Assembly (NCBI GenBank): GCA_017889545.1
Contig: JAGFZV010000003.1
Coordinates: 124,001 to 188,000, forward strand
Reading direction: 5' to 3'
Length of the DNA: 64,000 nucleotides
Source of the DNA: Bacillota bacterium
GTDB taxonomy: Bacteria > Bacillota > Negativicutes > CTSoil-072
This document shows positions 1 to 64,000 of this stretch, piece after piece. Under the pieces are notes generated by a model. The model was not told where the DNA came from. It made no database searches and was given only the letters and a program-made list of their open reading frames with translations. Positions within the stretch are counted from its first letter, which is position 1; every line of letters begins with the position of its first letter. The position numbers and the translations under genes were made by a program.

Positions 1-239
1 AACCAGCACCATCTCCTTTTCAATTTCATAAATAAATTTGGAAGCGCACCTACATATTTTTCACCAAGGTCTATAATATTGATATTACATCCTACATTAT
101 CCAAAAACTGTTTATCATAATTGATATCTCTAGTTCCAATAAAAAACACTTCGTTTCCGTTTGCTACAGCTACTTTAACTTGCTTGATGACTCTGGGATC
201 TTTTTTTAAGCTATTAGAAACTAAAATACAAATTATCAT
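1..239 (-). CDS. Glycosyltransferase, N-terminal fragment (cut by window edge)
   Basis: About 79 codons are visible and the frame is open at the left edge, so the gene is partial. It starts at an ATG at 239 with AGAGAGGAAA just upstream, one base after the stop of the polymerase gene. The N-terminus (MIICILVSNSLKKDPRV) resembles the first beta strand and 'S...DPRV' turn of GT4-type glycosyltransferases, which bind the acceptor with this half. It continues the polysaccharide gene cluster. The C-terminal donor-binding half is outside the window, so family assignment rests on the N-terminus and context only. Confidence 0.6.
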   Translation of the reverse strand, partial: MIICILVSNSLKKDPRVIKQVKVAVANGNEVFFIGTRDINYDKQFLDNVGCNINIIDLGEKYVGALPNLFMKLKRRWCW

Positions 240-240
240 G

Positions 241-1440
241 TTATATTTTCCTCTCTAGTTTATCATTCTTTTGACGTGTAGCAATCGATAAGCAAAGTCC
301 AATCAATATCCAAAAATGGAGTTCTTCCCAAAAACTAGAAGAAAAAAATAATTTAACAAAGCCAATCGACAAGAAATAAGCAGTTATTTCTCTTGCGGCA
401 AAATCATAAAAAAATAATCCTTTTAGTATTAAATACACGATAAAAACAAAAATGATCATGCCAATAACTATGCCAAAATCCACAAACAATTCGGTTACTA
501 TGTTATGGGTATATGTACCCAACTTATACCTATCTGAGAACATTCCATAGCCGATCGCAGGTGATTCCTGGATTAATTCAATTGCTTGTTCAGATAAAAT
601 ATCTCTCCCATTATCATATAAAATGTCGTCTATCAACAGGTAGCTGACTGTTTTACTGGTCACACCAAAATTTGCAGAAACGTCCTCAATTAAAAGCAAG
701 TTCTGATAATCGAGTAAACCAACAACCCCTAAGAGCATGATCAAAATTGCGAATACACTTCTAATCATTTTTGTCTTATTAATTTTATTTTGAAGAAGAA
801 GCGTTAACACTATAAAGACAAATAGTACTAATATGGGTCCGCGCGACCCGAAAATCAGTTGTATAAAAATGTTTACTATAAAAAAGACTAAATGATACAA
901 GCTGAATTTTTCTTTTAGGTTCCAGAATTCACCCATTGTGGCAAGTAAAAGCATATATGAAAAGGGCATTTTTACAGTTCCCCACTCAATTTGCAATATA
1001 TATTGATTGATCAAAAAGCCAATAATCATCAATATTGATAGAATATTAGTTGTTTTCAATAAGTACGTTTTTAACACTTTATAATCTGAAATACTCGCAC
1101 CAACAATTAAGCCAAAAAAAGCTCCCATCAAAACATTAAAAAAATCCATCTTGAGATCACTGATAATTGTAGGATTTTGAGATAGCATAATTGCTATCAA
1201 AATATTTATTGATGTAAAACACAAAATACTATAAACATATCGATTCAAACTTTTAATAATTGGTAAAAATGCATTTGCAAATAAAAACAAAAATGAGGTA
1301 TATACCATTATCGTGTCAATTGGTGTTTCTCCAATTATGGGCAATGTAATCGCATTAATTGCATATACCAGCGGTGCCAATGAAATTAAATAGCAAAATA
1401 CAATTGCTTTCTTCTTTTCTCTAGCAATATGTTTTGTCAT
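241..1440 (-). CDS. O-antigen ligase/polymerase-like membrane protein (Wzy-type)
   Basis: 399 aa and almost entirely hydrophobic, with about ten to twelve predicted membrane segments. A long loop late in the protein carries a YTHN motif near residue 310, followed by hydrophobic 'ELFVDFGIVIG', and an earlier GSRGP turn lies near residue 200. Both are typical of the O-antigen ligase/Wzy superfamily, which polymerises lipid-linked repeat units on the outer face of the inner membrane. It overlaps the upstream glycosyltransferase by 20 bp, so the two are probably translationally coupled. AT-rich like its neighbours. Polymerase and ligase cannot be separated by sequence here; polymerase is favoured because a Wzz regulator is in the same locus. 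Confidence 0.75.
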   Translation of the reverse strand: MTKHIAREKKKAIVFCYLISLAPLVYAINAITLPIIGETPIDTIMVYTSFLFLFANAFLPIIKSLNRYVYSILCFTSINILIAIMLSQNPTIISDLKMDFFNVLMGAFFGLIVGASISDYKVLKTYLLKTTNILSILMIIGFLINQYILQIEWGTVKMPFSYMLLLATMGEFWNLKEKFSLYHLVFFIVNIFIQLIFGSRGPILVLFVFIVLTLLLQNKINKTKMIRSVFAILIMLLGVVGLLDYQNLLLIEDVSANFGVTSKTVSYLLIDDILYDNGRDILSEQAIELIQESPAIGYGMFSDRYKLGTYTHNIVTELFVDFGIVIGMIIFVFIVYLILKGLFFYDFAAREITAYFLSIGFVKLFFSSSFWEELHFWILIGLCLSIATRQKNDKLERKI

Positions 1441-2689
1441 TTTTATTAATATCCCTTAATATCATCTCTAGTACTTTTTTTGACTGTATTAATTTATTTT
1501 TATTATTCAAAACAAACTCCCTGCCTTTAATTCCCAATTCCCTTCTGGCGTTTGTACTCAAAGAACATATTTCCATAATCTTGTTTTTTAAATTTTTATG
1601 AGACTTATCGGCTTCCGGTTTTACATAAAGTAAATAATCATTATATTCACTGGGGATTCCATCTAACTTATAGCATATTACAGGCACACCCGAAAGCATG
1701 TATTCCATAATTTTTGACGGAAATGAATATTTCGTATACTCACCTATATTTTGTCTAGGATTAACTAACACAGTGGCGTTAAGTTGAATTTGTCGAGCCT
1801 CTTGCGGACTTACAACTCCTTTATATATAATTCGCAGATCATTTTCCGAAGCTTTTTTAATATCCTCCGCTGCTTCGCCACCACCACAAATGATTAATTG
1901 CAAATTTTCATCTTCAATTTCACGGAAAGCTTTTAATAATTCTATAATACCGTACTTCTTGATAAGCGTACCTGTGTATACGATCCGTTTGACACAATCA
2001 GTTTGGTCATTCTGCATCCGTTGAAGTTCTAGAAGTTCACAATCGCCAATTACACCTTCAATAACAATATAAGGCTTGCTATCAATTTTCAGATATTTAC
2101 TCATCTGTTCTGTTAAAAAAACGAAACTGTCTATATTTTGAAGCGTTTTTTCAAGCATTCTTTGATTTTTGCAATTTATGAGTTTATATAATGGCATATT
2201 ATGTTTTGCCAGATTCATATACATCGGCAAGTCTGGTAATATAAGACAAATATGAATATTATGATTAATTTTTTTTACATAGTTTATGCTTTCAACATAG
2301 TTCGATGAATAAACAAACAGCACTTTCTGGCGATTACTGTTATTTAAAATCCATTTCTTTAATGCTTTTTTGATTGAAATTGGGATAAGTATTTGTTTAA
2401 GAACAGTTATATTCAAAAATCCGATATTAATATCGTCTGAACCTAAAGAGTGGCTGAACTTTTGAGTTTTTACATAAGCATCACGATATCTTTTAGGGAA
2501 AGATCCAATGAACATACAATTCAATAATTTCACTGGATAACCAATATTGCTTTCAATTCCGCTTACGAAATTCCACTGTAAAGTATTTGCAGCATACTGT
2601 AAAGGTCCTTTTGATTTAGCTTTAATCTGATATTCCAATTGTTTAGGAAATAGCCCGCCTAAAAACGCATATTCTATATCATCACTCAT
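1421..2689 (-). CDS. Glycosyltransferase family 4 protein
   Basis: The frame opens at a TTG at 2710, but the ATG at 2689 is preferred: GGAAGGGAAGG lies 6-8 bases upstream. This gives 422 aa. The C-terminal half shows the GT4 Rossmann fold: 'RIVYTGTLIKKYGI' (phosphate/donor-binding loop), 'LQLIICGGG', and 'YSFPSKIMEYMLSGVPVI', the donor-binding E-containing stretch. Predicted cytoplasmic, adding a sugar to a lipid-linked repeat unit. Donor and acceptor cannot be read from the sequence. A (TTTCTA)4 tract sits directly upstream of the ribosome-binding site. Confidence 0.85.
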   Translation of the reverse strand: MSDDIEYAFLGGLFPKQLEYQIKAKSKGPLQYAANTLQWNFVSGIESNIGYPVKLLNCMFIGSFPKRYRDAYVKTQKFSHSLGSDDINIGFLNITVLKQILIPISIKKALKKWILNNSNRQKVLFVYSSNYVESINYVKKINHNIHICLILPDLPMYMNLAKHNMPLYKLINCKNQRMLEKTLQNIDSFVFLTEQMSKYLKIDSKPYIVIEGVIGDCELLELQRMQNDQTDCVKRIVYTGTLIKKYGIIELLKAFREIEDENLQLIICGGGEAAEDIKKASENDLRIIYKGVVSPQEARQIQLNATVLVNPRQNIGEYTKYSFPSKIMEYMLSGVPVICYKLDGIPSEYNDYLLYVKPEADKSHKNLKNKIMEICSLSTNARRELGIKGREFVLNNKNKLIQSKKVLEMILRDINKNDKTYC

Positions 2690-2710
2690 ATGCAAAGCCT
2701 TCCCTTCCAA

Positions 2711-2734
2711 TTTCTATTTCTATTTCTATTTCTA
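2711..2734. repeat. Hexanucleotide tandem repeat (TTTCTA)x4
   Basis: Four perfect copies of TTTCTA lie immediately 5' of the Shine-Dalgarno of the glycosyltransferase starting at 2689. Hexamers in a leader do not change a reading frame but could change promoter or SD spacing by slippage. No polymerase-binding motif was identified in the 220 bp further upstream. Confidence 0.9.
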
Positions 2735-2960
2735 TTTTTCAATAAATACCATAATATAACGCGGTATCTTTTCCTTCATATTTCAAAAAGCCTTCGTGCG
2801 AAAGTGGCTCAGTTTATTTCAAGCGTTATTGGCTCAATATTTTATTAGCGAAGTGCTCGTTTTTTTATTGAAGTTCGCAATATAGGCCGTTCTCAATTTA
2901 CACTACATATGTTGCACTCTTTCAACTCTTTGCAACGACTATTTCTGCATGCTTCAAATA

Positions 2961-4151
2961 CTAATTTTTCTTAAAATTAGTATGGTTAAGGAATTCTTCA
3001 ATGACATTTGTGTACATGTTGTATTTCAATACGTTGTTTTCCCGTGTAAATTTATGCGTATCCAACAATTTATCTCTATTAAGATATGCTTCCCTAATTG
3101 TCTGCAATAGTGATCCATATGAGAAATCTTTAGTGATGAATCCATTTTCACCTTCAATAATAAAATCAGCAATGTTACTTGTGGGTGTGGTAATTACTGG
3201 CGTACCACATGCAAAACTCTCACTCAATTTTGTTGGCAAACCGGCTTGTGCTGCACATTTGTTTTCTCTTACAATAACTGAATAATCGACGCTACTTATT
3301 AATTTAAGACATTCAACATGCGACAATTTGCCTAAATAATATATACTTTCGTGATAAAACGGCTTGGTTAATAATTCCGGATAATTATCCTCAAATTCTT
3401 TTTGGTCAAACCCTGCCAATTTAAGACGACAGGGATAATCCATGGCGTTCAAGTCACATACTACTGATATAAGTAAATCAATACGTTCCTTGTCGCATTT
3501 AATACCTGGATCACCTGCAAAACCCAAAGTAATAGGGTTATTAGGCGCATATTCAACTGCATTTAGCCATTTCTTCTCCGTTGTATCAACAGTACACGGC
3601 ACAATAATACAATTTGTTGCGCTCTTTTTGTAATAATTGTAAAGAAATGTACTTATACATATTACATTCTTTATTAATGGCTGAACATGTTTCATTCGTA
3701 AATACGTATCAATATCTTTAATTATGTTGGATGGGAATTTCCTTTTTGACGGAGCATACCATTCAGTCACGTCGACAGTAAATTTTATGTCATTTGCATT
3801 GCAAAATCTATGCAGATTCCACAAAGCAACTGCGGGATAATTGTAACAAATCACCATTTTTATCGATTGAACATTTTTTAATATTGCAATTTCTCTGTCA
3901 CAAGAATACAAGTGCCTAATCCATTGCTTAGTGCTCGCAGGATATGCCCATTCTTTCATTTCAATCCCTTGTATCTTGACATCGCAATCCATGATGCCTC
4001 CTGTTTCGGACAATGATCTGCTCAATCCATACAAAATGACATTGTACCCTATATCTCTCAAAGACTTAGCAATAGACGCTGCTCTTTGTGCTGAAGCATT
4101 TTTATTTGGTAACTCGAAACCACCAAAATAAATTATAGTTTCTTTGTTCAT
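2961..4151 (-). CDS. Glycosyltransferase family 4 protein
   Basis: The open frame extends to 4235, but the first 28 codons look like a basic, non-conserved extension. The ATG at 4151 (MNKETIIYFGGFELP) begins directly at the first beta strand and has AGAGGA about 12 bases upstream. This gives 396 aa. The N-terminal 'NKNASAQRAASIAKSL' and C-terminal 'LGFAGDPGI', 'RLKLAGF' and 'AGLPTKLSESFACGTPVIT' are GT4 features, the last being the donor-binding region with its conserved Glu. Sugar specificity is unknown. The stop codon lies inside a 9-bp inverted repeat that could act as a weak terminator, but no T-tract follows. Confidence 0.8.
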   Translation of the reverse strand: MNKETIIYFGGFELPNKNASAQRAASIAKSLRDIGYNVILYGLSRSLSETGGIMDCDVKIQGIEMKEWAYPASTKQWIRHLYSCDREIAILKNVQSIKMVICYNYPAVALWNLHRFCNANDIKFTVDVTEWYAPSKRKFPSNIIKDIDTYLRMKHVQPLIKNVICISTFLYNYYKKSATNCIIVPCTVDTTEKKWLNAVEYAPNNPITLGFAGDPGIKCDKERIDLLISVVCDLNAMDYPCRLKLAGFDQKEFEDNYPELLTKPFYHESIYYLGKLSHVECLKLISSVDYSVIVRENKCAAQAGLPTKLSESFACGTPVITTPTSNIADFIIEGENGFITKDFSYGSLLQTIREAYLNRDKLLDTHKFTRENNVLKYNMYTNVIEEFLNHTNFKKN

Positions 4152-4246
4152 CAACAGATCCATCCTCTTTTTACGATCCTTTTGTAGCATACTTCTCTTC
4201 TTTATTATTAATCTTCTTGCATAAATCCATTCCAAACGTTTCTTTT

Positions 4247-5356
4247 CTATAATAGACCCATCGTCTTAATAATAGACTGATTTACGATATTCACATCATA
4301 CTTGTCTCTTGCAAGTTTTAGGCTTTTTTCACCCATTGTTTGGTTTACATCTGGATTTAATATTAAGTACTCCATCTTTTCAATCAAACCTTCAACGTCT
4401 TTCACTTTAACCAGATATCCATTTTCACCATCTGACACAGTTTCTTTGCAGCCGGGAGCATCACTAGTTATAATTGAACGTCCCATAGCCATAGATTCAA
4501 GAACTGTTTTAGGTGTTCCCTCGTGGTAGGATGGTAGAATATAGGTGCTGCATTCAGCTATAAATGGCCTAACATCACTTTGCTCGCCACAATATTCTAC
4601 AACTCCCTCATCAATATAAGGCTTTAGTTCATTTCTCCGTAATGCGGAAGGGTTGCTATCATAAGGTCCCACGAGTATACATTTTACATTAGGATATTTC
4701 CTCTTGATTCTTCTAGAAGCTTCTAAATATTCCATTATACCTTTATCCTTAATAAGTCTGCCAATGAATAAAAATGCTGGTTCTTTGGGTAAAGGTGCAG
4801 GCTTAAAAGTTTCAAGGTTAACTCCAGACCCATTTATAATTACAACTTTATTATCTTTAAGTAGACCATTATTAATAAACTCATTTTTATCATCCTTGTT
4901 TTGAAAGAAGACTTTCATACTCGCTTTACAAGCCGCCCAGTATTGTATTTTCATAATTGTTTTTACTATTTTGTTCTTAAAACCTGTTCCCCGAAATATC
5001 GACCCTAGCCCAGCTATCAAAAGATAGATTTCGTCGATCCCATTTAACTTCGCTGCCAAACTTCCATAAATAACGGTTTTAGCTTGGTACGCAAAAACTT
5101 TATCTGGCTTTTCTTTGCTCATAAACTGATAAAAGTCCATGAACGTTTTTATATCTTTAAGAGGGTTTACACCGTTACGCTCAACATAAATCTGTCTGTA
5201 ATCAATATTATTTTTTTTAAATCTTGCCTTCCATGCTGCTTCAGACTCTGGACCCAATGCAATTACTGAATAACCATGTTTTATGAAATCTTTCATCATA
5301 TCCATACGGAACCAAAATAAGGATGATGTATGGCTTGAAAGAACGGCTATCTTCAT
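4247..5356 (-). CDS. Glycosyltransferase family 4 (PglA/CapJ-like)
   Basis: 369 aa, ATG start with GAGAGTGAGAG upstream. N-terminal half: 'SSLFWFRMDMMKDFIKHGYSVIALGP' and 'YQAKTVIYGSLAAK', as in the subgroup containing PglA (adds GalNAc to undecaprenyl-linked bacillosamine) and WbpZ/CapJ-like enzymes. C-terminal half: 'AFLFIGRLIKDKGIMEYLEA' (donor-phosphate loop) and 'YHEGTPKTVLESMAMGRSII' with the E-x7-E motif. It acts at the cytoplasmic face of the membrane on a lipid-linked acceptor. An N-acetylhexosamine donor is plausible given the two UDP-GlcNAc-dehydratase-type genes of this locus, but this is an inference. Confidence 0.85.
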   Translation of the reverse strand: MKIAVLSSHTSSLFWFRMDMMKDFIKHGYSVIALGPESEAAWKARFKKNNIDYRQIYVERNGVNPLKDIKTFMDFYQFMSKEKPDKVFAYQAKTVIYGSLAAKLNGIDEIYLLIAGLGSIFRGTGFKNKIVKTIMKIQYWAACKASMKVFFQNKDDKNEFINNGLLKDNKVVIINGSGVNLETFKPAPLPKEPAFLFIGRLIKDKGIMEYLEASRRIKRKYPNVKCILVGPYDSNPSALRRNELKPYIDEGVVEYCGEQSDVRPFIAECSTYILPSYHEGTPKTVLESMAMGRSIITSDAPGCKETVSDGENGYLVKVKDVEGLIEKMEYLILNPDVNQTMGEKSLKLARDKYDVNIVNQSIIKTMGLL

Positions 5357-5386
5357 GTCAATACTCTCACTCTCATAAAAGGTATA

Positions 5387-6277
5387 TTACTTTCTAATAG
5401 ACTCTGTGACTTCTATTTTAATTCCTTCTTCAAAATTCATAGGGCTATAGCCAAATTCTTTGGTTGCATCATCATGAGGATAACTTCTATCTTCACCCAT
5501 TCTTTGCACTTTTTCAACATAATCAATTTTTCCTAGTGTTAGTACTTTCAGGGCTTTCGCCAGAAGCACACCAAGACCTAGTGGTACGCTTATAAAAATT
5601 CTCTTTTTATCTAATTCATCGCTAATCAGTTTAAACGTATCAATCATCGTAATTGGTTTGTCACCCGATAAATCATAAGCAATTTTAGATAACTTGTCTG
5701 GTTTCATAAGAACGGCAAATAAAGCCTTGCCTATATCTCGGGCATTTACTGGTTGAATTAAACTTTTCCCACCATTAATCAGCGGAATAAACGGACACTT
5801 GTCTACCATATAAATGAACTTGCTTATATTCCTATCACACAAATCTCCATATATCATTGTAGGCCTTAAGATTGTAACTTTCGTTGGACAGGAAGCATCT
5901 TTTATTTGTTCGATAACTGTTTTCTCAATATTCTTATACTTTTCAGATGCATACTTAAACTGCGAGTAAATTCCTGTTGTATGAACTAATATTACTCTTT
6001 TAACATTGTTTTTGATTGCAGCTTCCACTATTTCAGGTGAGTGTTCAATATTATAGATGTGCACTACTGTATCTATGCCCATCATTGCTTGATTTATGAT
6101 GGCTTGCTCGTTTAAGTCTCCAACAATTTTCTCTATATTTAATCCGCTGGAATCCAGCAACAACGTATCGGAGCTCTTTCTAAGAATACAGCGGATAGAA
6201 CCGCCATATTTATTATCAACAAGTTCTTGCAAGAAATATTTACCTGAATGTCCTGTAATACCTGTGACCAAAAGCAT
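5387..6277 (-). CDS. NAD(P)-dependent sugar epimerase/dehydratase (extended SDR)
   Basis: 296 aa; the start is supported by GAGGTGTTTGC directly before the ATG. The N-terminal 'LLVTGITGHSG' matches the TGxxGxxG cofactor loop, and 'DTVVHIYNI' follows the usual second-strand position. The catalytic-type YASEK (YxxxK) lies near residue 110, and 'LRPTMIYGD' is a typical SDR substrate-domain entry. It is at the short end for extended SDRs. It likely modifies a nucleotide sugar or lipid-linked sugar for the polysaccharide. The truncated 4,6-dehydratase directly upstream suggests the pair once acted in one deoxysugar pathway. Substrate unknown. Confidence 0.75.
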   Translation of the reverse strand: MLLVTGITGHSGKYFLQELVDNKYGGSIRCILRKSSDTLLLDSSGLNIEKIVGDLNEQAIINQAMMGIDTVVHIYNIEHSPEIVEAAIKNNVKRVILVHTTGIYSQFKYASEKYKNIEKTVIEQIKDASCPTKVTILRPTMIYGDLCDRNISKFIYMVDKCPFIPLINGGKSLIQPVNARDIGKALFAVLMKPDKLSKIAYDLSGDKPITMIDTFKLISDELDKKRIFISVPLGLGVLLAKALKVLTLGKIDYVEKVQRMGEDRSYPHDDATKEFGYSPMNFEEGIKIEVTESIRK

Positions 6278-6662
6278 GCAAACACCTCAACCATTTGATT
6301 GACTTCTCAACATTATTTGCAATATTCTCATTATTTCTAATTACTGCAATAATCGTTTTACGCATTTCTAATCGATAATTAACTCAATCTTTCAATTTCT
6401 TTTCCATCATCGCATTGAAAATTCTCATTGGCATTGATCAGATAAACGATTCTGGAAAAGATAAATTACTCTTTGATGACAATCATCCATTGCTACTACT
6501 ATTGTCACAGTAAGTGCGTTGTCTGAGCTTAACTCCTCCACTTTACTTTTCCCAACGGCAATTCACAGGATTATATCCACAAAAATGTAGCCAGCCATTC
6601 TACAGTACATTTTTACACTAAGCAAACCACTGCTATTACTGATATGAACTTGATTTTTTAGT
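6278..6662. other. Non-coding stretch, probable decayed DNA
   Basis: No ORF, RNA gene or terminator was recognised. It lies directly 3' of the truncated dehydratase start and is probably what remains after a deletion. Short peptide-like stretches are readable in the minus frames near 6530-6600 but cannot be assigned to a family. Confidence 0.5.
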
Positions 6663-6800
6663 TCATAAATAATTTTCTTTTTTTTCATCCCGGGAAAAGA
6701 TGCGGATTTCGCCGATATCATTATTCAAAAATCGATCAAGTAGCGCATTGCCAAAAGAACCCGTGCCGCCAGTAATCAATAATGTCTTATTTTTAAACAT
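6663..6800 (-). pseudogene. Truncated UDP-GlcNAc 4,6-dehydratase (CapE/FnlA-type), first 45 codons
   Basis: An intact ribosome-binding site (AAGGGGGAAAACAAAC) and ATG at 6800 lead into 45 codons, then TGA. The product starts MFKNKTLLITGGTGSFG and continues through 'RIFSRDEKK', the typical N-terminus of the roughly 340-aa UDP-GlcNAc 4,6-dehydratase/5-epimerase family (CapE/FnlA, PseB-like), with the GGTGSFG cofactor loop. Everything after the first Rossmann unit is missing. It lies downstream of the full-length CapD-type gene. It is probably a deletion remnant; translation is possible but would not yield an active enzyme. Confidence 0.8.
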
Positions 6801-6851
6801 GTTTGTTTTCCCCCTTGTTGAAATAACAACCGACACAAATCAGAAATTATT

Positions 6852-8771
6852 TCAAGATGCTCCAGATGCAGCCTGACATGGTGCTTGGTGGATATTCGGG
6901 ATTACCTTTTCCCTCATATTCGTTATTGCAGAATTTTTATTAACCGCTGCCACTTCTTCTTTTTGCTCATTCTTATACGTCGGCACGAGTTGTTTCAAGG
7001 TAGCGAGGATCTGCTCGTCATCGTTCGTTGTTCGCAGGATATCAATTCCTTGCTTCAACTTCAATTCATTGACTGTCTTCAGGTTCGCCATGAAAATTTT
7101 GGCATGTTTGGTCGCTCTAGTGCCTTCTTCTGCAGTCAACAGTTCTTCGAACAGTTTCTCTCCGGGCCTCAGGCCGGTAAACTTGATTTCAATATCTCTT
7201 CCCGGTTCCAATCCGGACAGCGTGATCAAATCGCGGGTCATATCAATGATCTTGATCGGTTCGCCCATATCCAGTACGAAGACTTCGCCGCCCTGCGCCA
7301 TGGATCCGGCTTGCAGCACGAGTTGCGAGGCCTCCGGGATGGTCATAAAGTAGCGCTTCATATCCGGGTGGGTGATCGTAACCGGCCCACCTTTGGCGAT
7401 TTGCTTTTTGAACAATGGTACCACGCTGCCGCGACTCCCAAGAACATTGCCGAACCGTACTGCAGCAAATCTCGTCCGGCTCTGCGTATTCAGGTTCTGG
7501 ATGCACAGCTCAGATACCCGTTTGGTCGCTCCCATCACGCTGGTGGGATTGACCGCTTTGTCGGTGGAAATCATGATGAACACTTCTGTACCGGCCTGAT
7601 CGGCCGCCTTGGCGACTGATCCGGTTCCGAATATGTTATTGCGTACGGCTTCGGCCGGCTGACTCTCCATGAGCGGTACATGCTTATGGGCCGCGGCATG
7701 GAAAACGACCTCCGGTTTCAGTTGTTGAAAAATCGTCCGGATCCGGCTTTCATCGCGTACATCGGCAATGACCGGTTCCGTCGACAATTCCGGAAACCGC
7801 TCTTTTAACTCGCCATGAATATCGTATATGCTGTTCTCGCCTTTACCCAACAAAATTAATTTCTCCGGCTTCATCTTGGCGATTTGGCGGCACAGTTCCG
7901 ATCCGATGGATCCGCCGGCCCCGGTGACCAGCACCCGCTTGCCGCTTAAATAGGTGGCAATCTGTGTCTTATCCAGTTCCACCGGATCGCGCTGCAAGAG
8001 GTCTTCCAGATCAATGCTCCTGAGCTGTTGGACCGTCACCTTGCCATCCAGCAATTCATAAATGCCCGGTACCGTTTTCACTAAGCAGCGGGTCTTGTTG
8101 CAATCCCGGATGATATTGCGCAATAGCCCAGCGCCAGCCGAAGGAATCGCTACGATGATTTCCTGCACGCCCTTCTCTCGGACCACACGGCCGATATCCA
8201 CCCGGCCGCCCATGACACGGACGCCCATGATATACCGTTTATGCTTGTATGTATCATCATCAATAAAGCCGATCAAGTTTTTTTCATTCTGATACCGCTG
8301 CTGGATTTCCCGGGCAATCATCGCTCCGGCGTCACCGGCCCCGACGATGAGGACGCGGGTCCGTCCGTTGGTCAAGCGCCGCCGCAAATAGCCCGCCATA
8401 CGAACCATTAACCGACTGGAGCCGACAAACGTTAATGTAAAAAACACATTCAGTATGTAGACGGTGCGGGGCGGATTCAAGCCCAACTGATAGGAGGCCA
8501 GCGTTGCCAATATCGAACTGATCAGTACTGCACCGGCTATGGCCAGCAGATCATTGATGCCTGCATAACGCCAGATGCGGTGATACAAACCAAATAGATA
8601 AAACACAAGCACATGGATCACGATAAACCAGGGCAAGGCATGGAGCATATTCGTATAAAGCTGGGCCGGAACATGTCCCTCCAAGCGTAAATACAAGGAC
8701 AGCAACGGCACAATGGTGAAGATCAGAATATCTGTGACGAACAAAGCGGCTACGATCAATTTGCGCCACAT
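6852..8771 (-). CDS. CapD/PglF/WbpM-type UDP-GlcNAc 4,6-dehydratase, membrane-bound
   Basis: 639 aa, the usual length for the long form of this family. Residues 1-115 form four membrane helices; a first Rossmann unit has 'VLIVGAGDAG' near 140; the catalytic SDR domain has 'VLVTGAGGSIG' near 280. The active-site region reads STDK (about 402) and MGATK (about 413), with Met replacing the usual Tyr as described for WbpM. It converts UDP-GlcNAc to a UDP-4-keto-6-deoxy sugar, typically the first step for bacillosamine- or QuiNAc-type initiating sugars. The start region (38 bp) is duplicated about 140 bp upstream. Last gene of the conserved half of the locus. Confidence 0.92.
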   Translation of the reverse strand: MWRKLIVAALFVTDILIFTIVPLLSLYLRLEGHVPAQLYTNMLHALPWFIVIHVLVFYLFGLYHRIWRYAGINDLLAIAGAVLISSILATLASYQLGLNPPRTVYILNVFFTLTFVGSSRLMVRMAGYLRRRLTNGRTRVLIVGAGDAGAMIAREIQQRYQNEKNLIGFIDDDTYKHKRYIMGVRVMGGRVDIGRVVREKGVQEIIVAIPSAGAGLLRNIIRDCNKTRCLVKTVPGIYELLDGKVTVQQLRSIDLEDLLQRDPVELDKTQIATYLSGKRVLVTGAGGSIGSELCRQIAKMKPEKLILLGKGENSIYDIHGELKERFPELSTEPVIADVRDESRIRTIFQQLKPEVVFHAAAHKHVPLMESQPAEAVRNNIFGTGSVAKAADQAGTEVFIMISTDKAVNPTSVMGATKRVSELCIQNLNTQSRTRFAAVRFGNVLGSRGSVVPLFKKQIAKGGPVTITHPDMKRYFMTIPEASQLVLQAGSMAQGGEVFVLDMGEPIKIIDMTRDLITLSGLEPGRDIEIKFTGLRPGEKLFEELLTAEEGTRATKHAKIFMANLKTVNELKLKQGIDILRTTNDDEQILATLKQLVPTYKNEQKEEVAAVNKNSAITNMREKVIPNIHQAPCQAASGAS

Positions 8772-8801
8772 GGCAAACCACCAACACTTTCTTTACCGTT
8801 T
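8764..8801. repeat. 38-bp direct repeat, copy 1 (start region of the CapD-type gene)
   Basis: Covers the first codons and ribosome-binding region of the CapD-type gene. It matches 8907-8944 in the same orientation with one mismatch. Confidence 0.9.
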
Positions 8802-8821
8802 ATTACTTCTTTCAAGTAAAA

Positions 8822-8914
8822 CTAATAAGGCTCATTGAATCCTTCATTATCAATTTCGATAGGAACCAAAATGATGTACAGGATTAAAACAAGTGCTAAT
8901 AACCTACGCCACAT
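8822..8914 (-). pseudogene. 30-codon duplicate start of a CapD-type gene
   Basis: An ATG at 8914 inside repeat copy 2 opens a 30-codon frame (MWRRLLALVLIL...), ending at a TAG at 8822. Its first residues match those of the downstream dehydratase (MWRKLIVAAL), then diverge into a hydrophobic stretch with no family similarity. It has the same ribosome-binding context as the intact gene. Most simply this is the leftover 5' end of a second copy or replaced allele. It could be translated as a one-helix membrane peptide, but nothing supports a function. Confidence 0.5.
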
Positions 8915-8944
8915 GGCAAACCACCAACACTCTCTTTACCGTTT
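8907..8944. repeat. 38-bp direct repeat, copy 2
   Basis: Second copy of the CapD-type gene start region. It overlaps the last codons of the BY-kinase gene (stop at 8936). One mismatch to 8764-8801. Confidence 0.9.
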
Positions 8945-9622
8945 TGGAGCTTCTTTCCCATAATAGTAATAATAATAGCTGTGTTCCTTCTCTATTTCGA
9001 CCCGGTTCAAAATCACTCCGAGAATATTTCCATGGGCTTTGCGGATCAGATCCCGTGTCTTCTGCGCCATATCTGGGCGTACCATAACAGAATCCAGAAC
9101 GATCACTACTCCGTCAACCCGTGAGGCCAGTACGCAGGCATCGGTCACTGCCACGGCCGGAGGCACGTCAATCAGCAGAATATCGCATTCCTTCTGCAGC
9201 GTATCGAGTATTTCACTCATATGAGCAGACCCCAATAACTCGGATGGGTTGGGCGGTATCGGGCCGCTGGTCACGACCCGGAGATTCGCAATCTCTGTAT
9301 CCAGTAGCAGCTCCAGGATCGGAATATCCTCTACAATGCTGTTAGTCACTCCTCTGGACTTCAAATGAAAAATCTTATGCTGGGTGGGTTTCCGCAAATC
9401 GCAATCCAGCAAAATCACTTTCTTGCCGGCTTGGGCCATTGCCACTGCTGTATTGGCGATGACGGTGGACTTGCCTTCGCCCGGTCCGGCGCTGGTAAAC
9501 AAGATGGTATGCAAGCCGCCATCGATCTTGGAAAACTGAATATTCGTCCGCAGGGTGCGGAAGGCTTCGGCAATCGGCGACTTGGCTTGTTCATGGACAA
9601 TCAAACGGCGCTGTGCGCACAT
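8936..9622 (-). CDS. Polysaccharide BY-type tyrosine kinase (CpsD/YwqD-like)
   Basis: Start chosen at the ATG at 9622, preceded by GGGAGGAAATAGC, giving 228 aa; the upstream in-frame codons have no ribosome-binding site. Walker A 'GPGEGKST', Walker A' 'LLDCDLRKP' and Walker B 'DILLIDVPP' are all present, and the C-terminus carries a run of six tyrosines, the autophosphorylation cluster of bacterial tyrosine kinases. As in Firmicutes, the kinase is separate from its membrane activator, which is the Wzz-like protein encoded just upstream (20-base gap to the chosen start). It controls chain polymerisation and export; the phosphatase encoded at 12205-12996 is its expected counterpart. Confidence 0.93.
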   Translation of the reverse strand: MCAQRRLIVHEQAKSPIAEAFRTLRTNIQFSKIDGGLHTILFTSAGPGEGKSTVIANTAVAMAQAGKKVILLDCDLRKPTQHKIFHLKSRGVTNSIVEDIPILELLLDTEIANLRVVTSGPIPPNPSELLGSAHMSEILDTLQKECDILLIDVPPAVAVTDACVLASRVDGVVIVLDSVMVRPDMAQKTRDLIRKAHGNILGVILNRVEIEKEHSYYYYYYGKEAPKR

Positions 9623-9641
9623 GCTATTTCCTCCCTTTCCC

Positions 9642-11111
9642 TTAACTATCGTGGTGGTGGCGCCGGTCATCGCTACGGGCCATGAGCCGCTTCAGCTTGT
9701 CGAATGCACCGCCTTCCGGTTCACGGGTATCGCTGTCAAAATCCGGGATCGATCCCAGCACCGGCAGATCCAAATACTGCTGCACATCCTCCGGCGTGCG
9801 GATCGTCCGGTTCATATATTCCAATGCAAAGGCTGTGCCGGTTCCGGCAAACAAGCCTAATACGGCGGCAATCAATACATTCATGGTTTTGCGCGGCTTA
9901 ATCGGCGAATCCGGTGCAATCGCCACGTCAATGACCTGCACATCTGTCGGCTGCATGACTTCATTGATCCGCGCCTCTTCATGCCGTTTGGCCAGCATGA
10001 CGTAGATCTCGCGGGCTACCGTCGCATCCCGCAGGACGCGGGCCAAGCCCTGCTCTTTGGCCGGCAGTTGGGTCAGCATTTGCTCGCTCTCGCTCATGAC
10101 CCGACCGATAGCCGATTGTCTGGCGCTGAAGGCAGCAAGCTCCACTTCCGACTGGATCTTGCCCTGCAAAATCCCTTGGTGGATCGGATTCGTTGACGGC
10201 GCTTCCGCATTGATCACCCGGGCAATTTCCGTCGCCAGCTTCGAACGCAGTTCGTCAATGGCCGCGCGGGTAGAGATGATTTCCGGGTGCTTCTCGGTAT
10301 AGTTGGATTGTAAGGTAATGAGCTTTACTTCCTGTTCGGAAAGGTTGGCTTTATATTGTTGGATCAACGGGCTGTACGCAATGAAGCCCGGTTTTTCTTT
10401 GGCCAGCTGCTGATCAGCACTGTACACCCTAGCTTGTGACGCGGCAATGGCGACGCGATTCTCAGCCGACATTGTATCAATGGCAGACAGGCGCGTTACC
10501 AGAGCCTTCATCTCATCATCCGGCGAAACAATCTTTTCATTGCGTTTGTATTCTTCCAGTTTGGTTTCGGCCTGCTCCACTTCTTTCTTGGATTCCTTAA
10601 GCCGTTGGCCGATAAATTCCCGCACCAGCGTCTGTTCGGACCGGACCAGGAAGGTCATCCGGTCGCTGAACGTCTGAACGAGCACATTAGCAATTTCGCT
10701 GGCTTCTTCCGGCGATCCCGCCTGGACTTTCACTTTCAGAATCTCCGTATCTTTGACTGGCTGAGTCGTAATCCGAGTGACAAATCCTGCGTAGCTTGGC
10801 GGTTTCGGCTTGTCCGCCTGGGTCTTATTGATTACTTCCTGCACCACGGTCCGACTTTTCAAGATCTCCGCATAGGTGGACATCAGCTGCTTGGCGTTGG
10901 CCGGACTGCCCGGCAGATCGCCCAGCATGGAATTGGCCAGACTTTTCGGCTGTTTCACCCGCAGGTTGGTCTCCGCTTCATAGGTTGGCGATAACAAAAG
11001 GCTGATGATCGCGGCAGCCACTGTGCATGCCAAAAAAATGCCCAAAATGAGACGGCGGCGTTTTTTGATTACTTTGAGTATATCCTTAAGGTCGATTGTT
11101 GTTTCGTCCAC
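9642..11111 (-). CDS. Wzz/GumC-type polysaccharide co-polymerase (kinase activator)
   Basis: 489 aa, GTG start with GGAGGGAATTCA immediately upstream. A membrane helix at about 20-42 and a second at about 405-428 flank a long periplasmic, coiled-coil-rich region, the Wzz/PCP layout. The N-terminal part 'YEAETNLRV' and the C-terminal 'PTDVQVIDVAIAPDSPIKPRK' just before the second helix are family signatures. It sets chain length and, through its cytoplasmic C-terminus, activates the BY-kinase encoded next. The long coiled coil fits the GumC/PCP-2a class used with Wza-type exporters. Confidence 0.92.
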   Translation of the reverse strand: MDETTIDLKDILKVIKKRRRLILGIFLACTVAAAIISLLLSPTYEAETNLRVKQPKSLANSMLGDLPGSPANAKQLMSTYAEILKSRTVVQEVINKTQADKPKPPSYAGFVTRITTQPVKDTEILKVKVQAGSPEEASEIANVLVQTFSDRMTFLVRSEQTLVREFIGQRLKESKKEVEQAETKLEEYKRNEKIVSPDDEMKALVTRLSAIDTMSAENRVAIAASQARVYSADQQLAKEKPGFIAYSPLIQQYKANLSEQEVKLITLQSNYTEKHPEIISTRAAIDELRSKLATEIARVINAEAPSTNPIHQGILQGKIQSEVELAAFSARQSAIGRVMSESEQMLTQLPAKEQGLARVLRDATVAREIYVMLAKRHEEARINEVMQPTDVQVIDVAIAPDSPIKPRKTMNVLIAAVLGLFAGTGTAFALEYMNRTIRTPEDVQQYLDLPVLGSIPDFDSDTREPEGGAFDKLKRLMARSDDRRHHHDS

Positions 11112-11166
11112 TGAATTCCCTCCGGATTAAAATTTAACGGGGTCGTGTTGCGCGTTTTTCAGGATA

Positions 11167-11847
11167 TTAATCATTGCCGATATCATTGAGATAGTAGGCA
11201 GCGGAGATGAATGGCATGATATCGCGCGCAAAATCGATGCGGCCGTTATCCGCCAGATATACCACATCGCCGTCTGACAGGAGGACATTCTGGCTCAAAT
11301 CGCCTTTTTTCAAAATTGAGTCATAGTTGGCTTTGATAGGCGCATTGCTCTGGCCGCGCCGGATAATAAAGACTTTTTTCTTGGCGGCGTTTTTCGTGTG
11401 GCCGCCGGCAATCCCGATGGCATCGAGCAGATTGTGCTGGCGCTCGATTTCATACAGGCCCGGACGGACCACTTCGCCGAGCACATACACACGGGTCGTA
11501 TGGAATTTCAAGACGTTGACCGTCACCTTCGGATTGTGGATGTATTCGCTCACACCCCTAGTGATGGCATCGGTCAAGGCCGGTACAGTCAGGCCGCCCG
11601 CGACAATTTCACCGACCAGCGGAAAAGACAGCTTGCCGTCCGGACGAACCACGATGCCGTTAGCGTTTTGGGGCTTGAATTCCTCAAAACCCCAGACTTC
11701 CACGTTCAGGATGTCGCCCGGCGCCAGCGTATACTCTCCGCCGGCAGTTTGGACGGCCGGCAATGGCGCAGGCTGGGCCTGAACAACCCCACCGGCTGCC
11801 AGAATAGTGAACAGTGTAAAAATAAGAGCTAGGATTCTTTTTTTCAT
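11167..11847 (-). CDS. Wza-like polysaccharide export protein (Poly_export/SLBB)
   Basis: 226 aa. Residues 1-24 form a signal peptide ending near VQAQ. 'YTLAPGDILNVEVWG' opens the Poly_export domain; 'VYVLGEVVRPGLYEI' and 'LLDAIGIAGGHTKNA' form an SLBB domain. There is no lipobox Cys and no clear C-terminal helix, so it is shorter than Wza (about 380 aa), as in many Negativicutes. It forms or contacts the outer-membrane channel, which implies a diderm envelope. Preceded by its own promoter, a roughly 235-nt structured leader and a terminator (11902-11929), so its expression is probably regulated separately from the phosphatase gene. Confidence 0.9.
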   Translation of the reverse strand: MKKRILALIFTLFTILAAGGVVQAQPAPLPAVQTAGGEYTLAPGDILNVEVWGFEEFKPQNANGIVVRPDGKLSFPLVGEIVAGGLTVPALTDAITRGVSEYIHNPKVTVNVLKFHTTRVYVLGEVVRPGLYEIERQHNLLDAIGIAGGHTKNAAKKKVFIIRRGQSNAPIKANYDSILKKGDLSQNVLLSDGDVVYLADNGRIDFARDIMPFISAAYYLNDIGND

Positions 11848-11901
11848 TAAGCAGCCTCCTGTGAATCGTATCCATTAATTCCTCTATTTGCTATATAGAA
11901 A

Positions 11902-11929
11902 AGCAAAAACCGCCCCATAAAGAGCGGCA
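11902..11929 (-). terminator. Rho-independent terminator in the leader of the export gene
   Basis: On the minus strand a CCGCTC/GGGCGG stem with a 5-nt loop is followed by TTTTTGCTTTT. It lies 55 bases upstream of the export gene start, so it can act as an attenuator as well as ending the phosphatase transcript. Confidence 0.75.
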
Positions 11930-12082
11930 AAAAAATTCAAACAGACGTGCATTGCATCGATTCAATTGGTTATGGTCCTTGCAAAATACAGTTCCCACAA
12001 ACAACATCAAGGCTTCCGTGCCACCCGCTTACAACCACTCCGGAATCAAAGCAACGATGCTGGTGCATAAATTGCTTCAACA
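11930..12082 (-). promoter_or_regulatory. Structured 5' leader of the export gene, unassigned regulatory RNA
   Basis: From the predicted transcription start near 12082 the RNA first forms a hairpin (AAGCAA...TTGCTT with inner ATGC/GCAT), then a TTCCG/CGGAA-closed stem enclosing a G-rich segment with GCGGGTGGCACGG, then runs into the terminator at 11902. A structured leader plus terminator is the layout of an attenuator or riboswitch. The GGGTGGCAC string recalls the T-box antiterminator, but there is no room or sequence for a T-box stem I. It is not a second c-di-GMP-I aptamer. Class unknown. Confidence 0.45.
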
Positions 12083-12088
12083 TTGTAT

Positions 12089-12117
12089 ATTGTATGTCTT
12101 TTCATACACATTGTAAA
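12089..12117 (-). promoter_or_regulatory. Sigma-A-type promoter for the export/Wzz/kinase genes
   Basis: TTTACA (12112-12117), a 17-base spacer and TACAAT (12089-12094) on the minus strand, in the gap after the phosphatase gene. Predicted start of transcription near 12082. Confidence 0.65.
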
Positions 12118-12204
12118 GGGATTTGCCCATAAAGTTCCTGAAAAAGAAATTTACAGATTGTTTTGAAATTGCTGTTATTTTTCAAGCAGTTGGCAATCTG
12201 GGTT

Positions 12205-12996
12205 TTAGCCCCATATTCGTTTCTTGATATTGCGCAGAAAACTGCGGCGCGGGGATTGGATTTGCTCCGGTACGGTGATGTCCAGTCTGCGCCCTTGCAG
12301 GATGGTCTTGGGGTTGACGATGAGGATTTGGTGCGCCCGTTCCGCACCAACCAGTTCGGTGATGCGCTGCGCGGCCCGGTCGAGTTTGGGCCGCCGGAAG
12401 TTGAGGCCGTGTCCGTCGGAGCCGACGACATGAACCAGATTGTTGGACAGCAGCAGCTCTGCCGCCGCCTTAGTTTTTTCGCCCATCCGGCCGGTCAGGC
12501 TGGGGGCGTTCATCTGCACCAATGTTCCTTTGCGGACCCATTCGAGCAGGAGTTCCGGTTTGCGGGCGATTTCCGGGTGGCGTTCGGCATGGGCGATGAT
12601 CGGGGTAATGCCGCGCGTCTGCAAGACAAATAAAAATTCGTCGATGAACGGGGGAACGTGGGTCGCCGGCAACTCGACCAGAGCATACTTGCCTCCATTC
12701 AGGCAATAGGGTCCCGGGCCTTTCAGCCGCTCCAGGTTGTCGTAATGGATGGCAATTTCCGCGCCGGGGTACAAGGTGAGCGGAATATTGTGCTCCTGCG
12801 CTGCGGCTTGCAGACGATGACAGGCGGCGACAATGCGCTCCCAGTCCGGCAGCCACTCCCCTTCAATAACATGGGGCGTCAGGGCGATATTCTTGGTGCC
12901 GTGCTCCGCCGCCATGCGGAGCATCAGCAAAGAGGTTTCCAGATCCTTGGCGCCGTCGTCAATTCCCGGCAGGATATGCGTATGAAGGTCAAACAT
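12205..12996 (-). CDS. CpsB/YwqE-type PHP tyrosine-protein phosphatase
   Basis: Start at the ATG at 12996 (AAAGGA 8 bases upstream), giving 263 aa; nine further in-frame codons upstream lack a ribosome-binding site. The N-terminal 'DLHTHILPGIDDGA' carries the HxH metal-binding motif of the PHP fold; further His residues appear in 'LTPHV', 'AHAERHPEIA' and 'SDGHGLNFRRP'. This metal-dependent family dephosphorylates the tyrosine cluster of the BY-kinase and so regulates polysaccharide production. It is the first gene behind the c-di-GMP riboswitch, so the second messenger would act on the phosphatase directly and on downstream genes by read-through. Confidence 0.9.
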   Translation of the reverse strand: MFDLHTHILPGIDDGAKDLETSLLMLRMAAEHGTKNIALTPHVIEGEWLPDWERIVAACHRLQAAAQEHNIPLTLYPGAEIAIHYDNLERLKGPGPYCLNGGKYALVELPATHVPPFIDEFLFVLQTRGITPIIAHAERHPEIARKPELLLEWVRKGTLVQMNAPSLTGRMGEKTKAAAELLLSNNLVHVVGSDGHGLNFRRPKLDRAAQRITELVGAERAHQILIVNPKTILQGRRLDITVPEQIQSPRRSFLRNIKKRIWG

Positions 12997-13035
12997 GCTC
13001 CCATTCCTTTCTGAACGCTGCAAAAATATTACAGA

Positions 13036-13063
13036 AAAATAAAAGCCAGGCTATTCACCTGGC
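13036..13063 (-). terminator. Riboswitch-linked Rho-independent terminator
   Basis: Stem GCCAGG/CCTGGC with a 7-nt loop (13045-13063), followed on the minus strand by TTTTATTTT. It sits between the c-di-GMP aptamer and the phosphatase start, as the expression platform of a transcriptional riboswitch. Confidence 0.85.
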
Positions 13064-13089
13064 AACGCAATAATACCAACAACAAAAGG

Positions 13090-13175
13090 GTGTGCGGCCT
13101 GGCGATCATAGGCACGTGCCGTTAGACCCATAGCTTTGCGCCTCTATCTTTCAATAGATTTGCCAAACGTCAATA
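13090..13175 (-). promoter_or_regulatory. Cyclic di-GMP-I (GEMM) riboswitch aptamer
   Basis: Read on the minus strand: a GGCAAA entry, a hairpin of TCTAT/ATAGA capped by a GAAA tetraloop, then GGCGCAAAGC, TATGGGTC, TAA and a second helix ending in GATCGCCAGGCC. This order, including the tetraloop and the invariant CGCAAAGC segment, matches the c-di-GMP-I class. It lies about 30 nt after the predicted transcription start and is followed by a terminator, so binding is expected to switch transcription of the polysaccharide genes. Whether the ligand turns expression on or off cannot be read with certainty. Confidence 0.9.
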
Positions 13176-13210
13176 TGAAATTATTGTAAAACCCCAAAAC
13201 TCTCGTTACC

Positions 13211-13239
13211 ATCTTATCGCCACTTTTTTTGGGAGTCAA
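13211..13239 (-). promoter_or_regulatory. Sigma-A-type promoter of the polysaccharide operon
   Basis: TTGACT (13234-13239), 17-base spacer, TAAGAT (13211-13216) on the minus strand. Predicted start near 13204, just ahead of the c-di-GMP aptamer. Confidence 0.75.
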
Positions 13240-13353
13240 GCTATTTGTTCAACATAGGTCAAAATCTTCAAACATCAATATCGTTATGCTTTCCGGCTCT
13301 CTTATTTCGCCAGAAGTACTTTTATTTCCTGCCGGTTAACAAAAAAATAACAT

Positions 13354-13395
13354 ATTAGTTCTGGTCAACAGAACCATCACGTTGACCACTCTAAT
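13354..13395. repeat. Interrupted palindrome, unexplained
   Basis: ATTAG...TGGTCAAC and GTTGACCA...CTAAT are perfect complements (8 bp plus 5 bp) around an 11-bp centre. It lies in the non-coding stretch between the operon promoter and decayed genes, near the presumed left end of the integrated element. It could be an operator, a recombination site or a terminator remnant; there is no T-tract. Confidence 0.6.
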
Positions 13396-13452
13396 ATAAC
13401 TGCCATTTCGAATTCTGTAAGTACACAACTATCCTAATTTTCATATGAATTT

Positions 13453-13659
13453 TTATTCCCATTCAACACTTGCCTGGACCGCTTTGAATAACAGACGTCG
13501 ATATTCTTTGAATTCCGATGATGCAAAATAATTCATATTGTGAGGATTCGCTTTCTCATGAGCAACCTTTAAAATTTCATATCGTTCCCGTTCTTACGGC
13601 GTCAAAACATCCGTTTCGCCTTGCTCCGTCTCTGCTATAAGCTGTTCAATTTTGGTCAT
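13453..13659 (-). pseudogene. Small hypothetical ORF broken by an in-frame stop
   Basis: An ATG at 13659 opens a frame of 21 codons, then TAA, then 46 more sense codons in the same frame to a TAA at 13453. The two parts read as one hydrophilic protein of about 68 residues (MTKIEQLIAETEQG... and ...YFASSEFKEYRRLLF...). Either a nonsense mutation inactivated the gene or only a 21-residue peptide is made. I do not recognise the family. It follows directly on the decayed polymerase region. Confidence 0.5.
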
Positions 13660-13681
13660 TCAGTTTTTGAAATTCATTTCC

Positions 13682-13777
13682 TCACCCCCTCCGTTTTTCT
13701 TTCTCATTGATAACAGCCTCAATTTTTTCCAATCTTGCTGCTAGATCATCAAGCTCGACTGCAATCCGGCGGTAAAC
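13682..13777 (-). pseudogene. C-terminal remnant of an unrecognised protein
   Basis: A 31-codon tail (…VELDDLAARLEKIE…EKEKRRG, then TGA) with heptad-like spacing is readable in a frame different from the polymerase fragment that it overlaps. It ends just before the ribosome-binding site of the small ORF at 13659. No start is visible. It looks like the 3' end of a gene whose front was lost when it was joined to the truncated polymerase. Confidence 0.4.
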
Positions 13778-13994
13778 AGATTAACTTGGGACATTTTTGT
13801 TTTGCCTGCCAGATGGCTTCACCGGTTTTTACGTCAAACTGCTTGGCCAACTGATTTTTAGCCAATATAATGCCATGTCGTGCTTCTACATCGCCAGTTA
13901 CAGCCACGTGAAAACCGCGTAATTCGGGATGATACAAGCATTCAACGCTAGCATAAATATTATTCAAATCGACGTGTAGGATCGTTCTCGTCAT
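13749..13994 (-). pseudogene. Y-family DNA polymerase (DinB/UmuC-like), N-terminal stub
   Basis: An ATG at 13994 leads into 81 residues that are clearly the start of a Y-family polymerase: 'ILHVDLNNIYASVE' (the catalytic Asp of the DxNxFYASVE-type motif), 'VAVTGDVEARHGIILAKN' and 'GEAIWQAKQKCP'. Full-length members run to about 400 residues; here the frame stops right after 'LICLPPDC'. The palm catalytic DE pair and little-finger domain are missing, so it is inactive. A LexA-type box lies 17 bp upstream, showing the ancestral gene was damage-inducible. Confidence 0.85.
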
Positions 13995-14010
13995 CAAATC
14001 ACTGCCAATT

Positions 14011-14024
14011 TGAACATTTGTTCG
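14011..14024 (-). promoter_or_regulatory. LexA (SOS) box
   Basis: CGAACAAATGTTCA on the minus strand fits the Gram-positive LexA consensus CGAACNNNNGTTCG with one mismatch. A TATAAT hexamer lies immediately upstream of it. It controls the polymerase stub. Confidence 0.75.
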
Positions 14025-14213
14025 TATTATGATTATACGCTTTTGTTTTCATGACGGCAAGATAACTCATATAAAAAATAACATCCTATGGTTGATGCCA
14101 CAGATGCTATAAATTGTTTTACCATATTTCTTTATAACTTATTTTATCGGATTTCTTTTTACTGATCGGATCAAACATAACACTTGCCGAAAGGCAGAAA
14201 GTATAAACAAATT

Positions 14214-14507
14214 TTAGCAGCTTCGTTTACAATATTCTTTAATAAATATCCTCCTCCGTTCATCGAGCATTGCCTTTAAACTACCCCACTCCTCATTCTG
14301 TGCCAAATCAGACTCATTAATTTCTCGCAATCGTATCCTATACAATTTTCTTATCAGTTCGATTGCAATAGGATCCGCTTTGACGAAGGCTTCAATACAT
14401 TTTTCCATTTCCTTTTCATATTTTTTTGCTTCCGCAGCATTTTTCAATTCTCTCAACTGTTGAATTTTTTCCGACAATGCGTTGATCCTTAATTTTGCGT
14501 TCTTCAT
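14214..14507 (-). CDS. Small charged hypothetical protein, coiled-coil-like
   Basis: 97 aa, ATG at 14507 with a strong GGAGGAGG 9 bases upstream. Rich in Lys, Glu and Arg with alternating hydrophobics over residues 1-60, so mostly helical and possibly a coiled coil. No family recognised. Its first 92 bases overlap the end of the TerS-like gene in another frame, which is unusually long; either both are translated or the TerS-like frame has been extended by a frameshift. It is the last gene of the element's leftward transcription unit, a position often held by packaging or cargo genes. Confidence 0.55.
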   Translation of the reverse strand: MKNAKLRINALSEKIQQLRELKNAAEAKKYEKEMEKCIEAFVKADPIAIELIRKLYRIRLREINESDLAQNEEWGSLKAMLDERRRIFIKEYCKRSC

Positions 14508-14892
14508 TCAGAAAAACCTCCTCCATGATTTTTTCCAACTCTGCCATTCGGTATTCCAAGTCTTCCGTTTCGTGAGATTTGAAAGCTAATTCCAATATAC
14601 TTTTTGCTGCACTCACCCGGCTTGACGCTGGATTTTCTTCAGAGCAGGCAATGTCCTTTAATGTCAGTGCCGCGGAACTGGCCGCGGCGTGAATTTGCGC
14701 CACAGCCTGTCCTAACGCTGCCGACTTTACCTTTCTATACCGTTGCTGGAACGATTCATTTTGCAACCACCGCCAGAGCGTCGACTCACTTATCCCTGTT
14801 TGCTTTGCTGCCTCGGCAATATTAGGAGCCATCAACAATGCCACAATGGCAACTTCCTGTTTGCGAGTAAATTTTTCGCCATGACCTTTCAT
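14416..14892 (-). CDS. HTH protein of the phBC6A51 / terminase small subunit-like type
   Basis: 158 aa, ATG start at 14892. Residues 8-50 form a helix-turn-helix: 'FTRKQEVAIVALLMAPNIAEAAKQTGISESTLWRWLQ', followed by 'FQQRYRKVKSAALGQAVAQIHAAASSA', 'PASSRVSAAKSILELAF' and a C-terminal 'LEYRMAELEKIMEE' helix. This is the layout of the phBC6A51 HTH family found in prophages and mobile islands, often annotated as terminase small subunit-like. In a satellite, a TerS-type protein redirects packaging; here that role is inferred from fold type and position only. The last 30 residues overlap the next gene and look unconserved. Confidence 0.7.
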   Translation of the reverse strand: MKGHGEKFTRKQEVAIVALLMAPNIAEAAKQTGISESTLWRWLQNESFQQRYRKVKSAALGQAVAQIHAAASSAALTLKDIACSEENPASSRVSAAKSILELAFKSHETEDLEYRMAELEKIMEEVFLNEERKIKDQRIVGKNSTVERIEKCCGSKKI

Positions 14893-14991
14893 CTGTATTC
14901 ACCTGCCATCATCGAATTAAGCGGAATATCTCACATTCCGCATTCATCACTGTTTTTCGCGCTACCTGCATTTTGGCGCTTGGATTGGGAA

Positions 14992-15096
14992 CTAAATCTT
15001 ACATTTCGGACAGAATATCCGTGCGTTCGGCACCGTGTAAATTTGACGACCGCATCCCGGACAAGTGTACAACAATAGCCTTTTTTGTTGATCCAT
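14992..15096 (-). CDS. 34-residue zinc-ribbon protein
   Basis: An ATG at 15096 preceded by GGAGGAAGAAAGG opens a 34-codon frame. The product holds two CxxC pairs, TCPGCG and FCPKCK, 14 residues apart, a complete minimal zinc ribbon with almost nothing else. The strong ribosome-binding site and the intact knuckle pattern argue it is real despite its size. It lies between the primase and the TerS-like gene on the same strand. Such micro-ribbons occur in phages and islands and usually mediate nucleic-acid or protein contact; its role here is unknown. Confidence 0.7.
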   Translation of the reverse strand: MDQQKRLLLYTCPGCGRQIYTVPNARIFCPKCKI

Positions 15097-15295
15097 CCTT
15101 TCTTCCTCCGATCATTGATGAATGTCTCTCTGTATGCACTTTTGGCACACGCAATAATAATATAGGGTGTAACAAGAGGTCTACAAGCTATGCATAATCC
15201 TTTAACCCTTTGCTTTTTATGACAACTTGCAATACCACTTTTCATTTAGATACCTCTTATAGAAAACGCAGCACACTACCTACCAGCCCACGACT

Positions 15296-15408
15296 GGGAA
15301 CAACGGGAACAGCCCACAGAAATGCCTATATTTATATGTATTTTTCGTTCCCATTTCGGTTTTTGAACGGGAACAAAAACAAAACAATGGGAACAAAAAC
15401 GGGAACAA
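15296..15408. repeat. GGGAAC repeats after the primase, candidate replication origin
   Basis: Five direct GGGAAC cores (15296, 15305, 15369, 15389, 15401) and one inverted core (15347) fall within 113 bp, several followed by AAAAAC or AACAA. The minus-strand form TTGTTCCCGTTTTTGTTCCCATT (written here in parts: TTGTTCCCG, TTTTTG, TTCCCATT) recurs with three mismatches at 19710-19732. Iterons directly 3' of the primase/replicase gene match the origin position of SaPI-type islands. The 15097-15295 stretch holds no other recognised feature. Confidence 0.6.
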
Positions 15409-15415
15409 CTGCTTT

Positions 15416-18079
15416 TCACTCTTCAAACACGGCGCTCACAGGCAAAGCCAGAACGTTCATAAGCTTGCTGTCGTGCATTTTCATTCGCCGTTTCAACGTG
15501 TTCCGGTCTTTGTCATGCTCTAAAATTCCTTCTGATGCCAATTGTTTCCAAAGGGTCCGTTGACCGACGGGGAAAACAAGACCCATGCCCGCATAATGAC
15601 GTTGAACCGCTTCAAAAACCGTGTTAGGCAGCAAGTACAGCATGTCCCCGTCCCGTTCCCCTATCGCGCCATTGCTAAGCGATTCAGTATCTTTACTGGC
15701 AACAAATACGTGTTTGGTAGCAATCAGCTCGTGCAATGCTGCCAAAAATTGTTCGACGGGCTTTTCTTGAGCTAGCCCTTTGATATTTTCCTCGGCCACT
15801 GCCATCAGTGCCAATTTCGCTTCCTCGAACAAGCGTGACGACTCTCCTTGTGCCAGGCATTGTCGTTCAACCATAAACTGCAAACCAAGTTTTACGCCTA
15901 ACAGCAATTTTGCTGTTGCCTTCCGCACACGACCACCTTCGATTGAGCCTGCCATTTCTTCTTCCAGCGCCCGATATTCATCAATGGCTTCGCTTTGTAA
16001 CCGCTCCCAGTTATCGGACAACCACACTAGATAATTCTGCATCCATACTCTGAGCAAATGCTTTTTGCGCCGAAGGGGTTGCAACTTTTCGTCATAAAAA
16101 ACATCCTCGCGTGTCACATCCAAAAAGACAACGCGAGCTTGTCCTGATTCCCCAATATCGGGTTTTTCTTCGCCCGTGCATATCGACAATCCACGCGGCG
16201 TATACCCTCGCCTTACGCTCATATCGGAACGCATCCTAATTCTGGCTGCTCCGTCACCATAAGCTCGGGAAAGGGCCTGCGCAGCGCTTTTCAAGTTTTC
16301 GCGCTCCCGCCGTGTTTGTGCCGGGTAAAAATCATCGACTACAAGTAATGAGTCCTTAAGGGTGAATGCCATCTTCTCGAGGCTGTTTACCGTCTGCCGG
16401 AAATTGGCCGGGAAATCGGTAGTGTCATATTCTCCGAAAAAATTCAATGCCAGTGCTGCCATTGACGACTTGCCCGAAGCTGTCCGCCCAACAAGGAACA
16501 ATGAAAAGTCCAATGGTACCGATTTTTTGAGCATTTCACGGCAAGGTGCAAGCGCCACGGCGCCAAACAGGGAAAATGCTATTTTCGGAACGGCCACACC
16601 CATAAACTCAATTGCAGCATCAGCCGCTTCCTTAAAGCTTCCCTCTGCAGCTAAACTATAACGCTGCAACGATTCACCACTGCCCATCAAATCGACCGCA
16701 ACACATTTAGCTCCGATCGCGCCACCAGCGTGTAAGTAGGCCCAACGCCCGGCAATTTTACGCCATCCCGTATGAGTATAAACGGTTCTTTCTTCAATAC
16801 CTTGTGCCAAGTATTGAAACGCCGCTCGAAGCTGATCCTTGCGCCCTTGCCCTGGTTGTATTATGGCATGAATGCCCAACTTGTTCACAACCCAATTCAG
16901 CGCTGCCAATTCTTCCGAAGATACCGCCACCTCGGGTAACGACTGGCCGCTGGCCAGACGACAACGAAACTTATACTGCCTCCGTTGCCCATCTCCATCG
17001 TCAAGCGCTTCCTCCAGGACCGGCCAGGCGACAAAATTACAAAGTCTGACTAACTGCTCGCCCTCCTGTGTTACTTTCACTTGACAAAGAGCGCCTTTCT
17101 CAATGGCAAACCCGGTCCCCGCGAGCTTTTCTTTAAGCTTATCTAGCAAATCCGCATCCGGTTCGGCCGTTGGTTCCCATAAAACTGTTCGTTCTGCCAA
17201 TAACCGCAACTCGTCCGCTGTATGCTCGGCAGCAAGCCAGTCTGCAACATCCGCTTTGTTGTCCGGCCCTGATAAGCCTTTGACTGTCAACTGATCAAGA
17301 TCCGGCAGCCTTACGATTCTAACACTACAGCCTTTTGCATGAAGTTTATATGCCACCTGTTCAGCGTGTTCACGGCCAATTTTGTCATTGTCCGGCAAGA
17401 TCACTATGCTTGCGCCGATAGGTACGCACTCCGTATCCGCTTCTTGCCACTTTTTCGCACCATTCGCATTTGTGGTGGAAGGCAGGCCCACAGCGGCCAA
17501 AGCATCCGCGCACTTTTCACCTTCCGCCACAAAAATTGTCTGCCCATTTTTTATCGCTTGCAGTACATCAGGCAAGCGGTAGAGAACACGGCGAACGTTT
17601 TTAACGCCCTTGGTCCAACCACCTGCCTCCGTTGCCTGTTCCATGGAAAAGGTTTTGCTGCCATCTTGCTTGCAGGTCCTTACCGATCGAAAGAGAGGCT
17701 TACCTGTTTCATCAGTGTAAACATAACTTACCATATCAGGCGGCTGCACGCCCCGCAGTACAACGTCCGAGACAGCGTTCGCTTCTTTGTTCCGCCGTCC
17801 CAACCCAAAGCGATTTACCAGTAACCTTACTGCTTCCTTGTTGGTAATCCCATTTGCAGCGGCAAACACATTGATGGCATCCCCTCCTTGGTTGCATGAA
17901 TAGCAGAAAACTCGGTTTTTGGCTTCATAAACGTGCATTGACGGGTTACTTTCACAATGGAACACGCAAAGCGCTTTATGTTCCCGGTTAATATCGCGGC
18001 CAGCTTCACGGAGCGCGTCTAAAATCGAATACTTTTCCTTAATTGCCCGAATGACATCATCGTCGTCCATCGCGTTCAT
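15416..18079 (-). CDS. Primase-helicase with CHC2 zinc finger, Toprim-like and DUF927 domains
   Basis: 887 aa. A CHC2 zinc finger is at the N-terminus (C38-x2-H41 ... C59-x2-C62), a Toprim-like core follows ('IFVAEGEKCADAL' near 180), and the C-terminal half is a DUF927-type ATPase with P-loop 'LVGRTASGKSS' near 535 and acidic 'LLVVDDFYP' near 580. This fusion makes primers and unwinds DNA for autonomous replication of phages, plasmids and satellites. Its ATG overlaps the stop of the upstream HTH gene (ATGA), so translation is coupled. Repeats likely to be its origin follow the stop codon. Confidence 0.9.
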   Translation of the reverse strand: MNAMDDDDVIRAIKEKYSILDALREAGRDINREHKALCVFHCESNPSMHVYEAKNRVFCYSCNQGGDAINVFAAANGITNKEAVRLLVNRFGLGRRNKEANAVSDVVLRGVQPPDMVSYVYTDETGKPLFRSVRTCKQDGSKTFSMEQATEAGGWTKGVKNVRRVLYRLPDVLQAIKNGQTIFVAEGEKCADALAAVGLPSTTNANGAKKWQEADTECVPIGASIVILPDNDKIGREHAEQVAYKLHAKGCSVRIVRLPDLDQLTVKGLSGPDNKADVADWLAAEHTADELRLLAERTVLWEPTAEPDADLLDKLKEKLAGTGFAIEKGALCQVKVTQEGEQLVRLCNFVAWPVLEEALDDGDGQRRQYKFRCRLASGQSLPEVAVSSEELAALNWVVNKLGIHAIIQPGQGRKDQLRAAFQYLAQGIEERTVYTHTGWRKIAGRWAYLHAGGAIGAKCVAVDLMGSGESLQRYSLAAEGSFKEAADAAIEFMGVAVPKIAFSLFGAVALAPCREMLKKSVPLDFSLFLVGRTASGKSSMAALALNFFGEYDTTDFPANFRQTVNSLEKMAFTLKDSLLVVDDFYPAQTRRERENLKSAAQALSRAYGDGAARIRMRSDMSVRRGYTPRGLSICTGEEKPDIGESGQARVVFLDVTREDVFYDEKLQPLRRKKHLLRVWMQNYLVWLSDNWERLQSEAIDEYRALEEEMAGSIEGGRVRKATAKLLLGVKLGLQFMVERQCLAQGESSRLFEEAKLALMAVAEENIKGLAQEKPVEQFLAALHELIATKHVFVASKDTESLSNGAIGERDGDMLYLLPNTVFEAVQRHYAGMGLVFPVGQRTLWKQLASEGILEHDKDRNTLKRRMKMHDSKLMNVLALPVSAVFEE

Positions 18080-18324
18080 CGTCGCACCTCGCGAATCTTG
18101 CCAAAACCTACAACATTATTCGCAGCACTAGTGGAAGCCGTCTCTCGCTCTTTCCACCATTGTTCTACGGCTTCCAAGCGATATCGAACTCGATTACCAG
18201 CCCATACATGGGGCAATCCATCACGCAATCTCATTAATCTGACAGTTGAAGGTTTAAGGTTCCAGATTTCAGCAAGCTGCTTTTCACTTACGGTTTTCAT
18301 TGAAACGACGTTTTCCGTTTTCAC
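18076..18324 (-). CDS. Helix-turn-helix DNA-binding protein (AlpA/Xis-like)
   Basis: 82 aa, GTG start at 18324 with GGAGGG 8 bases upstream. Residues 12-60 form a winged-helix/MerR-like HTH: 'SEKQLAEIWNLKPSTVRLMRLRDGLPHVWAGNRVRYRLEAVEQWW', the AlpA/excisionase fold in which 'RYR...V..W' marks the wing and C-terminal helix. It overlaps the primase start by 4 bp and follows another HTH gene by 4 bp. It likely regulates the replication module or directs excision; which of the two HTH proteins is the excisionase cannot be told. Confidence 0.8.
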   Translation of the reverse strand: MKTENVVSMKTVSEKQLAEIWNLKPSTVRLMRLRDGLPHVWAGNRVRYRLEAVEQWWKERETASTSAANNVVGFGKIREVRR

Positions 18325-18328
18325 AGGT

Positions 18329-18520
18329 TCATCCCTCCTTCCCGCTTAACAATTTTTCAAGTCCAACCATTGGAACAAGCAAACGTCGCTCGCCTAATTT
18401 AATCGTAGGCAGTTTTCCTTCTTTGGCCATTTGATATGACAGGCTTCGTGAAATGCCAAGTAGTTGGCCAGCCGTTTCAATCGTTACTGCCATTGGTTTG
18501 TCTATTTGGCGTCTTGTCAT
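18329..18520 (-). CDS. Excisionase-family HTH protein
   Basis: 63 aa with 'MAVTIETAGQLLGISRSLSYQMAKEGKLPTIKLGERRLLVP', the classic excisionase/helix-turn-helix_17 profile: an HTH, then a G-x-R-wing. It is the first gene of the leftward unit, starting beside the divergent palindrome at 18545. Expected to bind att-region arm sites to direct excision by the integrase, or to act as early regulator of the element. Confidence 0.85.
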   Translation of the reverse strand: MTRRQIDKPMAVTIETAGQLLGISRSLSYQMAKEGKLPTIKLGERRLLVPMVGLEKLLSGKEG

Positions 18521-18544
18521 AATAACCCCTCCATGATATTATTG

Positions 18545-18574
18545 TGTTATGTACTATTGTGTACATAATAACAT
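18545..18574. promoter_or_regulatory. Operator-like inverted repeat in the divergent promoter region
   Basis: TGTTATGTAC and GTACATAATAACA are near-complementary (a 3-base insertion in the right arm) around TATTGT. It lies in the 114-bp gap between the leftward HTH genes and the rightward zinc-finger gene, the place where a satellite master repressor would bind. Confidence 0.6.
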
Positions 18575-18634
18575 GTCTTTTCGTAGCATATAAGTGTTAT
18601 ATTTGGGTTACGCATAAAAATAATGAGGTGCATT

Positions 18635-19687
18635 ATGTTGAAATTAGATTTTATTGGTGGTTCTTGGTTAAGAATTAAAAATTTTGATGTATATAACAAT
18701 ATCGTTTGCATTTCTGAAAAATCAGTTATTGAAGAATATGATCCTATTTATTATTACAACAATCCAATTCCACCGGATATCATAAATGAAATACTAGGAG
18801 ATTCGGTCAACACGCAACAGTATATTTTTATTCATAACCTTTTTTTATCGCTTGACTATAAAAATACTGAACAATTATTAAGATGGATTGAGCGTTTTGG
18901 AACATTGAATAGATTTGCAAAAGATGACTCTGAGGATGATTATATATCGCCGTCAACCGAACCATTATTCGATGAATTACCCGAGAACCTAATTAATGAA
19001 GATGGAGAATTACTAAACCCCTCCTTAAAGCCAGTAAGTAGCTTGATCGAATTTAAAGAAGAAATCTCCATAATGAAATTTATTGTAAATGCAGTAAATA
19101 TTATTAAAAATAAGTATCAAGGTATTGAAGCATTTACCAATGATTATTTATCAAACGTTGAATTAATTGAAACCTTATATTACTATGGTTTTTTTGATTT
19201 TTTATATGAAAAAGTTCCTAACCTTCCAAGTGCATCTTTTTCACCAGATGTTTCGACGTACGATAAAATACAGACAGAACTCCCAAACGCCAATTATGTG
19301 AAAGATATTGAACCAATTTTCAATGCCTTCAGAAGGTGTAAACTAAGGAATTTTGCAAAGATAGCTTCAAAACAACTTGGCAACCAATTTCTAGACCAGA
19401 TAGTCGAATGCTTTTTTTCAATAAAACTTTCTGCCATTTCACCTGAGATAAAGATTAATAACGGGAAAATATCTTTTAATTTTAGTAATAATTCTTTAAT
19501 TGGATTAATATATTTTTTCCTTTCTTTAGACATTGCTGGCGATATCATCCCACGCAAATGCTCCGCCAAAGGTTGTAATCGGCATTTCATACCAACAAGA
19601 GAAGATGCAATATATTGCTCTGATACCTGTAAAAACCGTGCAAAACAGCAGCGACACCGTGACAAGAAAAAAAGAACAATTAGATAA
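18635..19687 (+). CDS. Protein with C-terminal CGNR-like zinc finger, function unknown
   Basis: Start at the ATG at 18635 (GAGGTG 5-6 bases upstream) rather than the in-frame ATG at 18623; 350 aa. Residues 1-300 are AT-rich-coded and unrecognised, mostly helical and acidic. The C-terminus has 'CSAKGCNRHFIPTREDAIYCSDTCKNRAKQQRHRDKKK' (two halves: CxxxxC, then CSxxCxNRAK), matching the CGNR/DUF6076-type finger that often ends in a basic tail. It sits between the operator and the integrase, in the slot of a satellite repressor, but has no HTH. It may be a regulator or a cargo (defence-type) gene. Confidence 0.75.
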   Translation: MLKLDFIGGSWLRIKNFDVYNNIVCISEKSVIEEYDPIYYYNNPIPPDIINEILGDSVNTQQYIFIHNLFLSLDYKNTEQLLRWIERFGTLNRFAKDDSEDDYISPSTEPLFDELPENLINEDGELLNPSLKPVSSLIEFKEEISIMKFIVNAVNIIKNKYQGIEAFTNDYLSNVELIETLYYYGFFDFLYEKVPNLPSASFSPDVSTYDKIQTELPNANYVKDIEPIFNAFRRCKLRNFAKIASKQLGNQFLDQIVECFFSIKLSAISPEIKINNGKISFNFSNNSLIGLIYFFLSLDIAGDIIPRKCSAKGCNRHFIPTREDAIYCSDTCKNRAKQQRHRDKKKRTIR

Positions 19688-19709
19688 CGAATGAAAGCAT
19701 TTTGACAAC

Positions 19710-19732
19710 TTGTTCCCATTTTTGTTACCGTT
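19710..19732 (+). repeat. Second site of the primase-end repeat, upstream of the integrase
   Basis: 23 bp matching the minus strand of 15386-15408 at 20 positions. Another TGTTCCCG lies at about 19819. Located in the 191-bp gap before the integrase gene, which holds no other recognised feature. Confidence 0.6.
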
Positions 19733-19878
19733 AAATTGCCAATGTTTCCGATAAAAATCAGGTAGTTGGAACAAGAAAAGTTAGCAATACCAACGCTTTC
19801 AAAAGTTTGTTCTCGATGTTCCCGGTATTTGTCCATCAGAGAGTCTCTACGTTTTTTTATGAAGGAAGGTGAAGGATT

Positions 19879-21123
19879 ATGCCCGCGAAAGTAGCCCAGA
19901 TCAGCGCTACAACTTGGCGTCTAACCGTGTCAGATGGATACGACCAACTAGGCAAGCAAGTGCTCCATCGAAAGGTAGTGGAGGCCACCAGCAAACGTCA
20001 AGCCGATAAGTTTTGGACTCTGTACGCTGCCGAAATAGCCAACGGCAAGAAAGCCAGCAGCGGAAAAATGACTTTATCCCAGTTCTATGCCTATTGGAAA
20101 AAGAATAACTTTGACGAAGAACGCCAAAAAACAACCCTTTCCCATTATGATTTCCTTTTCCGCCGCATTGAAACAGCACTAGGAGGGTTACGGCTAGATA
20201 AAATAGAGCCGCGCCATATTCTCGACTTCAAAGCCAATCTTGAGAAGGCCGGAATAAAGAATGATCCAAACGCCGGTCGCCGCAAGAAGCCCAAAGTGAA
20301 CACTCCTGGCGACCAAGATAAACTTTCCGGAAACACAGTCAAAAAGCATCTTACTCTTTTGGACAATATGTTTCACTCCGCAGTGAAATGGAACATGGCC
20401 AACACCAACCCATGCAAAAATATAACAATGCCAAAAGTAGATGCGAAAAAGCCGGATATATACGACCGCGACACACTGGGGCTCTTCTTATATCATCTAC
20501 AGAGCGAACCGATAAAATATCAAGTGATGGTATATCTTGCCCTTGCCGGGAGCTTAAGGCGTGAAGAAATATTCGGCCTCCGCACGCCTGATGACATCGA
20601 CCTCAAAGGCTGTACCGTCAGCATTGTCGAAGCGAACGTATATATTCCGGGTGAAATTGTAATAAAGCCCCCAAAAAACAAGAGCAGTGCTAGGCCAGTG
20701 AGCCTACCGCCTTCAACAATGGCACTCATCGAAGCTTATCAGGGCATCCGAAATGATCATAAGGCCAACGTTGGCGACGATGATTGGACCGAATCCGGCA
20801 AATTATTCACCCAATGGAACGGAACACCAGCCCACCCACATAGCTTCAACACATGGATTAAGAAGTTTTTAGTAAAACATGATCTACCGCACATAACGCC
20901 GCACACGCTACGCCATATGACAGGAACATATCTTTCTCTTGCTGGCACCGACCCAGCCACCATTGCCGCTAAAATGGGCCACGCCAAAATCACAACCACG
21001 CTAGGAACTTATGTTCATGCTGTTCCGGCAGCGGAAAAAGAAACCGCCAAGACCATAGACACCTATCTTCAGGGCGCTCTGAATGACGCCGAGAAAAAAG
21101 CAAAGAAGCGAGCTATAAATTAG
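19879..21123 (+). CDS. int: Tyrosine-type site-specific integrase
   Basis: 414 aa, ATG with GAAGGAAGGTGAAGG upstream. N-terminal arm-binding domain, then a SAM-like core-binding domain (about 60-175, 'MTLSQFYAYWKKNNF'), then the catalytic domain with Arg in 'GSLRREEIFGL', the HxxR pair 'HTLRH', a later 'MGH' His and the nucleophile Tyr in 'GTYVHA'. It recombines att sites for integration and excision. The gene ends 127 bp from the 3' end of tRNA-Ala, a typical target. Two 11-bp direct repeats after its stop codon may be arm sites. Confidence 0.95.
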   Translation: MPAKVAQISATTWRLTVSDGYDQLGKQVLHRKVVEATSKRQADKFWTLYAAEIANGKKASSGKMTLSQFYAYWKKNNFDEERQKTTLSHYDFLFRRIETALGGLRLDKIEPRHILDFKANLEKAGIKNDPNAGRRKKPKVNTPGDQDKLSGNTVKKHLTLLDNMFHSAVKWNMANTNPCKNITMPKVDAKKPDIYDRDTLGLFLYHLQSEPIKYQVMVYLALAGSLRREEIFGLRTPDDIDLKGCTVSIVEANVYIPGEIVIKPPKNKSSARPVSLPPSTMALIEAYQGIRNDHKANVGDDDWTESGKLFTQWNGTPAHPHSFNTWIKKFLVKHDLPHITPHTLRHMTGTYLSLAGTDPATIAAKMGHAKITTTLGTYVHAVPAAEKETAKTIDTYLQGALNDAEKKAKKRAIN

Positions 21124-21180
21124 CCCGCTTCTTCTTGTTTATTCACCATTATTTATGCTTATTTACTATCTCAAAAACTC

Positions 21181-21203
21181 AATAAGGCCATAAATAAGGC
21201 CAT
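21181..21203. repeat. Two copies of AATAAGGCCAT
   Basis: Direct repeats one base apart (21181-21191, 21193-21203) between the integrase stop and the tRNA terminator. Candidate integrase or excisionase arm-binding sites. Confidence 0.5.
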
Positions 21204-21206
21204 AAT

Positions 21207-21242
21207 ACAAAAATAAACGGGTCTGCATTTCTGCAAACCCGT
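21207..21242 (-). terminator. Terminator of the tRNA-Ala gene
   Basis: Stem ACGGGT-TGCA/TGCA-ACCCGT (one mismatch) at 21217-21242, followed on the minus strand by TTTATTTTTG. Placed 9 bases after the tRNA CCA end. Confidence 0.8.
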
Positions 21243-21250
21243 GTGTTTCC

Positions 21251-21326
<76 letters not shown>

Positions 21327-21360
21327 AATTGTCGGTGACGATTTCCCGTCAACAGTAGTT

Positions 21361-21390
21361 ATTATATAGTATGACGCGTCGCCGTGTCAA
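21361..21390 (-). promoter_or_regulatory. Promoter of tRNA-Ala
   Basis: TTGACA (21385-21390), 18-base spacer, TATAAT (21361-21366): full consensus hexamers, about 35 bp upstream of the mature tRNA. Confidence 0.85.
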
Positions 21391-21419
21391 CTAGTCAGAT
21401 CTCAATTTTTTATGATCGA

Positions 21420-22343
21420 TCAGACTGTTTCATCATTGGCTGGCACGGGTGCCTCATCGGGATTATTCTTCAGAAGATACGTCCAGCCTTCCCGCTGCTC
21501 TACCAATCCGCTTCGGAACAGCCGACCCAATGCCCGTTTAAAAGCTGCTTTGCTGATGCCGAATTTTTGACGGATAATTTCAGGTCCGGTCTCATCGCTG
21601 TACGGCATTTTACCGCCGCGTCCCTGTAACAATACCATAATTTTCTCTGCATCCGTATCAATTGCTTCCTCTTTCAAAGGCCGCGTGGAAACATTGATTC
21701 TGCCATCGTCACGAACGAAAGTGATTCTTGCAGTTACTTCTTCCCCAACTTTCGGCCGTTTTATCATTTCATTAAGATGCAAAAAAGCAATATAGCGTTC
21801 ACTGGTAAGCAAAAACGCGCCTTGATCAGTAAAATTATACACCGATCCGGTGACCGTATCGCCAACCTTTGCTTCAGTTGCCGGTCTGGAAGCGCGACGC
21901 ATTTCATCTTCCACTTCCATCGTGACAGCCGGCCGCCCTGATTTATCCCTGTATAGCTTTACCCAGACCATATCGCCTTTTTTCAAGTTACCCCGCATAC
22001 CGGAAAAAGGCATAAACACGCCCCGTTCCGCGCCGATGTCTACAAAAGCGCCATCGCGGGAAGTATTCAAAACTTTAACCCTGGCAATCTGGCCTTCTTT
22101 CATCTGAGGAAGGCGCATGCTGGCCGTCAGACGGCCTTTGGGATCATTATACAGGTATACCTGTACTTCATCGCCCACAGCCACAGAATGCAATTGCTGC
22201 ACTTTATGCAGCAAAATATCATCCGCCGTGCGACCGGTACCGGCATCCAGGAACGCGCCGAATTCGGTCATCCGGGCAACCTTTAACGTCACCACATCAC
22301 CCGGTTTGAACACAGGCTTATTCAATTCGGTCAAAATTATCAC
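21420..22343 (-). CDS. cvfB: CvfB/YitL-type S1 RNA-binding protein
   Basis: 307 aa, GTG start with GAGGCG close upstream. Repeated S1-like barrels: 'GDVVTLKVARMTEFGAFLDAG' (about 15-70), 'GQIARVKVLNTSRDGAFVDIG' (about 80-135) and 'GDTVTGSVYNFTDQGAFLL' (about 155-215), then a C-terminal winged helix ('IRQKFGISKAAFKRALGRLFRSGLV'). This is the architecture of CvfB/YitL, an RNA-binding regulator of virulence and stress genes in Firmicutes. It starts one base after the rsfS stop and is the last gene of the LCP-rsfS unit. Confidence 0.9.
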   Translation of the reverse strand: MIILTELNKPVFKPGDVVTLKVARMTEFGAFLDAGTGRTADDILLHKVQQLHSVAVGDEVQVYLYNDPKGRLTASMRLPQMKEGQIARVKVLNTSRDGAFVDIGAERGVFMPFSGMRGNLKKGDMVWVKLYRDKSGRPAVTMEVEDEMRRASRPATEAKVGDTVTGSVYNFTDQGAFLLTSERYIAFLHLNEMIKRPKVGEEVTARITFVRDDGRINVSTRPLKEEAIDTDAEKIMVLLQGRGGKMPYSDETGPEIIRQKFGISKAAFKRALGRLFRSGLVEQREGWTYLLKNNPDEAPVPANDETV

Positions 22344-22694
22344 CTACGCCTCATATTTCCGTGCGGGAGCATCGCTCCATAAGCTTTCCAAATTATAAAA
22401 TCTTCGTTCCTCTTCCAGGAATATGTGCACTACACAACCGCTATAATCAAGTAATACCCAATGTGCACCGCGATAGCCCTCTTTATGTATCGGAACAATG
22501 TCCTGTTCTTTCAGCTTCTCTTCAATATTATCGGCAATAGCCTGCACTTGGGTTGTTGAATTCGCGCTGCAGATAATAAAATAATCAGTCACTGGAGACA
22601 CTTCCCGCATGTCCAGAACCACAATATCCTGGGCTTTTTTTTCACTGGCTGCCGCCATAATGAGTTCCGGCAAGTGAATCATTTTTTCTACCAT
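22344..22694 (-). CDS. rsfS: Ribosomal silencing factor RsfS
   Basis: 116 aa with a strong GGAGGAGAAAT before the ATG. 'KKAQDIVVLDMREVSPVTDYFIICSANSTTQVQAIADNIEEKL' and 'GYRGAHWVLLDYSGCVVHIFLEEERRFYNLESLW' are the conserved RsfS (DUF143) core. It binds ribosomal protein L14 and blocks subunit joining under starvation. It follows the LCP gene and its synteny with nadD-yqeK is standard for Firmicutes. An 8-bp inverted repeat lies just before the ribosome-binding site. Confidence 0.97.
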   Translation of the reverse strand: MVEKMIHLPELIMAAASEKKAQDIVVLDMREVSPVTDYFIICSANSTTQVQAIADNIEEKLKEQDIVPIHKEGYRGAHWVLLDYSGCVVHIFLEEERRFYNLESLWSDAPARKYEA

Positions 22695-22706
22695 ATTTCT
22701 CCTCCT

Positions 22707-22726
22707 ATGAATGAAAAATCATTCAT
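22707..22726. repeat. Perfect inverted repeat before the rsfS ribosome-binding site
   Basis: ATGAATGA and TCATTCAT separated by AAAA, 8 bp perfect. It ends directly beside the SD of rsfS and could influence its translation; an alternative is a weak terminator, though no T-tract follows. Confidence 0.6.
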
Positions 22727-22782
22727 TGTTAACCTTTTTCTTTGACACTATACTCTATTCTGTTCCGCAGGCAAGTTTCCTG

Positions 22783-23781
22783 CTAGTCGGCATTGCTTCC
22801 GTTGAAAGCTTGCGATACTAGTCCTGCCGGTGTAACCACGGCATTTGATTCTTGCAGAAGTCGTTCAGTCAACCGTTCGGTTTGCTCCTGATTAGGGACC
22901 CAGTAGCTGACTCCTTTGATCGTTGAAAAAGCTCCTGGAATCATCACGGCCTGCACCTCTCCCGACCACACCGCTCTTAAGCCGCGCGCCGCTTGAAAAT
23001 AAGACCAAAACGTCATGTCAGTTTTCACGTGCTGCTTCACGGCGCTTGTCAGGGCTGGCAATTTGAAAATCGTTCCGGGTTGAAGGAAAGTATTGCTCAT
23101 CGCTTTCAAAAAACGCTGTTGCCTTTGCACTCTGCCAATATCGCCTAATTCATCACTGCGAAACCGTACATATTCTCCGGCCCGTTGCCCATCCAAATGC
23201 TGAAAACCTTTCAGAAGATGGATATGCAGATCCGCGTATGGATCATCATAATGCATATCGCGTTCAACATATAGATTTAATCCCCCAAGAATGTCGACAA
23301 CCTTAATGAATGCCTGCCAGTCAATCACAAAAAAATAGTTAATCGGCACAGAGAGCAAACCCTCGACCGTTTTAGCGGCTAAGTCAGGACCGCCGTAGTA
23401 ATAAGCATGGGCAATCTTTTCATACCCCTTATGGTCCGGGATCATTACCCGGGTATCTCGAGGGATGGATACCAGTGTAACTGCCCCAGTATCTTGTTTG
23501 ATGCTGGCAACAATCATTGCATCTGTACGCTGCGGCGCTCCGGGATGTTCATTATCACCTTCGTCAAGTCCAAGCAATAAGATATTGATCTGTTTCGCTT
23601 GTGATGCAGGTTTGCCTGGTTGAGTAACAGCCGTAGTTGGCGAAGAAAAGAAAGTTTTATACGCATAAACTCCTGTCCAGGCCAACGATCCGATAATAAC
23701 CCCTAAAAAAAGTAATAATAAGAAAACCCGTCCCCAACGCACTTTGCGTCGCCGCGGCCGACGAGTTCGAATTTCACTCAT
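22783..23781 (-). CDS. LytR-CpsA-Psr (LCP) family glycopolymer transferase
   Basis: 332 aa: a basic N-terminus with a membrane helix at about 18-40, then an extracytoplasmic LCP domain with 'INILLLGLDEG', 'QRTDAMIVASI' and 'VSIPRDTRVMIP' (the Arg/Asp pyrophosphate-binding residues) and 'EYVRFRSDELGDIGRVQRQQ'. LCP enzymes transfer lipid-linked glycopolymers to peptidoglycan. It overlaps the yqeK stop by 8 bp. In a diderm without teichoic acids the substrate is probably another envelope glycan, possibly the polysaccharide of this window, but the gene sits in the housekeeping nadD-yqeK-rsfS cluster. Confidence 0.93.
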   Translation of the reverse strand: MSEIRTRRPRRRKVRWGRVFLLLLFLGVIIGSLAWTGVYAYKTFFSSPTTAVTQPGKPASQAKQINILLLGLDEGDNEHPGAPQRTDAMIVASIKQDTGAVTLVSIPRDTRVMIPDHKGYEKIAHAYYYGGPDLAAKTVEGLLSVPINYFFVIDWQAFIKVVDILGGLNLYVERDMHYDDPYADLHIHLLKGFQHLDGQRAGEYVRFRSDELGDIGRVQRQQRFLKAMSNTFLQPGTIFKLPALTSAVKQHVKTDMTFWSYFQAARGLRAVWSGEVQAVMIPGAFSTIKGVSYWVPNQEQTERLTERLLQESNAVVTPAGLVSQAFNGSNAD

Positions 23782-24376
23782 CTAATGATCCCCCGCTCCC
23801 TAATTCTCGCCGGTTTTGCATCACCAATTCATTGCGGCCGGCGACCGTATCCGGATGCAGCAGTCCACCATTATGCAAAATATAGATCACACTCTGATTG
23901 TACGCAGCCAATAAAGCGCCATGAAGGCTTTCTTCCGCTAAATTCCGCAACTCTTCCACTCCCGGAAAAGAACGTGACGGTTCTATAAAATCCGCCAAAT
24001 AGATAATCTCGTCAAGCAGCGTCATTCCTGGTCCGCCAGTCGTATGAAAAGCAATCGCCCGACAAATTTCTCTGTCATTCACACCATACTCTCTTGCAGC
24101 CAGCAAAGATCCTAATTTTGCATGAAGCAACACCGGGGTTTCACGTTCTATACGATCTATCCCCAGACCCCATTCTTCCGCTATTGAAAGCAGTTGTTCG
24201 TCCGGCAAGGCACGTGCGCAATCGTGCAACAGCCCTGCTAATGCGGCTTTTTGCACATCCGCGCCGAACTGCCGTGCCAAACAGGCCGCTGTCCGGCTGA
24301 CGCCAATGGAATGGAGGTATCGTTTTTCTGATAATTGCGATCGTAATTGTTCGGCAACCGCTTCATATTCTATCAT
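23774..24376 (-). CDS. yqeK: YqeK, HD-domain diadenosine tetraphosphatase
   Basis: 200 aa. HD-superfamily metal ligands are visible: 'YLHSIGVSRTA' (first His), 'GLLHDCAR' (HD), 'FHTTGG' (fourth-helix His) and 'EIIYLADFIEPSR'. YqeK hydrolyses Ap4A symmetrically to ADP and is nearly always encoded next to nadD, as here. Its end overlaps the LCP gene by 8 bp. A terminator separates it from nadD, so it is either separately transcribed or depends on read-through. The start has only a weak ribosome-binding site. Confidence 0.92.
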   Translation of the reverse strand: MIEYEAVAEQLRSQLSEKRYLHSIGVSRTAACLARQFGADVQKAALAGLLHDCARALPDEQLLSIAEEWGLGIDRIERETPVLLHAKLGSLLAAREYGVNDREICRAIAFHTTGGPGMTLLDEIIYLADFIEPSRSFPGVEELRNLAEESLHGALLAAYNQSVIYILHNGGLLHPDTVAGRNELVMQNRRELGSGGSLDE

Positions 24377-24447
24377 TCATTATCACCGTAATATAAAATT
24401 CGTCGCCACGCCGGAATATCCTCTTTGATAAGCTCCCGTTTCCGTCA

Positions 24448-24473
24448 AGACAAAAGCCTCCATGTAGGAGGCT
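24448..24473 (-). terminator. Rho-independent terminator after nadD
   Basis: Perfect AGCCTCC/GGAGGCT stem with a 5-nt loop, followed on the minus strand by TTTTGTC. It lies 35 bp after the nadD stop. Confidence 0.8.
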
Positions 24474-24507
24474 GACAGCGTCGACAAAGCATATTCAATA
24501 GTCAACA

Positions 24508-25125
24508 TCATTCCCGATATAATCCTTCTTTTAAAATGTAACTCTCCACACTGTCCGGAACAATATATTTAACTGAGTGACCTGTTCTAACCCGCTCACG
24601 AATATCTGTGGATGAAATTTCCAGTTCCGGCGTCACTAACCGATGAATCCGGTTTTGACCAACGGATCCAAAATATTGAATAATCCCGTCAATCGCACTG
24701 CTGCAGCCGGGGCGGGCAGCTGCAATAATTGGGCATAATTCCAACAGCCGGTCAACGTTATTCCATGTAGGCAATTCCTGTACGGCATCTGCACCCATAA
24801 TAAAAAATAATTCCGTCTGCTCACCAAACTGTTCCATCAAAGCTAAGATCGTATCTACCGTAAATGATGGTCCCGGCCTCTCCATTTCAATTGTAGAAAC
24901 ATAAAAATATGGGTTCGAGTAAGTTGCCATCACGCTCATAATATAACGATGAATAGCCGGCGTCACATCCATGTTTTGTTTATGGGGAGGGCTGCTCGCC
25001 GGAATAAAAAGCACTTGGTCCAGACCATATTCATTGCGTACTGCCTCAGCAGTGACCAAATGGCCGATGTGGATCGGATCAAATGTGCCGCCCATAATGC
25101 CGATCTTTCTTTTTTTCTGTTCCAT
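24508..25125 (-). CDS. nadD: Nicotinate-nucleotide adenylyltransferase
   Basis: 205 aa, ATG with AGAGG upstream. 'GIMGGTFDPIHIGHLVTAE' contains the nucleotidyltransferase GxFDPxHxGH motif; 'LFIPASSPPHK' and C-terminal 'EISSTDIRERVRTGHSVKYIVP' (SSTxIR motif) complete the active site. It makes deamido-NAD from NaMN and ATP in NAD synthesis. An unusual hairpin lies in its leader (25169-25210). Confidence 0.97.
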   Translation of the reverse strand: MEQKKRKIGIMGGTFDPIHIGHLVTAEAVRNEYGLDQVLFIPASSPPHKQNMDVTPAIHRYIMSVMATYSNPYFYVSTIEMERPGPSFTVDTILALMEQFGEQTELFFIMGADAVQELPTWNNVDRLLELCPIIAAARPGCSSAIDGIIQYFGSVGQNRIHRLVTPELEISSTDIRERVRTGHSVKYIVPDSVESYILKEGLYRE

Positions 25126-25168
25126 TCAGGCCTCTTTCCGCTATACAAGCAAATGATCTTCGTTAATA

Positions 25169-25210
25169 GCCTGCAATACCCCTTAGGGGTCCCCGAGGGG
25201 TGAAACAGGC
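25169..25210. promoter_or_regulatory. GC-rich nested hairpin in the nadD leader
   Basis: GCCTG...CAGGC encloses ACCCC...GGGGT, which in turn encloses AGGGG/CCCC; alternative pairings among the four C/G blocks are possible. It lies between the predicted nadD promoter and its start codon and is not followed by a T-tract. Competing hairpins of this kind suit a switch-like leader, but no known class was matched. Confidence 0.55.
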
Positions 25211-25244
25211 CATAGTTCGAAGTAAGTCCGCATATATGCCCTTT

Positions 25245-25250
25245 ATTATA
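25245..25250 (-). promoter_or_regulatory. Extended -10 element upstream of nadD
   Basis: TGCTATAAT on the minus strand (TG-N-TATAAT extended -10); the -35 position is non-consensus. Predicted start near 25238, giving a leader of about 110 nt. Confidence 0.5.
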
Positions 25251-25325
25251 GCAGATAATCAAACAACTCGTACAGTGTCAATGCAAAATTGTAATCCAGT
25301 ATTACGCCTGCCGGAAGAAAATCAA

Positions 25326-25493
25326 TTACATTATTTGTTTTAATAAAATCAATGTGCCCGCAATAAGAGCGGCAATGATCAGTACCGCACGCAAATAGTC
25401 CAGTAAATCATGCCGGCCTTTCTCCGTTTGAAAATACCCATACAGACCCCGTATATACTCTTTGGCGCATTGAAAAAAACGCCTGTCATTCAT
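25326..25493 (-). CDS. 55-residue single-pass membrane protein, coupled to the MacB-like permease
   Basis: An ATG at 25493 lies within the last codons of the permease gene (8-bp overlap), and the frame runs 55 codons to TAA. The product has a basic, aromatic first half ([21 protein letters not shown]...) and one clear membrane helix near residues 36-49 ('[16 protein letters not shown]'). Overlap with the permease end implies translational coupling. Not a family I recognise. It may stabilise the pump; it could also be a chance ORF, but the hydrophobic pattern and codon use favour a gene. Confidence 0.55.
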
Positions 25494-26703
25494 GCCGCAA
25501 AGCCTCTATCGGATCAAGGAGCGCAGCTTTTCGGGCCGGATATATGCCAAAAAACAAGCCAATTGCTACAGAAACGCCAAACGCCAATAAAATTGCCGAA
25601 AACGAAACAACGGTATTCCAGCCTGCCACCGTTGAAATGATATGTGCACTGACCATGCCAAGAACAATGCCCAGTAATCCGCCGGTGACCCCCAGCACGA
25701 TCGCTTCAATCAAAAATTGCAGTAAAATATTATGATAAGTGGCGCCAAGCGCTTTGCGGATACCAATTTCCCGCGTTCGCTCCGTAACGGATACCAACAT
25801 GATATTCATAATTCCGATGCCCCCTACCACTAGGGAAATCGCGGCGATGCAGCCCAGAAGCGTTGTAATGGCCCCCGTTGTTTCCGCAGCAGTCGCCATA
25901 ATCGCCGCCAGATTCCGTACCGTAAAATCATCTGGCGCTCCCGGCTGAATACGATGTCTAATTCGCAGTAACGAAGTAATCTCGTTTTGGACTTGGTCAA
26001 TTACATCTGCATTGTCCGCCTGAACATTAATGTTACTGACGTAAGTGATTCCCATCAGACGATCCTGGGCCGTTGTCAAAGGAATCACTGCAACATCGTC
26101 CTGGTCTTGTCCGGCTGCATTCTGACCCTTCGCTTCAAATACGCCTATTACCTTGAAGGGAGCCTTGTTAATTCGGATTGTTTGGCCGACAGGATTGATA
26201 TCGCCAAACAGATTCGTGACCAGAGTTTGTCCGATCACGACCACACGAGCGCGCGCATCCAGATCTCTGCTGCTAAAAAAACTGCCGGATGAGATATTCC
26301 AATTGCGCACATCCAAAAATTCCGGCGTCGATCCCTGCACGCTGGTTTGCCAATTCTGATTGCCGAAAACCAGTTGAAACTGACGGCTGACTGCCGGTGC
26401 TACGGCACTTACATTGTCCACTTCCCTCGCAATTGCCTGCGCATCCTTGTAAGTTAATGTAATATTGGAACCGGCGGCTAAGCGGACACCGCCAGACGGT
26501 GAAGCAGCTCCCGGAACAACGATCAGCAGATTACTGCCGAGTCCGGCAATTGAGTTTTCCACTTTTTGCTGCATGCCGATGCCGATCGCCACCATGGCGA
26601 TGACAGCGCCGACCCCAATAATAATCCCGAGCATGGTAAGAACAGAACGGAGCTTGTTCGCTCTTAACCCTTCGAAAGCAATGATCACACTTTCCCAGAA
26701 CAT
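25486..26703 (-). CDS. MacB-type ABC transporter permease (FtsX family)
   Basis: 405 aa, GGGGGCGAAAGC before the ATG. One N-terminal helix (about 20-42, '[24 protein letters not shown]'), a large extracytoplasmic MacB_PCD domain (about 45-275) and three C-terminal helices with '[28 protein letters not shown]', the FtsX signature. The ATPase is a separate gene, unlike E. coli MacB. It transduces ATP hydrolysis across the membrane as a mechanotransmitter. In a diderm it would pair with the adaptor encoded at 27409-28503 and an outer-membrane TolC, which is not in this window. Confidence 0.92.
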
Positions 26704-27392
26704 GCTTTCGCCCCCTGTCTGACCTCATCTTTGACTAATACTCCATCACGAAATAACAGGATCCGGCGTGTAAATTCCGCAATATCCGGTTCATGCGTCA
26801 CTAGAATGATCGTTCGCCCTTCTTGATTCAGCCTGCAAAAAATATCCATAATCTCATCACCGGATTTGGTATCGAGGTTTCCAGTCGGTTCATCAGCCAT
26901 GATAATGGCAGGATCGTTTACGAGAGCTCGGGCGATAGCCACACGCTGCCGCTGTCCCCCAGACAATTCATTCGGCTGATGATCCTTGCGGTCGGCAAGA
27001 CCTACCGAAGTCAGCGCCTGCAGAGCCCGTTCCATGCGTGTTTTTTTATCAATTCCGGCATATACCATCGGCAATGCAACGTTTTGCAGAGCTGACATCC
27101 GTGCCAGCAAGTTAAACGTTTGGAAGACAAAGCCGATCTCCTTGTTGCGCACGCTTGCCAATTCATTATCATCTAACGCAGCCACCTCGCGCCCATTCAG
27201 GCGATACGATCCGCTGGTCGGACGGTCGAGGCAGCCCAAAATATTCATTAGTGTAGACTTTCCCGAGCCAGACGGCCCCATGATCGCTGTCATTTCACCA
27301 TTGGCAATTTCCAGGTTTACTCCTGCCAGGGCATGTACAACGTTATCACCCATAACATAGTCCTTGGTTATGTCCTTAAGCGAGATCCCCAT
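26685..27392 (-). CDS. MacB/LolD-type ABC transporter ATP-binding protein
   Basis: 235 aa with Walker A 'GPSGSGKST' (about 40), Q-loop 'FQTFNLL', signature '[15 protein letters not shown]' (about 140), Walker B '[12 protein letters not shown]' and H-loop 'LVTHEPD'. It provides the ATPase of the tripartite efflux system. It overlaps the permease start by 19 bp and follows the adaptor gene after 16 bp, so the three form one operon. Confidence 0.96.
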
Positions 27393-27408
27393 GTTTTTCC
27401 CTCCATCG

Positions 27409-28503
27409 CTACCGGCTTAATCCCCGAAGAGGATTGGTTGTGCCAGGCGCAGCCTGTCCCGCAGTTCCTGCTGATTTTCCAGGCAGCCAAACCTTGTCAC
27501 CTTCCTTGACCCCGCTGATAATTTCAGCCTTCTCATCGTTCGAAAGGCCAAGCTGGACTTGAACGCTCTGCGGTTTATCATCGACCACGATTTGTATGTA
27601 TTTTTGCCCTTTCGTTTCCTTAATAGCCGACAATGGCACCAATAGAGCATTCTTGCTTTCGCCGATTTTAATGGTGACCCTGGCGGTCATGGTTGGAAAT
27701 AATAATCCTTGTGGTTCCTCTACGTCGACATAGATTGTGTAATATACTACATTCTGTTGTATGACCGCCTTTTCCGATATGAGCGTTACCGTACCGGCAA
27801 ACGTTTTGCCCGGATAGGCATCCACTGTAAAATCAACTTTTTGCCCGAGTTTGACTCTCCCAATATCTGTTTCATCCACCTGCACCTGAATTTGCATTTT
27901 TGATAAATCCGCCACAGTTAGCAATACCATGGGATTGGAGATACCCGGCGCGACCGTTTGTCCGGCCGGAATCGGCTTGCCAATTACCTGACCATCAATC
28001 GGCGCGGTAATAACAGTATATTCCAATTGAGACAAAGAGTTTTCATAAGCGGCTTGAGCCACCTCGTAATTCATCCGGTCTGTATCCAGCTGCTGTGTCG
28101 GTTCGCCGCCGATCGCTGCCAACCGCTGGCTTCGCGAATAGATTAATGAAGCATTGGTCAACTGTGATTTCACTTGGCTGAGTTGACTCCTAAGACTGGT
28201 ATCATCCAACACGATCAATACTTGTCCAGCCTTTACCCGGTCATTCTCTCTGACATGAACTTGTTTGATCAATCCGGTAATACGGGAACTGACATCGACC
28301 GAATTCACCGCCGAGATGGTTCCGGTTGCCGAGACTGAAGCCAGAATGTCGCCTCGCTCGATTGCTACCGCCGTACCTGTGGAAACTGGTTTCGCGTTCT
28401 TATTATAGTAATACGTATAGCCGCCCCAACCGGCTGCGATTAAAATCAAAACAATAATAATCCAATTTTTGTAACGCCAACTTTTTTTCCATATTTCCTG
28501 CAT
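27409..28503 (-). CDS. MacA-like periplasmic adaptor (HlyD family)
   Basis: 364 aa. N-terminal membrane anchor at about 14-30, then '[40 protein letters not shown]' (lipoyl-like half-motif), a short coiled-coil hairpin (about 105-160), the second lipoyl half '[23 protein letters not shown]' and beta-barrel/MP domains. It bridges the MacB-type permease to the outer membrane and exports antibiotics, peptides or lipids; the substrate cannot be inferred. First gene of its operon. No promoter was recognised in the 150 bp upstream. Confidence 0.92.
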
Positions 28504-28601
28504 GCTGACACCTCCATGTTCGCCTTACTTTCAGTGTACATGTTTCCATCCGCCCAATCAATCCGCTACCTGTGAAATAATTGTGACATTTTGCTGCTGA
28601 G

Positions 28602-28633
28602 CAAAAAATATAGCGGTCAAAAGACCGCTATAT
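28602..28633 (-). terminator. Rho-independent terminator after proA
   Basis: Perfect 11-bp stem with loop AAAA (28608-28633); on the minus strand it is followed by TTTTTTGC. Confidence 0.9.
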
Positions 28634-28657
28634 CCGGATCAGGTTCTACTTCTTTCT

Positions 28658-29914
28658 TTATTCTCTGATTTGACCATCGCCAAAAATAATGTACTTGATA
28701 CTCGTTAATTCCGGTAAACCCATCGGACCGCGCGCGTGCAATTTTTGCGTGCTGATGCCAATTTCAGCGCCAAATCCAAACTCACAGCCATCCGTAAACC
28801 GGGTGGAGGCATTCACATAGACAGCCGCTGCATCAACTTCCCGTTGAAAACGACGAGCGTTAAAATAATCGCTGGTGACAATTGCCTCTGAATGACGGGT
28901 ACTATACCGGTCGATATGATCGATCGCTTCATCCAGGCTGGCAACAACTTTGATTGATACGATTAAATCATGATACTCCGTAGCCCAATCTTCCTCCGTT
29001 GCCGGCAAAACCGCAGAGTGGTATTGCCGTGTCTTATCACAACCGCGCAGTTCTACCCCCGCTTCATGATAACGAGACAGCATCGAGGGGAGAAATGCGG
29101 CAGCAATTGTTTCATGAACCAGCAACGTTTCCATCGAATTACAGACTCCCGGCCGGGAAACTTTGGCGTTAAAGGCGATCGCCTGCGCCATGTCCAAATT
29201 GGCCGTTACATCAATATACGTATGGCAGACGCCGCTGCCGGTCTCAATGACAGGCACCGTACTGTTTTCCACTACCGTACGAATGAGTCCTGCACCGCCC
29301 CGGGGAATAATAACATCCAGATATTGGTTCATCTTCAGCATATAGTCAACAGCACTGCGATCCGTTATTTCGATGAGATGAATCGCTCCCGTGGGGATGC
29401 CGGCAGTTTCGGCCGCTTGGGTAAGAACCCGCACAATGGCAATATTTGACGAAATCGCCTCTGAACCACCCCGCAGAAGCACTGCATTGCCTGATTTCAA
29501 GCATAGGCCGATCGCATCCGCCGTAACATTGGGCCGGGCTTCATAAATAATGCCGATTACGCCGAGCGGTACTCTTATTTTCCCGATTTCCAGGCCGTTA
29601 GGACGCTTCCACATTCCCGGAACTTCGCCAATCGGATCAGGTAATGCCGCAGCTTGGCGCAAGCCATCCGCCATCCCCCGGACACGATCTTCCGTAAGCA
29701 ACAGCCGATCCAACAGAGCATTGGATAAACCTTGCTTGCGGGCGGCTTCCATATCTTGCGCATTGGCCGCCAAGATACCGGTCATATGCTTTTCCAAGCT
29801 ATCCGCCATAGCATATAACGCGTGATCTTTCACGCTCGAAGCCAAAAAAGCCAGCCGTCTCGCCGCGTTCTTGGCTTGCGACCCTTTTTGTTCAAGTTCC
29901 TGCCTAAAACTCAT
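28658..29914 (-). CDS. proA: Gamma-glutamyl phosphate reductase
   Basis: Start at the ATG at 29914 (AGGGGAT 11 bases upstream) rather than the GTG at 29923; 418 aa, the usual length. Aldehyde-dehydrogenase fold with catalytic Cys in 'RPGVCNSMETLLVH', plus 'IIYEARPNVTADAIGLCLKSGNAVLLRGG' and 'GFGAEIGISTQKLHARGPMGL'. It reduces gamma-glutamyl phosphate to glutamate semialdehyde in proline synthesis. It lies 28 bp after proB in one operon ended by the 28602 terminator. Confidence 0.98.
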   Translation of the reverse strand: MSFRQELEQKGSQAKNAARRLAFLASSVKDHALYAMADSLEKHMTGILAANAQDMEAARKQGLSNALLDRLLLTEDRVRGMADGLRQAAALPDPIGEVPGMWKRPNGLEIGKIRVPLGVIGIIYEARPNVTADAIGLCLKSGNAVLLRGGSEAISSNIAIVRVLTQAAETAGIPTGAIHLIEITDRSAVDYMLKMNQYLDVIIPRGGAGLIRTVVENSTVPVIETGSGVCHTYIDVTANLDMAQAIAFNAKVSRPGVCNSMETLLVHETIAAAFLPSMLSRYHEAGVELRGCDKTRQYHSAVLPATEEDWATEYHDLIVSIKVVASLDEAIDHIDRYSTRHSEAIVTSDYFNARRFQREVDAAAVYVNASTRFTDGCEFGFGAEIGISTQKLHARGPMGLPELTSIKYIIFGDGQIRE

Positions 29915-29942
29915 TGGCGTCACATCCCCTTATCGATTAAAA

Positions 29943-31070
29943 TCATACCAACAACGTCAAATTGTCCCGATGGATCACTTCGTCATAAAGCTTTCCGCCC
30001 AATATCCCGGCAATTTCACCAGTATGGACGCCGATAATTTTTCGCACGTCTGCTGCTGGGTAGTTACTGATACCCCTGGCAATTTCCCGCCTTTGTGCTG
30101 TTAGAATACGCACTGTATTCCCTTGTTCAAAATCACCTTCAACGGCTACAATCCCGGCAGCCAGTAAGCTGGATCCCCCTTTTAACAGAGCCCTTTCACA
30201 TCCCTGATCAACAACGATCGCGCCCCGCAATCGAGATCCAAAAGCCAGCCAACGCTTTTTTATATGCAGCCGGTTCTCCTTGGAGAGAAAAATCGTGCCA
30301 ATCGGGTCTCCGTTCAAAATAGCACGCACGACGCCATCCTTAGCGCCGGAAGCAATGACCATCGCAACGCCGGAATTCACAGCAATCTTGGCAGCTTGGA
30401 TTTTTGTCTGCATTCCTCCGGTACCACGGAGCGATCCTGCTCCTCCGGCCAGGGCTTCAATATCCGCTGAAATTTCGGTGATCTCCGGAATAAGGACTGC
30501 TTCCGGGTTTTCCTGCGGGTTTGCAGTATAGACCCCTTCTACATCGGAAAGGATAATCAGCAGATCCGCATCAACAATGCTGGCTACCATGGCGGATAAC
30601 GTATCATTATCACCGATTTTAAGTTCATCGATCGATACCGCGTCATTTTCATTGATAACCGGGATCACTCCCATATCAAGCAGCGTCAACAGGGTATTGC
30701 GAGAGTTGGCATAATGCTTGCGGTTCACCGAATCAGCACGTGTTAATAAAACTTGCGCCACTACCTGCCCATACTCTGCGAACAGCTTTTCATACGTATG
30801 CATCAAAATGCCTTGACCGACTGCAGCCGCAGCCTGTTTCTGCGGAATGGTTTTAGGTTTTTCCTTAAGTCCAAGACGGTCCATTCCAGCACCTACAGCG
30901 CCGGAAGTCACAAGCAAGATCTCTTTTCCTTGATTGGCTAGATCAGATAATTCACGGACCAATTTTTCAATCCGCATAAAATTCAACTTACCGGTATTGT
31001 GCGACAAGGTGCTGGTTCCCACTTTGACCACAATCCTGCGGGCCTCCGTTAGGCTTTCTCTTGTTAGCAT
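29943..31070 (-). CDS. proB: Glutamate 5-kinase with PUA domain
   Basis: 375 aa. Amino-acid-kinase domain (1-260) with 'RRIVVKVGTSTLS', 'SGAVGAGMDRLG' and 'VIPVINENDAVS...FGDNDTLSA'-type motifs (here 'KIGDNDTLSAMVA'), then a PUA domain (about 280-360, 'RGAIVVDQGCERALLKGGSSLLAAGI'). It phosphorylates glutamate in the first step of proline synthesis and is normally feedback-inhibited by proline. Followed by proA. Confidence 0.98.
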   Translation of the reverse strand: MLTRESLTEARRIVVKVGTSTLSHNTGKLNFMRIEKLVRELSDLANQGKEILLVTSGAVGAGMDRLGLKEKPKTIPQKQAAAAVGQGILMHTYEKLFAEYGQVVAQVLLTRADSVNRKHYANSRNTLLTLLDMGVIPVINENDAVSIDELKIGDNDTLSAMVASIVDADLLIILSDVEGVYTANPQENPEAVLIPEITEISADIEALAGGAGSLRGTGGMQTKIQAAKIAVNSGVAMVIASGAKDGVVRAILNGDPIGTIFLSKENRLHIKKRWLAFGSRLRGAIVVDQGCERALLKGGSSLLAAGIVAVEGDFEQGNTVRILTAQRREIARGISNYPAADVRKIIGVHTGEIAGILGGKLYDEVIHRDNLTLLV

Positions 31071-31089
31071 CCCTTTTCTCCCTCACTAT

Positions 31090-31377
31090 TTACGGTAGTT
31101 CAATTTTCGGTTTATCAACATTTCTTTTAAATAATAATCCACTGCGGCCAATCACCTGTACCAGCTCGGCCGCCAGCCTGTCCGCTAATATCTCCATCAC
31201 TTCTGCGGGTTCTTGCGGACAATTTGTCAATACCTTCACTTTGATCAATTCTCGGGGGCCAATGGCTTCACGAGCGGTTATAATCACCGTTTCAACTACT
31301 CCCAGCTTTCCCACCTGAACGATCGGCTCCAACAAACTCCCCATCGCTCGCAGGTGCCGTTTTTGTTTTCCCGTCAA
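31090..31377 (-). CDS. yhbY: CRM-domain ribosome-assembly protein YhbY
   Basis: The open frame extends to 31476, but residues before 'TGKQKRHLRAMGSLL' include a Cys-rich stretch absent from the family. A TTG at 31377 with GGAG 6 bases upstream gives 95 aa, the usual length (about 97). The CRM fold is seen in 'LEPIVQVGKLGVVETVIITAREAIGPRELIKVKVL' with the GxxG loop (here GKLG) and 'LVQVIGRSGLLFKR'. YhbY binds pre-50S particles. It lies between proB and obg, a common neighbour set. Confidence 0.9.
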   Translation of the reverse strand: MTGKQKRHLRAMGSLLEPIVQVGKLGVVETVIITAREAIGPRELIKVKVLTNCPQEPAEVMEILADRLAAELVQVIGRSGLLFKRNVDKPKIELP

Positions 31378-31498
31378 TGCTGTCTCCAGAACAATCGTCC
31401 TCCTAAAAGATCGTTGCAAAAGTTCTTTTGCGCAACCACAGCTGCATTTACTTGCTTGCGCCTGATGCTTTTTCAACTCGTCTCATTATTTCATTGGA

Positions 31499-31522
31499 AG
31501 TCTATTGCAAAAGCAATAGACT
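31499..31522. repeat. Perfect 10-bp inverted repeat between obg and yhbY
   Basis: AGTCTATTGC and GCAATAGACT around AAAA. There is no T-tract on either strand, so it is a weak terminator at best; it could be an RNA processing or stability hairpin in an obg-yhbY transcript. Confidence 0.6.
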
Positions 31523-31529
31523 CCTAGCG

Positions 31530-32801
31530 TTATGCTCTAAATTCGAATTCCATCATACCAATTCGCACCGTATCGCCTTCTTTGATGCCGTGTGCCAATA
31601 ATTTCTCTTCAATGCCCAGCCGACGCCAGATCAGTTGGAAACGACGCAAGCCTTCATCATCATCAAAGTGGATCATCGCTACCAATTTTTCGATATTCCT
31701 GCCTTCCACGACAAACGCTCCGTCGTCCTCCCGCCGGATGGAAAACTCAGGTTCCGGTTTTGCTTCGTACACCTTAGCTGTTTCTATTTGCTCGGGTTCT
31801 TCGACATAGTTCGCCAATAGTTCGCTGACCCGGTTCATAAGCGCTTTCATGCCTTCCCCGGTAGCGGCAGAAATCGGAAAAATTTCACGACCTTGCGCTT
31901 TTATGTAGTCGGCGACTCTCGCATAATTCTCCCTTGCTTCCGGTAAATCCATCTTATTCGCTGCAATAATCTGCGGTCTGTTCGCCAGACGTTCGCTGTA
32001 CAATCGCAGCTCTTCATTAATTTTATGATAATCTTCAATTGGGTCACGGCCTTCACTGCCAGAAACATCCAACACATGAATCAGAATTTTTGTTCTTTCA
32101 ACATGGCGCAAAAATTCATGTCCAAGGCCCACACCCTGGTGAGCGCCCTCAATCAATCCGGGGATATCCGCCAACACAAAGTTGCGCTCTCCATCCAGAC
32201 TCACTACGCCCAGTACGGGGCTCAGTGTAGTAAAATGATATGCCGCCACTTCGGGTTTTGCCGCCGACACGCGGGATAGAATGCTTGATTTTCCAACACT
32301 GGGATAACCAAGCAAGCCCACATCGGCAATCAGTTTCAGTTCCATTGTCAGCCACGTTTCTACTCCGGGTTCGCCTTTTTCCGCAAACGTCGGCGCCCGG
32401 TGAACACTGGATACGAAGCGTGCATTGCCCCGTCCGCCCCGCCCGCCTTTGGCGGCAACAAATCGTTGTCCGGGACGGGTTAAATCGGCCAAAATATTGC
32501 CAGTGGCTTCCTCTTTGATCACTGTTCCGGGCGGTACCGGAATCTCCATTGGTACTGCCGTCTGTCCAGACATGTTTTTCGTACCTCCGTTGCCGCCCCT
32601 GTCCGCTTTAAAGTGCCGCTTATAACGAAAATCCTGCAGCGTATTACGGTTTACATCAACGACAAATACAATATCGCCGCCCCGGCCTCCGTCACCGCCG
32701 CTAGGCCCGCCCTTGGGAACATATTTTTCCCGCCGAAAACTGGATGCTCCATCCCCGCCATCCCCGGATTTTATATTGATTCTTGCTCTGTCAATAAACA
32801 T
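31530..32801 (-). CDS. obg: Obg/CgtA GTPase
   Basis: 423 aa. Glycine-rich Obg fold (1-158), G domain with 'GYPSVGKSSIL' (G1), 'DIPGLIEGAHQGVGLG' (G3) and 'NKMD' (G4), and a C-terminal OCT domain (about 340-423), present in most Firmicute Obg proteins. It takes part in 50S assembly and stress or sporulation signalling. The Spo0B-like gene lies 39 bp upstream, as in Bacillus. Confidence 0.98.
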   Translation of the reverse strand: MFIDRARINIKSGDGGDGASSFRREKYVPKGGPSGGDGGRGGDIVFVVDVNRNTLQDFRYKRHFKADRGGNGGTKNMSGQTAVPMEIPVPPGTVIKEEATGNILADLTRPGQRFVAAKGGRGGRGNARFVSSVHRAPTFAEKGEPGVETWLTMELKLIADVGLLGYPSVGKSSILSRVSAAKPEVAAYHFTTLSPVLGVVSLDGERNFVLADIPGLIEGAHQGVGLGHEFLRHVERTKILIHVLDVSGSEGRDPIEDYHKINEELRLYSERLANRPQIIAANKMDLPEARENYARVADYIKAQGREIFPISAATGEGMKALMNRVSELLANYVEEPEQIETAKVYEAKPEPEFSIRREDDGAFVVEGRNIEKLVAMIHFDDDEGLRRFQLIWRRLGIEEKLLAHGIKEGDTVRIGMMEFEFRA

Positions 32802-32840
32802 TTTGTTTTCTCCTCTGTTATGGCGCAGCCATACAATTCA

Positions 32841-33062
32841 TTAAATTTTTGGTTGTGGAGGGCATCCCGTCTGAGGCTTGTGGCGAAACAGAGATTCATC
32901 CAGCAACTCCATTTTTTTTGATGTCTCCTCAATATACTGCAGCGCTTTTTCGCCCCGCCCCAATTGAACCAAAGCATGGATAACCTGCAGGTGATTGATG
33001 AAATCATGCCGTTGAAGCCGCAATAGGCGAATTAATTGTGAACATACTTCCTCTTCAGCCAT
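32841..33062 (-). CDS. Spo0B-like alpha-helical phosphotransferase domain protein
   Basis: 73 aa with 'LLRLQRHDFINHLQVIHALVQLGRGEKALQYIEE', the Spo0B/SpoOB_a helix carrying the phosphorylatable His of an RHDFxNHLQ motif. Only the four-helix-bundle hairpin is present; Bacillus Spo0B (about 190 aa) also has a C-terminal ATPase-like domain, missing here. Position directly before obg matches the Bacillus spo0B-obg pair. It may relay phosphate in sporulation initiation or bind a partner kinase; in such short forms activity is unproven. Confidence 0.85.
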   Translation of the reverse strand: MAEEEVCSQLIRLLRLQRHDFINHLQVIHALVQLGRGEKALQYIEETSKKMELLDESLFRHKPQTGCPPQPKI

Positions 33063-33166
33063 AAGGCAACCATTCCTTTCGTGCCGGAATAATCGGAGGA
33101 TAACCTGTTGTTATCAAAAATTCGCGCTTCTAAAGATAAATCCCTTTAACAAAGTCAACGGGTCTT

Positions 33167-33205
33167 GAAAAAGTAGCGCCTGCGGCCGATTGGACCGCAG
33201 GCGCT
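33167..33205 (-). terminator. Rho-independent terminator after rpmA
   Basis: 11-bp GC-rich stem AGCGCCTGCGG/CCGCAGGCGCT (33175-33205), followed on the minus strand by ACTTTTTC. Ends the rplU-prp-rpmA operon. Confidence 0.9.
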
Positions 33206-33213
33206 TGTACTTG

Positions 33214-33513
33214 CTACATAGCTTCTTCAACAGCGTAAACGCTGACTTGTCTGTCATCGCGCCCTTTGCGTTCAAAGGCAACCCGACCATTCACTTTCGC
33301 ATACAAGGTGTAGTCACTGCCGACCCCTACATTATGTCCGGGATGGAACCGTGTACCCCTTTGGCGAACAATGATGCTGCCACTGGTAACAAGCTGTCCA
33401 TCATGGGCTTTCGTTCCTAAACGTTGCGCCGCACTGTCACGGCCGTTTCGTGAACTTCCAACCCCTTTTTTATGAGCAAATAACTGTAAATCAAATGAAT
33501 TCAGTTGAAACAT
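33214..33513 (-). CDS. rpmA: 50S ribosomal protein L27 (with Prp-cleaved N-terminus)
   Basis: Start at the ATG at 33513, preceded by GGAGGTGAATTGC; 99 aa. The first residues [17 protein letters not shown] carry the Firmicute-specific extension ending LQLFA before the conserved HKKG; the Prp protease removes it. Core motifs '[19 protein letters not shown]' and '[15 protein letters not shown]' are typical. L27's mature N-terminus reaches the peptidyl-transferase centre. prp lies just upstream. Confidence 0.98.
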
Positions 33514-33520
33514 CTGCAAT

Positions 33521-33841
33521 TCACCTCCTGCTTTCCAAAATTCGTACATTTTGGGGATTTAACTTTACGATTTCCGTTAATCCCAATATCATCGTCTCTA
33601 ATATAGCCTGCGTCTGATCATCCGGTACACCAACAAGCTGAACAGCAAAATTGGCTCCGTTCTGTTGCAGTGTGATCTCCCGCTTCAAATAGCGTTCCAA
33701 GCCAAATACAGAAGTTTGTATCAGCGCCGATACCCCTGCGCAAACAATATCTTGTCCATGCGGAGCAGTATTGGCATGTCCTTCCACACGAAAACCTGCA
33801 ACTGCCTGTTTGTGATCGCGTTCAATCTTAATCGTAATCAT
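33521..33841 (-). CDS. prp: Ribosomal-processing cysteine protease Prp
   Basis: 106 aa. The catalytic pair is visible: His in '[24 protein letters not shown]' with Cys in the [10 protein letters not shown] segment. Prp (YsxB) trims the N-terminal extension of L27; the extension is present in the neighbouring rpmA, so enzyme and substrate are both intact. It sits between rplU and rpmA as in Bacillus and Staphylococcus. Confidence 0.96.
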
Positions 33842-33849
33842 AATAAATC

Positions 33850-34161
33850 TTATGCTTCAATCTTTTCTATCGCTACTTTAGTATACTGTTGACGATGTCC
33901 TTGGCGTTTGCGATAGTTGGCTTTTGCTTTGTATTTAAAGACGCGGATTTTTTTGCCCTTAACTTGAGCAACTGCCTGCCCGGTCACTTTGGCTCCAGCC
34001 ACTAACGGTTTGCCAAACAAAACTTCGCCATCTTTTACCACAGTAAGAACTTCGTTAAATTCTACCGGATCGCCATCAGCGACTTCCAACTTTTCGATAA
34101 AAATAACATCGCCTTCGCTAACCCGATATTGTTTTCCACCAGTTTGAATAATTGCGTACAT
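33850..34161 (-). CDS. rplU: 50S ribosomal protein L21
   Basis: 103 aa with '[25 protein letters not shown]' and the C-terminal '[25 protein letters not shown]'. First gene of the rplU-prp-rpmA operon, behind a consensus promoter and an L21-type leader that should allow autoregulation. Confidence 0.99.
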
Positions 34162-34260
34162 AAATGCACCCCCTTCAGTACAGACTCGCCGAATGTGGTA
34201 CCCGTAAACGGGTTTGCTGACCTCTCCGAGCGGTTTGGGTGTAGAAACAGTCGTCTACAG
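34162..34260 (-). promoter_or_regulatory. L21-type ribosomal leader RNA
   Basis: A leader of about 100 nt between the promoter and rplU. It contains the segments AAACCGCTCGGAGAGGTCAGC and AACCCGTTTACGGGTACC (an ACCCGT/ACGGGT hairpin), in line with the Firmicute L21 leader. L21 is thought to bind this RNA and repress its own operon. Assignment is from position and recalled sequence features, not a model search. Confidence 0.65.
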
Positions 34261-34266
34261 ATTAAA

Positions 34267-34295
34267 ATTGTAACACATGCACAATTGCTTGTCAA
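34267..34295 (-). promoter_or_regulatory. Promoter of the rplU operon
   Basis: TTGACA (34290-34295), 17-base spacer, TACAAT (34267-34272): a near-consensus sigma-A promoter just beyond the RNase G stop. Confidence 0.85.
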
Positions 34296-34299
34296 TCCT

Positions 34300-35739
34300 T
34301 CATCCTTTAGAGCGCAAAATAGTGAACACTTCCGGCTGCAAGTCTGTCCGGAATTCAAGCTGAAGTGATAAGGATAAATCCCGTTCTGCATTTGACAGCC
34401 ACTCCGGCGACAACGCTGAAGTCAACCGGCTGGGCGCTTGAAGCAGGAAACTTCCGGAAGTTCGCTGCCCGGCGGCAATCCTTCGCAATTGCCGATTAAT
34501 CCGGATCACCATCGTTTCCGGCGATAATAACCTTCCACGCCCTTCACAGAAACTGCAGGCCTCATACATTGTTGTATCCATATCCTGACGTACTTTTTTG
34601 CGTGTCATTTCAACAAGACCCAAAGCGGTAAATCCATAAACGTTGGTCCTGGTCCGGTCTTTATGCAGGTGTTCTTCAAGCAAGCTGAGAATAGCTTGCC
34701 GGTGTTCTTCCTGATTCATGTCAATAAAATCAATTAGGATCATACCGCCAATATCACGCAGCCGGATTTGTCTGGCAATTTCTTTGGCAGCTTCGCAATT
34801 GGTCTGGAAGACTGTTGTCGCCAAATTGGTATTGCCGACAAATTTACCGGTATTCACATCAATCACTGTCAACGCTTCCGTGCGGTCAATGACAAGATAA
34901 CCACCACAATTCAACCTGACTTCACGTTGGCGAAGATCCTCTAATTGTATTTCAACGCCATAATGGACAAAAACATCTTTATCGCTCTGATATAAGTGTA
35001 TGCGGGAGAACAAGTCCGGATCAGAAATTTTCACCAAATCACGTACACGGTTGTATGCTTCTTGCTGATCGATGATAAATTCATCGACGCTGTCATCAAA
35101 AGTATCCCGTACCAAACGTATAATCAAATCTACATCCCGGTAAAGCAGGATTGGCGCAGAGGACCTTTTCGCCCGTGCAACCAAAGCTGCCGAAAGGTTG
35201 TACAAGTAATTTACGTCTTTGCGCAAGTCATCAACCGTTTTGCCTTCCGCCACAGTCCGAACGATCAACCCCATCCCCGCAGGACAAATCTCTTGCGCTG
35301 CAAGTTGCAAACGCTCCCGCTCTTCTTCCGTTTCAATCCGGCGGGAAACGCCAATATGATTGGCCGTTGGCATCAGAACCAGATACCGTCCGGGCAAATT
35401 CCATTCCGTAACCACACGGGGCCCTTTGGCCCCAATCGCGTCTTTGCTCACTTGAACGATGATTTCCTGTCCTTCGGTTAATGGAACCCCAGGATCCGTC
35501 AATCCGCCAATATACGGATATGTTTTTCCGATATACAAAAAAGCGTTTTTCTCTCTGCCAATATCTACAAAAGCGGCTTGCATGCCGGGAAGCATATTCT
35601 TTATCCTTCCCTTGTATATATTACCTGCTGTCTGGGTGCTCGTACAGCGTTCCATTGCCGTTTCGATCAATACGCCGTTTTCCAGCTGCGCCATACGTGT
35701 TTCTTCCAGGCCGATAGAAGTAATAATCGTTTTGGTCAT
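34300..35739 (-). CDS. rng: Ribonuclease G/E family endonuclease
   Basis: Start at the ATG at 35739, which overlaps the stop of the upstream gene (ATGA); 479 aa. S1 domain 'AGNIYKGRIKNMLPGMQAAFVDIGREKNAFL' (about 36-90), catalytic region with 'ALTVIDVNTGKF' and 'GGMILIDFIDM' (the two Mg-binding Asp), and the zinc-link 'CSFCEGRG' near 400. It cleaves single-stranded RNA in rRNA processing and mRNA decay. No long E. coli-type C-terminal scaffold, so it is a short RNase G/E form. Confidence 0.95.
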   Translation of the reverse strand: MTKTIITSIGLEETRMAQLENGVLIETAMERCTSTQTAGNIYKGRIKNMLPGMQAAFVDIGREKNAFLYIGKTYPYIGGLTDPGVPLTEGQEIIVQVSKDAIGAKGPRVVTEWNLPGRYLVLMPTANHIGVSRRIETEEERERLQLAAQEICPAGMGLIVRTVAEGKTVDDLRKDVNYLYNLSAALVARAKRSSAPILLYRDVDLIIRLVRDTFDDSVDEFIIDQQEAYNRVRDLVKISDPDLFSRIHLYQSDKDVFVHYGVEIQLEDLRQREVRLNCGGYLVIDRTEALTVIDVNTGKFVGNTNLATTVFQTNCEAAKEIARQIRLRDIGGMILIDFIDMNQEEHRQAILSLLEEHLHKDRTRTNVYGFTALGLVEMTRKKVRQDMDTTMYEACSFCEGRGRLLSPETMVIRINRQLRRIAAGQRTSGSFLLQAPSRLTSALSPEWLSNAERDLSLSLQLEFRTDLQPEVFTILRSKG

Positions 35740-36443
35740 GGCTGTTCCAACGCCAATGGCGATACCTGTTTTCCATCGGCAGCAGCCCAAAGGGCCGTGC
35801 GGTGGATCAGGGCCGTCTGCGATTGAACCGGAAAACCAAAGTCGCTAACCAGGACATCCAAAATTTCGGACGGTTTCACACTGCCGCCGGAAGTCATTTT
35901 GATCGACAGGCTTAATTGGACGGTTTGCGGCGTATTTTCCATCTCCAGCGGATGCGCAATATATTGTTTGAGATCGATAAAGCGTTTTCCTTTTGGCGAA
36001 TGCCGGACATACACTACTTTTTCCATTTCTGCAAAACGCGTCAAACTCATTTGTGCGTCAGCCACCGAAAAAGCACCCGTAACAGGGATCATAATTTGAT
36101 AATCGGTCTGATCTACTACCGCCATCAGCGCCGCAGCCCGTTCGTCTACATAGCCAGCCTCCCGCACTTGTATTCCAGGCGGCAACACGGCGTTCAAACG
36201 CGCAATTACCTCACTTGGCTCAATCTGCTCTTCCATGTCAAGGTCCATATACTCTGCGTCACTAGTCACGCCTACTGCCAATGCAGACGCAAATGCAACC
36301 TTCATATGCGGATTGAAACCCTCGGAATAAGCAGCCGGTAATTTGGCTCGCCGAACTGCTCGGGTGATCGCGCGCACATAATCCAAATGGGAAATAAAAC
36401 GCAATTCTTCACCTTTGGTGATCTTTAATCGCAATTTACTCAT
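35736..36443 (-). CDS. TIGR03936 family radical-SAM-associated protein (DUF2344)
   Basis: Start at the ATG at 36443, overlapping the radical-SAM gene stop by 8 bp; 235 aa. 'LRLKITKGEELRFISHLDYVRAITRAVRRAKLPAAYSEGFNPHMKVAFASALAVGVTSDAEYMDLDM' is the DUF2344 hallmark. It is almost always found fused or adjacent to the TIGR03960 radical-SAM protein and before RNase G, exactly as here. Function unknown; a role in RNA modification or ribosome maturation is suspected from context. Confidence 0.93.
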   Translation of the reverse strand: MSKLRLKITKGEELRFISHLDYVRAITRAVRRAKLPAAYSEGFNPHMKVAFASALAVGVTSDAEYMDLDMEEQIEPSEVIARLNAVLPPGIQVREAGYVDERAAALMAVVDQTDYQIMIPVTGAFSVADAQMSLTRFAEMEKVVYVRHSPKGKRFIDLKQYIAHPLEMENTPQTVQLSLSIKMTSGGSVKPSEILDVLVSDFGFPVQSQTALIHRTALWAAADGKQVSPLALEQP

Positions 36444-38295
36444 GTTCCGCGTTCCCCCAATCAACAATCTTTGTTCCCAAAGTTGGACAAACGCCACAGG
36501 CACTGCAGCTTCCTCGCCGACAATCAGGCGTGCACTCTGCGGACAATGCGCAGTGGTATTCACGGATGAGAAAATCCTTATCTTCCCCGGCGCTTAAATG
36601 ATCCCACGGCAAAACTTCATTCAATTCCCGGTTCCGGCTGGCGTAAAATGCAGGATCAAGGCCAACTTCCCGAAATGCCTGCTCCCATACGTCATGTTTG
36701 TAGTGTTCCGACCAGCCGTCAAATTTCGCTCCGTTGCGCCAAGCCGTTAGGATAACATTTCCCAGACGACGGTCGCCGCGCGAAAAGACCCCTTCAATCA
36801 TACTGACCGGGGCATCATGCCAATTCAGCGTAATGCTGCGGTCACGGATTGAAGAACGCAGCAGCTTTTGTCGCCGTTCCATCTCTGCCAAAGATATTTG
36901 TCCATACCACTGAAACGGGGTATGGGGTTTCGGTACGAAGGAAGCTACGCTGATAGTGATTTTGATATCCCGGCGGCCGGTGATCTGCATGTATAATTTT
37001 TTTACGGAGTAGGCTAACTCCGCAATTCCTTGGATATCCTCATCGGTCTCCGTGGGCAATCCGATCATGAAATACAGTTTTACTGCCGACCAACCGGCCC
37101 GAAACGCCGCGCCGACAGCATCTTCCAAATTTTGTTCCGTCACGCCTTTGTTGATGACATCCCGCAGACGTTGCGTACCCGCTTCCGGTGCAAATGTCAG
37201 ACCGCTTTTGCGAACCTTCTGAAGTTCTTGGGCGAGTTGAATGCAAAAACTATCTATTCGCAGCGAAGGCAGCGAAACACTGACATGCTGATCTTTGTAA
37301 CGTTCGCTCAAAGCAGAAACAAGCTCGCGCAGCCGCGAATAATCCGCAGAGCTCAATGATACCAGCGACATTTCATTGTAACCGGTATGATCAACCAGTT
37401 CCTGAGCTTGCTTCAGCAAGGTTTCCAAGCGGCGTTCGCGAACCGGACGATAAATAATCCCGGCCTGGCAAAACCGGCAGCCGCGGGTACAGCCACGGAA
37501 TAGTTCCAGCATGATGCGATCATGCACGATTTCCAGATAAGGCAATACCGGTTTTGTCGGAAAAGCCACTTGATCCAAGTCTTCAATAATTCGCTTGTAA
37601 ATTACCGGTGAGGCTTCAGGGCAAGTCGGAGTTACCTGTTGTACAGTTCCATCCGTTTTGTAAGTCACTCGATAAAATGATGGAACATAAACGCTTGGAA
37701 TAAGCGCTGCCATCTTTAACAACCCCTGGCGTCCGTCCGGACGGCCGGCTTCTTTCCACGCCGCAACCGCCTGCGATACTTCCACAATCGTCTCTTCCGC
37801 CTCACCAAGAATCAAAAAGTCGAGAAACTCGGCCATCGGCTCCGGGTTATAAGCACAAGGCCCGCCGGCAACCACAAAAGGATGAGATAGGTCTCTGTCG
37901 GAAGTGAGCAGAGGTATGCCGGAAAGATCGAGCATATTCAAGATATTCGTATAACTTAATTCATACTGCAGTGTAAATCCCAGCAGATCGAGTTCTTTAA
38001 TCGGGCGAGAACTCTCCAGCGCGAAGAGTGGGATTTTACGTTCACGCATCGCCGCTTCCATATCCACCCAAGGAGCGTAAACCCGTTCTGCGGCAATATC
38101 AGGCTGCCGGTTTAAGGCCTCATATAAAATTTTCAGCCCAAGATTCGACATACCCACTTCGTACACATCGGGCATCGCCAGGGCAAAATTGACCTTCACC
38201 TGAGAAGGGTCTTTGATCACGCTGTTCAATTCATTGCCGGTATAGCGGGCAGGTTTCAGCACCTGTCGCAGTATGTCAGGATAACGATTGATCAT
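36436..38295 (-). CDS. TIGR03960 family B12-binding-type radical SAM protein
   Basis: Start at the ATG at 38295 with GGAGGCATTT upstream; 619 aa. N-terminal B12-binding-like domain ('VNFALAMPDVYEVGMSNLGLKILY'), then radical-SAM core with 'LFRGCTRGCRFCQAG' (CxxxCxxC cluster) near 290 and 'GLTFAPEAGTQRLRDVINKG'. A second Cys-rich region near the C-terminus ('CTPDCRRGSCSACGVCP') may bind a further cluster. Reaction unknown. Coupled to the DUF2344 gene. Confidence 0.94.
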   Translation of the reverse strand: MINRYPDILRQVLKPARYTGNELNSVIKDPSQVKVNFALAMPDVYEVGMSNLGLKILYEALNRQPDIAAERVYAPWVDMEAAMRERKIPLFALESSRPIKELDLLGFTLQYELSYTNILNMLDLSGIPLLTSDRDLSHPFVVAGGPCAYNPEPMAEFLDFLILGEAEETIVEVSQAVAAWKEAGRPDGRQGLLKMAALIPSVYVPSFYRVTYKTDGTVQQVTPTCPEASPVIYKRIIEDLDQVAFPTKPVLPYLEIVHDRIMLELFRGCTRGCRFCQAGIIYRPVRERRLETLLKQAQELVDHTGYNEMSLVSLSSADYSRLRELVSALSERYKDQHVSVSLPSLRIDSFCIQLAQELQKVRKSGLTFAPEAGTQRLRDVINKGVTEQNLEDAVGAAFRAGWSAVKLYFMIGLPTETDEDIQGIAELAYSVKKLYMQITGRRDIKITISVASFVPKPHTPFQWYGQISLAEMERRQKLLRSSIRDRSITLNWHDAPVSMIEGVFSRGDRRLGNVILTAWRNGAKFDGWSEHYKHDVWEQAFREVGLDPAFYASRNRELNEVLPWDHLSAGEDKDFLIREYHCALSAECTPDCRRGSCSACGVCPTLGTKIVDWGNAEHE

Positions 38296-38329
38296 AAATG
38301 CCTCCATTTTTTTGTATTCCATACCTATT

Positions 38330-38362
38330 CAGTAAGAAGCCCCGGCTAGAAAGAGCCAGGGC
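38330..38362 (-). terminator. Probable terminator after rodA
   Basis: GCCCTGGCT/AGCCGGGGC stem with a 6-nt loop on the minus strand, one G-T pair, followed by TTCTTACTG. The T-tract is poor. Confidence 0.6.
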
Positions 38363-38367
38363 AATCG

Positions 38368-39474
38368 CTAAAACATAATTTTTTGCCGTCGCATGTAAAT
38401 ATTAAGCAGAATGCCAATACTCATCATATTCGTCGTCAGTGCACTCACACCATAACTCATTAGTGGCAAAGGGATCCCGGTAACCGGCATAATTCCGGTT
38501 GTCATTCCAACATTCACCAACACATGGAAAGTGAGCATCGACGTAATGCCTGTCGCCAGCAGCGTCCCAAAATTATCTTTGGCTGCATCAGCGATTTTTA
38601 CGCCCCGGTATAACAAAATCAAATACAGAAGCAACACCACAAAAGCCCCGGCAAACCCCAATTCTTCTCCGATCACAGCAAAAATAAAGTCTGTGTGATT
38701 TTCCGGCAAAAAATTGAGCTGGCTTTGCGTTCCCGCAAACAAGCCTTTGCCGAACAGCATCCCGGACCCGATTGCGATTTTCGACTGGATGATATGATAT
38801 CCTGACCCGAGGGGATCTACGTTAGGGTCAATAAAAACGGTGAGCCGCTGCTTCTGATAATCTTTGAGAAAATGCCAAAATACGGGCATGATCGCCAAAC
38901 CAGCGCCAAAAATCATCATCAGGTGTTTTGTGCGAATCCCTGCAATATAAATCATACCAAACATAATAGCCAGAAAAACAAGAGAAGTTCCAAGATCCGG
39001 CTGTTTCAAAACCAGCAGAAAAGGAATGCCGACAAACAAGAAAATAGGGATGATATCCCGCCAAGTATCCAGATGGCTGGATTTTTTGTCCAAAAGATAA
39101 GCCAACGCAATAATCATAATTAACTTGGAAAATTCTGAAGGTTGGAGACTAATCGGTCCAAGCTGTATCCATCGTTGTGCGCCCAGAGCAGATTGTCCGA
39201 CGAACATAACCGCCAGCAGCATCACCACATTAATAATATACAACGGCCCCGCAAATCTTTCCAGAGTTTTGTAGTCAAAATTCAACATCGCCGCAATAAT
39301 CAACAGATTAATAACAGCGAACAAGCCCTGCCGCTGCACATACAAATACCGATTTTCACTCGATAAATTCGCATGCGTCGCACTGGCGATCACCACAAGA
39401 CTGATTAAAATCAAGAGCACTGTAACGCCGATTAAGACGACGTCAAGATTTTTCAATAAACGCCGGTTCAGCAT
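38368..39474 (-). CDS. rodA: Rod-shape SEDS glycosyltransferase RodA
   Basis: Likely start at the ATG at 39474; 368 aa. Ten membrane helices with 'RWIQLGPISLQPSEFSKL', 'FLFVGIPFLLVLKQPDLGTSLVFLA' and C-terminal 'GIPLPLMSYGVSALTTNMMSIGILLNI', the SEDS motifs; the Asp in the large loop ('TDFIFAVIGEELGF') is typical of the active-site region. It polymerises lateral-wall peptidoglycan with PBP2. It closes the mre-mrdA-min cluster in this window. Confidence 0.95.
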   Translation of the reverse strand: MLNRRLLKNLDVVLIGVTVLLILISLVVIASATHANLSSENRYLYVQRQGLFAVINLLIIAAMLNFDYKTLERFAGPLYIINVVMLLAVMFVGQSALGAQRWIQLGPISLQPSEFSKLIMIIALAYLLDKKSSHLDTWRDIIPIFLFVGIPFLLVLKQPDLGTSLVFLAIMFGMIYIAGIRTKHLMMIFGAGLAIMPVFWHFLKDYQKQRLTVFIDPNVDPLGSGYHIIQSKIAIGSGMLFGKGLFAGTQSQLNFLPENHTDFIFAVIGEELGFAGAFVVLLLYLILLYRGVKIADAAKDNFGTLLATGITSMLTFHVLVNVGMTTGIMPVTGIPLPLMSYGVSALTTNMMSIGILLNIYMRRQKIMF

Positions 39475-39588
39475 CTTCTCAACCCACTTACCTTCCATTC
39501 CTGAGCATTAAAACATACTGCAGCATTGTCTGCACTCTGTATATTATAATGGTATTTTTCACCGGCGTCCAGTCAAGCAAGCGAGCAC

Positions 39589-39870
39589 TTACTTCATCGC
39601 CATCGGTCCCCTTTTCATACGGTTCACGGGAATGTTGGCAACCAGAGCGACGGACGATTTGGAAGTTGTTAGATTGACTTCCATGTCCCGCTCATTAATT
39701 TCCATGTAATTTGAAATGACTTTAATCATGTCGTCTTTCAACGTTTCCATGAATTGAGGAGAAACATTCACGCGGTCATGAACCAAAACCAATCGTAGTC
39801 TTTCTTTTGCAATATTTTTAGAACCGGAAGATTCTTTGCCGAATAATTTCATAATCAAGTCAAGCATCAT
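39589..39870 (-). CDS. minE: Cell division topological factor MinE
   Basis: 93 aa from the ATG at 39870 (GGAAGG upstream). The amphipathic N-terminus 'MLDLIMKLFGKESSGSKNIAKERLRLVLVHDR' is the membrane-targeting and MinD-contact region; the rest is the dimerising beta-alpha fold. It stimulates MinD ATPase to drive pole-to-pole oscillation, found in diderms and some Firmicutes. Confidence 0.95.
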   Translation of the reverse strand: MMLDLIMKLFGKESSGSKNIAKERLRLVLVHDRVNVSPQFMETLKDDMIKVISNYMEINERDMEVNLTTSKSSVALVANIPVNRMKRGPMAMK

Positions 39871-39880
39871 AGTCACCTTC

Positions 39881-40672
39881 CTATAATTTTAAAAATTTCT
39901 TCACTTTGCTCAGAAAGCTGGTGCGAACTTCCATCGACATCAGTGGTACATTTTCGCCGCATAGGCGCCTAACAATATTTTTATAAGCCGTACTAGCCAG
40001 AGAACTGGGATGCGTGACCGCAGGCTCTCCGCGGTTTGTGGAAATGACAATATACTCATCTTCCGGAATAACGCCCAATAGGTCGATCGCCAAGATATCG
40101 ATAATATCATCTATATCCATCATATCGCCTTTTTTTACCATGTGCGGACGGATCCGGTTAATGATCAATTTGGGGTTCGATTTCCCCTCGGATTCCAATA
40201 AGCCGATAATACGGTCTGCATCGCGGACTGCGGACACCTCCGGAGTCGTAACGATGATTGCTTCGGTAGCCCCGGCAATGGCGTTGCGAAATCCTTGTTC
40301 AATGCCGGCCGGACAGTCAATGATCACATAATCAAAATCACGGGCTAATTCTTCGCATAACTTTTTCATCTGCTCCGGGTTCACCGCATTTTTATCCCGC
40401 GTTTGCGCAGCCGGCAACAGATAGAGAGTTTCATACCGCTTATCACGGATCAAGGCTTGCTTCAAGCGGCAATTGCCTTCCACTACATCCACTAAATCGT
40501 ATACAATCCGGTTTTCCAGCCCCATCACGACATCCAGGTTCCGTAAACCGATATCGGCGTCAATCAACGCAACTTTTTTGCCTGTCAAGGCAAAACCTGT
40601 CCCCAGGTTGGCCGCAGTCGTAGTTTTACCTACACCGCCCTTACCCGAAGTAATTACCAATACCTCTCCCAT
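39881..40672 (-). CDS. minD: Septum-site determining ATPase MinD
   Basis: 263 aa. Deviant Walker A 'SGKGGVGKTT' (about 9-18), 'LIDADIGLRNLDVVMGLENR', Walker B 'YVIIDCPAG', and a C-terminal amphipathic helix 'SFLSKVKKFLKL' for membrane binding. Binds ATP and membrane and recruits MinC and MinE. 15 bp after minC, 10 bp before minE. Confidence 0.98.
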   Translation of the reverse strand: MGEVLVITSGKGGVGKTTTAANLGTGFALTGKKVALIDADIGLRNLDVVMGLENRIVYDLVDVVEGNCRLKQALIRDKRYETLYLLPAAQTRDKNAVNPEQMKKLCEELARDFDYVIIDCPAGIEQGFRNAIAGATEAIIVTTPEVSAVRDADRIIGLLESEGKSNPKLIINRIRPHMVKKGDMMDIDDIIDILAIDLLGVIPEDEYIVISTNRGEPAVTHPSSLASTAYKNIVRRLCGENVPLMSMEVRTSFLSKVKKFLKL

Positions 40673-40687
40673 ATGTTGTAATCCTCC

Positions 40688-41338
40688 TCAATTTTCCAAT
40701 GGCTGTTCTGCTGGTTCGATCATTACTATTCCATCAACAATACGGGCGATTTCCGGATGCTCAGGATCATTCAACTGGTCCGGTGAACGGGAAATAACAT
40801 CGGCAATCCGCAATTGGCTGGCCAATAGTCTGTCCGCTTTAATGGTGGCACGCCGATTGCCATGTGCGCCGGCATGCGCCATCCCCCGGCACGCGCCCAA
40901 AACAATAATATCACCACCGGCAATAATTTCCGCGCCGGGGTTCACATCCCCGAACACAACAACAGAATAATCGGAAACTACTTTTTGTCCGCCTCGCAGC
41001 GTCTTTTCAATGATTAATGTTTGCGGAGCTCCAACATCGTCTTCTGCTTGATCTGCTTGAATTGTCAGTTGTTCTGGTACAGGTGCTTGTGCCGCACCAT
41101 CGACAGACTCCCATAACAAACCATATTCGGAAAAAACAGCAGTAAGCTGCGCTTGTTCTTCCTGGGTTAACCGTTGCTTGGCCATCGGCACCTGAATCAT
41201 ATTGCCAACACCAAAAAAATCAGCAGCCACAACCAGTTTTGTCCGAATTTGGTGTAACACTTCGCTAAAATCGATATTGTCTGAGAAAATCAGTTGTAAA
41301 TTTCCCCGAACTCCCTTAAACATGATTTCTTGTCGCAT
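40688..41338 (-). CDS. minC: Septum-site determining protein MinC
   Basis: Start at the ATG at 41338 (AGGAGAATAATC upstream); 216 aa. N-terminal FtsZ-binding domain and a C-terminal right-handed beta helix with 'GQKVVSDYSVVVFGDVNPGAEIIAGGDIIVLGACRGMAHAGAHGN', which binds MinD. Inhibits FtsZ assembly away from mid-cell. Confidence 0.96.
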   Translation of the reverse strand: MRQEIMFKGVRGNLQLIFSDNIDFSEVLHQIRTKLVVAADFFGVGNMIQVPMAKQRLTQEEQAQLTAVFSEYGLLWESVDGAAQAPVPEQLTIQADQAEDDVGAPQTLIIEKTLRGGQKVVSDYSVVVFGDVNPGAEIIAGGDIIVLGACRGMAHAGAHGNRRATIKADRLLASQLRIADVISRSPDQLNDPEHPEIARIVDGIVMIEPAEQPLEN

Positions 41339-41437
41339 GATTATTCTCCTGAATGCACTGCAGCGATAGAACGCATCCATCGGACTGCATGCATAAACCT
41401 AATTCTTAAACAAAGATCAAGAACTGCCGTATTTTCA

Positions 41438-43273
41438 TTACAAAACCGTGTGCGCTTTATACACTCTCGGCGCTTCTCCCTGGTTCGGCTGGTTCAAATT
41501 AAATGCAGCCTCCATAATCTTTTTGGCAATTGGCGCCGCCGAAGAAGAACCAAATCCACCTTGTTCAACAATCACGACAACGGCTACCCGTGGATCTTCA
41601 TATGGCCCGTAAGCTACAAACCAGCCATGGTCATCGCCATGAAAATTTTCCGTAGTGCCGGTCTTCCCGGCAATATTAATAGGAAAATTAGTAAACGTGT
41701 CACCGGCCGTTCCGCCTTCCTGAGCAACTTCCCGCAATGCTTCGCGAATTAATTGCAGCGTACTGGCGGACAATGTGATATTCCCTGTTTCTTCCGGAAC
41801 AAATTTCTTAACAATTTCACCATTAGGCGCAACAATCCTATTCACCAAATAGGGACGGTATCGATGGCCGCCATTGGCGATTTCACTGATTAATACTGCC
41901 ATTTGCAAAGGCGTGGCCAGCTGAAAGCCCTGCCCAATCGCCGCATCAAATGTTTCCGACAAATACCAGTCTTCTTTATATACTTTCTCTTTGTAGCGGC
42001 GGTTTGCCACCAGCCCGTCTGATTCGCCCGGCAAATTAATTCCTGTATACTGGCCTAATCCAAACATGCGGGCGTATTTTTCCAAGTTGTCGATACCCAG
42101 ACGGTTTCCCATTTCATAAAAATATACATTGTCTGATTTGGACAATGCTTCTTTAAAATTAATCCAACCCAATGCTTCGCCTTCGGCGTTTCCTTTTGGG
42201 ATCAGCCAATGCTGGCCGGAGTCAAAGATTTTTTCTTCAGGAGTTACTTTTCCCATTTCCAGAGCTGCCGCCCCGCTCACAATCTTAAACGTCGATCCTG
42301 GCGAATATTCGCCGGAAATCGCTTTATTATCCATTGGATGATGCGGATTTTCATTTAACTCTTGCCAGTTTTTATAAGAGATCCCGGTAGAAAACAAATT
42401 AGGATTAAACGTGGGCCGGCTAACCATGGCAAGTATTTCGCCGGTTTGCGGATTGACCGCAACCGCAGCTGCGGCACGAGCCCGGGTAAATTTCGAATTA
42501 GTCTGCAAATATTTCAATTGCTCATCGACCGCAGCTTCTGCCGCTTTCTGAACTCGATAATCAATTGTCAGTACGAGATTATTTCCGGGAGTCGGTTCTT
42601 TTCTTCCCAACACCTGAACAGAACGGCCGGTCACATCCACCTCAACCTGCCCGCCGCCGTCAACGCCTCGCAGCACAGCATCATAAACACTTTCCAAGCC
42701 TGTTTTGCCAATAATGTCCCGTGGCTTATACTTTGTTGCAGATTTTTTCTGCAGCTCATCGTCATTAATTTCACTGACATAACCAAAAACATGAGCAGCC
42801 AATTCATTATATACATAATGGCGGATCGGCTGAATTTCAATGACTACGCCAGGCATTTCGCTGCGGCGTTCTTCAATTTTGGTTACAATCTCCGGGCCGA
42901 TATCCGCCTTAATCCTTATCGGATCAAAAGAACTTGTCTGCTGGCTGATCTTAGTTTTGATCTCCGTCTCACTCATTCCCAAGATGGCCGCCAATTGCGA
43001 AATTACTTCCTCTTTGACCGGGCCTGCAACCGGAACAAGTGAAACCGTAAACCCTGGCCGGTTGGAAACCATAGAAATGCCATTGCGGTCAAAAAATGTG
43101 CCGCGAGGCGCCATTACGGGGATCAAACGAAGGCGATTGCCATCCGCCAACTGGGTATATACCTTGCCTTGCACAATTTGCATATATCCTACCCGTCCGA
43201 CCAATACCAAAAAAACAAGCACTACTAGAAGCGCTAATATCTGTAACCGGTTTTGCAAATTTCTTACCAGCAA
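41438..43273 (-). CDS. mrdA: Penicillin-binding protein 2 (transpeptidase)
   Basis: 611 aa, TTG start with AGGGAG upstream. Membrane anchor at about 12-31, PBP dimer domain (about 50-230), transpeptidase with S327-TFK ('PGSTFK'), SxN in 'SKSDN' and KTG in 'AGKTGTTE'. It crosslinks lateral-wall peptidoglycan in the Rod complex with RodA and MreBCD, all encoded here in the order mreBCD, mrdA, minCDE, rodA. Confidence 0.96.
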   Translation of the reverse strand: MLVRNLQNRLQILALLVVLVFLVLVGRVGYMQIVQGKVYTQLADGNRLRLIPVMAPRGTFFDRNGISMVSNRPGFTVSLVPVAGPVKEEVISQLAAILGMSETEIKTKISQQTSSFDPIRIKADIGPEIVTKIEERRSEMPGVVIEIQPIRHYVYNELAAHVFGYVSEINDDELQKKSATKYKPRDIIGKTGLESVYDAVLRGVDGGGQVEVDVTGRSVQVLGRKEPTPGNNLVLTIDYRVQKAAEAAVDEQLKYLQTNSKFTRARAAAAVAVNPQTGEILAMVSRPTFNPNLFSTGISYKNWQELNENPHHPMDNKAISGEYSPGSTFKIVSGAAALEMGKVTPEEKIFDSGQHWLIPKGNAEGEALGWINFKEALSKSDNVYFYEMGNRLGIDNLEKYARMFGLGQYTGINLPGESDGLVANRRYKEKVYKEDWYLSETFDAAIGQGFQLATPLQMAVLISEIANGGHRYRPYLVNRIVAPNGEIVKKFVPEETGNITLSASTLQLIREALREVAQEGGTAGDTFTNFPINIAGKTGTTENFHGDDHGWFVAYGPYEDPRVAVVVIVEQGGFGSSSAAPIAKKIMEAAFNLNQPNQGEAPRVYKAHTVL

Positions 43274-43313
43274 ATGACTAACACTCCCTTATTCTTGCGA
43301 AACAAATTCAAAG

Positions 43314-43802
43314 TTATTCCACCTGACGACGACTGTAATGATAAATGACATAATGTACAGGAATTGCTGCCAGCATATTAAAAAACGCCACCGGCATGAT
43401 TTGGTGAAGCAAATATTCAAAAATCCCCACCGGGTATCCGGACAGAATTAAAAAAAACATGGTAAAGAGATTTTGAATCACCGTAGCCGCCATTACAGCG
43501 AACAGCGGCAATAGGATACTTTCTTTAAACACATTGCGTTCAGCCAGTCCAAAAAGATATCCAACCAGCATTTTAGGCAAAAGGTTTAAGCCAAAAATAT
43601 TTCCGGAAGCCAAATCCTGAAACAAGCCGGCAAAAAAGCCCACGCCAATTGCTGTCTCTTTGCCAAATAACAATCCGGCAGAAACTACCGCTGCCAGTAA
43701 AAAATCAGGACGATGACTGCCGGTAAACACCATCGGTAGGATCGTTGCCTGTATAACGAGCAGGATTAGTATGAATCCCATCCAAAATGCCGCCCGCATC
43801 AC
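43314..43802 (-). CDS. mreD: Rod shape-determining protein MreD
   Basis: 162 aa, about five membrane helices, with 'HRPDFLLAAVVSAGLLFGKETAIGVGFFAGLFQDLASGNIFGLNLLPKMLVGYLFG', the MreD profile. Links MreC to the Rod complex. Overlaps the mreC stop by 4 bp. Confidence 0.94.
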   Translation of the reverse strand: MMRAAFWMGFILILLVIQATILPMVFTGSHRPDFLLAAVVSAGLLFGKETAIGVGFFAGLFQDLASGNIFGLNLLPKMLVGYLFGLAERNVFKESILLPLFAVMAATVIQNLFTMFFLILSGYPVGIFEYLLHQIMPVAFFNMLAAIPVHYVIYHYSRRQVE

Positions 43803-44659
43803 GGAAAGTCCCCTTTCAGCCCGGCGGCAGCTGGATCAGAGGAGTGAATAATCACCGCTACCTCCTCCAAACGGCCAAAATCGACCGCAGGCTTCAAAAC
43901 AGCATACTTCAACAATCCGCCCGCATCATCAACGACATCAATCACTTCGCCAACAAATAACCCTTTGGGATAAATGCCCCCCAAACCGGAAGTAATAATC
44001 TTATCGCCGGTAATAACGTCTGCATCCCGAGCCAAGTTTTTCATCCTTGGCGCCATGGGTTGTGCGCCGTTGCCTTCGACAATGCCCGCCACTCTCGATT
44101 CCGGACGTTGAACCAGCACCCCAACAGCACTACGCGGATCCAATATTAACTGGACCTTCGCCAGGCTGGCATTCACTTGGACGACGCTGCCAACCAAGCC
44201 TTGGGGAGTCACAACTGCCATATCTTTTCTTATACCCTCATTACTGCCGCCATTGATCACGATTGTGTTTGTCCAGTTTCCCGGGTCGCGGCCAATCACC
44301 GCAACGGTCACCATTGTAAACTGCGGCGAAGCCTTCTTATAATCCAGCAGCGCACGCAACCGGGCGTTTTCCGCCATCATTTCGGTGACATTCAGTTCGT
44401 TTTGCCGTAACTGTTCATTTTGCGCCCGCAACGTTTCGTTGTCCCGGTATACACTGCTAAGGTTTCCAAAAAACACCCCAATCTGTCGAAATCCGTAGCC
44501 TGTTTTTGCGGCTGCATATTCAAGCGGGGCCAGTATCGTAACAACGGTTTTCTCAAATAAAGGAAATTTTTGCGTTTCGCGTGCTGAAAAAACAGTCAGC
44601 AGAATGACGGTCAAAACGGCCGCCGAAATGATTGCTGCCTTTTTGTAAAAAAACCGCAC
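43799..44659 (-). CDS. mreC: Rod shape-determining protein MreC
   Basis: 286 aa: N-terminal membrane helix (about 9-25), coiled coil (about 65-100), then a beta-rich extracytoplasmic domain with 'VTVAVIGRDPGNWTNTIVINGGSNEGIRKDMAVVTPQGLVGSV' and 'DPRSAVGVLVQR'. Scaffold activating PBP2/RodA. Between mreB and mreD. Confidence 0.96.
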   Translation of the reverse strand: MRFFYKKAAIISAAVLTVILLTVFSARETQKFPLFEKTVVTILAPLEYAAAKTGYGFRQIGVFFGNLSSVYRDNETLRAQNEQLRQNELNVTEMMAENARLRALLDYKKASPQFTMVTVAVIGRDPGNWTNTIVINGGSNEGIRKDMAVVTPQGLVGSVVQVNASLAKVQLILDPRSAVGVLVQRPESRVAGIVEGNGAQPMAPRMKNLARDADVITGDKIITSGLGGIYPKGLFVGEVIDVVDDAGGLLKYAVLKPAVDFGRLEEVAVIIHSSDPAAAGLKGDFP

Positions 44660-44674
44660 TCTTTCGGCCCCTCT

Positions 44675-45739
<1,065 letters not shown>

Positions 45740-45741
45740 CT

Positions 45742-45770
45742 ATTATATGCTAACCAGCCAAAATTGTCAG
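45742..45770 (-). promoter_or_regulatory. Promoter of mreB
   Basis: CTGACA (45765-45770), 17-base spacer, TATAAT (45742-45747), in the gap after radC. Confidence 0.8.
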
Positions 45771-45779
45771 CAGAGACGA

Positions 45780-46481
45780 TTAGATTATTCCTTTTTCCTT
45801 GAAACTAATATATCTTCCATCACCGATAATGACATGATCAAGAACGGAAATATCCAAAATCCGGCCTGCTTCAATCAATCGTTTTGTCAGTGTGACGTCT
45901 TCCTGACTCGGAGAAGGATCTCCGCTCGGATGATTGTGAACCAAAATAACCGATGCAGCGCTATGATTGATTGCGGCGCGGAATAATTCACGCGGATGAA
46001 CCACTGATGCGTTCAAACTCCCCAAAGAAATGGTCGGTATCGCCAAAACATGGTTTTTGGTTGACAATAGCAACGCAATAAAATGTTCCTTATTTTCGTA
46101 ACGAAGGCGCGGCATCATCAAATCCGCAGCATCCTGAGGTGATCGAATAACAGGTCGATCGCCCATTGGCAGAATGCTGATCCGTTTCCCCAATTCAACT
46201 GCAGCGGCAACGGTCACTGCTTTTGCAATGCCGATCCCTTTTATTTGGCTGATTTCCTGAGGCGATAACGCGCTTAGTCCTGATAATCCCCGGTATTTAT
46301 ACAATAGTTGTTCTGCCAAACGCAGCGCTGATTCTTGGGGTGTGCCGGTTCGAAGCAATATAGCGATCAATTCGGCATTGCTCAAATGATGTGCGCCATT
46401 TGCCAGCATTTTTTCTCTTGGCCGCTCATCGACCGGTAATTCTTTTATTGTCAGCGGTTTGACGGCTTCCATTGTAGTCAT
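45780..46481 (-). CDS. radC: RadC/JAB-domain protein
   Basis: 233 aa. N-terminal helix-hairpin-helix ('LSALSPQEISQIKGIGIAKAVTVAAAVELGKRI') and C-terminal JAMM metalloprotease-like domain with 'ILVHNHPSGDPSPSQEDVTLTKRL' (HxH...D zinc ligands). The historic DNA-repair role is doubtful and the biochemical function is unknown. Overlaps the maf stop by 4 bp. Confidence 0.96.
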   Translation of the reverse strand: MTTMEAVKPLTIKELPVDERPREKMLANGAHHLSNAELIAILLRTGTPQESALRLAEQLLYKYRGLSGLSALSPQEISQIKGIGIAKAVTVAAAVELGKRISILPMGDRPVIRSPQDAADLMMPRLRYENKEHFIALLLSTKNHVLAIPTISLGSLNASVVHPRELFRAAINHSAASVILVHNHPSGDPSPSQEDVTLTKRLIEAGRILDISVLDHVIIGDGRYISFKEKGII

Positions 46482-47050
46482 AATAGGTTAACGCCTGCTT
46501 TCTGTAACAACTTTGCCAGGGTTGTTAACGGCAGACCAACTACATTGGAATAACATCCGCTGATACTGTCGATCAATAAAGCGCCATAGCCTTGAATGGC
46601 ATACGCCCCGGCTTTATCGTGATATTCTCCTGTGGCCAGATAACGCTCTATCTCTTCCATGCTGCAGGGACGCATGTGAACGACAGTCACTGCAAAATCA
46701 GTAAAAACCTTTGAGCCGCGTACTACCGCAACACCGGTTATTACATGATGCTCCTGACCGGATAATTCCGCCAGCATTCGTCTGGCATCCTTCAAGCCCT
46801 TCGGTTTGCCGAAAATACGGTTCTGCAAAACAACCATGGTATCTGCGCCAATTACAACATCATCTGCTGAAGATCTTGCGGCTACATCCAGCGCTTTAGC
46901 TTGCGCATGACGAACTGCCAGTTCAGCCGGCGGCAGCTCAATCGAATTTTCTTCATGGTAGTCACTGGCTTTTACCGTGAATTCACAACCAACTTGAGAG
47001 AGCAATTCCATCCGCCGCGGCGAAGCAGAGGCTAAAATAATTGTCATCAC
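46478..47050 (-). CDS. maf: Maf-type nucleoside triphosphate pyrophosphatase
   Basis: 190 aa, GTG/ATG start with GGGGGG upstream. 'IILASASPRRMELLSQVG', 'DDVVIGADTMVV' and 'GPKGLKDARRM'-type region (here 'GKPKGLKDARRMLAELSGQEHHVITGVAVV') define the family. It hydrolyses dTTP/UTP or modified nucleotides. Common neighbour of radC-mreB. Confidence 0.96.
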   Translation of the reverse strand: MMTIILASASPRRMELLSQVGCEFTVKASDYHEENSIELPPAELAVRHAQAKALDVAARSSADDVVIGADTMVVLQNRIFGKPKGLKDARRMLAELSGQEHHVITGVAVVRGSKVFTDFAVTVVHMRPCSMEEIERYLATGEYHDKAGAYAIQGYGALLIDSISGCYSNVVGLPLTTLAKLLQKAGVNLL

Positions 47051-47059
47051 TAACCCCCC

Positions 47060-47332
47060 TTAAAAACGACGGAAGAGTAAAATTGCTACAATGATCCCTA
47101 GAATACTGACAATATTGGGGAATACAGAAACGCCAATCACAAATTTAACCACATATAAGTTAATTGTCGTTGGCGCCATATCCACAATAGATACGGTCTT
47201 CACCAAATACGGCGTTAACCCGGTCAACAGGCCTGACCCAGCAATAATTTCCCCCAGAATACCGCCCAAAACCGCACCGGTAATCATGAATAACAGAAAC
47301 ATTCCAAACCCTTTGTTTGAATTTCCTCGCAA
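47060..47332 (-). CDS. DUF4321 small membrane protein
   Basis: The TTG at 47332 has GGGAGGG 7 bases upstream and gives 90 aa; earlier codons lack a ribosome-binding site. Two to three membrane helices: 'MFLLFMITGAVLGGILGEIIAG' and 'FVIGVSVFPNIVSILGIIVAILLF'. This DUF4321 profile, unknown in function, regularly precedes maf-radC-mreB in Clostridia and Negativicutes. Confidence 0.85.
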   Translation of the reverse strand: MRGNSNKGFGMFLLFMITGAVLGGILGEIIAGSGLLTGLTPYLVKTVSIVDMAPTTINLYVVKFVIGVSVFPNIVSILGIIVAILLFRRF

Positions 47333-47406
47333 CAGTATTCCCTCCCGTATCGAACACATAATTTATTCTGCGCACAGCCTATCAGTCCTACATCCCTCTC
47401 ACTGCA

Positions 47407-47919
47407 TCATAAGCAATCACGAGGGATTTTCAGCAAGAGATAAGCTGCGGTAAATCCGGTTCCCGCACCGGTCAATACTGCAAACAAAATAAGGTACGGC
47501 AAATACCACAATAACCCAGTACTAACAACCAGTAACGCTGCAATTATGATTTGCGCGCTATTATGAAAAACAGCGCCAATAATGCTGATGCCAACAATGG
47601 AAAATATGGATCGATGATATTGGTAGATATAAGCCATCACAGCAGTACTGATCAAAGCCCCGCCCATGCTCATCGCAAAAGAAGGCCCCAGAACAGTTCC
47701 GCCGAACAACGAGCCGATCATCACTCGCAGAAGAGCCACCAGAAGCGCTTCGCGCCAGCCATAAAATGCAATGGCTAAAATCGAAACGACATTGGCCAAA
47801 CCAAGTTTAACTCCTGGAATAGGAAACGGCAAGGGAAACCAAGATTCTACAATATGCAAAATTGAAGCTATCGCCACAAAAAGCGATAATATCATCATTC
47901 GTCGTATATCCATTTTCAT
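47407..47919 (-). CDS. Gx transporter family protein (HepT-like S component)
   Basis: 170 aa, five to six membrane helices, with 'FPLPFPIPGVKLGLANVVSILAIAFYGWREALLVALLRVMIGSLFGG', the 'heptaprenyl diphosphate synthase component I / Gx transporter' profile. Such proteins resemble ECF S-components and cluster with NusG-II proteins and Rnf or ApbE genes, as here. Substrate unknown; a flavin- or quinone-related cargo is only suspected. Confidence 0.85.
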   Translation of the reverse strand: MKMDIRRMMILSLFVAIASILHIVESWFPLPFPIPGVKLGLANVVSILAIAFYGWREALLVALLRVMIGSLFGGTVLGPSFAMSMGGALISTAVMAYIYQYHRSIFSIVGISIIGAVFHNSAQIIIAALLVVSTGLLWYLPYLILFAVLTGAGTGFTAAYLLLKIPRDCL

Positions 47920-47925
47920 CCTCGA

Positions 47926-48342
47926 TCAGCGGGCAATATCATCAAGATCATTCTCCGCGGCCACTATTTTGATCACCACGCGGTTGGGCAAACAAACAAT
48001 TTGTTGGGTAGCAATCCCGATCCACCCGCTTCTTACACAAAGCTGGTCGGGACAATCGGCTTGGCGAATGTGGATTTTTCCGTTGACAATCTCAATTACA
48101 TTATAATGGTCGCCATTTTTCAATTGTATCTCTTGACGATACCCTTCCCTCAGCGGCACAGTTTGTTTGATCGTCCCCCCTACGCTGATTTGCGCAGTCA
48201 ATGCGCCGGATCCGGAAGAGGCAAGCCTGTTCATTCCCAAACCAATCCCGCCAACAGCAATCACCACCAGCAAACCGATCAGACAAATATCTGCTTTCGT
48301 CAATATTTTCAAGCCATTCACCTTTGCCTTACTCATTTTCAT
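47926..48342 (-). CDS. NusG domain II-containing extracytoplasmic protein
   Basis: 138 aa: membrane anchor at about 19-37, then a KOW-less NusG-II beta domain with 'REGYRQEIQLKNGDHYNVIEIVNGKIHIRQADCPDQLCVRSGWIG' and 'QQIVCLPNRVVIKI'. Two Cys in CPDQLC are conserved in the family. Usually adjacent to the Gx transporter and Rnf/FMN-binding genes. Function unknown. Confidence 0.88.
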   Translation of the reverse strand: MKMSKAKVNGLKILTKADICLIGLLVVIAVGGIGLGMNRLASSGSGALTAQISVGGTIKQTVPLREGYRQEIQLKNGDHYNVIEIVNGKIHIRQADCPDQLCVRSGWIGIATQQIVCLPNRVVIKIVAAENDLDDIAR

Positions 48343-48397
48343 TGCCGCCGGGTTCTTCTCTATTGTACATTAACCAAGCAACTCCGTCAAAAAATAA

Positions 48398-48447
48398 TCA
48401 AAAACTCCGCTCCGGCGTCTCTTGTGCAAAGACCGCCGGAACGGAGC
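48398..48447 (-). terminator. Rho-independent terminator after rnfB
   Basis: Long stem CTCCGTTCCGGCGGTCT/AGACGCCGGAGCGGAG (imperfect, 48404-48447) followed on the minus strand by TTTTTG. Ends the rnf operon. Confidence 0.85.
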
Positions 48448-48471
48448 GAAACCCAAATGGAATAAAAAGAA

Positions 48472-49365
48472 TTAAGCTGTCGGAGTACTTGCTTTTGCGC
48501 AGGAAGAACAAGCTTTTTCTACCGCTTCCTGGCTTTCTGTCCCAGGAACAATTCCCAGTACCGCCGGGCGAATCGCTTTTGTCGGGCATTTCGCCAGACA
48601 TTTTGCGTCTGTACATTTTTCAATACAAACATGCGCATCGACTACCGCCAGATTGTTTTCCATTTTTATCGCGCCATGCGGGCATTCACGCATGCAAAGT
48701 GTGCAGGCAATGCAAGCCGCGCTGCAGGCTTTGCGGGCGACAGCGCCTTTGTCTTTCGACTTGCAGTTGACCCGTACATGCGCGCCAAGCGGCATCATCG
48801 CAATTACTTTTTTGGGGCATACCGTTTCGCAGACACCACAGCCGGTGCATTTTTCCGGATCAATCACCGGCAAGCCCTCTTCACTCATGGTCATCGCGCC
48901 AAACGGACATTTCTTCACGCAAGTTCCCAAGCCCAGGCAACCATAGCTGCAGGTTTTAGGCCCGCCAAACAACAAATTCGCTGCTACGCAATCCTCAACC
49001 CCATGGTATTCATAATTTTTCACGGCTTTACCGGTAACGCCCGCACAACACACCTGAGCGATACGCGGTTCAACCGCTGCTGCGACTTTTCCGGTCATTT
49101 CGGCTACAGCCTTCGCAACCGGTTCTTTACCAGGAATACAAAGGTTGGGAGGAACATCCGGGTTCATTACCACGGCTTCCGCATAGGCCATACAGCCCGC
49201 ATAACCGCAAGCGCCGCACTGTCCCTTGGGCAATACGTCTTCTACAATATGAATGAGCGGATTGACTTCAATGGCGAATTTCTTATTGGCAAACGCCAAT
49301 ATAAACCCAAACAGAAGCCCCAACGTAGTCAGCACAAGCAAAATTAATACTGAAGTACTCATCAT
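48472..49365 (-). CDS. rnfB: Rnf complex subunit RnfB (ferredoxin-interacting Fe-S protein)
   Basis: 297 aa. N-terminal helix (about 5-25), then the four-Cys [4Fe-4S] motif 'KGQCGACGYAGC', and multiple ferredoxin-type clusters 'CLGLGTCVKKCPFGA', 'CTGCGVCETVCP', 'CIACTLCMRECPHGA' and 'CIEKCTDAKCLAKCP'. Entry point of electrons from reduced ferredoxin into the Rnf complex, which couples Fd:NAD+ oxidoreduction to Na+ or H+ export. Last gene of the rnfCDGEAB operon. Confidence 0.96.
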   Translation of the reverse strand: MMSTSVLILLVLTTLGLLFGFILAFANKKFAIEVNPLIHIVEDVLPKGQCGACGYAGCMAYAEAVVMNPDVPPNLCIPGKEPVAKAVAEMTGKVAAAVEPRIAQVCCAGVTGKAVKNYEYHGVEDCVAANLLFGGPKTCSYGCLGLGTCVKKCPFGAMTMSEEGLPVIDPEKCTGCGVCETVCPKKVIAMMPLGAHVRVNCKSKDKGAVARKACSAACIACTLCMRECPHGAIKMENNLAVVDAHVCIEKCTDAKCLAKCPTKAIRPAVLGIVPGTESQEAVEKACSSCAKASTPTA

Positions 49366-49386
49366 TTTTTCTCCTTTGCTCCCAGA

Positions 49387-49968
49387 TTATAGCGGGATCA
49401 TGCCCGAAAAACCGAAGAAGGCCAACGCCAGCATGCCTGCCAGAATAAAGGCAATGCCCAGACCTTGCAATGACTTAGGGACATCCGCATATTGCAGTTT
49501 TTCCCGCAAGCTGGCCATCAGAATGATCGCCAACGCAAAACCTGCGCCGGAGCCGATTGCATGGACAATACTCTTGGTAAACGTAAAATTGGATTCTGCA
49601 TTCAATAAAGGAACAGCCAAAACAATACAGTTCGTGGCAATTAATACTAAGTAAATCCCCCACAGGTTGTATAATGTTGGCGCATGTTTTCTGATAATCA
49701 TTTCCAGCAATTGTACGAAACTGGCAATTAACACTACAAACACCACAGTAGTCAGGAACGTCAAACCAAATGGATGCAAAATGTAGTTGTATACGATCCA
49801 AGCCAAACCGGAACTGATCGTCATGACGGAGGTTACCGCCATCCCCATACCGACTGATGCATTTAAGTTTTTGGATACGCCAAAGAAAATGCATAGGCCG
49901 AGGAAGCGGGTCAAAACAAAGTTATTGACGATTACCGCACCCATAAATAAGGTAAAGTATTCAGCCAT
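49387..49968 (-). CDS. rnfA: Rnf complex subunit RnfA
   Basis: 193 aa, six membrane helices, 'FMGAVIVNNFVLTRFLGLCIFFGVSKNLNASVGMGMAV' with the conserved Cys that binds the membrane [2Fe-2S] cluster together with RnfE. Starts at the end of the rnfE gene (one-base overlap). Confidence 0.97.
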   Translation of the reverse strand: MAEYFTLFMGAVIVNNFVLTRFLGLCIFFGVSKNLNASVGMGMAVTSVMTISSGLAWIVYNYILHPFGLTFLTTVVFVVLIASFVQLLEMIIRKHAPTLYNLWGIYLVLIATNCIVLAVPLLNAESNFTFTKSIVHAIGSGAGFALAIILMASLREKLQYADVPKSLQGLGIAFILAGMLALAFFGFSGMIPL

Positions 49969-50612
49969 TACGCTTCACCCCTTTGTATCGCCAATTTGCG
50001 TTTTTCCGCTTTGGCTTTATCCTGGTATTCGCCAATCAGATTGAAAGAGGCAATCATCAGACCGATGAGAATGAACCCGCCCGGTGGCAAAATCATAATC
50101 AATGCCGGGTCGTAGGAACTTCCCATAATTTGTATGCCAAAAATCGTGCCGGCGCCAAACAATTCGCGAATGATGCCGATCGCAACCATTGCCAATGCAA
50201 AACCGAAGCCCATGCCAAAACCATCAAAAAAGGACGGTACAACTGTGTTTTTGGCAGCAAACACTTCCGCACGGGCCAAAATAATTGCAAATACCACGAT
50301 TAGTGCCAGGTAGATGCTCAACTCTTTAAACAAAATTGGGAAATAAGCCTCAAGCACCAACTGAACAAGTGTTACAATGGTCGCAATCGAAGTAATGTAC
50401 ACCGGAACCCGCACCTTGGGATTCACCCACTTGCGGAATAAAGAAACGACCACGTTATTGCTGGTAATAACAAACATGACCGATAATCCCATCGCCAAGG
50501 CATTTGTGGCTGTCGAAGTAACCGCCAACGCCGGACACAAGCTTAACGCCAAGCGGAAGATGGGATTTTGAGCGAATACCCCTTTATAAAAGATTTCCCA
50601 TAAATTCTTCAT
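49968..50612 (-). CDS. rnfE: Rnf complex subunit RnfE
   Basis: Start at the ATG at 50612 with GAGGGGTGCG upstream; 214 aa. Six membrane helices, with 'FRLALSLCPALAVTSTATNALAMGL' (Cys for the membrane cluster). Symmetry partner of RnfA. Confidence 0.96.
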   Translation of the reverse strand: MKNLWEIFYKGVFAQNPIFRLALSLCPALAVTSTATNALAMGLSVMFVITSNNVVVSLFRKWVNPKVRVPVYITSIATIVTLVQLVLEAYFPILFKELSIYLALIVVFAIILARAEVFAAKNTVVPSFFDGFGMGFGFALAMVAIGIIRELFGAGTIFGIQIMGSSYDPALIMILPPGGFILIGLMIASFNLIGEYQDKAKAEKRKLAIQRGEA

Positions 50613-50623
50613 ATTCGCACCCC

Positions 50624-51181
50624 TCACTTCTTCTGACTGGCGGCATAAGCGGCAACTTCTTCGACAGCTTCACGAATGCCTTTCGTAACTGCCCGGGAAG
50701 TAATCGTTGCCCCTGTCAGCGCCTGAATGTTTTTGTCAGACGGAACTTTTACGACTTCCATTGCCTGAGCGTCTTTGCCGGAAAACTGCTTACGGAATTT
50801 ATCATGACCGGCTTTATCGCCCAAACCTGGTGTTTCGTTATGAACCAGAATTTTAAAATCAATTGCTTTGCCTTCCGGTGAAACCGCCGCTACCATTTTG
50901 ATCGCGCCGCCGTACCCTTTGCTCTCAGCGGGAACCACATAGGCAAGCAATTTACCGTCTTTCATGGCTGCATACCATTCCGTTTTTCCTTCAATTGGCT
51001 TAAATTCTTTCGCGTCGGCAACCAATTCCTGCATCGCCTTATTTTTAAGATTAACCCGCTCTTTGGCAGCGACCGGCGCTGTAACACTATAGACTCCGGC
51101 GATAATAACCCCCGACAGCAAACAAGCAATCGTTAGGTTGATCCCGATTTTAAAAATACTGTTATTTTCGTCGTGAGACAT
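50624..51181 (-). CDS. rnfG: Rnf complex subunit RnfG (covalent FMN protein)
   Basis: 185 aa. N-terminal membrane helix (about 13-33), then an FMN-binding domain; 'ALTGATITSRAVTKGIREAV' contains the Thr that carries covalent FMN. 'VHNETPGLGDKAG' is a second family motif. Electron carrier between RnfD and the outer part of the complex. Confidence 0.96.
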   Translation of the reverse strand: MSHDENNSIFKIGINLTIACLLSGVIIAGVYSVTAPVAAKERVNLKNKAMQELVADAKEFKPIEGKTEWYAAMKDGKLLAYVVPAESKGYGGAIKMVAAVSPEGKAIDFKILVHNETPGLGDKAGHDKFRKQFSGKDAQAMEVVKVPSDKNIQALTGATITSRAVTKGIREAVEEVAAYAASQKK

Positions 51182-51187
51182 GCCCCA

Positions 51188-52192
51188 TTACCTCCTTGCC
51201 CCGAATTTCACTGGTCTTACCAAACGGTCAATCAGCGGCGTAACGCAGTTCATCAATAAAATGGCATAGCAAACGCCCTCCGGATAACCGCCGATGAGAC
51301 GGATCAGCGAGGTCAACGCTCCGGCCCCGACTGCAAAAATGATTTGCCCTTTAATCGTAATGGGAATAGTAACCATGTCTGTCGCCATAAAGAAGGCGCC
51401 TAAAATAAGGCCGCCGGATAAGATATTGAGCAGAGGATCACCGGTAAACAAACCGCCATTACCGCCAAACGCCCAGGTAATGATACCAACCGTGCCGATC
51501 ATGCAAACAGGGATCTGCCAGTTGATGTACTTGCGATAAATCAAATACAAGCCACCCAGAAGCAGTAATACGGCGGATGTCTCACCGGCGCTTCCGCCCC
51601 TTGTTCCAAGGAAAAGAGACATATACATATCCGTTTTATCGCCAAAAAATTTGACCAGTTCTTCATAGCCCTGCAGTTTTAAGATCCCCAGCGGGGTCGC
51701 CGCAGTTACCGCATCGACCTTATTCGCCCAACCGGCCGGAGTAGGCCATGTCGTCATGGCAATCGGCCAGGATGCCAGCAAAAATGCTCTCCCGATCAAA
51801 GCCGGATTAAAAATATTATATCCAAGACCACCCATCGTATGCTTGGCAATCCCAATCGCCGCTACCGAACCAACTACCGGAATATACCAGGGAATGTTCG
51901 CCGGTATATTCATCGCAAGCAGCAATCCTGTCAAAAACGCACTGCCGTCATTCACAGTAATTGGCTTATTTTGCCACTTTTGAATAAAATATTCCGTCGC
52001 CATCGACACGGCAATACAAATAACCAAGGTTCGTAATGCCGGAAGTCCAAACTGGTAGATGGAAAATAGAGCTGCCGGCACTAATACGGCATTAACAGTC
52101 CACATGATTTTGGCGATTGATTCATCACAGCGGATATGCGGTGACGTGGATACCGCCAAGGTTCCGATCTCCAACTTGCTTTCTGCGCTCAC
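51188..52192 (-). CDS. rnfD: Rnf complex subunit RnfD
   Basis: Start at the GTG at 52192 (GGAGGTGCGGCA upstream), giving 334 aa; the longer frame would overlap rnfC extensively. About nine to ten membrane helices, 'DGSAFLTGLLLAMNIPANIPWYIPVVGS', 'GYNIFNPALIGRAFLLASWP' and 'GTRGGSAGETSAVLLLLGGLYLI', the region bearing the FMN-linked residue. Ion-translocating subunit related to NqrB. Confidence 0.95.
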   Translation of the reverse strand: MSAESKLEIGTLAVSTSPHIRCDESIAKIMWTVNAVLVPAALFSIYQFGLPALRTLVICIAVSMATEYFIQKWQNKPITVNDGSAFLTGLLLAMNIPANIPWYIPVVGSVAAIGIAKHTMGGLGYNIFNPALIGRAFLLASWPIAMTTWPTPAGWANKVDAVTAATPLGILKLQGYEELVKFFGDKTDMYMSLFLGTRGGSAGETSAVLLLLGGLYLIYRKYINWQIPVCMIGTVGIITWAFGGNGGLFTGDPLLNILSGGLILGAFFMATDMVTIPITIKGQIIFAVGAGALTSLIRLIGGYPEGVCYAILLMNCVTPLIDRLVRPVKFGARR

Positions 52193-52203
52193 TGCCGCAC
52201 CTC

Positions 52204-53523
52204 CTATTTCTTGGCGGCCATGGCCGCATTTTGTGCTTTTAATAATTTCACATAGTGGACAATATTGCGTTTTGCCGGACAGGTGTATACGCAGGAACCG
52301 CACTCTACGCAATCCAGCAAATCATATTCTTCTTTTGCTACCTGGAATTCATTCCGCTCGCCCAATATGCTGAGCATGCTGGGAATCAATCCCATAGGAC
52401 AAGCCTCCACACAACGACCGCAGCGAATACATGGGCGCTCGGGTCCGATATCCGCTTCAGCAGCCGTTAAACAGAGGATTCCAGAAGTCCCTTTGATGAT
52501 CGGAACATCCATTGTCCGCTGCGCCATACCCATCATTGGGCCGCCCATAATGATTTTAACAGGAGTTTCTTTGAATCCCCCGCACATTGCGATCGCTTGC
52601 CCAAAGGTGGTTCCAATCCGCAGACGCAAGTTTTTCGGTTCTGCAACAGCGCCGCCAGTCACTGTGGTAACCCGTTCAATGAGCGGAATTCCTTGTTCCA
52701 CTGCATTTGCAATGGCAACAACAGTACCTACATTCTGTACGACGACGCCAACGTCCATCGGCAACCCGCCGGACGGAACTTCCTGCCCCGTAATGACTCT
52801 GATCAGCGTTTTTTCAGCGCCTTGCGGGTACTTGGTTTTCAACGGAACCACTTCAATTCCTGTTCCGGCCGTGGCTTTTTGCAAAACGACAATGGCGTCT
52901 GGCTTGTTTTCTTCAATACCGATCACGCCTTTGGTCACTCCCAATACCTTCATGGTAATCAGACAGCCGGCAACAACTGCCTCCGGCATCTCCAGAAGGA
53001 CCCGGTGATCCGCCGTTAAATACGGTTCGCATTCCGCTGCGTTCAAAATAAACGTGTTGATTTTCTTCTCCGGCGGCGGCGACATTTTTACATGAGTCGG
53101 AAAAGTCGCTCCTCCCATGCCAACCATACCGGCCTGTCGGATAATGTCTTTCAAATCAGCAGGCTCTATCGCTTTCCAGTCACGCTGCAATGGCAGTCCA
53201 TCCACCCATTCGTCATTGCCATCGCTTTCAATCACGATCGCCATGCAGGATCCAAAAACAGGGTGCGGATAGTCTGCGATTTCAACAACTTTTCCGGAAA
53301 TGGATGCGTGAATCGGGCTGGAAACAAAGGCCTGCGTCTCCGCAATGACCTGGCCCTTTTTCACAAGATCGCCCACCTTGACTACCGGTGAGCATGGAGC
53401 ACCAATGTGCTGCCTGGTAGGAATAATTACTTTTGCGGGTACCGGAGCGGTTTCTATCGCTTTACCAGCCGAGTACCCTTTGCAATCGTTTGGGTGTACA
53501 CCCCCGCGAAAGCTAATTGTCAT
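52204..53523 (-). CDS. rnfC: Rnf complex subunit RnfC (NADH-binding)
   Basis: Start at the ATG at 53523 (AAGGGG upstream); 439 aa. 'FRGGVHPNDCKGYSAGKAIE' and 'LHPPEK'-like substitutes open the barrel-sandwich domain; 'GMVGMGGATFPTHVKM' is the nucleotide/FMN region; C-terminal clusters 'CIRCGRCVEACPMGL' and 'CVECGSCVYTCPAKRN'. Peripheral subunit that exchanges electrons with NAD. First structural gene of the operon. Confidence 0.96.
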   Translation of the reverse strand: MTISFRGGVHPNDCKGYSAGKAIETAPVPAKVIIPTRQHIGAPCSPVVKVGDLVKKGQVIAETQAFVSSPIHASISGKVVEIADYPHPVFGSCMAIVIESDGNDEWVDGLPLQRDWKAIEPADLKDIIRQAGMVGMGGATFPTHVKMSPPPEKKINTFILNAAECEPYLTADHRVLLEMPEAVVAGCLITMKVLGVTKGVIGIEENKPDAIVVLQKATAGTGIEVVPLKTKYPQGAEKTLIRVITGQEVPSGGLPMDVGVVVQNVGTVVAIANAVEQGIPLIERVTTVTGGAVAEPKNLRLRIGTTFGQAIAMCGGFKETPVKIIMGGPMMGMAQRTMDVPIIKGTSGILCLTAAEADIGPERPCIRCGRCVEACPMGLIPSMLSILGERNEFQVAKEEYDLLDCVECGSCVYTCPAKRNIVHYVKLLKAQNAAMAAKK

Positions 53524-53592
53524 ACTTTCACCCCTTCTATTTACGAAGTGAGATATGTGGTCTTTCCACACACCATACAGTTTGGAACCGGC

Positions 53593-54009
53593 TCATGACA
53601 ATACCCGGATGATGACTGGCTGCATCGCGACATCGGAACGGGAAGAGCGGTCAAAAACCTTAATATAAAAGATTGCAATTGCAAAAAAAACAAGTCCGCC
53701 CGCTACTTGAAACCAAATCGATTCCTGTCCCATTCGAGATGCCATCCAACCTCCGGTGATTGCCCCGGCAAATGCAGCCAGCAAAGGGAGCACATAAACA
53801 ATAAAAGCAGCCTTCAGCATATTTATTTCTTGAATTTCGATTACAACCCGCTGGCCTGTTTTTGCGCCCACTGGATTGCGAGCATCCAGAACAATTGCCG
53901 AATTGCCTGGGCAAGCGCCGCAGTTTTCACAATCATTATGCCGGCTCGTCTTCACGCGAGCCATCTCGCCGCGAATTTCAATCACAATTCCTTCTTGCTG
54001 CTTTTCCAT
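53593..54009 (-). CDS. RseC/MucC-like SoxR-reducing family protein
   Basis: Start at the ATG at 54009 (GGGGGAGGAATTCA upstream); 138 aa. N-terminal beta part with 'CENCGACPGNSAIVLDA' (four-Cys-type site, here C-x2-C-x2-C), then two membrane helices. The RseC/MucC family commonly heads rnf clusters in Clostridia and Negativicutes and probably serves maturation or redox control of the complex. 69 bp upstream of rnfC, same strand, so it may lead the operon. Confidence 0.88.
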   Translation of the reverse strand: MEKQQEGIVIEIRGEMARVKTSRHNDCENCGACPGNSAIVLDARNPVGAKTGQRVVIEIQEINMLKAAFIVYVLPLLAAFAGAITGGWMASRMGQESIWFQVAGGLVFFAIAIFYIKVFDRSSRSDVAMQPVIIRVLS

Positions 54010-54184
54010 TGAATTCCTCCCCCTCACAGCTGTTTAACTGTCAGGTTTTGCCACTTTTCTGCTGCACTATAAATAACTTAGTAAGGTTTCGTGCTAATAC
54101 AAAAAAATCCTCTTTTTAGAAAAAAGTTATTTTTTTCACACAAACATAAATCTGCGTTTAGCAGCATCGTATTCAATATTGGTA

Positions 54185-54451
54185 TTACGTTGTGAACCGT
54201 TTATAAAGTTGATAAATCGTCACCGGGATTGCGACCAGAGAGACTGTGGATATAAATGCAAACACGAAATTCAACCCGAGCGGCGCATTGTCAATCGACC
54301 CGTACAACATGTCTACCCAGACGAGAATGAACCAATATATTGTCCCGACGATACTCGGCAATCGATAGTTGCCAGTAATACACCAGATCCCGGCAAACAC
54401 TAATGCCGCTGGAAAATACGTTGCTTGAGCAGATGACAAGAATGCTTCCAT
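54185..54451 (-). CDS. Small hypothetical membrane protein
   Basis: 88 aa from the ATG at 54451 (AGAGAGGCG about 7 bases upstream). Two to three hydrophobic segments, 'YFPAALVFAGIWCITG', 'IVGTIYWFILVWVDML' and 'LGLNFVFAFISTVSLVAIPVTIY', with an aromatic-rich centre. Not a recognised family. Same strand and downstream of the GntP permease but separated from it by a terminator, so it is probably its own unit. The 54028-54184 gap holds nothing recognised. Confidence 0.55.
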   Translation of the reverse strand: MEAFLSSAQATYFPAALVFAGIWCITGNYRLPSIVGTIYWFILVWVDMLYGSIDNAPLGLNFVFAFISTVSLVAIPVTIYQLYKRFTT

Positions 54452-54541
54452 CAAAAACGCCTCTCTTCGATATAATCAGAGCCTTCCAGCTTATTTTACA
54501 ACTTGATGTCGAAATGATCAATTCTATTTCGTTCGCGACAT

Positions 54542-54606
54542 AAAATCCCCCCTCTTAATACACTTGGTTGTACGTTTTAACCGTACTTCCTGTGCATTAA
54601 GAGGGG
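54542..54606 (-). terminator. Large bipartite terminator after the GntP permease gene
   Basis: CCCCTCTTAAT ... ATTAAGAGGGG perfect outer arms (54550-54560 and 54596-54606 approximately) enclose an inner GTACG/CGTAC hairpin; on the minus strand the stem is followed by GGATTTTA. The T-tract is short. Confidence 0.65.
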
Positions 54607-54645
54607 TTCATCCCAACTCTATTTTTGTTTCACTGTTTGAATTGT

Positions 54646-56037
54646 CTAGACGATGCCAAATATCATAACGAGAGCAACCATTAAGAAGGCAACTCCTGTT
54701 TTAAAGAGGGTCAACGCAAAAATATCTCTGTATGATTGTTTGTGAGTCAGACCGCAAATTGCCAAGAGCGTGATAACCGCTCCATTGTGCGGCAGCGTGT
54801 CCATCCCGCCGGAAGCCAATGAGGCGATACGATGCAGCACTTCCGGGTTGACACCTGCTCGGATACCCCAGTCAAGATAGGTCTTACCCATAAGGTCCAT
54901 GGCAATACCCAAGCCACCGGAAGCTGATCCGGTCATTCCTGCGATGGCGTTTACCATCAGAGCCTCAGACAGCAGTGGACTGTCGCCGATATGAACACTC
55001 ATCAGAAAAGCGGCAACACTCTTAAACCCGGGCAATGTAGCGATAACGTTGCCATAACCAACCTCTGAACCTGTATTCATAATCGCCAGCAAGGAACCCA
55101 GCACAGCAACCTGTGAGCATTTCCCCAAGCCACCGACCTTTTCGAATTTTTTATAGTTCATGGTTACACAGACAATGATGGCGAGACACAATGCCACGAT
55201 CAGCGCCCATATACCAGTGATGGTTTGGATCGTCACTCCGGTAGTATACCCCTTAAGTATCGAAGGGTCCCAAGTCGGAATCCATTTTGTAAACATAAAG
55301 TTCCCAATCAAAACAACCAGCAAAGGCAATACTGCAACAAAACCGCTGGGCAGGTTGCCGCTATCAACTGCTTTCGGATCGGGCTCATTCGTATGTCCGG
55401 TACCATACCCTTCACCGGCAGCAACCAGTTTTTTCCTCCGGTATTCCATATATGCTATGCCGCCAACATAAAGGATAAGGGCCGCAATAATACCGGTCAT
55501 CGGCGCAGCATAGGCTGTAGTTCCAAAATATTTCGTTGGGATAAGGTTTTGGATCTGCGGTGTTCCAGGCAAAGCGTCCATCGCTACGCTCCACGACCCG
55601 AAACCAATACAAGCCGGGATCAGCCGTTTCGGATAATCCGCCTCTCTAAACAGAGCAGCAGCCAACGGATATACGGCAAACGCTACAACGTGAGTGCTTA
55701 CACCACCATATACCAGGACCACGCAAGTTGTGATAACTGACATGACAGCCCGTTCTTTACCCAATCCCCGAATAATCAGGAGGGCTATTTTTTTGGCTGA
55801 CCCAGAATCCTCCATGACCTTCCCTAATACGGCGCCCAACATAAACAGCGGGAAAAAGTTTTTGACAAAAGCCACTGTTTTGGGCATAAACAATTCTGTG
55901 TAGGCAGGAAGGGGCGATAGCCCGGATAGCACACCGGCCAATACGGCGAATACAGGCGCAAAGAAGATAACCGAATATCCGCGATAGGCAAAAAACATCA
56001 GTAGCCCGAGGCTTAAAAATATAACTAAAATATCCAT
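54646..56037 (-). CDS. GntP family permease (hydroxy-acid/hydroxybutyrate type)
   Basis: 463 aa, about twelve membrane helices: 'GYSVIFFAPVFAVLAGVLSG', 'KNFFPLFMLGAVLGKVMEDSGSA', 'VYGGVSTHVVAFAVYPLAAALFREADYPKRLIPACIGFGSWSVAMDALPGTPQIQN' and C-terminal 'GMTGSASGGLGIAMDLMG...GGMDTLPHNGAVITLLA'. The last matches GntP-type transporters of gluconate, 3-hydroxybutyrate and similar short hydroxy acids. It lies at the end of the sigma-54 operon, 112 bp after the crotonase gene, and probably imports the acid that the operon activates. Confidence 0.85.
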   Translation of the reverse strand: MDILVIFLSLGLLMFFAYRGYSVIFFAPVFAVLAGVLSGLSPLPAYTELFMPKTVAFVKNFFPLFMLGAVLGKVMEDSGSAKKIALLIIRGLGKERAVMSVITTCVVLVYGGVSTHVVAFAVYPLAAALFREADYPKRLIPACIGFGSWSVAMDALPGTPQIQNLIPTKYFGTTAYAAPMTGIIAALILYVGGIAYMEYRRKKLVAAGEGYGTGHTNEPDPKAVDSGNLPSGFVAVLPLLVVLIGNFMFTKWIPTWDPSILKGYTTGVTIQTITGIWALIVALCLAIIVCVTMNYKKFEKVGGLGKCSQVAVLGSLLAIMNTGSEVGYGNVIATLPGFKSVAAFLMSVHIGDSPLLSEALMVNAIAGMTGSASGGLGIAMDLMGKTYLDWGIRAGVNPEVLHRIASLASGGMDTLPHNGAVITLLAICGLTHKQSYRDIFALTLFKTGVAFLMVALVMIFGIV

Positions 56038-56149
56038 TTACTGCAACCTCTCCCTTTTTTACATTTTGTCTTTCAATTCATGCTTGTCATGTCAGATTGA
56101 TCACACATCAACTATCCAACATCTCTCTTGCATTACGCTTCCGGAAGAG

Positions 56150-56932
56150 TCATTTGCCTATGAATTTCGCTGGACGCTTTTCCACAAAAGCTTTCATTCC
56201 TTCTGTTTGGTCCTCGGTCGCAAAACAGACTCCAAAAGCTTCTCGTTCATAGGCTTGCCCTGAATCAAGATCCATATCCATCCCTTCATTCACCGCGGTT
56301 TTGCATAGCTGCACGGCGATTGGACCGCGCGACATGATTTTTTCTGCCATCTTTTTCGCAGCGTCCATCAATTCGGAGGCAGGCACCACCTTGTTCACAA
56401 GGCCAATCCGATAGGCTTCCTGTGCATCGATTTGATCGCCGGTAAACATTAATTCTTTTGCCCGCCCTTTTCCAATCAAGCGGGGAAGCCTTTGCGTCCC
56501 GGCAAACCCGGGAATCACACCCAATAAAACTTCAGGTTGTCCAAATTTAGCATTTTCAGCTGCAATCCGGATATCACAACTCATGGCCAGCTCACAGCCG
56601 CCTCCCAGCGCATAACCGTTCACAGCAGCAATAACCGGTTGTGGAAGATTTTCAATCTTATTGAATACTGACTGCGCAAATTTCCCCCAATTCCGACCTT
56701 CCAATGTATTCATGTTCTGCATTTCAGAGATATCAGCACCTGCAACAAAGGATTTCTCGCCGCCTCCGGTAATAATGACAATTTTGGTGTCCGGATCCGA
56801 ATCAATCGTTTCGACCAATTGATTCAACTCTTTCACGGTCTCACTGTTGAGAGCGTTTAACGCTTTCGGCCGGTTAACGGTAATGATGGCGATCCCATCT
56901 TCTTTTTGGAAAATCAGGTTTTTAAACTCCAT
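56150..56932 (-). CDS. Enoyl-CoA hydratase (crotonase)
   Basis: 260 aa. Both catalytic Glu are in place, 20 residues apart: 'GGGCELAM' and 'FGQPEVLLG'. 'VNGYALGGG' and 'AGADISEM' form the oxyanion hole; 'IPGFAGTQRLPRLIGKGRA' follows. Hydrates or dehydrates (S)-3-hydroxyacyl-CoA and crotonyl-CoA. The MaoC gene next to it would handle the (R) form, so the operon can dehydrate both enantiomers. Chain-length preference is not readable; short chain is inferred. Confidence 0.94.
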   Translation of the reverse strand: MEFKNLIFQKEDGIAIITVNRPKALNALNSETVKELNQLVETIDSDPDTKIVIITGGGEKSFVAGADISEMQNMNTLEGRNWGKFAQSVFNKIENLPQPVIAAVNGYALGGGCELAMSCDIRIAAENAKFGQPEVLLGVIPGFAGTQRLPRLIGKGRAKELMFTGDQIDAQEAYRIGLVNKVVPASELMDAAKKMAEKIMSRGPIAVQLCKTAVNEGMDMDLDSGQAYEREAFGVCFATEDQTEGMKAFVEKRPAKFIGK

Positions 56933-56948
56933 GTTTTTCCCTCCTGTC

Positions 56949-57395
56949 CTACACCTCTTTTTTCATGCACATGACAACCGCTTTGCCATCGATCACCACT
57001 TCATCGCGCTGGTTTTTCACGATGGTTCTCATTGTAAATCTCCGTTTGGCATCATTTTTTTCGATTACTTCGCCAATCGCCGTGATTGTATCGCCAATTT
57101 TTACCGGTTTTACAAATTTTGTTTCTTGCGACAAATACAACGCGTTAATGCCTGGCAAGCAACAGCCAACCACCGTCGAAATAAACGATGCTGTCAACAT
57201 TCCATGGGCGATCCGCTCACCAAACATTGTGTTTTTTGCATACTCCGGATTGACATGGATTGGATTGAAATCTCCAATGATACCAGCAAAATTTACAATG
57301 TCTGCCTCACTAATCATCTTAGTGATGGAAGCGGTTTCCCCGATCTCGATTTCCTCATAAGGACGTTCGACAACAAATGAAGTGTGAATGGGCAT
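56949..57395 (-). CDS. MaoC-type (R)-specific enoyl-CoA hydratase
   Basis: 148 aa. The hotdog fold carries the hydratase-2 motif 'GDFNPIHVNPEYA' with the catalytic Asp and His, followed by 'ERIAHGMLTASFISTVVG'. It converts between (R)-3-hydroxyacyl-CoA and trans-2-enoyl-CoA, as PhaJ does. 17 bp upstream of the crotonase gene; same operon. Confidence 0.92.
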   Translation of the reverse strand: MPIHTSFVVERPYEEIEIGETASITKMISEADIVNFAGIIGDFNPIHVNPEYAKNTMFGERIAHGMLTASFISTVVGCCLPGINALYLSQETKFVKPVKIGDTITAIGEVIEKNDAKRRFTMRTIVKNQRDEVVIDGKAVVMCMKKEV

Positions 57396-57419
57396 TTTTT
57401 CTCCATCTCCTTTTAATTT

Positions 57420-59000
57420 TTATACATTCCCACAAACCATGCTCGTAATCTGTTCTTTGATGCCCATCAATTTTTCATCAAAAATTCTGGCATCCATCAG
57501 TTTCAAATTTTTACTAACCTTTACCGGGAAATCAACCTGTGCCAAAACTTCTTTTTCCAAATCGATCCCGGGAGCAATCTCCGTCAGCATCATTCCCTCC
57601 GGAGTCAATTCAAACACTGCTCTTTCCGTGACATACAAGACTGGTTGAGAAACTTCCCGCGCATATTCACCGCTGAAAGTAATTTGGTCCACTTTCTGAA
57701 GAAACTTCTTGCTTTTCCCTTCTTTCAAGATTTTCAGCTTCCCGTCTTTAATCTCAATCTGAAGCCCTCCGGCAGTCAATGTACCGCAAAAGATGACTTT
57801 CTTCGCGTTTTGCGTGATATTGATAAAACCGCCGCAGCCTGCAACCCGGTTGCCAAATTTACTTACATTGATATTGCCTGCCTCATCAGCTTGCGCTAAC
57901 CCCAGATAAGCTACGTCCAGTCTCCCGCCATCGTATAAATCAAACTGATTGGGATGATCCAGAACCGCTTCCGGATTATAAGCCGCCCCAAAATTCAAGC
58001 CGCCTGCGGCAACTCCTCCGATAGGCCCGGCCTCGAGTGTAAGGGTGATCTGATTCAGGATCCCTTCTTCATTGGCAACAACAGCGACTCCATCCGGTAC
58101 GCCTATCCCCAGATTTACAACAGCCTCCGTACATAATTCCATGGCGCCGCGCCGGGCAATAATTTTTCGTTCGCTCAGCTCCATTGCAGGCAGGCTGCCA
58201 AGCGGGCGGCGCACTTCTCCGCACAACGATCCGTCATAGAAGTCTTCATTGGTTTGCCAGTGATATTCCGGTTTTGCCACAACGATATAATCGACCAGAC
58301 AGCCCGGAACCTTGACATGTTGAGGATGCAGAGTTCCTGCTGCAGCAGTTCTTTCCACTTGGGCAATAACGATACCGCCGCAGGCTTTCGCCGCCTGGGC
58401 AAGCTGCAGCGCTTCTAAGAGCACCGCTTCTTTTTCCATTGTCAGGTTGCCTTTTTCATCGGCGGTCGTTCCGCGGATAAAAGCGACATCGACTTTAAAT
58501 GGCTGGTAATGCAAATACTCGCGGCCATTGATCTCGATTACTTTAACGATCTCTTCCGTGGTAAGCGCGTTCAGTTTGCCGCCCTCGATGCGTGGGTCGA
58601 CAAAGGTCTTTAATCCCACGCTGCTAATAACTCCTGGTTTTCTTCCGGCAATATTGCGGAACAAATGCAGCATAATCCCCTGCGGCAGATTGTATGCTTC
58701 CACTTTATTATCCACAACCAGTTGTCCTAATGTCGGTGATAAATTAAAATGTCCGCCGATAACTCGTTTGAGCAATCCCTCATGTGCATAATGGTTGGTG
58801 CATTTTGATTTTCCATCGCCTTGCCCGGCTCCGTAAACCAACGTAAGATCCTTCGGCTGATTTTCTTCCAAGAACCGTTTTTCCAGCATTACACTGAGTT
58901 CTTCCGGATGACTAAAGCCAACGAAACCCTGAACGGCAAGAACATCACCCGTCTTGACCAATTTTACTGCCTCACTGGATGAAATAACCTTGTCTCTCAT
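57420..59000 (-). CDS. Family I CoA-transferase, fused alpha-beta (short-chain acid)
   Basis: 526 aa, the length of single-chain propionate/acetate-type CoA-transferases (Pct, YdiF). The N-terminal alpha half has 'GDVLAVQGFVGFSHPEELSVMLEKRF' and 'GAGQGDGKSK'; the beta half contains 'LTLEAGPIGGVAAGGLNFG', where the Glu of LEAGP forms the acyl-CoA anhydride intermediate. It moves CoA from acetyl-CoA or butyryl-CoA to a free acid, activating it without ATP. It lies between MaoC and EtfA and is the activating step of the operon. Confidence 0.93.
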   Translation of the reverse strand: MRDKVISSSEAVKLVKTGDVLAVQGFVGFSHPEELSVMLEKRFLEENQPKDLTLVYGAGQGDGKSKCTNHYAHEGLLKRVIGGHFNLSPTLGQLVVDNKVEAYNLPQGIMLHLFRNIAGRKPGVISSVGLKTFVDPRIEGGKLNALTTEEIVKVIEINGREYLHYQPFKVDVAFIRGTTADEKGNLTMEKEAVLLEALQLAQAAKACGGIVIAQVERTAAAGTLHPQHVKVPGCLVDYIVVAKPEYHWQTNEDFYDGSLCGEVRRPLGSLPAMELSERKIIARRGAMELCTEAVVNLGIGVPDGVAVVANEEGILNQITLTLEAGPIGGVAAGGLNFGAAYNPEAVLDHPNQFDLYDGGRLDVAYLGLAQADEAGNINVSKFGNRVAGCGGFINITQNAKKVIFCGTLTAGGLQIEIKDGKLKILKEGKSKKFLQKVDQITFSGEYAREVSQPVLYVTERAVFELTPEGMMLTEIAPGIDLEKEVLAQVDFPVKVSKNLKLMDARIFDEKLMGIKEQITSMVCGNV

Positions 59001-59065
59001 AATGCCCTCCTTCTTTTTGCCATACGATCATGTCTGACCAACTTATCCTCCAAGACTTCTTGTCT

Positions 59066-60259
59066 TTAACCCGCTTTTATTTTTTTAAATTCTTCGGTCA
59101 TCATCGGCAATACTTCCGTGATATCGCCAACGATGCCGTAATCAGCCACTTTGAAGATCGGTGCGTCCGGATCCTTGTTGATGGCAATGATCACATCGGA
59201 AGAAGACATACCCGCCAAGTGCTGGATCGCTCCCGAAATTCCGCAGGCGAAATAAATTTTCGGCCCTACCGTTTTTCCGGTCTGTCCTACCTGATGCAAC
59301 GCTGGTTTCCAGCCTGCATCAACAGCAGCGCGCGATGCGCCGACAGCGGCGCCGAGCACATTCGCCAAATCTTCCACGTAGCAGAAGTTTTCCGGTTTTC
59401 CCAGTCCACGGCCGCCGGAGACAATAATTTCGGCTTCCTCCAGATTGCACGAGGCTGTACATACGTGGATAATGTCAATAATTTTGGTGCGGATGTCGGC
59501 TAGATTCACTTTGCTGGCTACACGAATAATTTCGCCGTCGCGCGAATAATCAGGGACTGGGCGTTTGAAGACCGAAGGACGCACTGTTCCCATCTGCGGC
59601 CGGTGTTCCGGACAAAGAATGGTTGCCATAATATTGCCGCCAAAAGCCGGACGCGTCCATGCTACCAGTCCCGTTTCCTCATCAATGCCAAGTCCTGTGC
59701 AATCCGCAGTTAGTCCCGTTCCGATGCGGCAGGCAACACGCGGGCCAAGATCACGACCGTCATTCGTAGCTCCTAAAAGGATTACTGAAGGCTTATGGGT
59801 GCGGATCATGTCGACAAACGTGGCGGCATAACCGTCCGTATTATAATGCGCAAATTCAGGAGCCTCCGCCAAATAAACCATATCGGCGCCCGCCGCAAAT
59901 ACTTCTTTTGCCAAGCCCTCAATATTATTACCGATCAGGACACCGGCCAGTTTTTGCCCCATCTCATCAGCCAGCTTACGTCCTTCTCCTACTAATTCAA
60001 GGCCTACATTGCGCGCTTTTCCATCGCTGATCTCCAGATATACCCATACATCTTTGTATTCATTTTTGTCCATTGCGACTTCTTTGGTTTCTTCTTCGCG
60101 GATAATTGCACTTACCGGACAAATCTCGACACATGCGCCGCAGACCGTACAGGCTTCGGTGATATATGCTTTTCCCTCACGCATTTCAATGGCCCCAAAA
60201 GGGCATACAGGTTGGCAAGCTGCGCAGCCAATGCACTCTTCAGTTATTCTTATCGCCAT
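59066..60259 (-). CDS. etfA: Electron transfer flavoprotein alpha subunit with fused 2[4Fe-4S] ferredoxin domain
   Basis: 397 aa. Residues 1-60 are a bacterial ferredoxin: '[15 protein letters not shown]' and '[15 protein letters not shown]'. From about 68 the EtfA fold begins, ending with '[23 protein letters not shown]' (FAD domain). The same fusion is known for CarE of caffeyl-CoA reductase in acetogens, where the complex bifurcates electrons from NADH to the enoyl-CoA and ferredoxin. Here it would pair with EtfB and the acyl-CoA dehydrogenase encoded upstream. Bifurcation is inferred, not shown. Confidence 0.95.
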
Positions 60260-60277
60260 TTTTCTGTTACCCCCACG

Positions 60278-61063
60278 TTATATGATTTTTGCATCTGACA
60301 GTTTTTGAAATAGTTCCGCAACAGCTTCGCGCGCCGTGTCCTTTTGGATGATTACCCCTTGCGTACGATGTGTCGGTGTAAATATTTTGAGAACCTTGGT
60401 GGGTGATCCTTTCAGGCCGAGCCGGTTTTCATCTACAACGAGATCGTTGGCAGTCCATACAGGAATTTCGGCACGGTTGGCTTTCATCAATCCTTTTACA
60501 GTTGGAAATCGCGGTTCATTGATGGATTTTACTACCGATACAGCGATTGGCAATTTCACTTCAATAATCTCGTAACCGTCGTCATGCTCGCGCTGCGCCC
60601 GGACGACATCGCCTTCAACATCAATTTTGGCAACATAGGTAACTTGCGCTATCCCCAGATGTTCAGCAGTTTCAGGTCCCACCTGAGCCGTATCTCCATC
60701 GATGGCCTGCTTGCCAAAAAACACCATATCCACTTTGCCAAGTTTGCGAATAGCTGATGCCAGCGTATAACTGGTAGCCAACGTATCCGACCCGCCAAAG
60801 GCCCGGTCACTGATCAATATGGCCGCATCGGCACCCATTGCCAAACATTCTTTCAAAGCATCTTTGGCTTGCGGCGGTCCCATGGAGATCACCGTAACTT
60901 TACCGCCATGTTTTTCTTTTAAACGGATCGCCTCTTCAACAGCATTCACGTCAAATGGATTTACAATGCTGGGAACGCCTTGGCGTACAAGCGTATTTGT
61001 CACCGGATCTATTTTCACTTCCGTAGTATCGGGAACCTGTTTGACACAAACGACGATTTCCAT
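60278..61063 (-). CDS. etfB: Electron transfer flavoprotein beta subunit
   Basis: Start at the ATG at 61063 (GGAGGATTTGCTC upstream); 261 aa. 'IVVCVKQVPDTTEVKIDP', 'VNPFDVNAVEEAIRLKEKHGG' and 'FGKQAIDGDTAQVGPETAEHLGIAQVTYV' are EtfB hallmarks. It binds the second flavin or AMP and docks the dehydrogenase. Directly follows the acyl-CoA dehydrogenase gene. Confidence 0.97.
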   Translation of the reverse strand: MEIVVCVKQVPDTTEVKIDPVTNTLVRQGVPSIVNPFDVNAVEEAIRLKEKHGGKVTVISMGPPQAKDALKECLAMGADAAILISDRAFGGSDTLATSYTLASAIRKLGKVDMVFFGKQAIDGDTAQVGPETAEHLGIAQVTYVAKIDVEGDVVRAQREHDDGYEIIEVKLPIAVSVVKSINEPRFPTVKGLMKANRAEIPVWTANDLVVDENRLGLKGSPTKVLKIFTPTHRTQGVIIQKDTAREAVAELFQKLSDAKII

Positions 61064-61106
61064 GAGCAAATCCTCCTATAACTTTGTAAAGTAGAGTCAT
61101 TCGTTT

Positions 61107-62243
61107 TTAGCGTAAAATATGGCCGGCAATAACCACTCTTTGAATTTGATTGGTGCCTTCGTATATTTGGGTAATTTTCGCATCGCGCAGCATTCTCTCT
61201 ACCGGATATTCACGGGAGTACCCGTAGCCACCCATCACTTGGACTGCATCGAGCGCCACTTTTACTGCCATATCTGATGCAAAGGTTTTTGCCATGGCAG
61301 CTTCTTTTCCGTATGGCAATCCTGCATCCTTCATTATTGCAGCGTGCATAACCAGTTGCCGTGCCGCTTCAATCTGAATTGCCATATCCGCCAGCATAAA
61401 GTTAACGGCCTGCAAAGCAGCGATTGGCTTGCCGAATTGCTCGCGGGTTTTCGAATATTTCAATGCTTCTTCGTAGGCTCCCTGTGCAATCCCAACCGCC
61501 TGGGCTCCAATCCCTATCCTTGCGCCATCCAGTATAACCATGGCAATTTTAAACCCTTCACCCTCTTTGCCGAGCAGATTTTCTTTGGGAATTCGGCAAT
61601 TATCAAAAATCAATTCCGTCGTAGCAGAGGCGCGGATACCCATTTTTTCTTCTTTCTTGCCAATGGAAAAGCCCGGAGTTCCTTTTTCAACAATAAACCC
61701 GGTAATTCCTTTTACCCCTTTGCTTTTATCGATCGTGGCAAATACACTGTAAGTCTCTGCAGCTCCACCGTTGCTAATAAAACATTTGGTCCCATTCAAT
61801 ACGTACTCATCACCATCTAGCTTTGCCGTTGTACTGACACGCGAAGCATCCGATCCTGCACCGGGTTCAGTTAATGCAAACGCTGCCACTTTTTCCCCGC
61901 GGGCTAATGCAGGAATGTACTTCTGCTTTTGTTCTTCCGTTCCATACAGCAGAATAGGCATAATTCCTGCTGAAGTATGGATCGACATAATGGCGCTGGT
62001 AGCGCCGCAGGCTTTCGCAATTTCCTCAATCGCCACCATATAGCTAACCGTATCAACTTCTACCCCATCATATTTTTCGGGAACAGGCAATCCCATCAGA
62101 CCTAATTGGGCCATTCCTTTTACATTGTCCCATGGAAATTCCTCCGTACGATCATATTCTGCCGCTCTCGGCGCAATTTCTTTCTTGGCAAAGTCTTGCA
62201 CCAGTTTTTTTAGTCCTTGTTGGTCCGCGTTTAATAAAGCCAT
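61107..62243 (-). CDS. Short-chain acyl-CoA dehydrogenase (butyryl-CoA dehydrogenase-like)
   Basis: Start at the ATG at 62243 (AAAGGAG 9 bases upstream); 378 aa, usual for Bcd. 'AFALTEPGAGSDASRVSTTA' and 'CFISNGGAA' bind FAD and substrate; the catalytic Glu lies in 'IYEGTNQIQR' near the C-terminus. It reduces crotonyl-CoA (or another enoyl-CoA) with electrons from the ferredoxin-fused Etf. First gene after the sigma-54 promoter. Confidence 0.95.
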   Translation of the reverse strand: MALLNADQQGLKKLVQDFAKKEIAPRAAEYDRTEEFPWDNVKGMAQLGLMGLPVPEKYDGVEVDTVSYMVAIEEIAKACGATSAIMSIHTSAGIMPILLYGTEEQKQKYIPALARGEKVAAFALTEPGAGSDASRVSTTAKLDGDEYVLNGTKCFISNGGAAETYSVFATIDKSKGVKGITGFIVEKGTPGFSIGKKEEKMGIRASATTELIFDNCRIPKENLLGKEGEGFKIAMVILDGARIGIGAQAVGIAQGAYEEALKYSKTREQFGKPIAALQAVNFMLADMAIQIEAARQLVMHAAIMKDAGLPYGKEAAMAKTFASDMAVKVALDAVQVMGGYGYSREYPVERMLRDAKITQIYEGTNQIQRVVIAGHILR

Positions 62244-62331
62244 TATCGTCATCTCCTTTATCTTTTGTCATTTCTGACTTAACACCCGGTCGGCATTGGA
62301 AGCATAGGTTTGTCTGGACACAATACTATAT

Positions 62332-62349
62332 ATGCAAAAAAGATGCCAA
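62332..62349 (-). promoter_or_regulatory. Sigma-54 (-24/-12) promoter of the acyl-CoA operon
   Basis: TTGGCATC-TTTT-TTGCAT on the minus strand fits the RpoN consensus TGGCAC-N5-TTGC with the invariant GG and GC correctly spaced. It lies about 85 bp before the dehydrogenase start; the activator gene is immediately upstream. Confidence 0.85.
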
Positions 62350-62406
62350 AACATCTTGATTAATTGCAATTAATAACCTTTACTAGTTTATATTTCCATA
62401 AATATT

Positions 62407-62497
62407 CTGTTGGCAAATCAATCATGGCCTCCACAATAGTGAAAAGGTTCACTATTGTGGAGGCCATGATTGAAAAAATTTCTGCAAAATCCAACAG
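62407..62497. repeat. Perfect 25-bp inverted repeat with outer arms
   Basis: The inner arms 62419-62443 and 62448-62472 are perfect complements around a 4-base loop (AAGG). Outer 7-bp arms CTGTTGG (62407-62413) and CCAACAG (62491-62497) are also complementary. No T-tract follows on either strand. It lies between the activator gene and the sigma-54 promoter. Confidence 0.9.
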
Positions 62498-62576
62498 ATT
62501 AATTTTTTTGATTTTTGTTTTTTGTGAATTTACTAACTTTTTTGAAGAAATTTCAGTCACTTTTTAATTGCATTTT

Positions 62577-62622
62577 TGCACGATCATGTATTATTGCAAT
62601 TGCATTATTGCATGGTCGTGCA
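62577..62622. promoter_or_regulatory. Candidate enhancer (UAS) of the sigma-54 activator
   Basis: TGCACGATCATG and CATGGTCGTGCA form a 12-bp dyad with one mismatch, centred on GCAATTGC, with several TTGCA/TGCAA steps. It lies about 230 bp upstream of the -24 element, a normal enhancer distance, and overlaps the last codons of the activator gene. Confidence 0.65.
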
Positions 62623-64000
62623 CCGGTTGATATTTTCTTTTCTTTCGCGGTCAATAGGTTTCAGAGTATTAGTTTCTTTGCGTTTGCGTTTTCTGAACAA
62701 TGTAGCAGCATCCACTCCCAAACTTCGAGATGCTTCTTTCAAAGAGCCGCAATGTTCAATCGCTTCCTCAATAACCTGTTCTTCCAAGGTTTTTATAATT
62801 TCTTTCAGGTGAACCCCCGGCCTGAAAAATCCATCCGTCTTGAGGTTCTCCATAAAGGCTTCTCCAAAAGGCATTTCTGTTGAGAGCATTCGCTCCCTGA
62901 CTTCTTCCGGCAAATGCTTCACTTCAATCACCGGGTCATCAACAACCACAACCAATCGTTCAATCAAATGGGATAGTTCGCGAATATTTCCCGGCCAATT
63001 ATAACGAAGAAAGACATCAACGACTTCCTGCGAGATTGTTTTCGCTTTTCCATAACGATTATTGCTGGATGCAAGATAATACGCAATCAGGGGATGAATA
63101 TCATCCCGGCGCTCAGCCAGGCAGGGCACGTAGATCGGAACAACATTCAAGCGATAATATAGATCGCGCCGGAACAACCCTTCCGCTACCAATTTCTCAA
63201 TGTTCATATTCGTGGCGGCAATGATTCGAACATCTACCGAAATTTCCTTTGTTCCACCAACCCGAAAAAACTTCTCTTCTTGTAGAACATTCAAAATTTT
63301 CGCCTGTAAAAACAGAGGCATATCGCCAATTTCATCCAAAAAAAGTGTGCCTTTATTGGCCAGATCAAATAGTCCCACTTTGGTTTTTTTTGCTCCGGTA
63401 AACGATCCTTCTTCATAGCCGAATAGTTCCGTTTCCAGCAAAGTCTCCGGAATAGCGCTGCAATTCACGTGAATGAAGCTCCCGCAACTGTTACGATCGC
63501 TAATCGTATGAACAAATTTAGCCAATGCGGTTTTGCCGACACCGGAACTTCCCGTAATCAATATCTGAAGATCTGTATTGGCAATTTTTGTAATCATCTC
63601 GTAAAGATTTTCCATAATCTTGCTTCGAACCAAGCCCATATGAACATCCGTATTGGCCGTATGCATTACTTTCAGTTCGCGTTGAAACCCTTTTGCCAAT
63701 TGCTTTGCACTATTTAGCTTTTCATGCAATTTGTTTAGTTCGGTTAAATCCCGAACATTTGAAAATATCCTGACAATCCGGCCTTCTTTATTTTTTAACA
63801 AAGTACTCGTGATCACCGTTTCTTTCCCGGAAGGAAATTTCATTACGGCGCTGCATGTGTTCTGTTGCTCAATTGCCCGTAAATTGGTTGAAAAAGGAAT
63901 GATCCCTTCATCAATCAGTTGTTGCCAATTTTTACCGATCAGCTTTTCCCTCGTCAAGCCGGAAACCTCGACAAATGATTCACTAACAACCAGAATATTG
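62605..64000 (-). CDS. Sigma-54-dependent transcriptional activator (PAS/AAA+/Fis-HTH), 5' end outside window
   Basis: The frame is open through the right edge, so the N-terminus is missing; about 465 residues are visible. Order: PAS-like sensor ('VVSESFVEVSGLTREKLIGKNWQQL' and a PAC-like 'KNKEGRIVRIFSNVRDLTEL'), AAA+ domain with Walker A 'GSSGVGKTAL', the sigma-54 contact loop reading GSFTGA instead of GAFTGA, Walker B 'GTLFLDEIGDM' and R-finger region, then Fis-type HTH 'GSLKEASRSLGVDAATLFRKR'. It most likely activates the sigma-54 promoter at 62332. The PAS suggests it senses a small molecule or redox state. Confidence 0.92.
   Translation of the reverse strand, partial: NILVVSESFVEVSGLTREKLIGKNWQQLIDEGIIPFSTNLRAIEQQNTCSAVMKFPSGKETVITSTLLKNKEGRIVRIFSNVRDLTELNKLHEKLNSAKQLAKGFQRELKVMHTANTDVHMGLVRSKIMENLYEMITKIANTDLQILITGSSGVGKTALAKFVHTISDRNSCGSFIHVNCSAIPETLLETELFGYEEGSFTGAKKTKVGLFDLANKGTLFLDEIGDMPLFLQAKILNVLQEEKFFRVGGTKEISVDVRIIAATNMNIEKLVAEGLFRRDLYYRLNVVPIYVPCLAERRDDIHPLIAYYLASSNNRYGKAKTISQEVVDVFLRYNWPGNIRELSHLIERLVVVVDDPVIEVKHLPEEVRERMLSTEMPFGEAFMENLKTDGFFRPGVHLKEIIKTLEEQVIEEAIEHCGSLKEASRSLGVDAATLFRKRKRKETNTLKPIDRERKENINRCTTMQ

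Follow-up and report, generated by a model that had tools for sequence, protein, structure and literature searches.

The DNA between the cpsB/ywqE-like gene and the wza-like gene was best explained as an ordinary intercistronic terminator or simple attenuator of the polysaccharide operon, with wza expressed by read-through. A probability of about 0.55 was assigned to this reading. Both genes lie on the minus strand of the window, i.e., the whole 64,000-nucleotide stretch that was analysed, and the gap between the end of cpsB/ywqE (12205) and the start of the wza-like gene (11847) is 357 bp. The features considered are listed below.

11167..11847, minus strand: wza-like polysaccharide export gene with Poly_export and SLBB domains (PF02563, E=1.8e-22; PF22461; PF10531)
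11901..11928, minus strand: intrinsic-terminator-like hairpin with a T-rich tail, stem 11928-11909, GCCGCTCTTTATGGGGCGGT-TTTTGCTTTT
11938..12031, minus strand: long irregular hairpin of the minimum-energy fold, pair probabilities about 0.5-0.7, overall no better than shuffles
12019..12026, minus strand: GGGUGGCA, candidate antiterminator strand inside the GCGGGTGGCACGG-bearing segment, pairing with the terminator 5' arm
12081..12045, minus strand: 5' hairpin with 11 pairs and an additional AUGC/GCAU stem inside, ACCA loop
12091-12108: exact palindrome TGTATG-N6-CATACA in the spacer region of the leader's promoter-like site
12117..12089, minus strand: promoter-like site TTTACA-17-TACAAT, 10/12 consensus bases, best of the scan
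12205..13023, minus strand: cpsB/ywqE-like gene upstream of the leader, CpsB/CapC-type phosphatase (CpsB_CapC, PF19567, E=5.6e-58)
15416-18079: primase/helicase-like ORF, named by eye
19879-21123: tyrosine-recombinase-like ORF, named by eye
21254-21326: tRNA gene, the apparent integration site of an element

The likely start of the cpsB/ywqE-like gene was the ATG at 12996, as judged by inspection. A c-di-GMP-I riboswitch was located before cpsB (window positions 13090-13174, minus strand, 61.3 bits), and a terminator-like hairpin (13063-13045) was situated downstream of this riboswitch and upstream of the gene. Beside the polysaccharide locus, window positions 15416-21326 looked as if the tRNA gene had served as the integration site of an element, with the gene names given by eye.

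The reading as a terminator or simple attenuator was supported by consensus sites for a promoter and a terminator, correctly ordered and on the proper strand, and by a terminator hairpin that was clearly better than shuffles. The terminator-like hairpin was found 61 nt upstream of the wza ATG, its local z value was -3.95 (1/300 shuffles), and its pair probability within the full leader was about 0.83. By sequence and energy, the leader has the terminator hairpin and U tract before the regulated gene that are expected of an intrinsic-terminator attenuator. The same reading was weakened by the frequency of terminator-like sites, which were as common in shuffles of the region (3.5 expected) as in the region itself (3 sites, no excess). 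Promoter-like sites numbered 8 in the region versus 3.1 +/- 1.9 in shuffles. The separate promoter and the terminator shortly before the export gene that the preliminary description had proposed were both recovered as promoter-like and terminator-like sites, on the minus strand. The palindrome in the promoter spacer was seen once in the window versus 0.13 expected with at most one mismatch allowed, and it is a possible operator.

The pairing that could compete with the terminator was evaluated by energy calculations. GGGUGGCA was predicted to form 8 pairs, two of them G-U, with UGCCGCUC in the terminator 5' arm (11929-11922), at -13.8 kcal/mol. This complementarity was equalled in 15/500 leader shuffles (p about 0.03, post hoc), which also weakens the terminator-attenuator reading. 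Forcing the helix made the structure less stable than the free ensemble by 5-7 kcal/mol, because the segment sits in the long irregular hairpin (12031-11938). In the predicted minimum-energy fold, this hairpin sequestered GGGUGGCA and left the terminator free. Given the cost of the antiterminator helix, the terminator would be the default state. The predicted pairing of GGGUGGCA with the terminator arm was the only non-trivial hint of attenuation.

From the sequence elements and predicted energies, which are what was observed, we infer a working promoter and terminator, a dependence of wza on read-through and a possible relevance of the alternative pairing. Polymerases that start at the 12117 promoter, together with those arriving on the c-di-GMP-I-controlled cpsB transcript, would meet the terminator at 11928-11909, and only those that read through would transcribe wza and the downstream genes. 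By default the terminator would act, and the weaker pairing of GGGUGGCA (12026-12019) with the terminator 5' arm could serve as an antiterminator. Across the 61 nt that separate the terminator from wza, no sigma-70 site scored above 7/12; hence, read-through would be the simplest source of wza mRNA. A promoter of another, non-sigma-70 type directly before wza may be an alternative source.

The fold of the leader was compared with shuffled sequences. The 5' hairpin had an energy of -13.3 kcal/mol and a z value of -2.7, and it was equalled in 4/300 shuffles. The segment with GCGGGTGGCACGG (11950-12040) formed no stable hairpin when folded alone (z +0.9). Of the two stable hairpins described earlier ahead of the terminator, one, the 5' hairpin, held up, whereas the GCGGGTGGCACGG segment by itself did not. 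Moreover, the stability of the leader as a whole was at chance level against dinucleotide shuffles, with z values of -0.86 and -0.73 in two runs. A leader peptide was considered and rejected: the 37-codon ORF from 12083 was no longer than chance (521/2000 shuffles), it begins at the predicted transcript end without space for a ribosome site, and it had no family match.

Homologues of the leader were sought at the class level, since the collection contained no second genome from this family or order. A nucleotide search of 380 class genomes returned only the window copy at a meaningful score. A covariance model, R1, spanning 12083-11960 with the terminator left out, matched only itself in the 380 genomes and 72 loci, and as a model built on one sequence it is weak. 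In the class searches, few candidates were scored per genome, and weak homologues may be missed. The wza upstream regions of relatives contained no leader homologue by blastn, nhmmer or the covariance model. Sequence searches of the organism's own genome, the class, plasmids and phages gave short matches only, and those inspected (L014, L015, L016 and plasmid hit H1) appeared to be coding sequence or chance matches. The GCGGGTGGCACGG segment had been called conserved-looking, an impression to which these searches of the class genomes and wza upstream regions lent no support. That no homologue turned up at class distance makes an old and widespread aptamer less likely; a lineage-specific aptamer may be compatible with this result. 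No stems kept among relatives were found, which weakens the riboswitch reading as far as class-level relatives can tell.

The corresponding gap in relatives had a layout of its own. The cpsB-wza gap was often several hundred bases long and commonly contained a promoter, a 65-70 codon gene of an uncharacterised family and, ahead of wza, a terminator, in sequence unrelated to the leader. Such a small-gene unit was present between cpsB and wza in L024, L025, L026, L028, L034, L038, L039, L042 and L052. Terminator-like hairpins were found about 60-175 nt upstream of wza, again with unrelated sequences, in L025, L026, L029, L033, L034, L038, L039, L041 and L046, an approximate count since the hairpin caller also picks up weak hairpins. 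Such recurrence of terminators with unrelated sequence would be expected if selection on the position were loose, rather than of a conserved aptamer, and it favours the terminator-attenuator reading. In our view, the order of promoter, short unit, terminator and wza is an intergenic arrangement that recurs, and it does not indicate homologues of the leader.

The small genes encode a protein family of 66-77 aa with the motif xGYHxxQIxxII...FAxKC, and they usually have a promoter and a terminator of their own. Members were found upstream of wza in L024, L025, L026, L027, L028, L033, L034, L038, L039, L040, L042, L044 and L052; alignment A1 had invariant Y19, Q23, L52, F58 and C62, and none of the 13 members matched Pfam. 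Copies also occurred elsewhere in many genomes, including that of the window (G000:C29:123639-123830).

The leader was also compared with known RNA classes. No Rfam 15 model reached its gathering score in the leader, and relaxing the cutoff to E<=10 added only eukaryotic families, matched by chance. The leader matched neither c-di-GMP-I nor c-di-GMP-II (RF01051, RF01786) nor the T-box (RF00230) at E<=10; the genome's 18 T-box matches were all elsewhere. The earlier statement that the leader fits neither c-di-GMP-I nor a T-box was borne out, and no other Rfam family gave a credible match either. A 6S RNA was likewise rejected: the leader had no RF00013 match, and the 6S gene lies on another contig (G000:C2:24826-25007, 99.8 bits).

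Other explanations were weighed against the terminator-attenuator reading. The region could encode an independent small RNA, some 175 nt long and bounded by the promoter and terminator found here, wza being transcribed from another promoter. The spacing of promoter and terminator, about 175 nt, and the lack of a significant ORF suit this possibility, but it is not 6S, it is not conserved and no good wza promoter follows the terminator; a small RNA was considered unlikely. It was held quite unlikely that the leader is an eroded remnant of the small-gene unit of relatives (promoter, protein of 65-70 aa, terminator). Nine relatives' loci hold that unit in the cpsB-wza slot, and the window retains the promoter and terminator in unchanged order; however, the small-protein profile gave no leader match at E<=10, and the genome's own copies are on other contigs.

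Decidedly unlikely was a leader of an undescribed class acting as a riboswitch or regulated attenuator, in which 12083-11930 would sense a ligand or bind a protein and so move GGGUGGCA from the sequestering hairpin into the antiterminator or back. In its favour, the leader precedes a gene whose pathway is elsewhere in this genome under c-di-GMP-I (cpsB) and tandem c-di-GMP-II (second wza) control, and mutually exclusive pairings are predicted. Against this stand the missing homologues in the class genomes and wza upstream regions, a leader fold at shuffle level, the energetic penalty of the antiterminator conformer and the lack of a credible Rfam match. The layout described earlier as a riboswitch or attenuator was thus upheld for its attenuator geometry (promoter, leader, terminator and arm-pairing segment) and not for a riboswitch, which found neither conservation nor a significant overall fold. 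The narrower proposal, a lineage-specific leader RNA that toggles GGGUGGCA in this way as a third RNA checkpoint besides c-di-GMP-I and tandem c-di-GMP-II, was judged improbable. A degenerate T-box or c-di-GMP aptamer was very improbable. The resemblance is short and was noted by eye: the GGGTGGCAC nine-mer equals the start of the T-box core with a terminator downstream, and GGCACGGAAGCC recalls the c-di-GMP-I core. However, inspected T-box cores of the genome run on ACC[AG]CG, whereas the leader runs on ACGGAAG; the conserved core GGTGGNACCRCG adjoins its terminator, whereas the leader has GGTGGCACGGAAG about 90 nt upstream and not feeding into the terminator. c-di-GMP-I/II riboswitches do occur in this genome, upstream of the adjacent cpsB and of the second wza, but the leader itself has no match to either.

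Two protein-dependent or operon-level systems offered partial likenesses. LoaP-type leaders (dfn/mln) are similar in placing a hairpin ahead of an intrinsic terminator within a biosynthetic-operon leader, and LoaP/RfaH-type antitermination requires a specialised NusG paralogue and, for LoaP, a UNCG-loop hairpin (PMC12691694). The 5' hairpin here has an ACCA loop instead, and only one NusG-domain protein was found in the genome (assembly 96% complete); therefore, this type of antitermination is without a visible actor. Attenuators and intercistronic terminators of capsule and exopolysaccharide operons share a terminator between promoter and export gene, with a candidate competing pairing here, but the leader here is without a demonstrated sensor or antiterminator protein.

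A search of the genome contigs with the Wza protein gave three loci. Directly upstream of the second wza-like gene (ATG 1420), tandem c-di-GMP-II riboswitches were found at 1108-1191 and 1261-1344 of L007 (G000:C23). Each was accompanied by a terminator-like hairpin. The 5' arm of this hairpin overlaps the aptamer closing stem on its 3' strand, which suggests that both may be ON switches. Together with the window, the genome has c-di-GMP riboswitches at each of its two polysaccharide loci, c-di-GMP-I at one and tandem c-di-GMP-II at the other.

By itself, the leader has little significance, as a plausible terminator or simple attenuator of one polysaccharide operon from an isolated lineage. 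The interest lies in its surroundings, namely the small transcription unit and terminator that relatives repeatedly carry before wza and the c-di-GMP riboswitches at both loci. Given closer genomes, the cpsB-wza gap would be a sensible place to seek further control.
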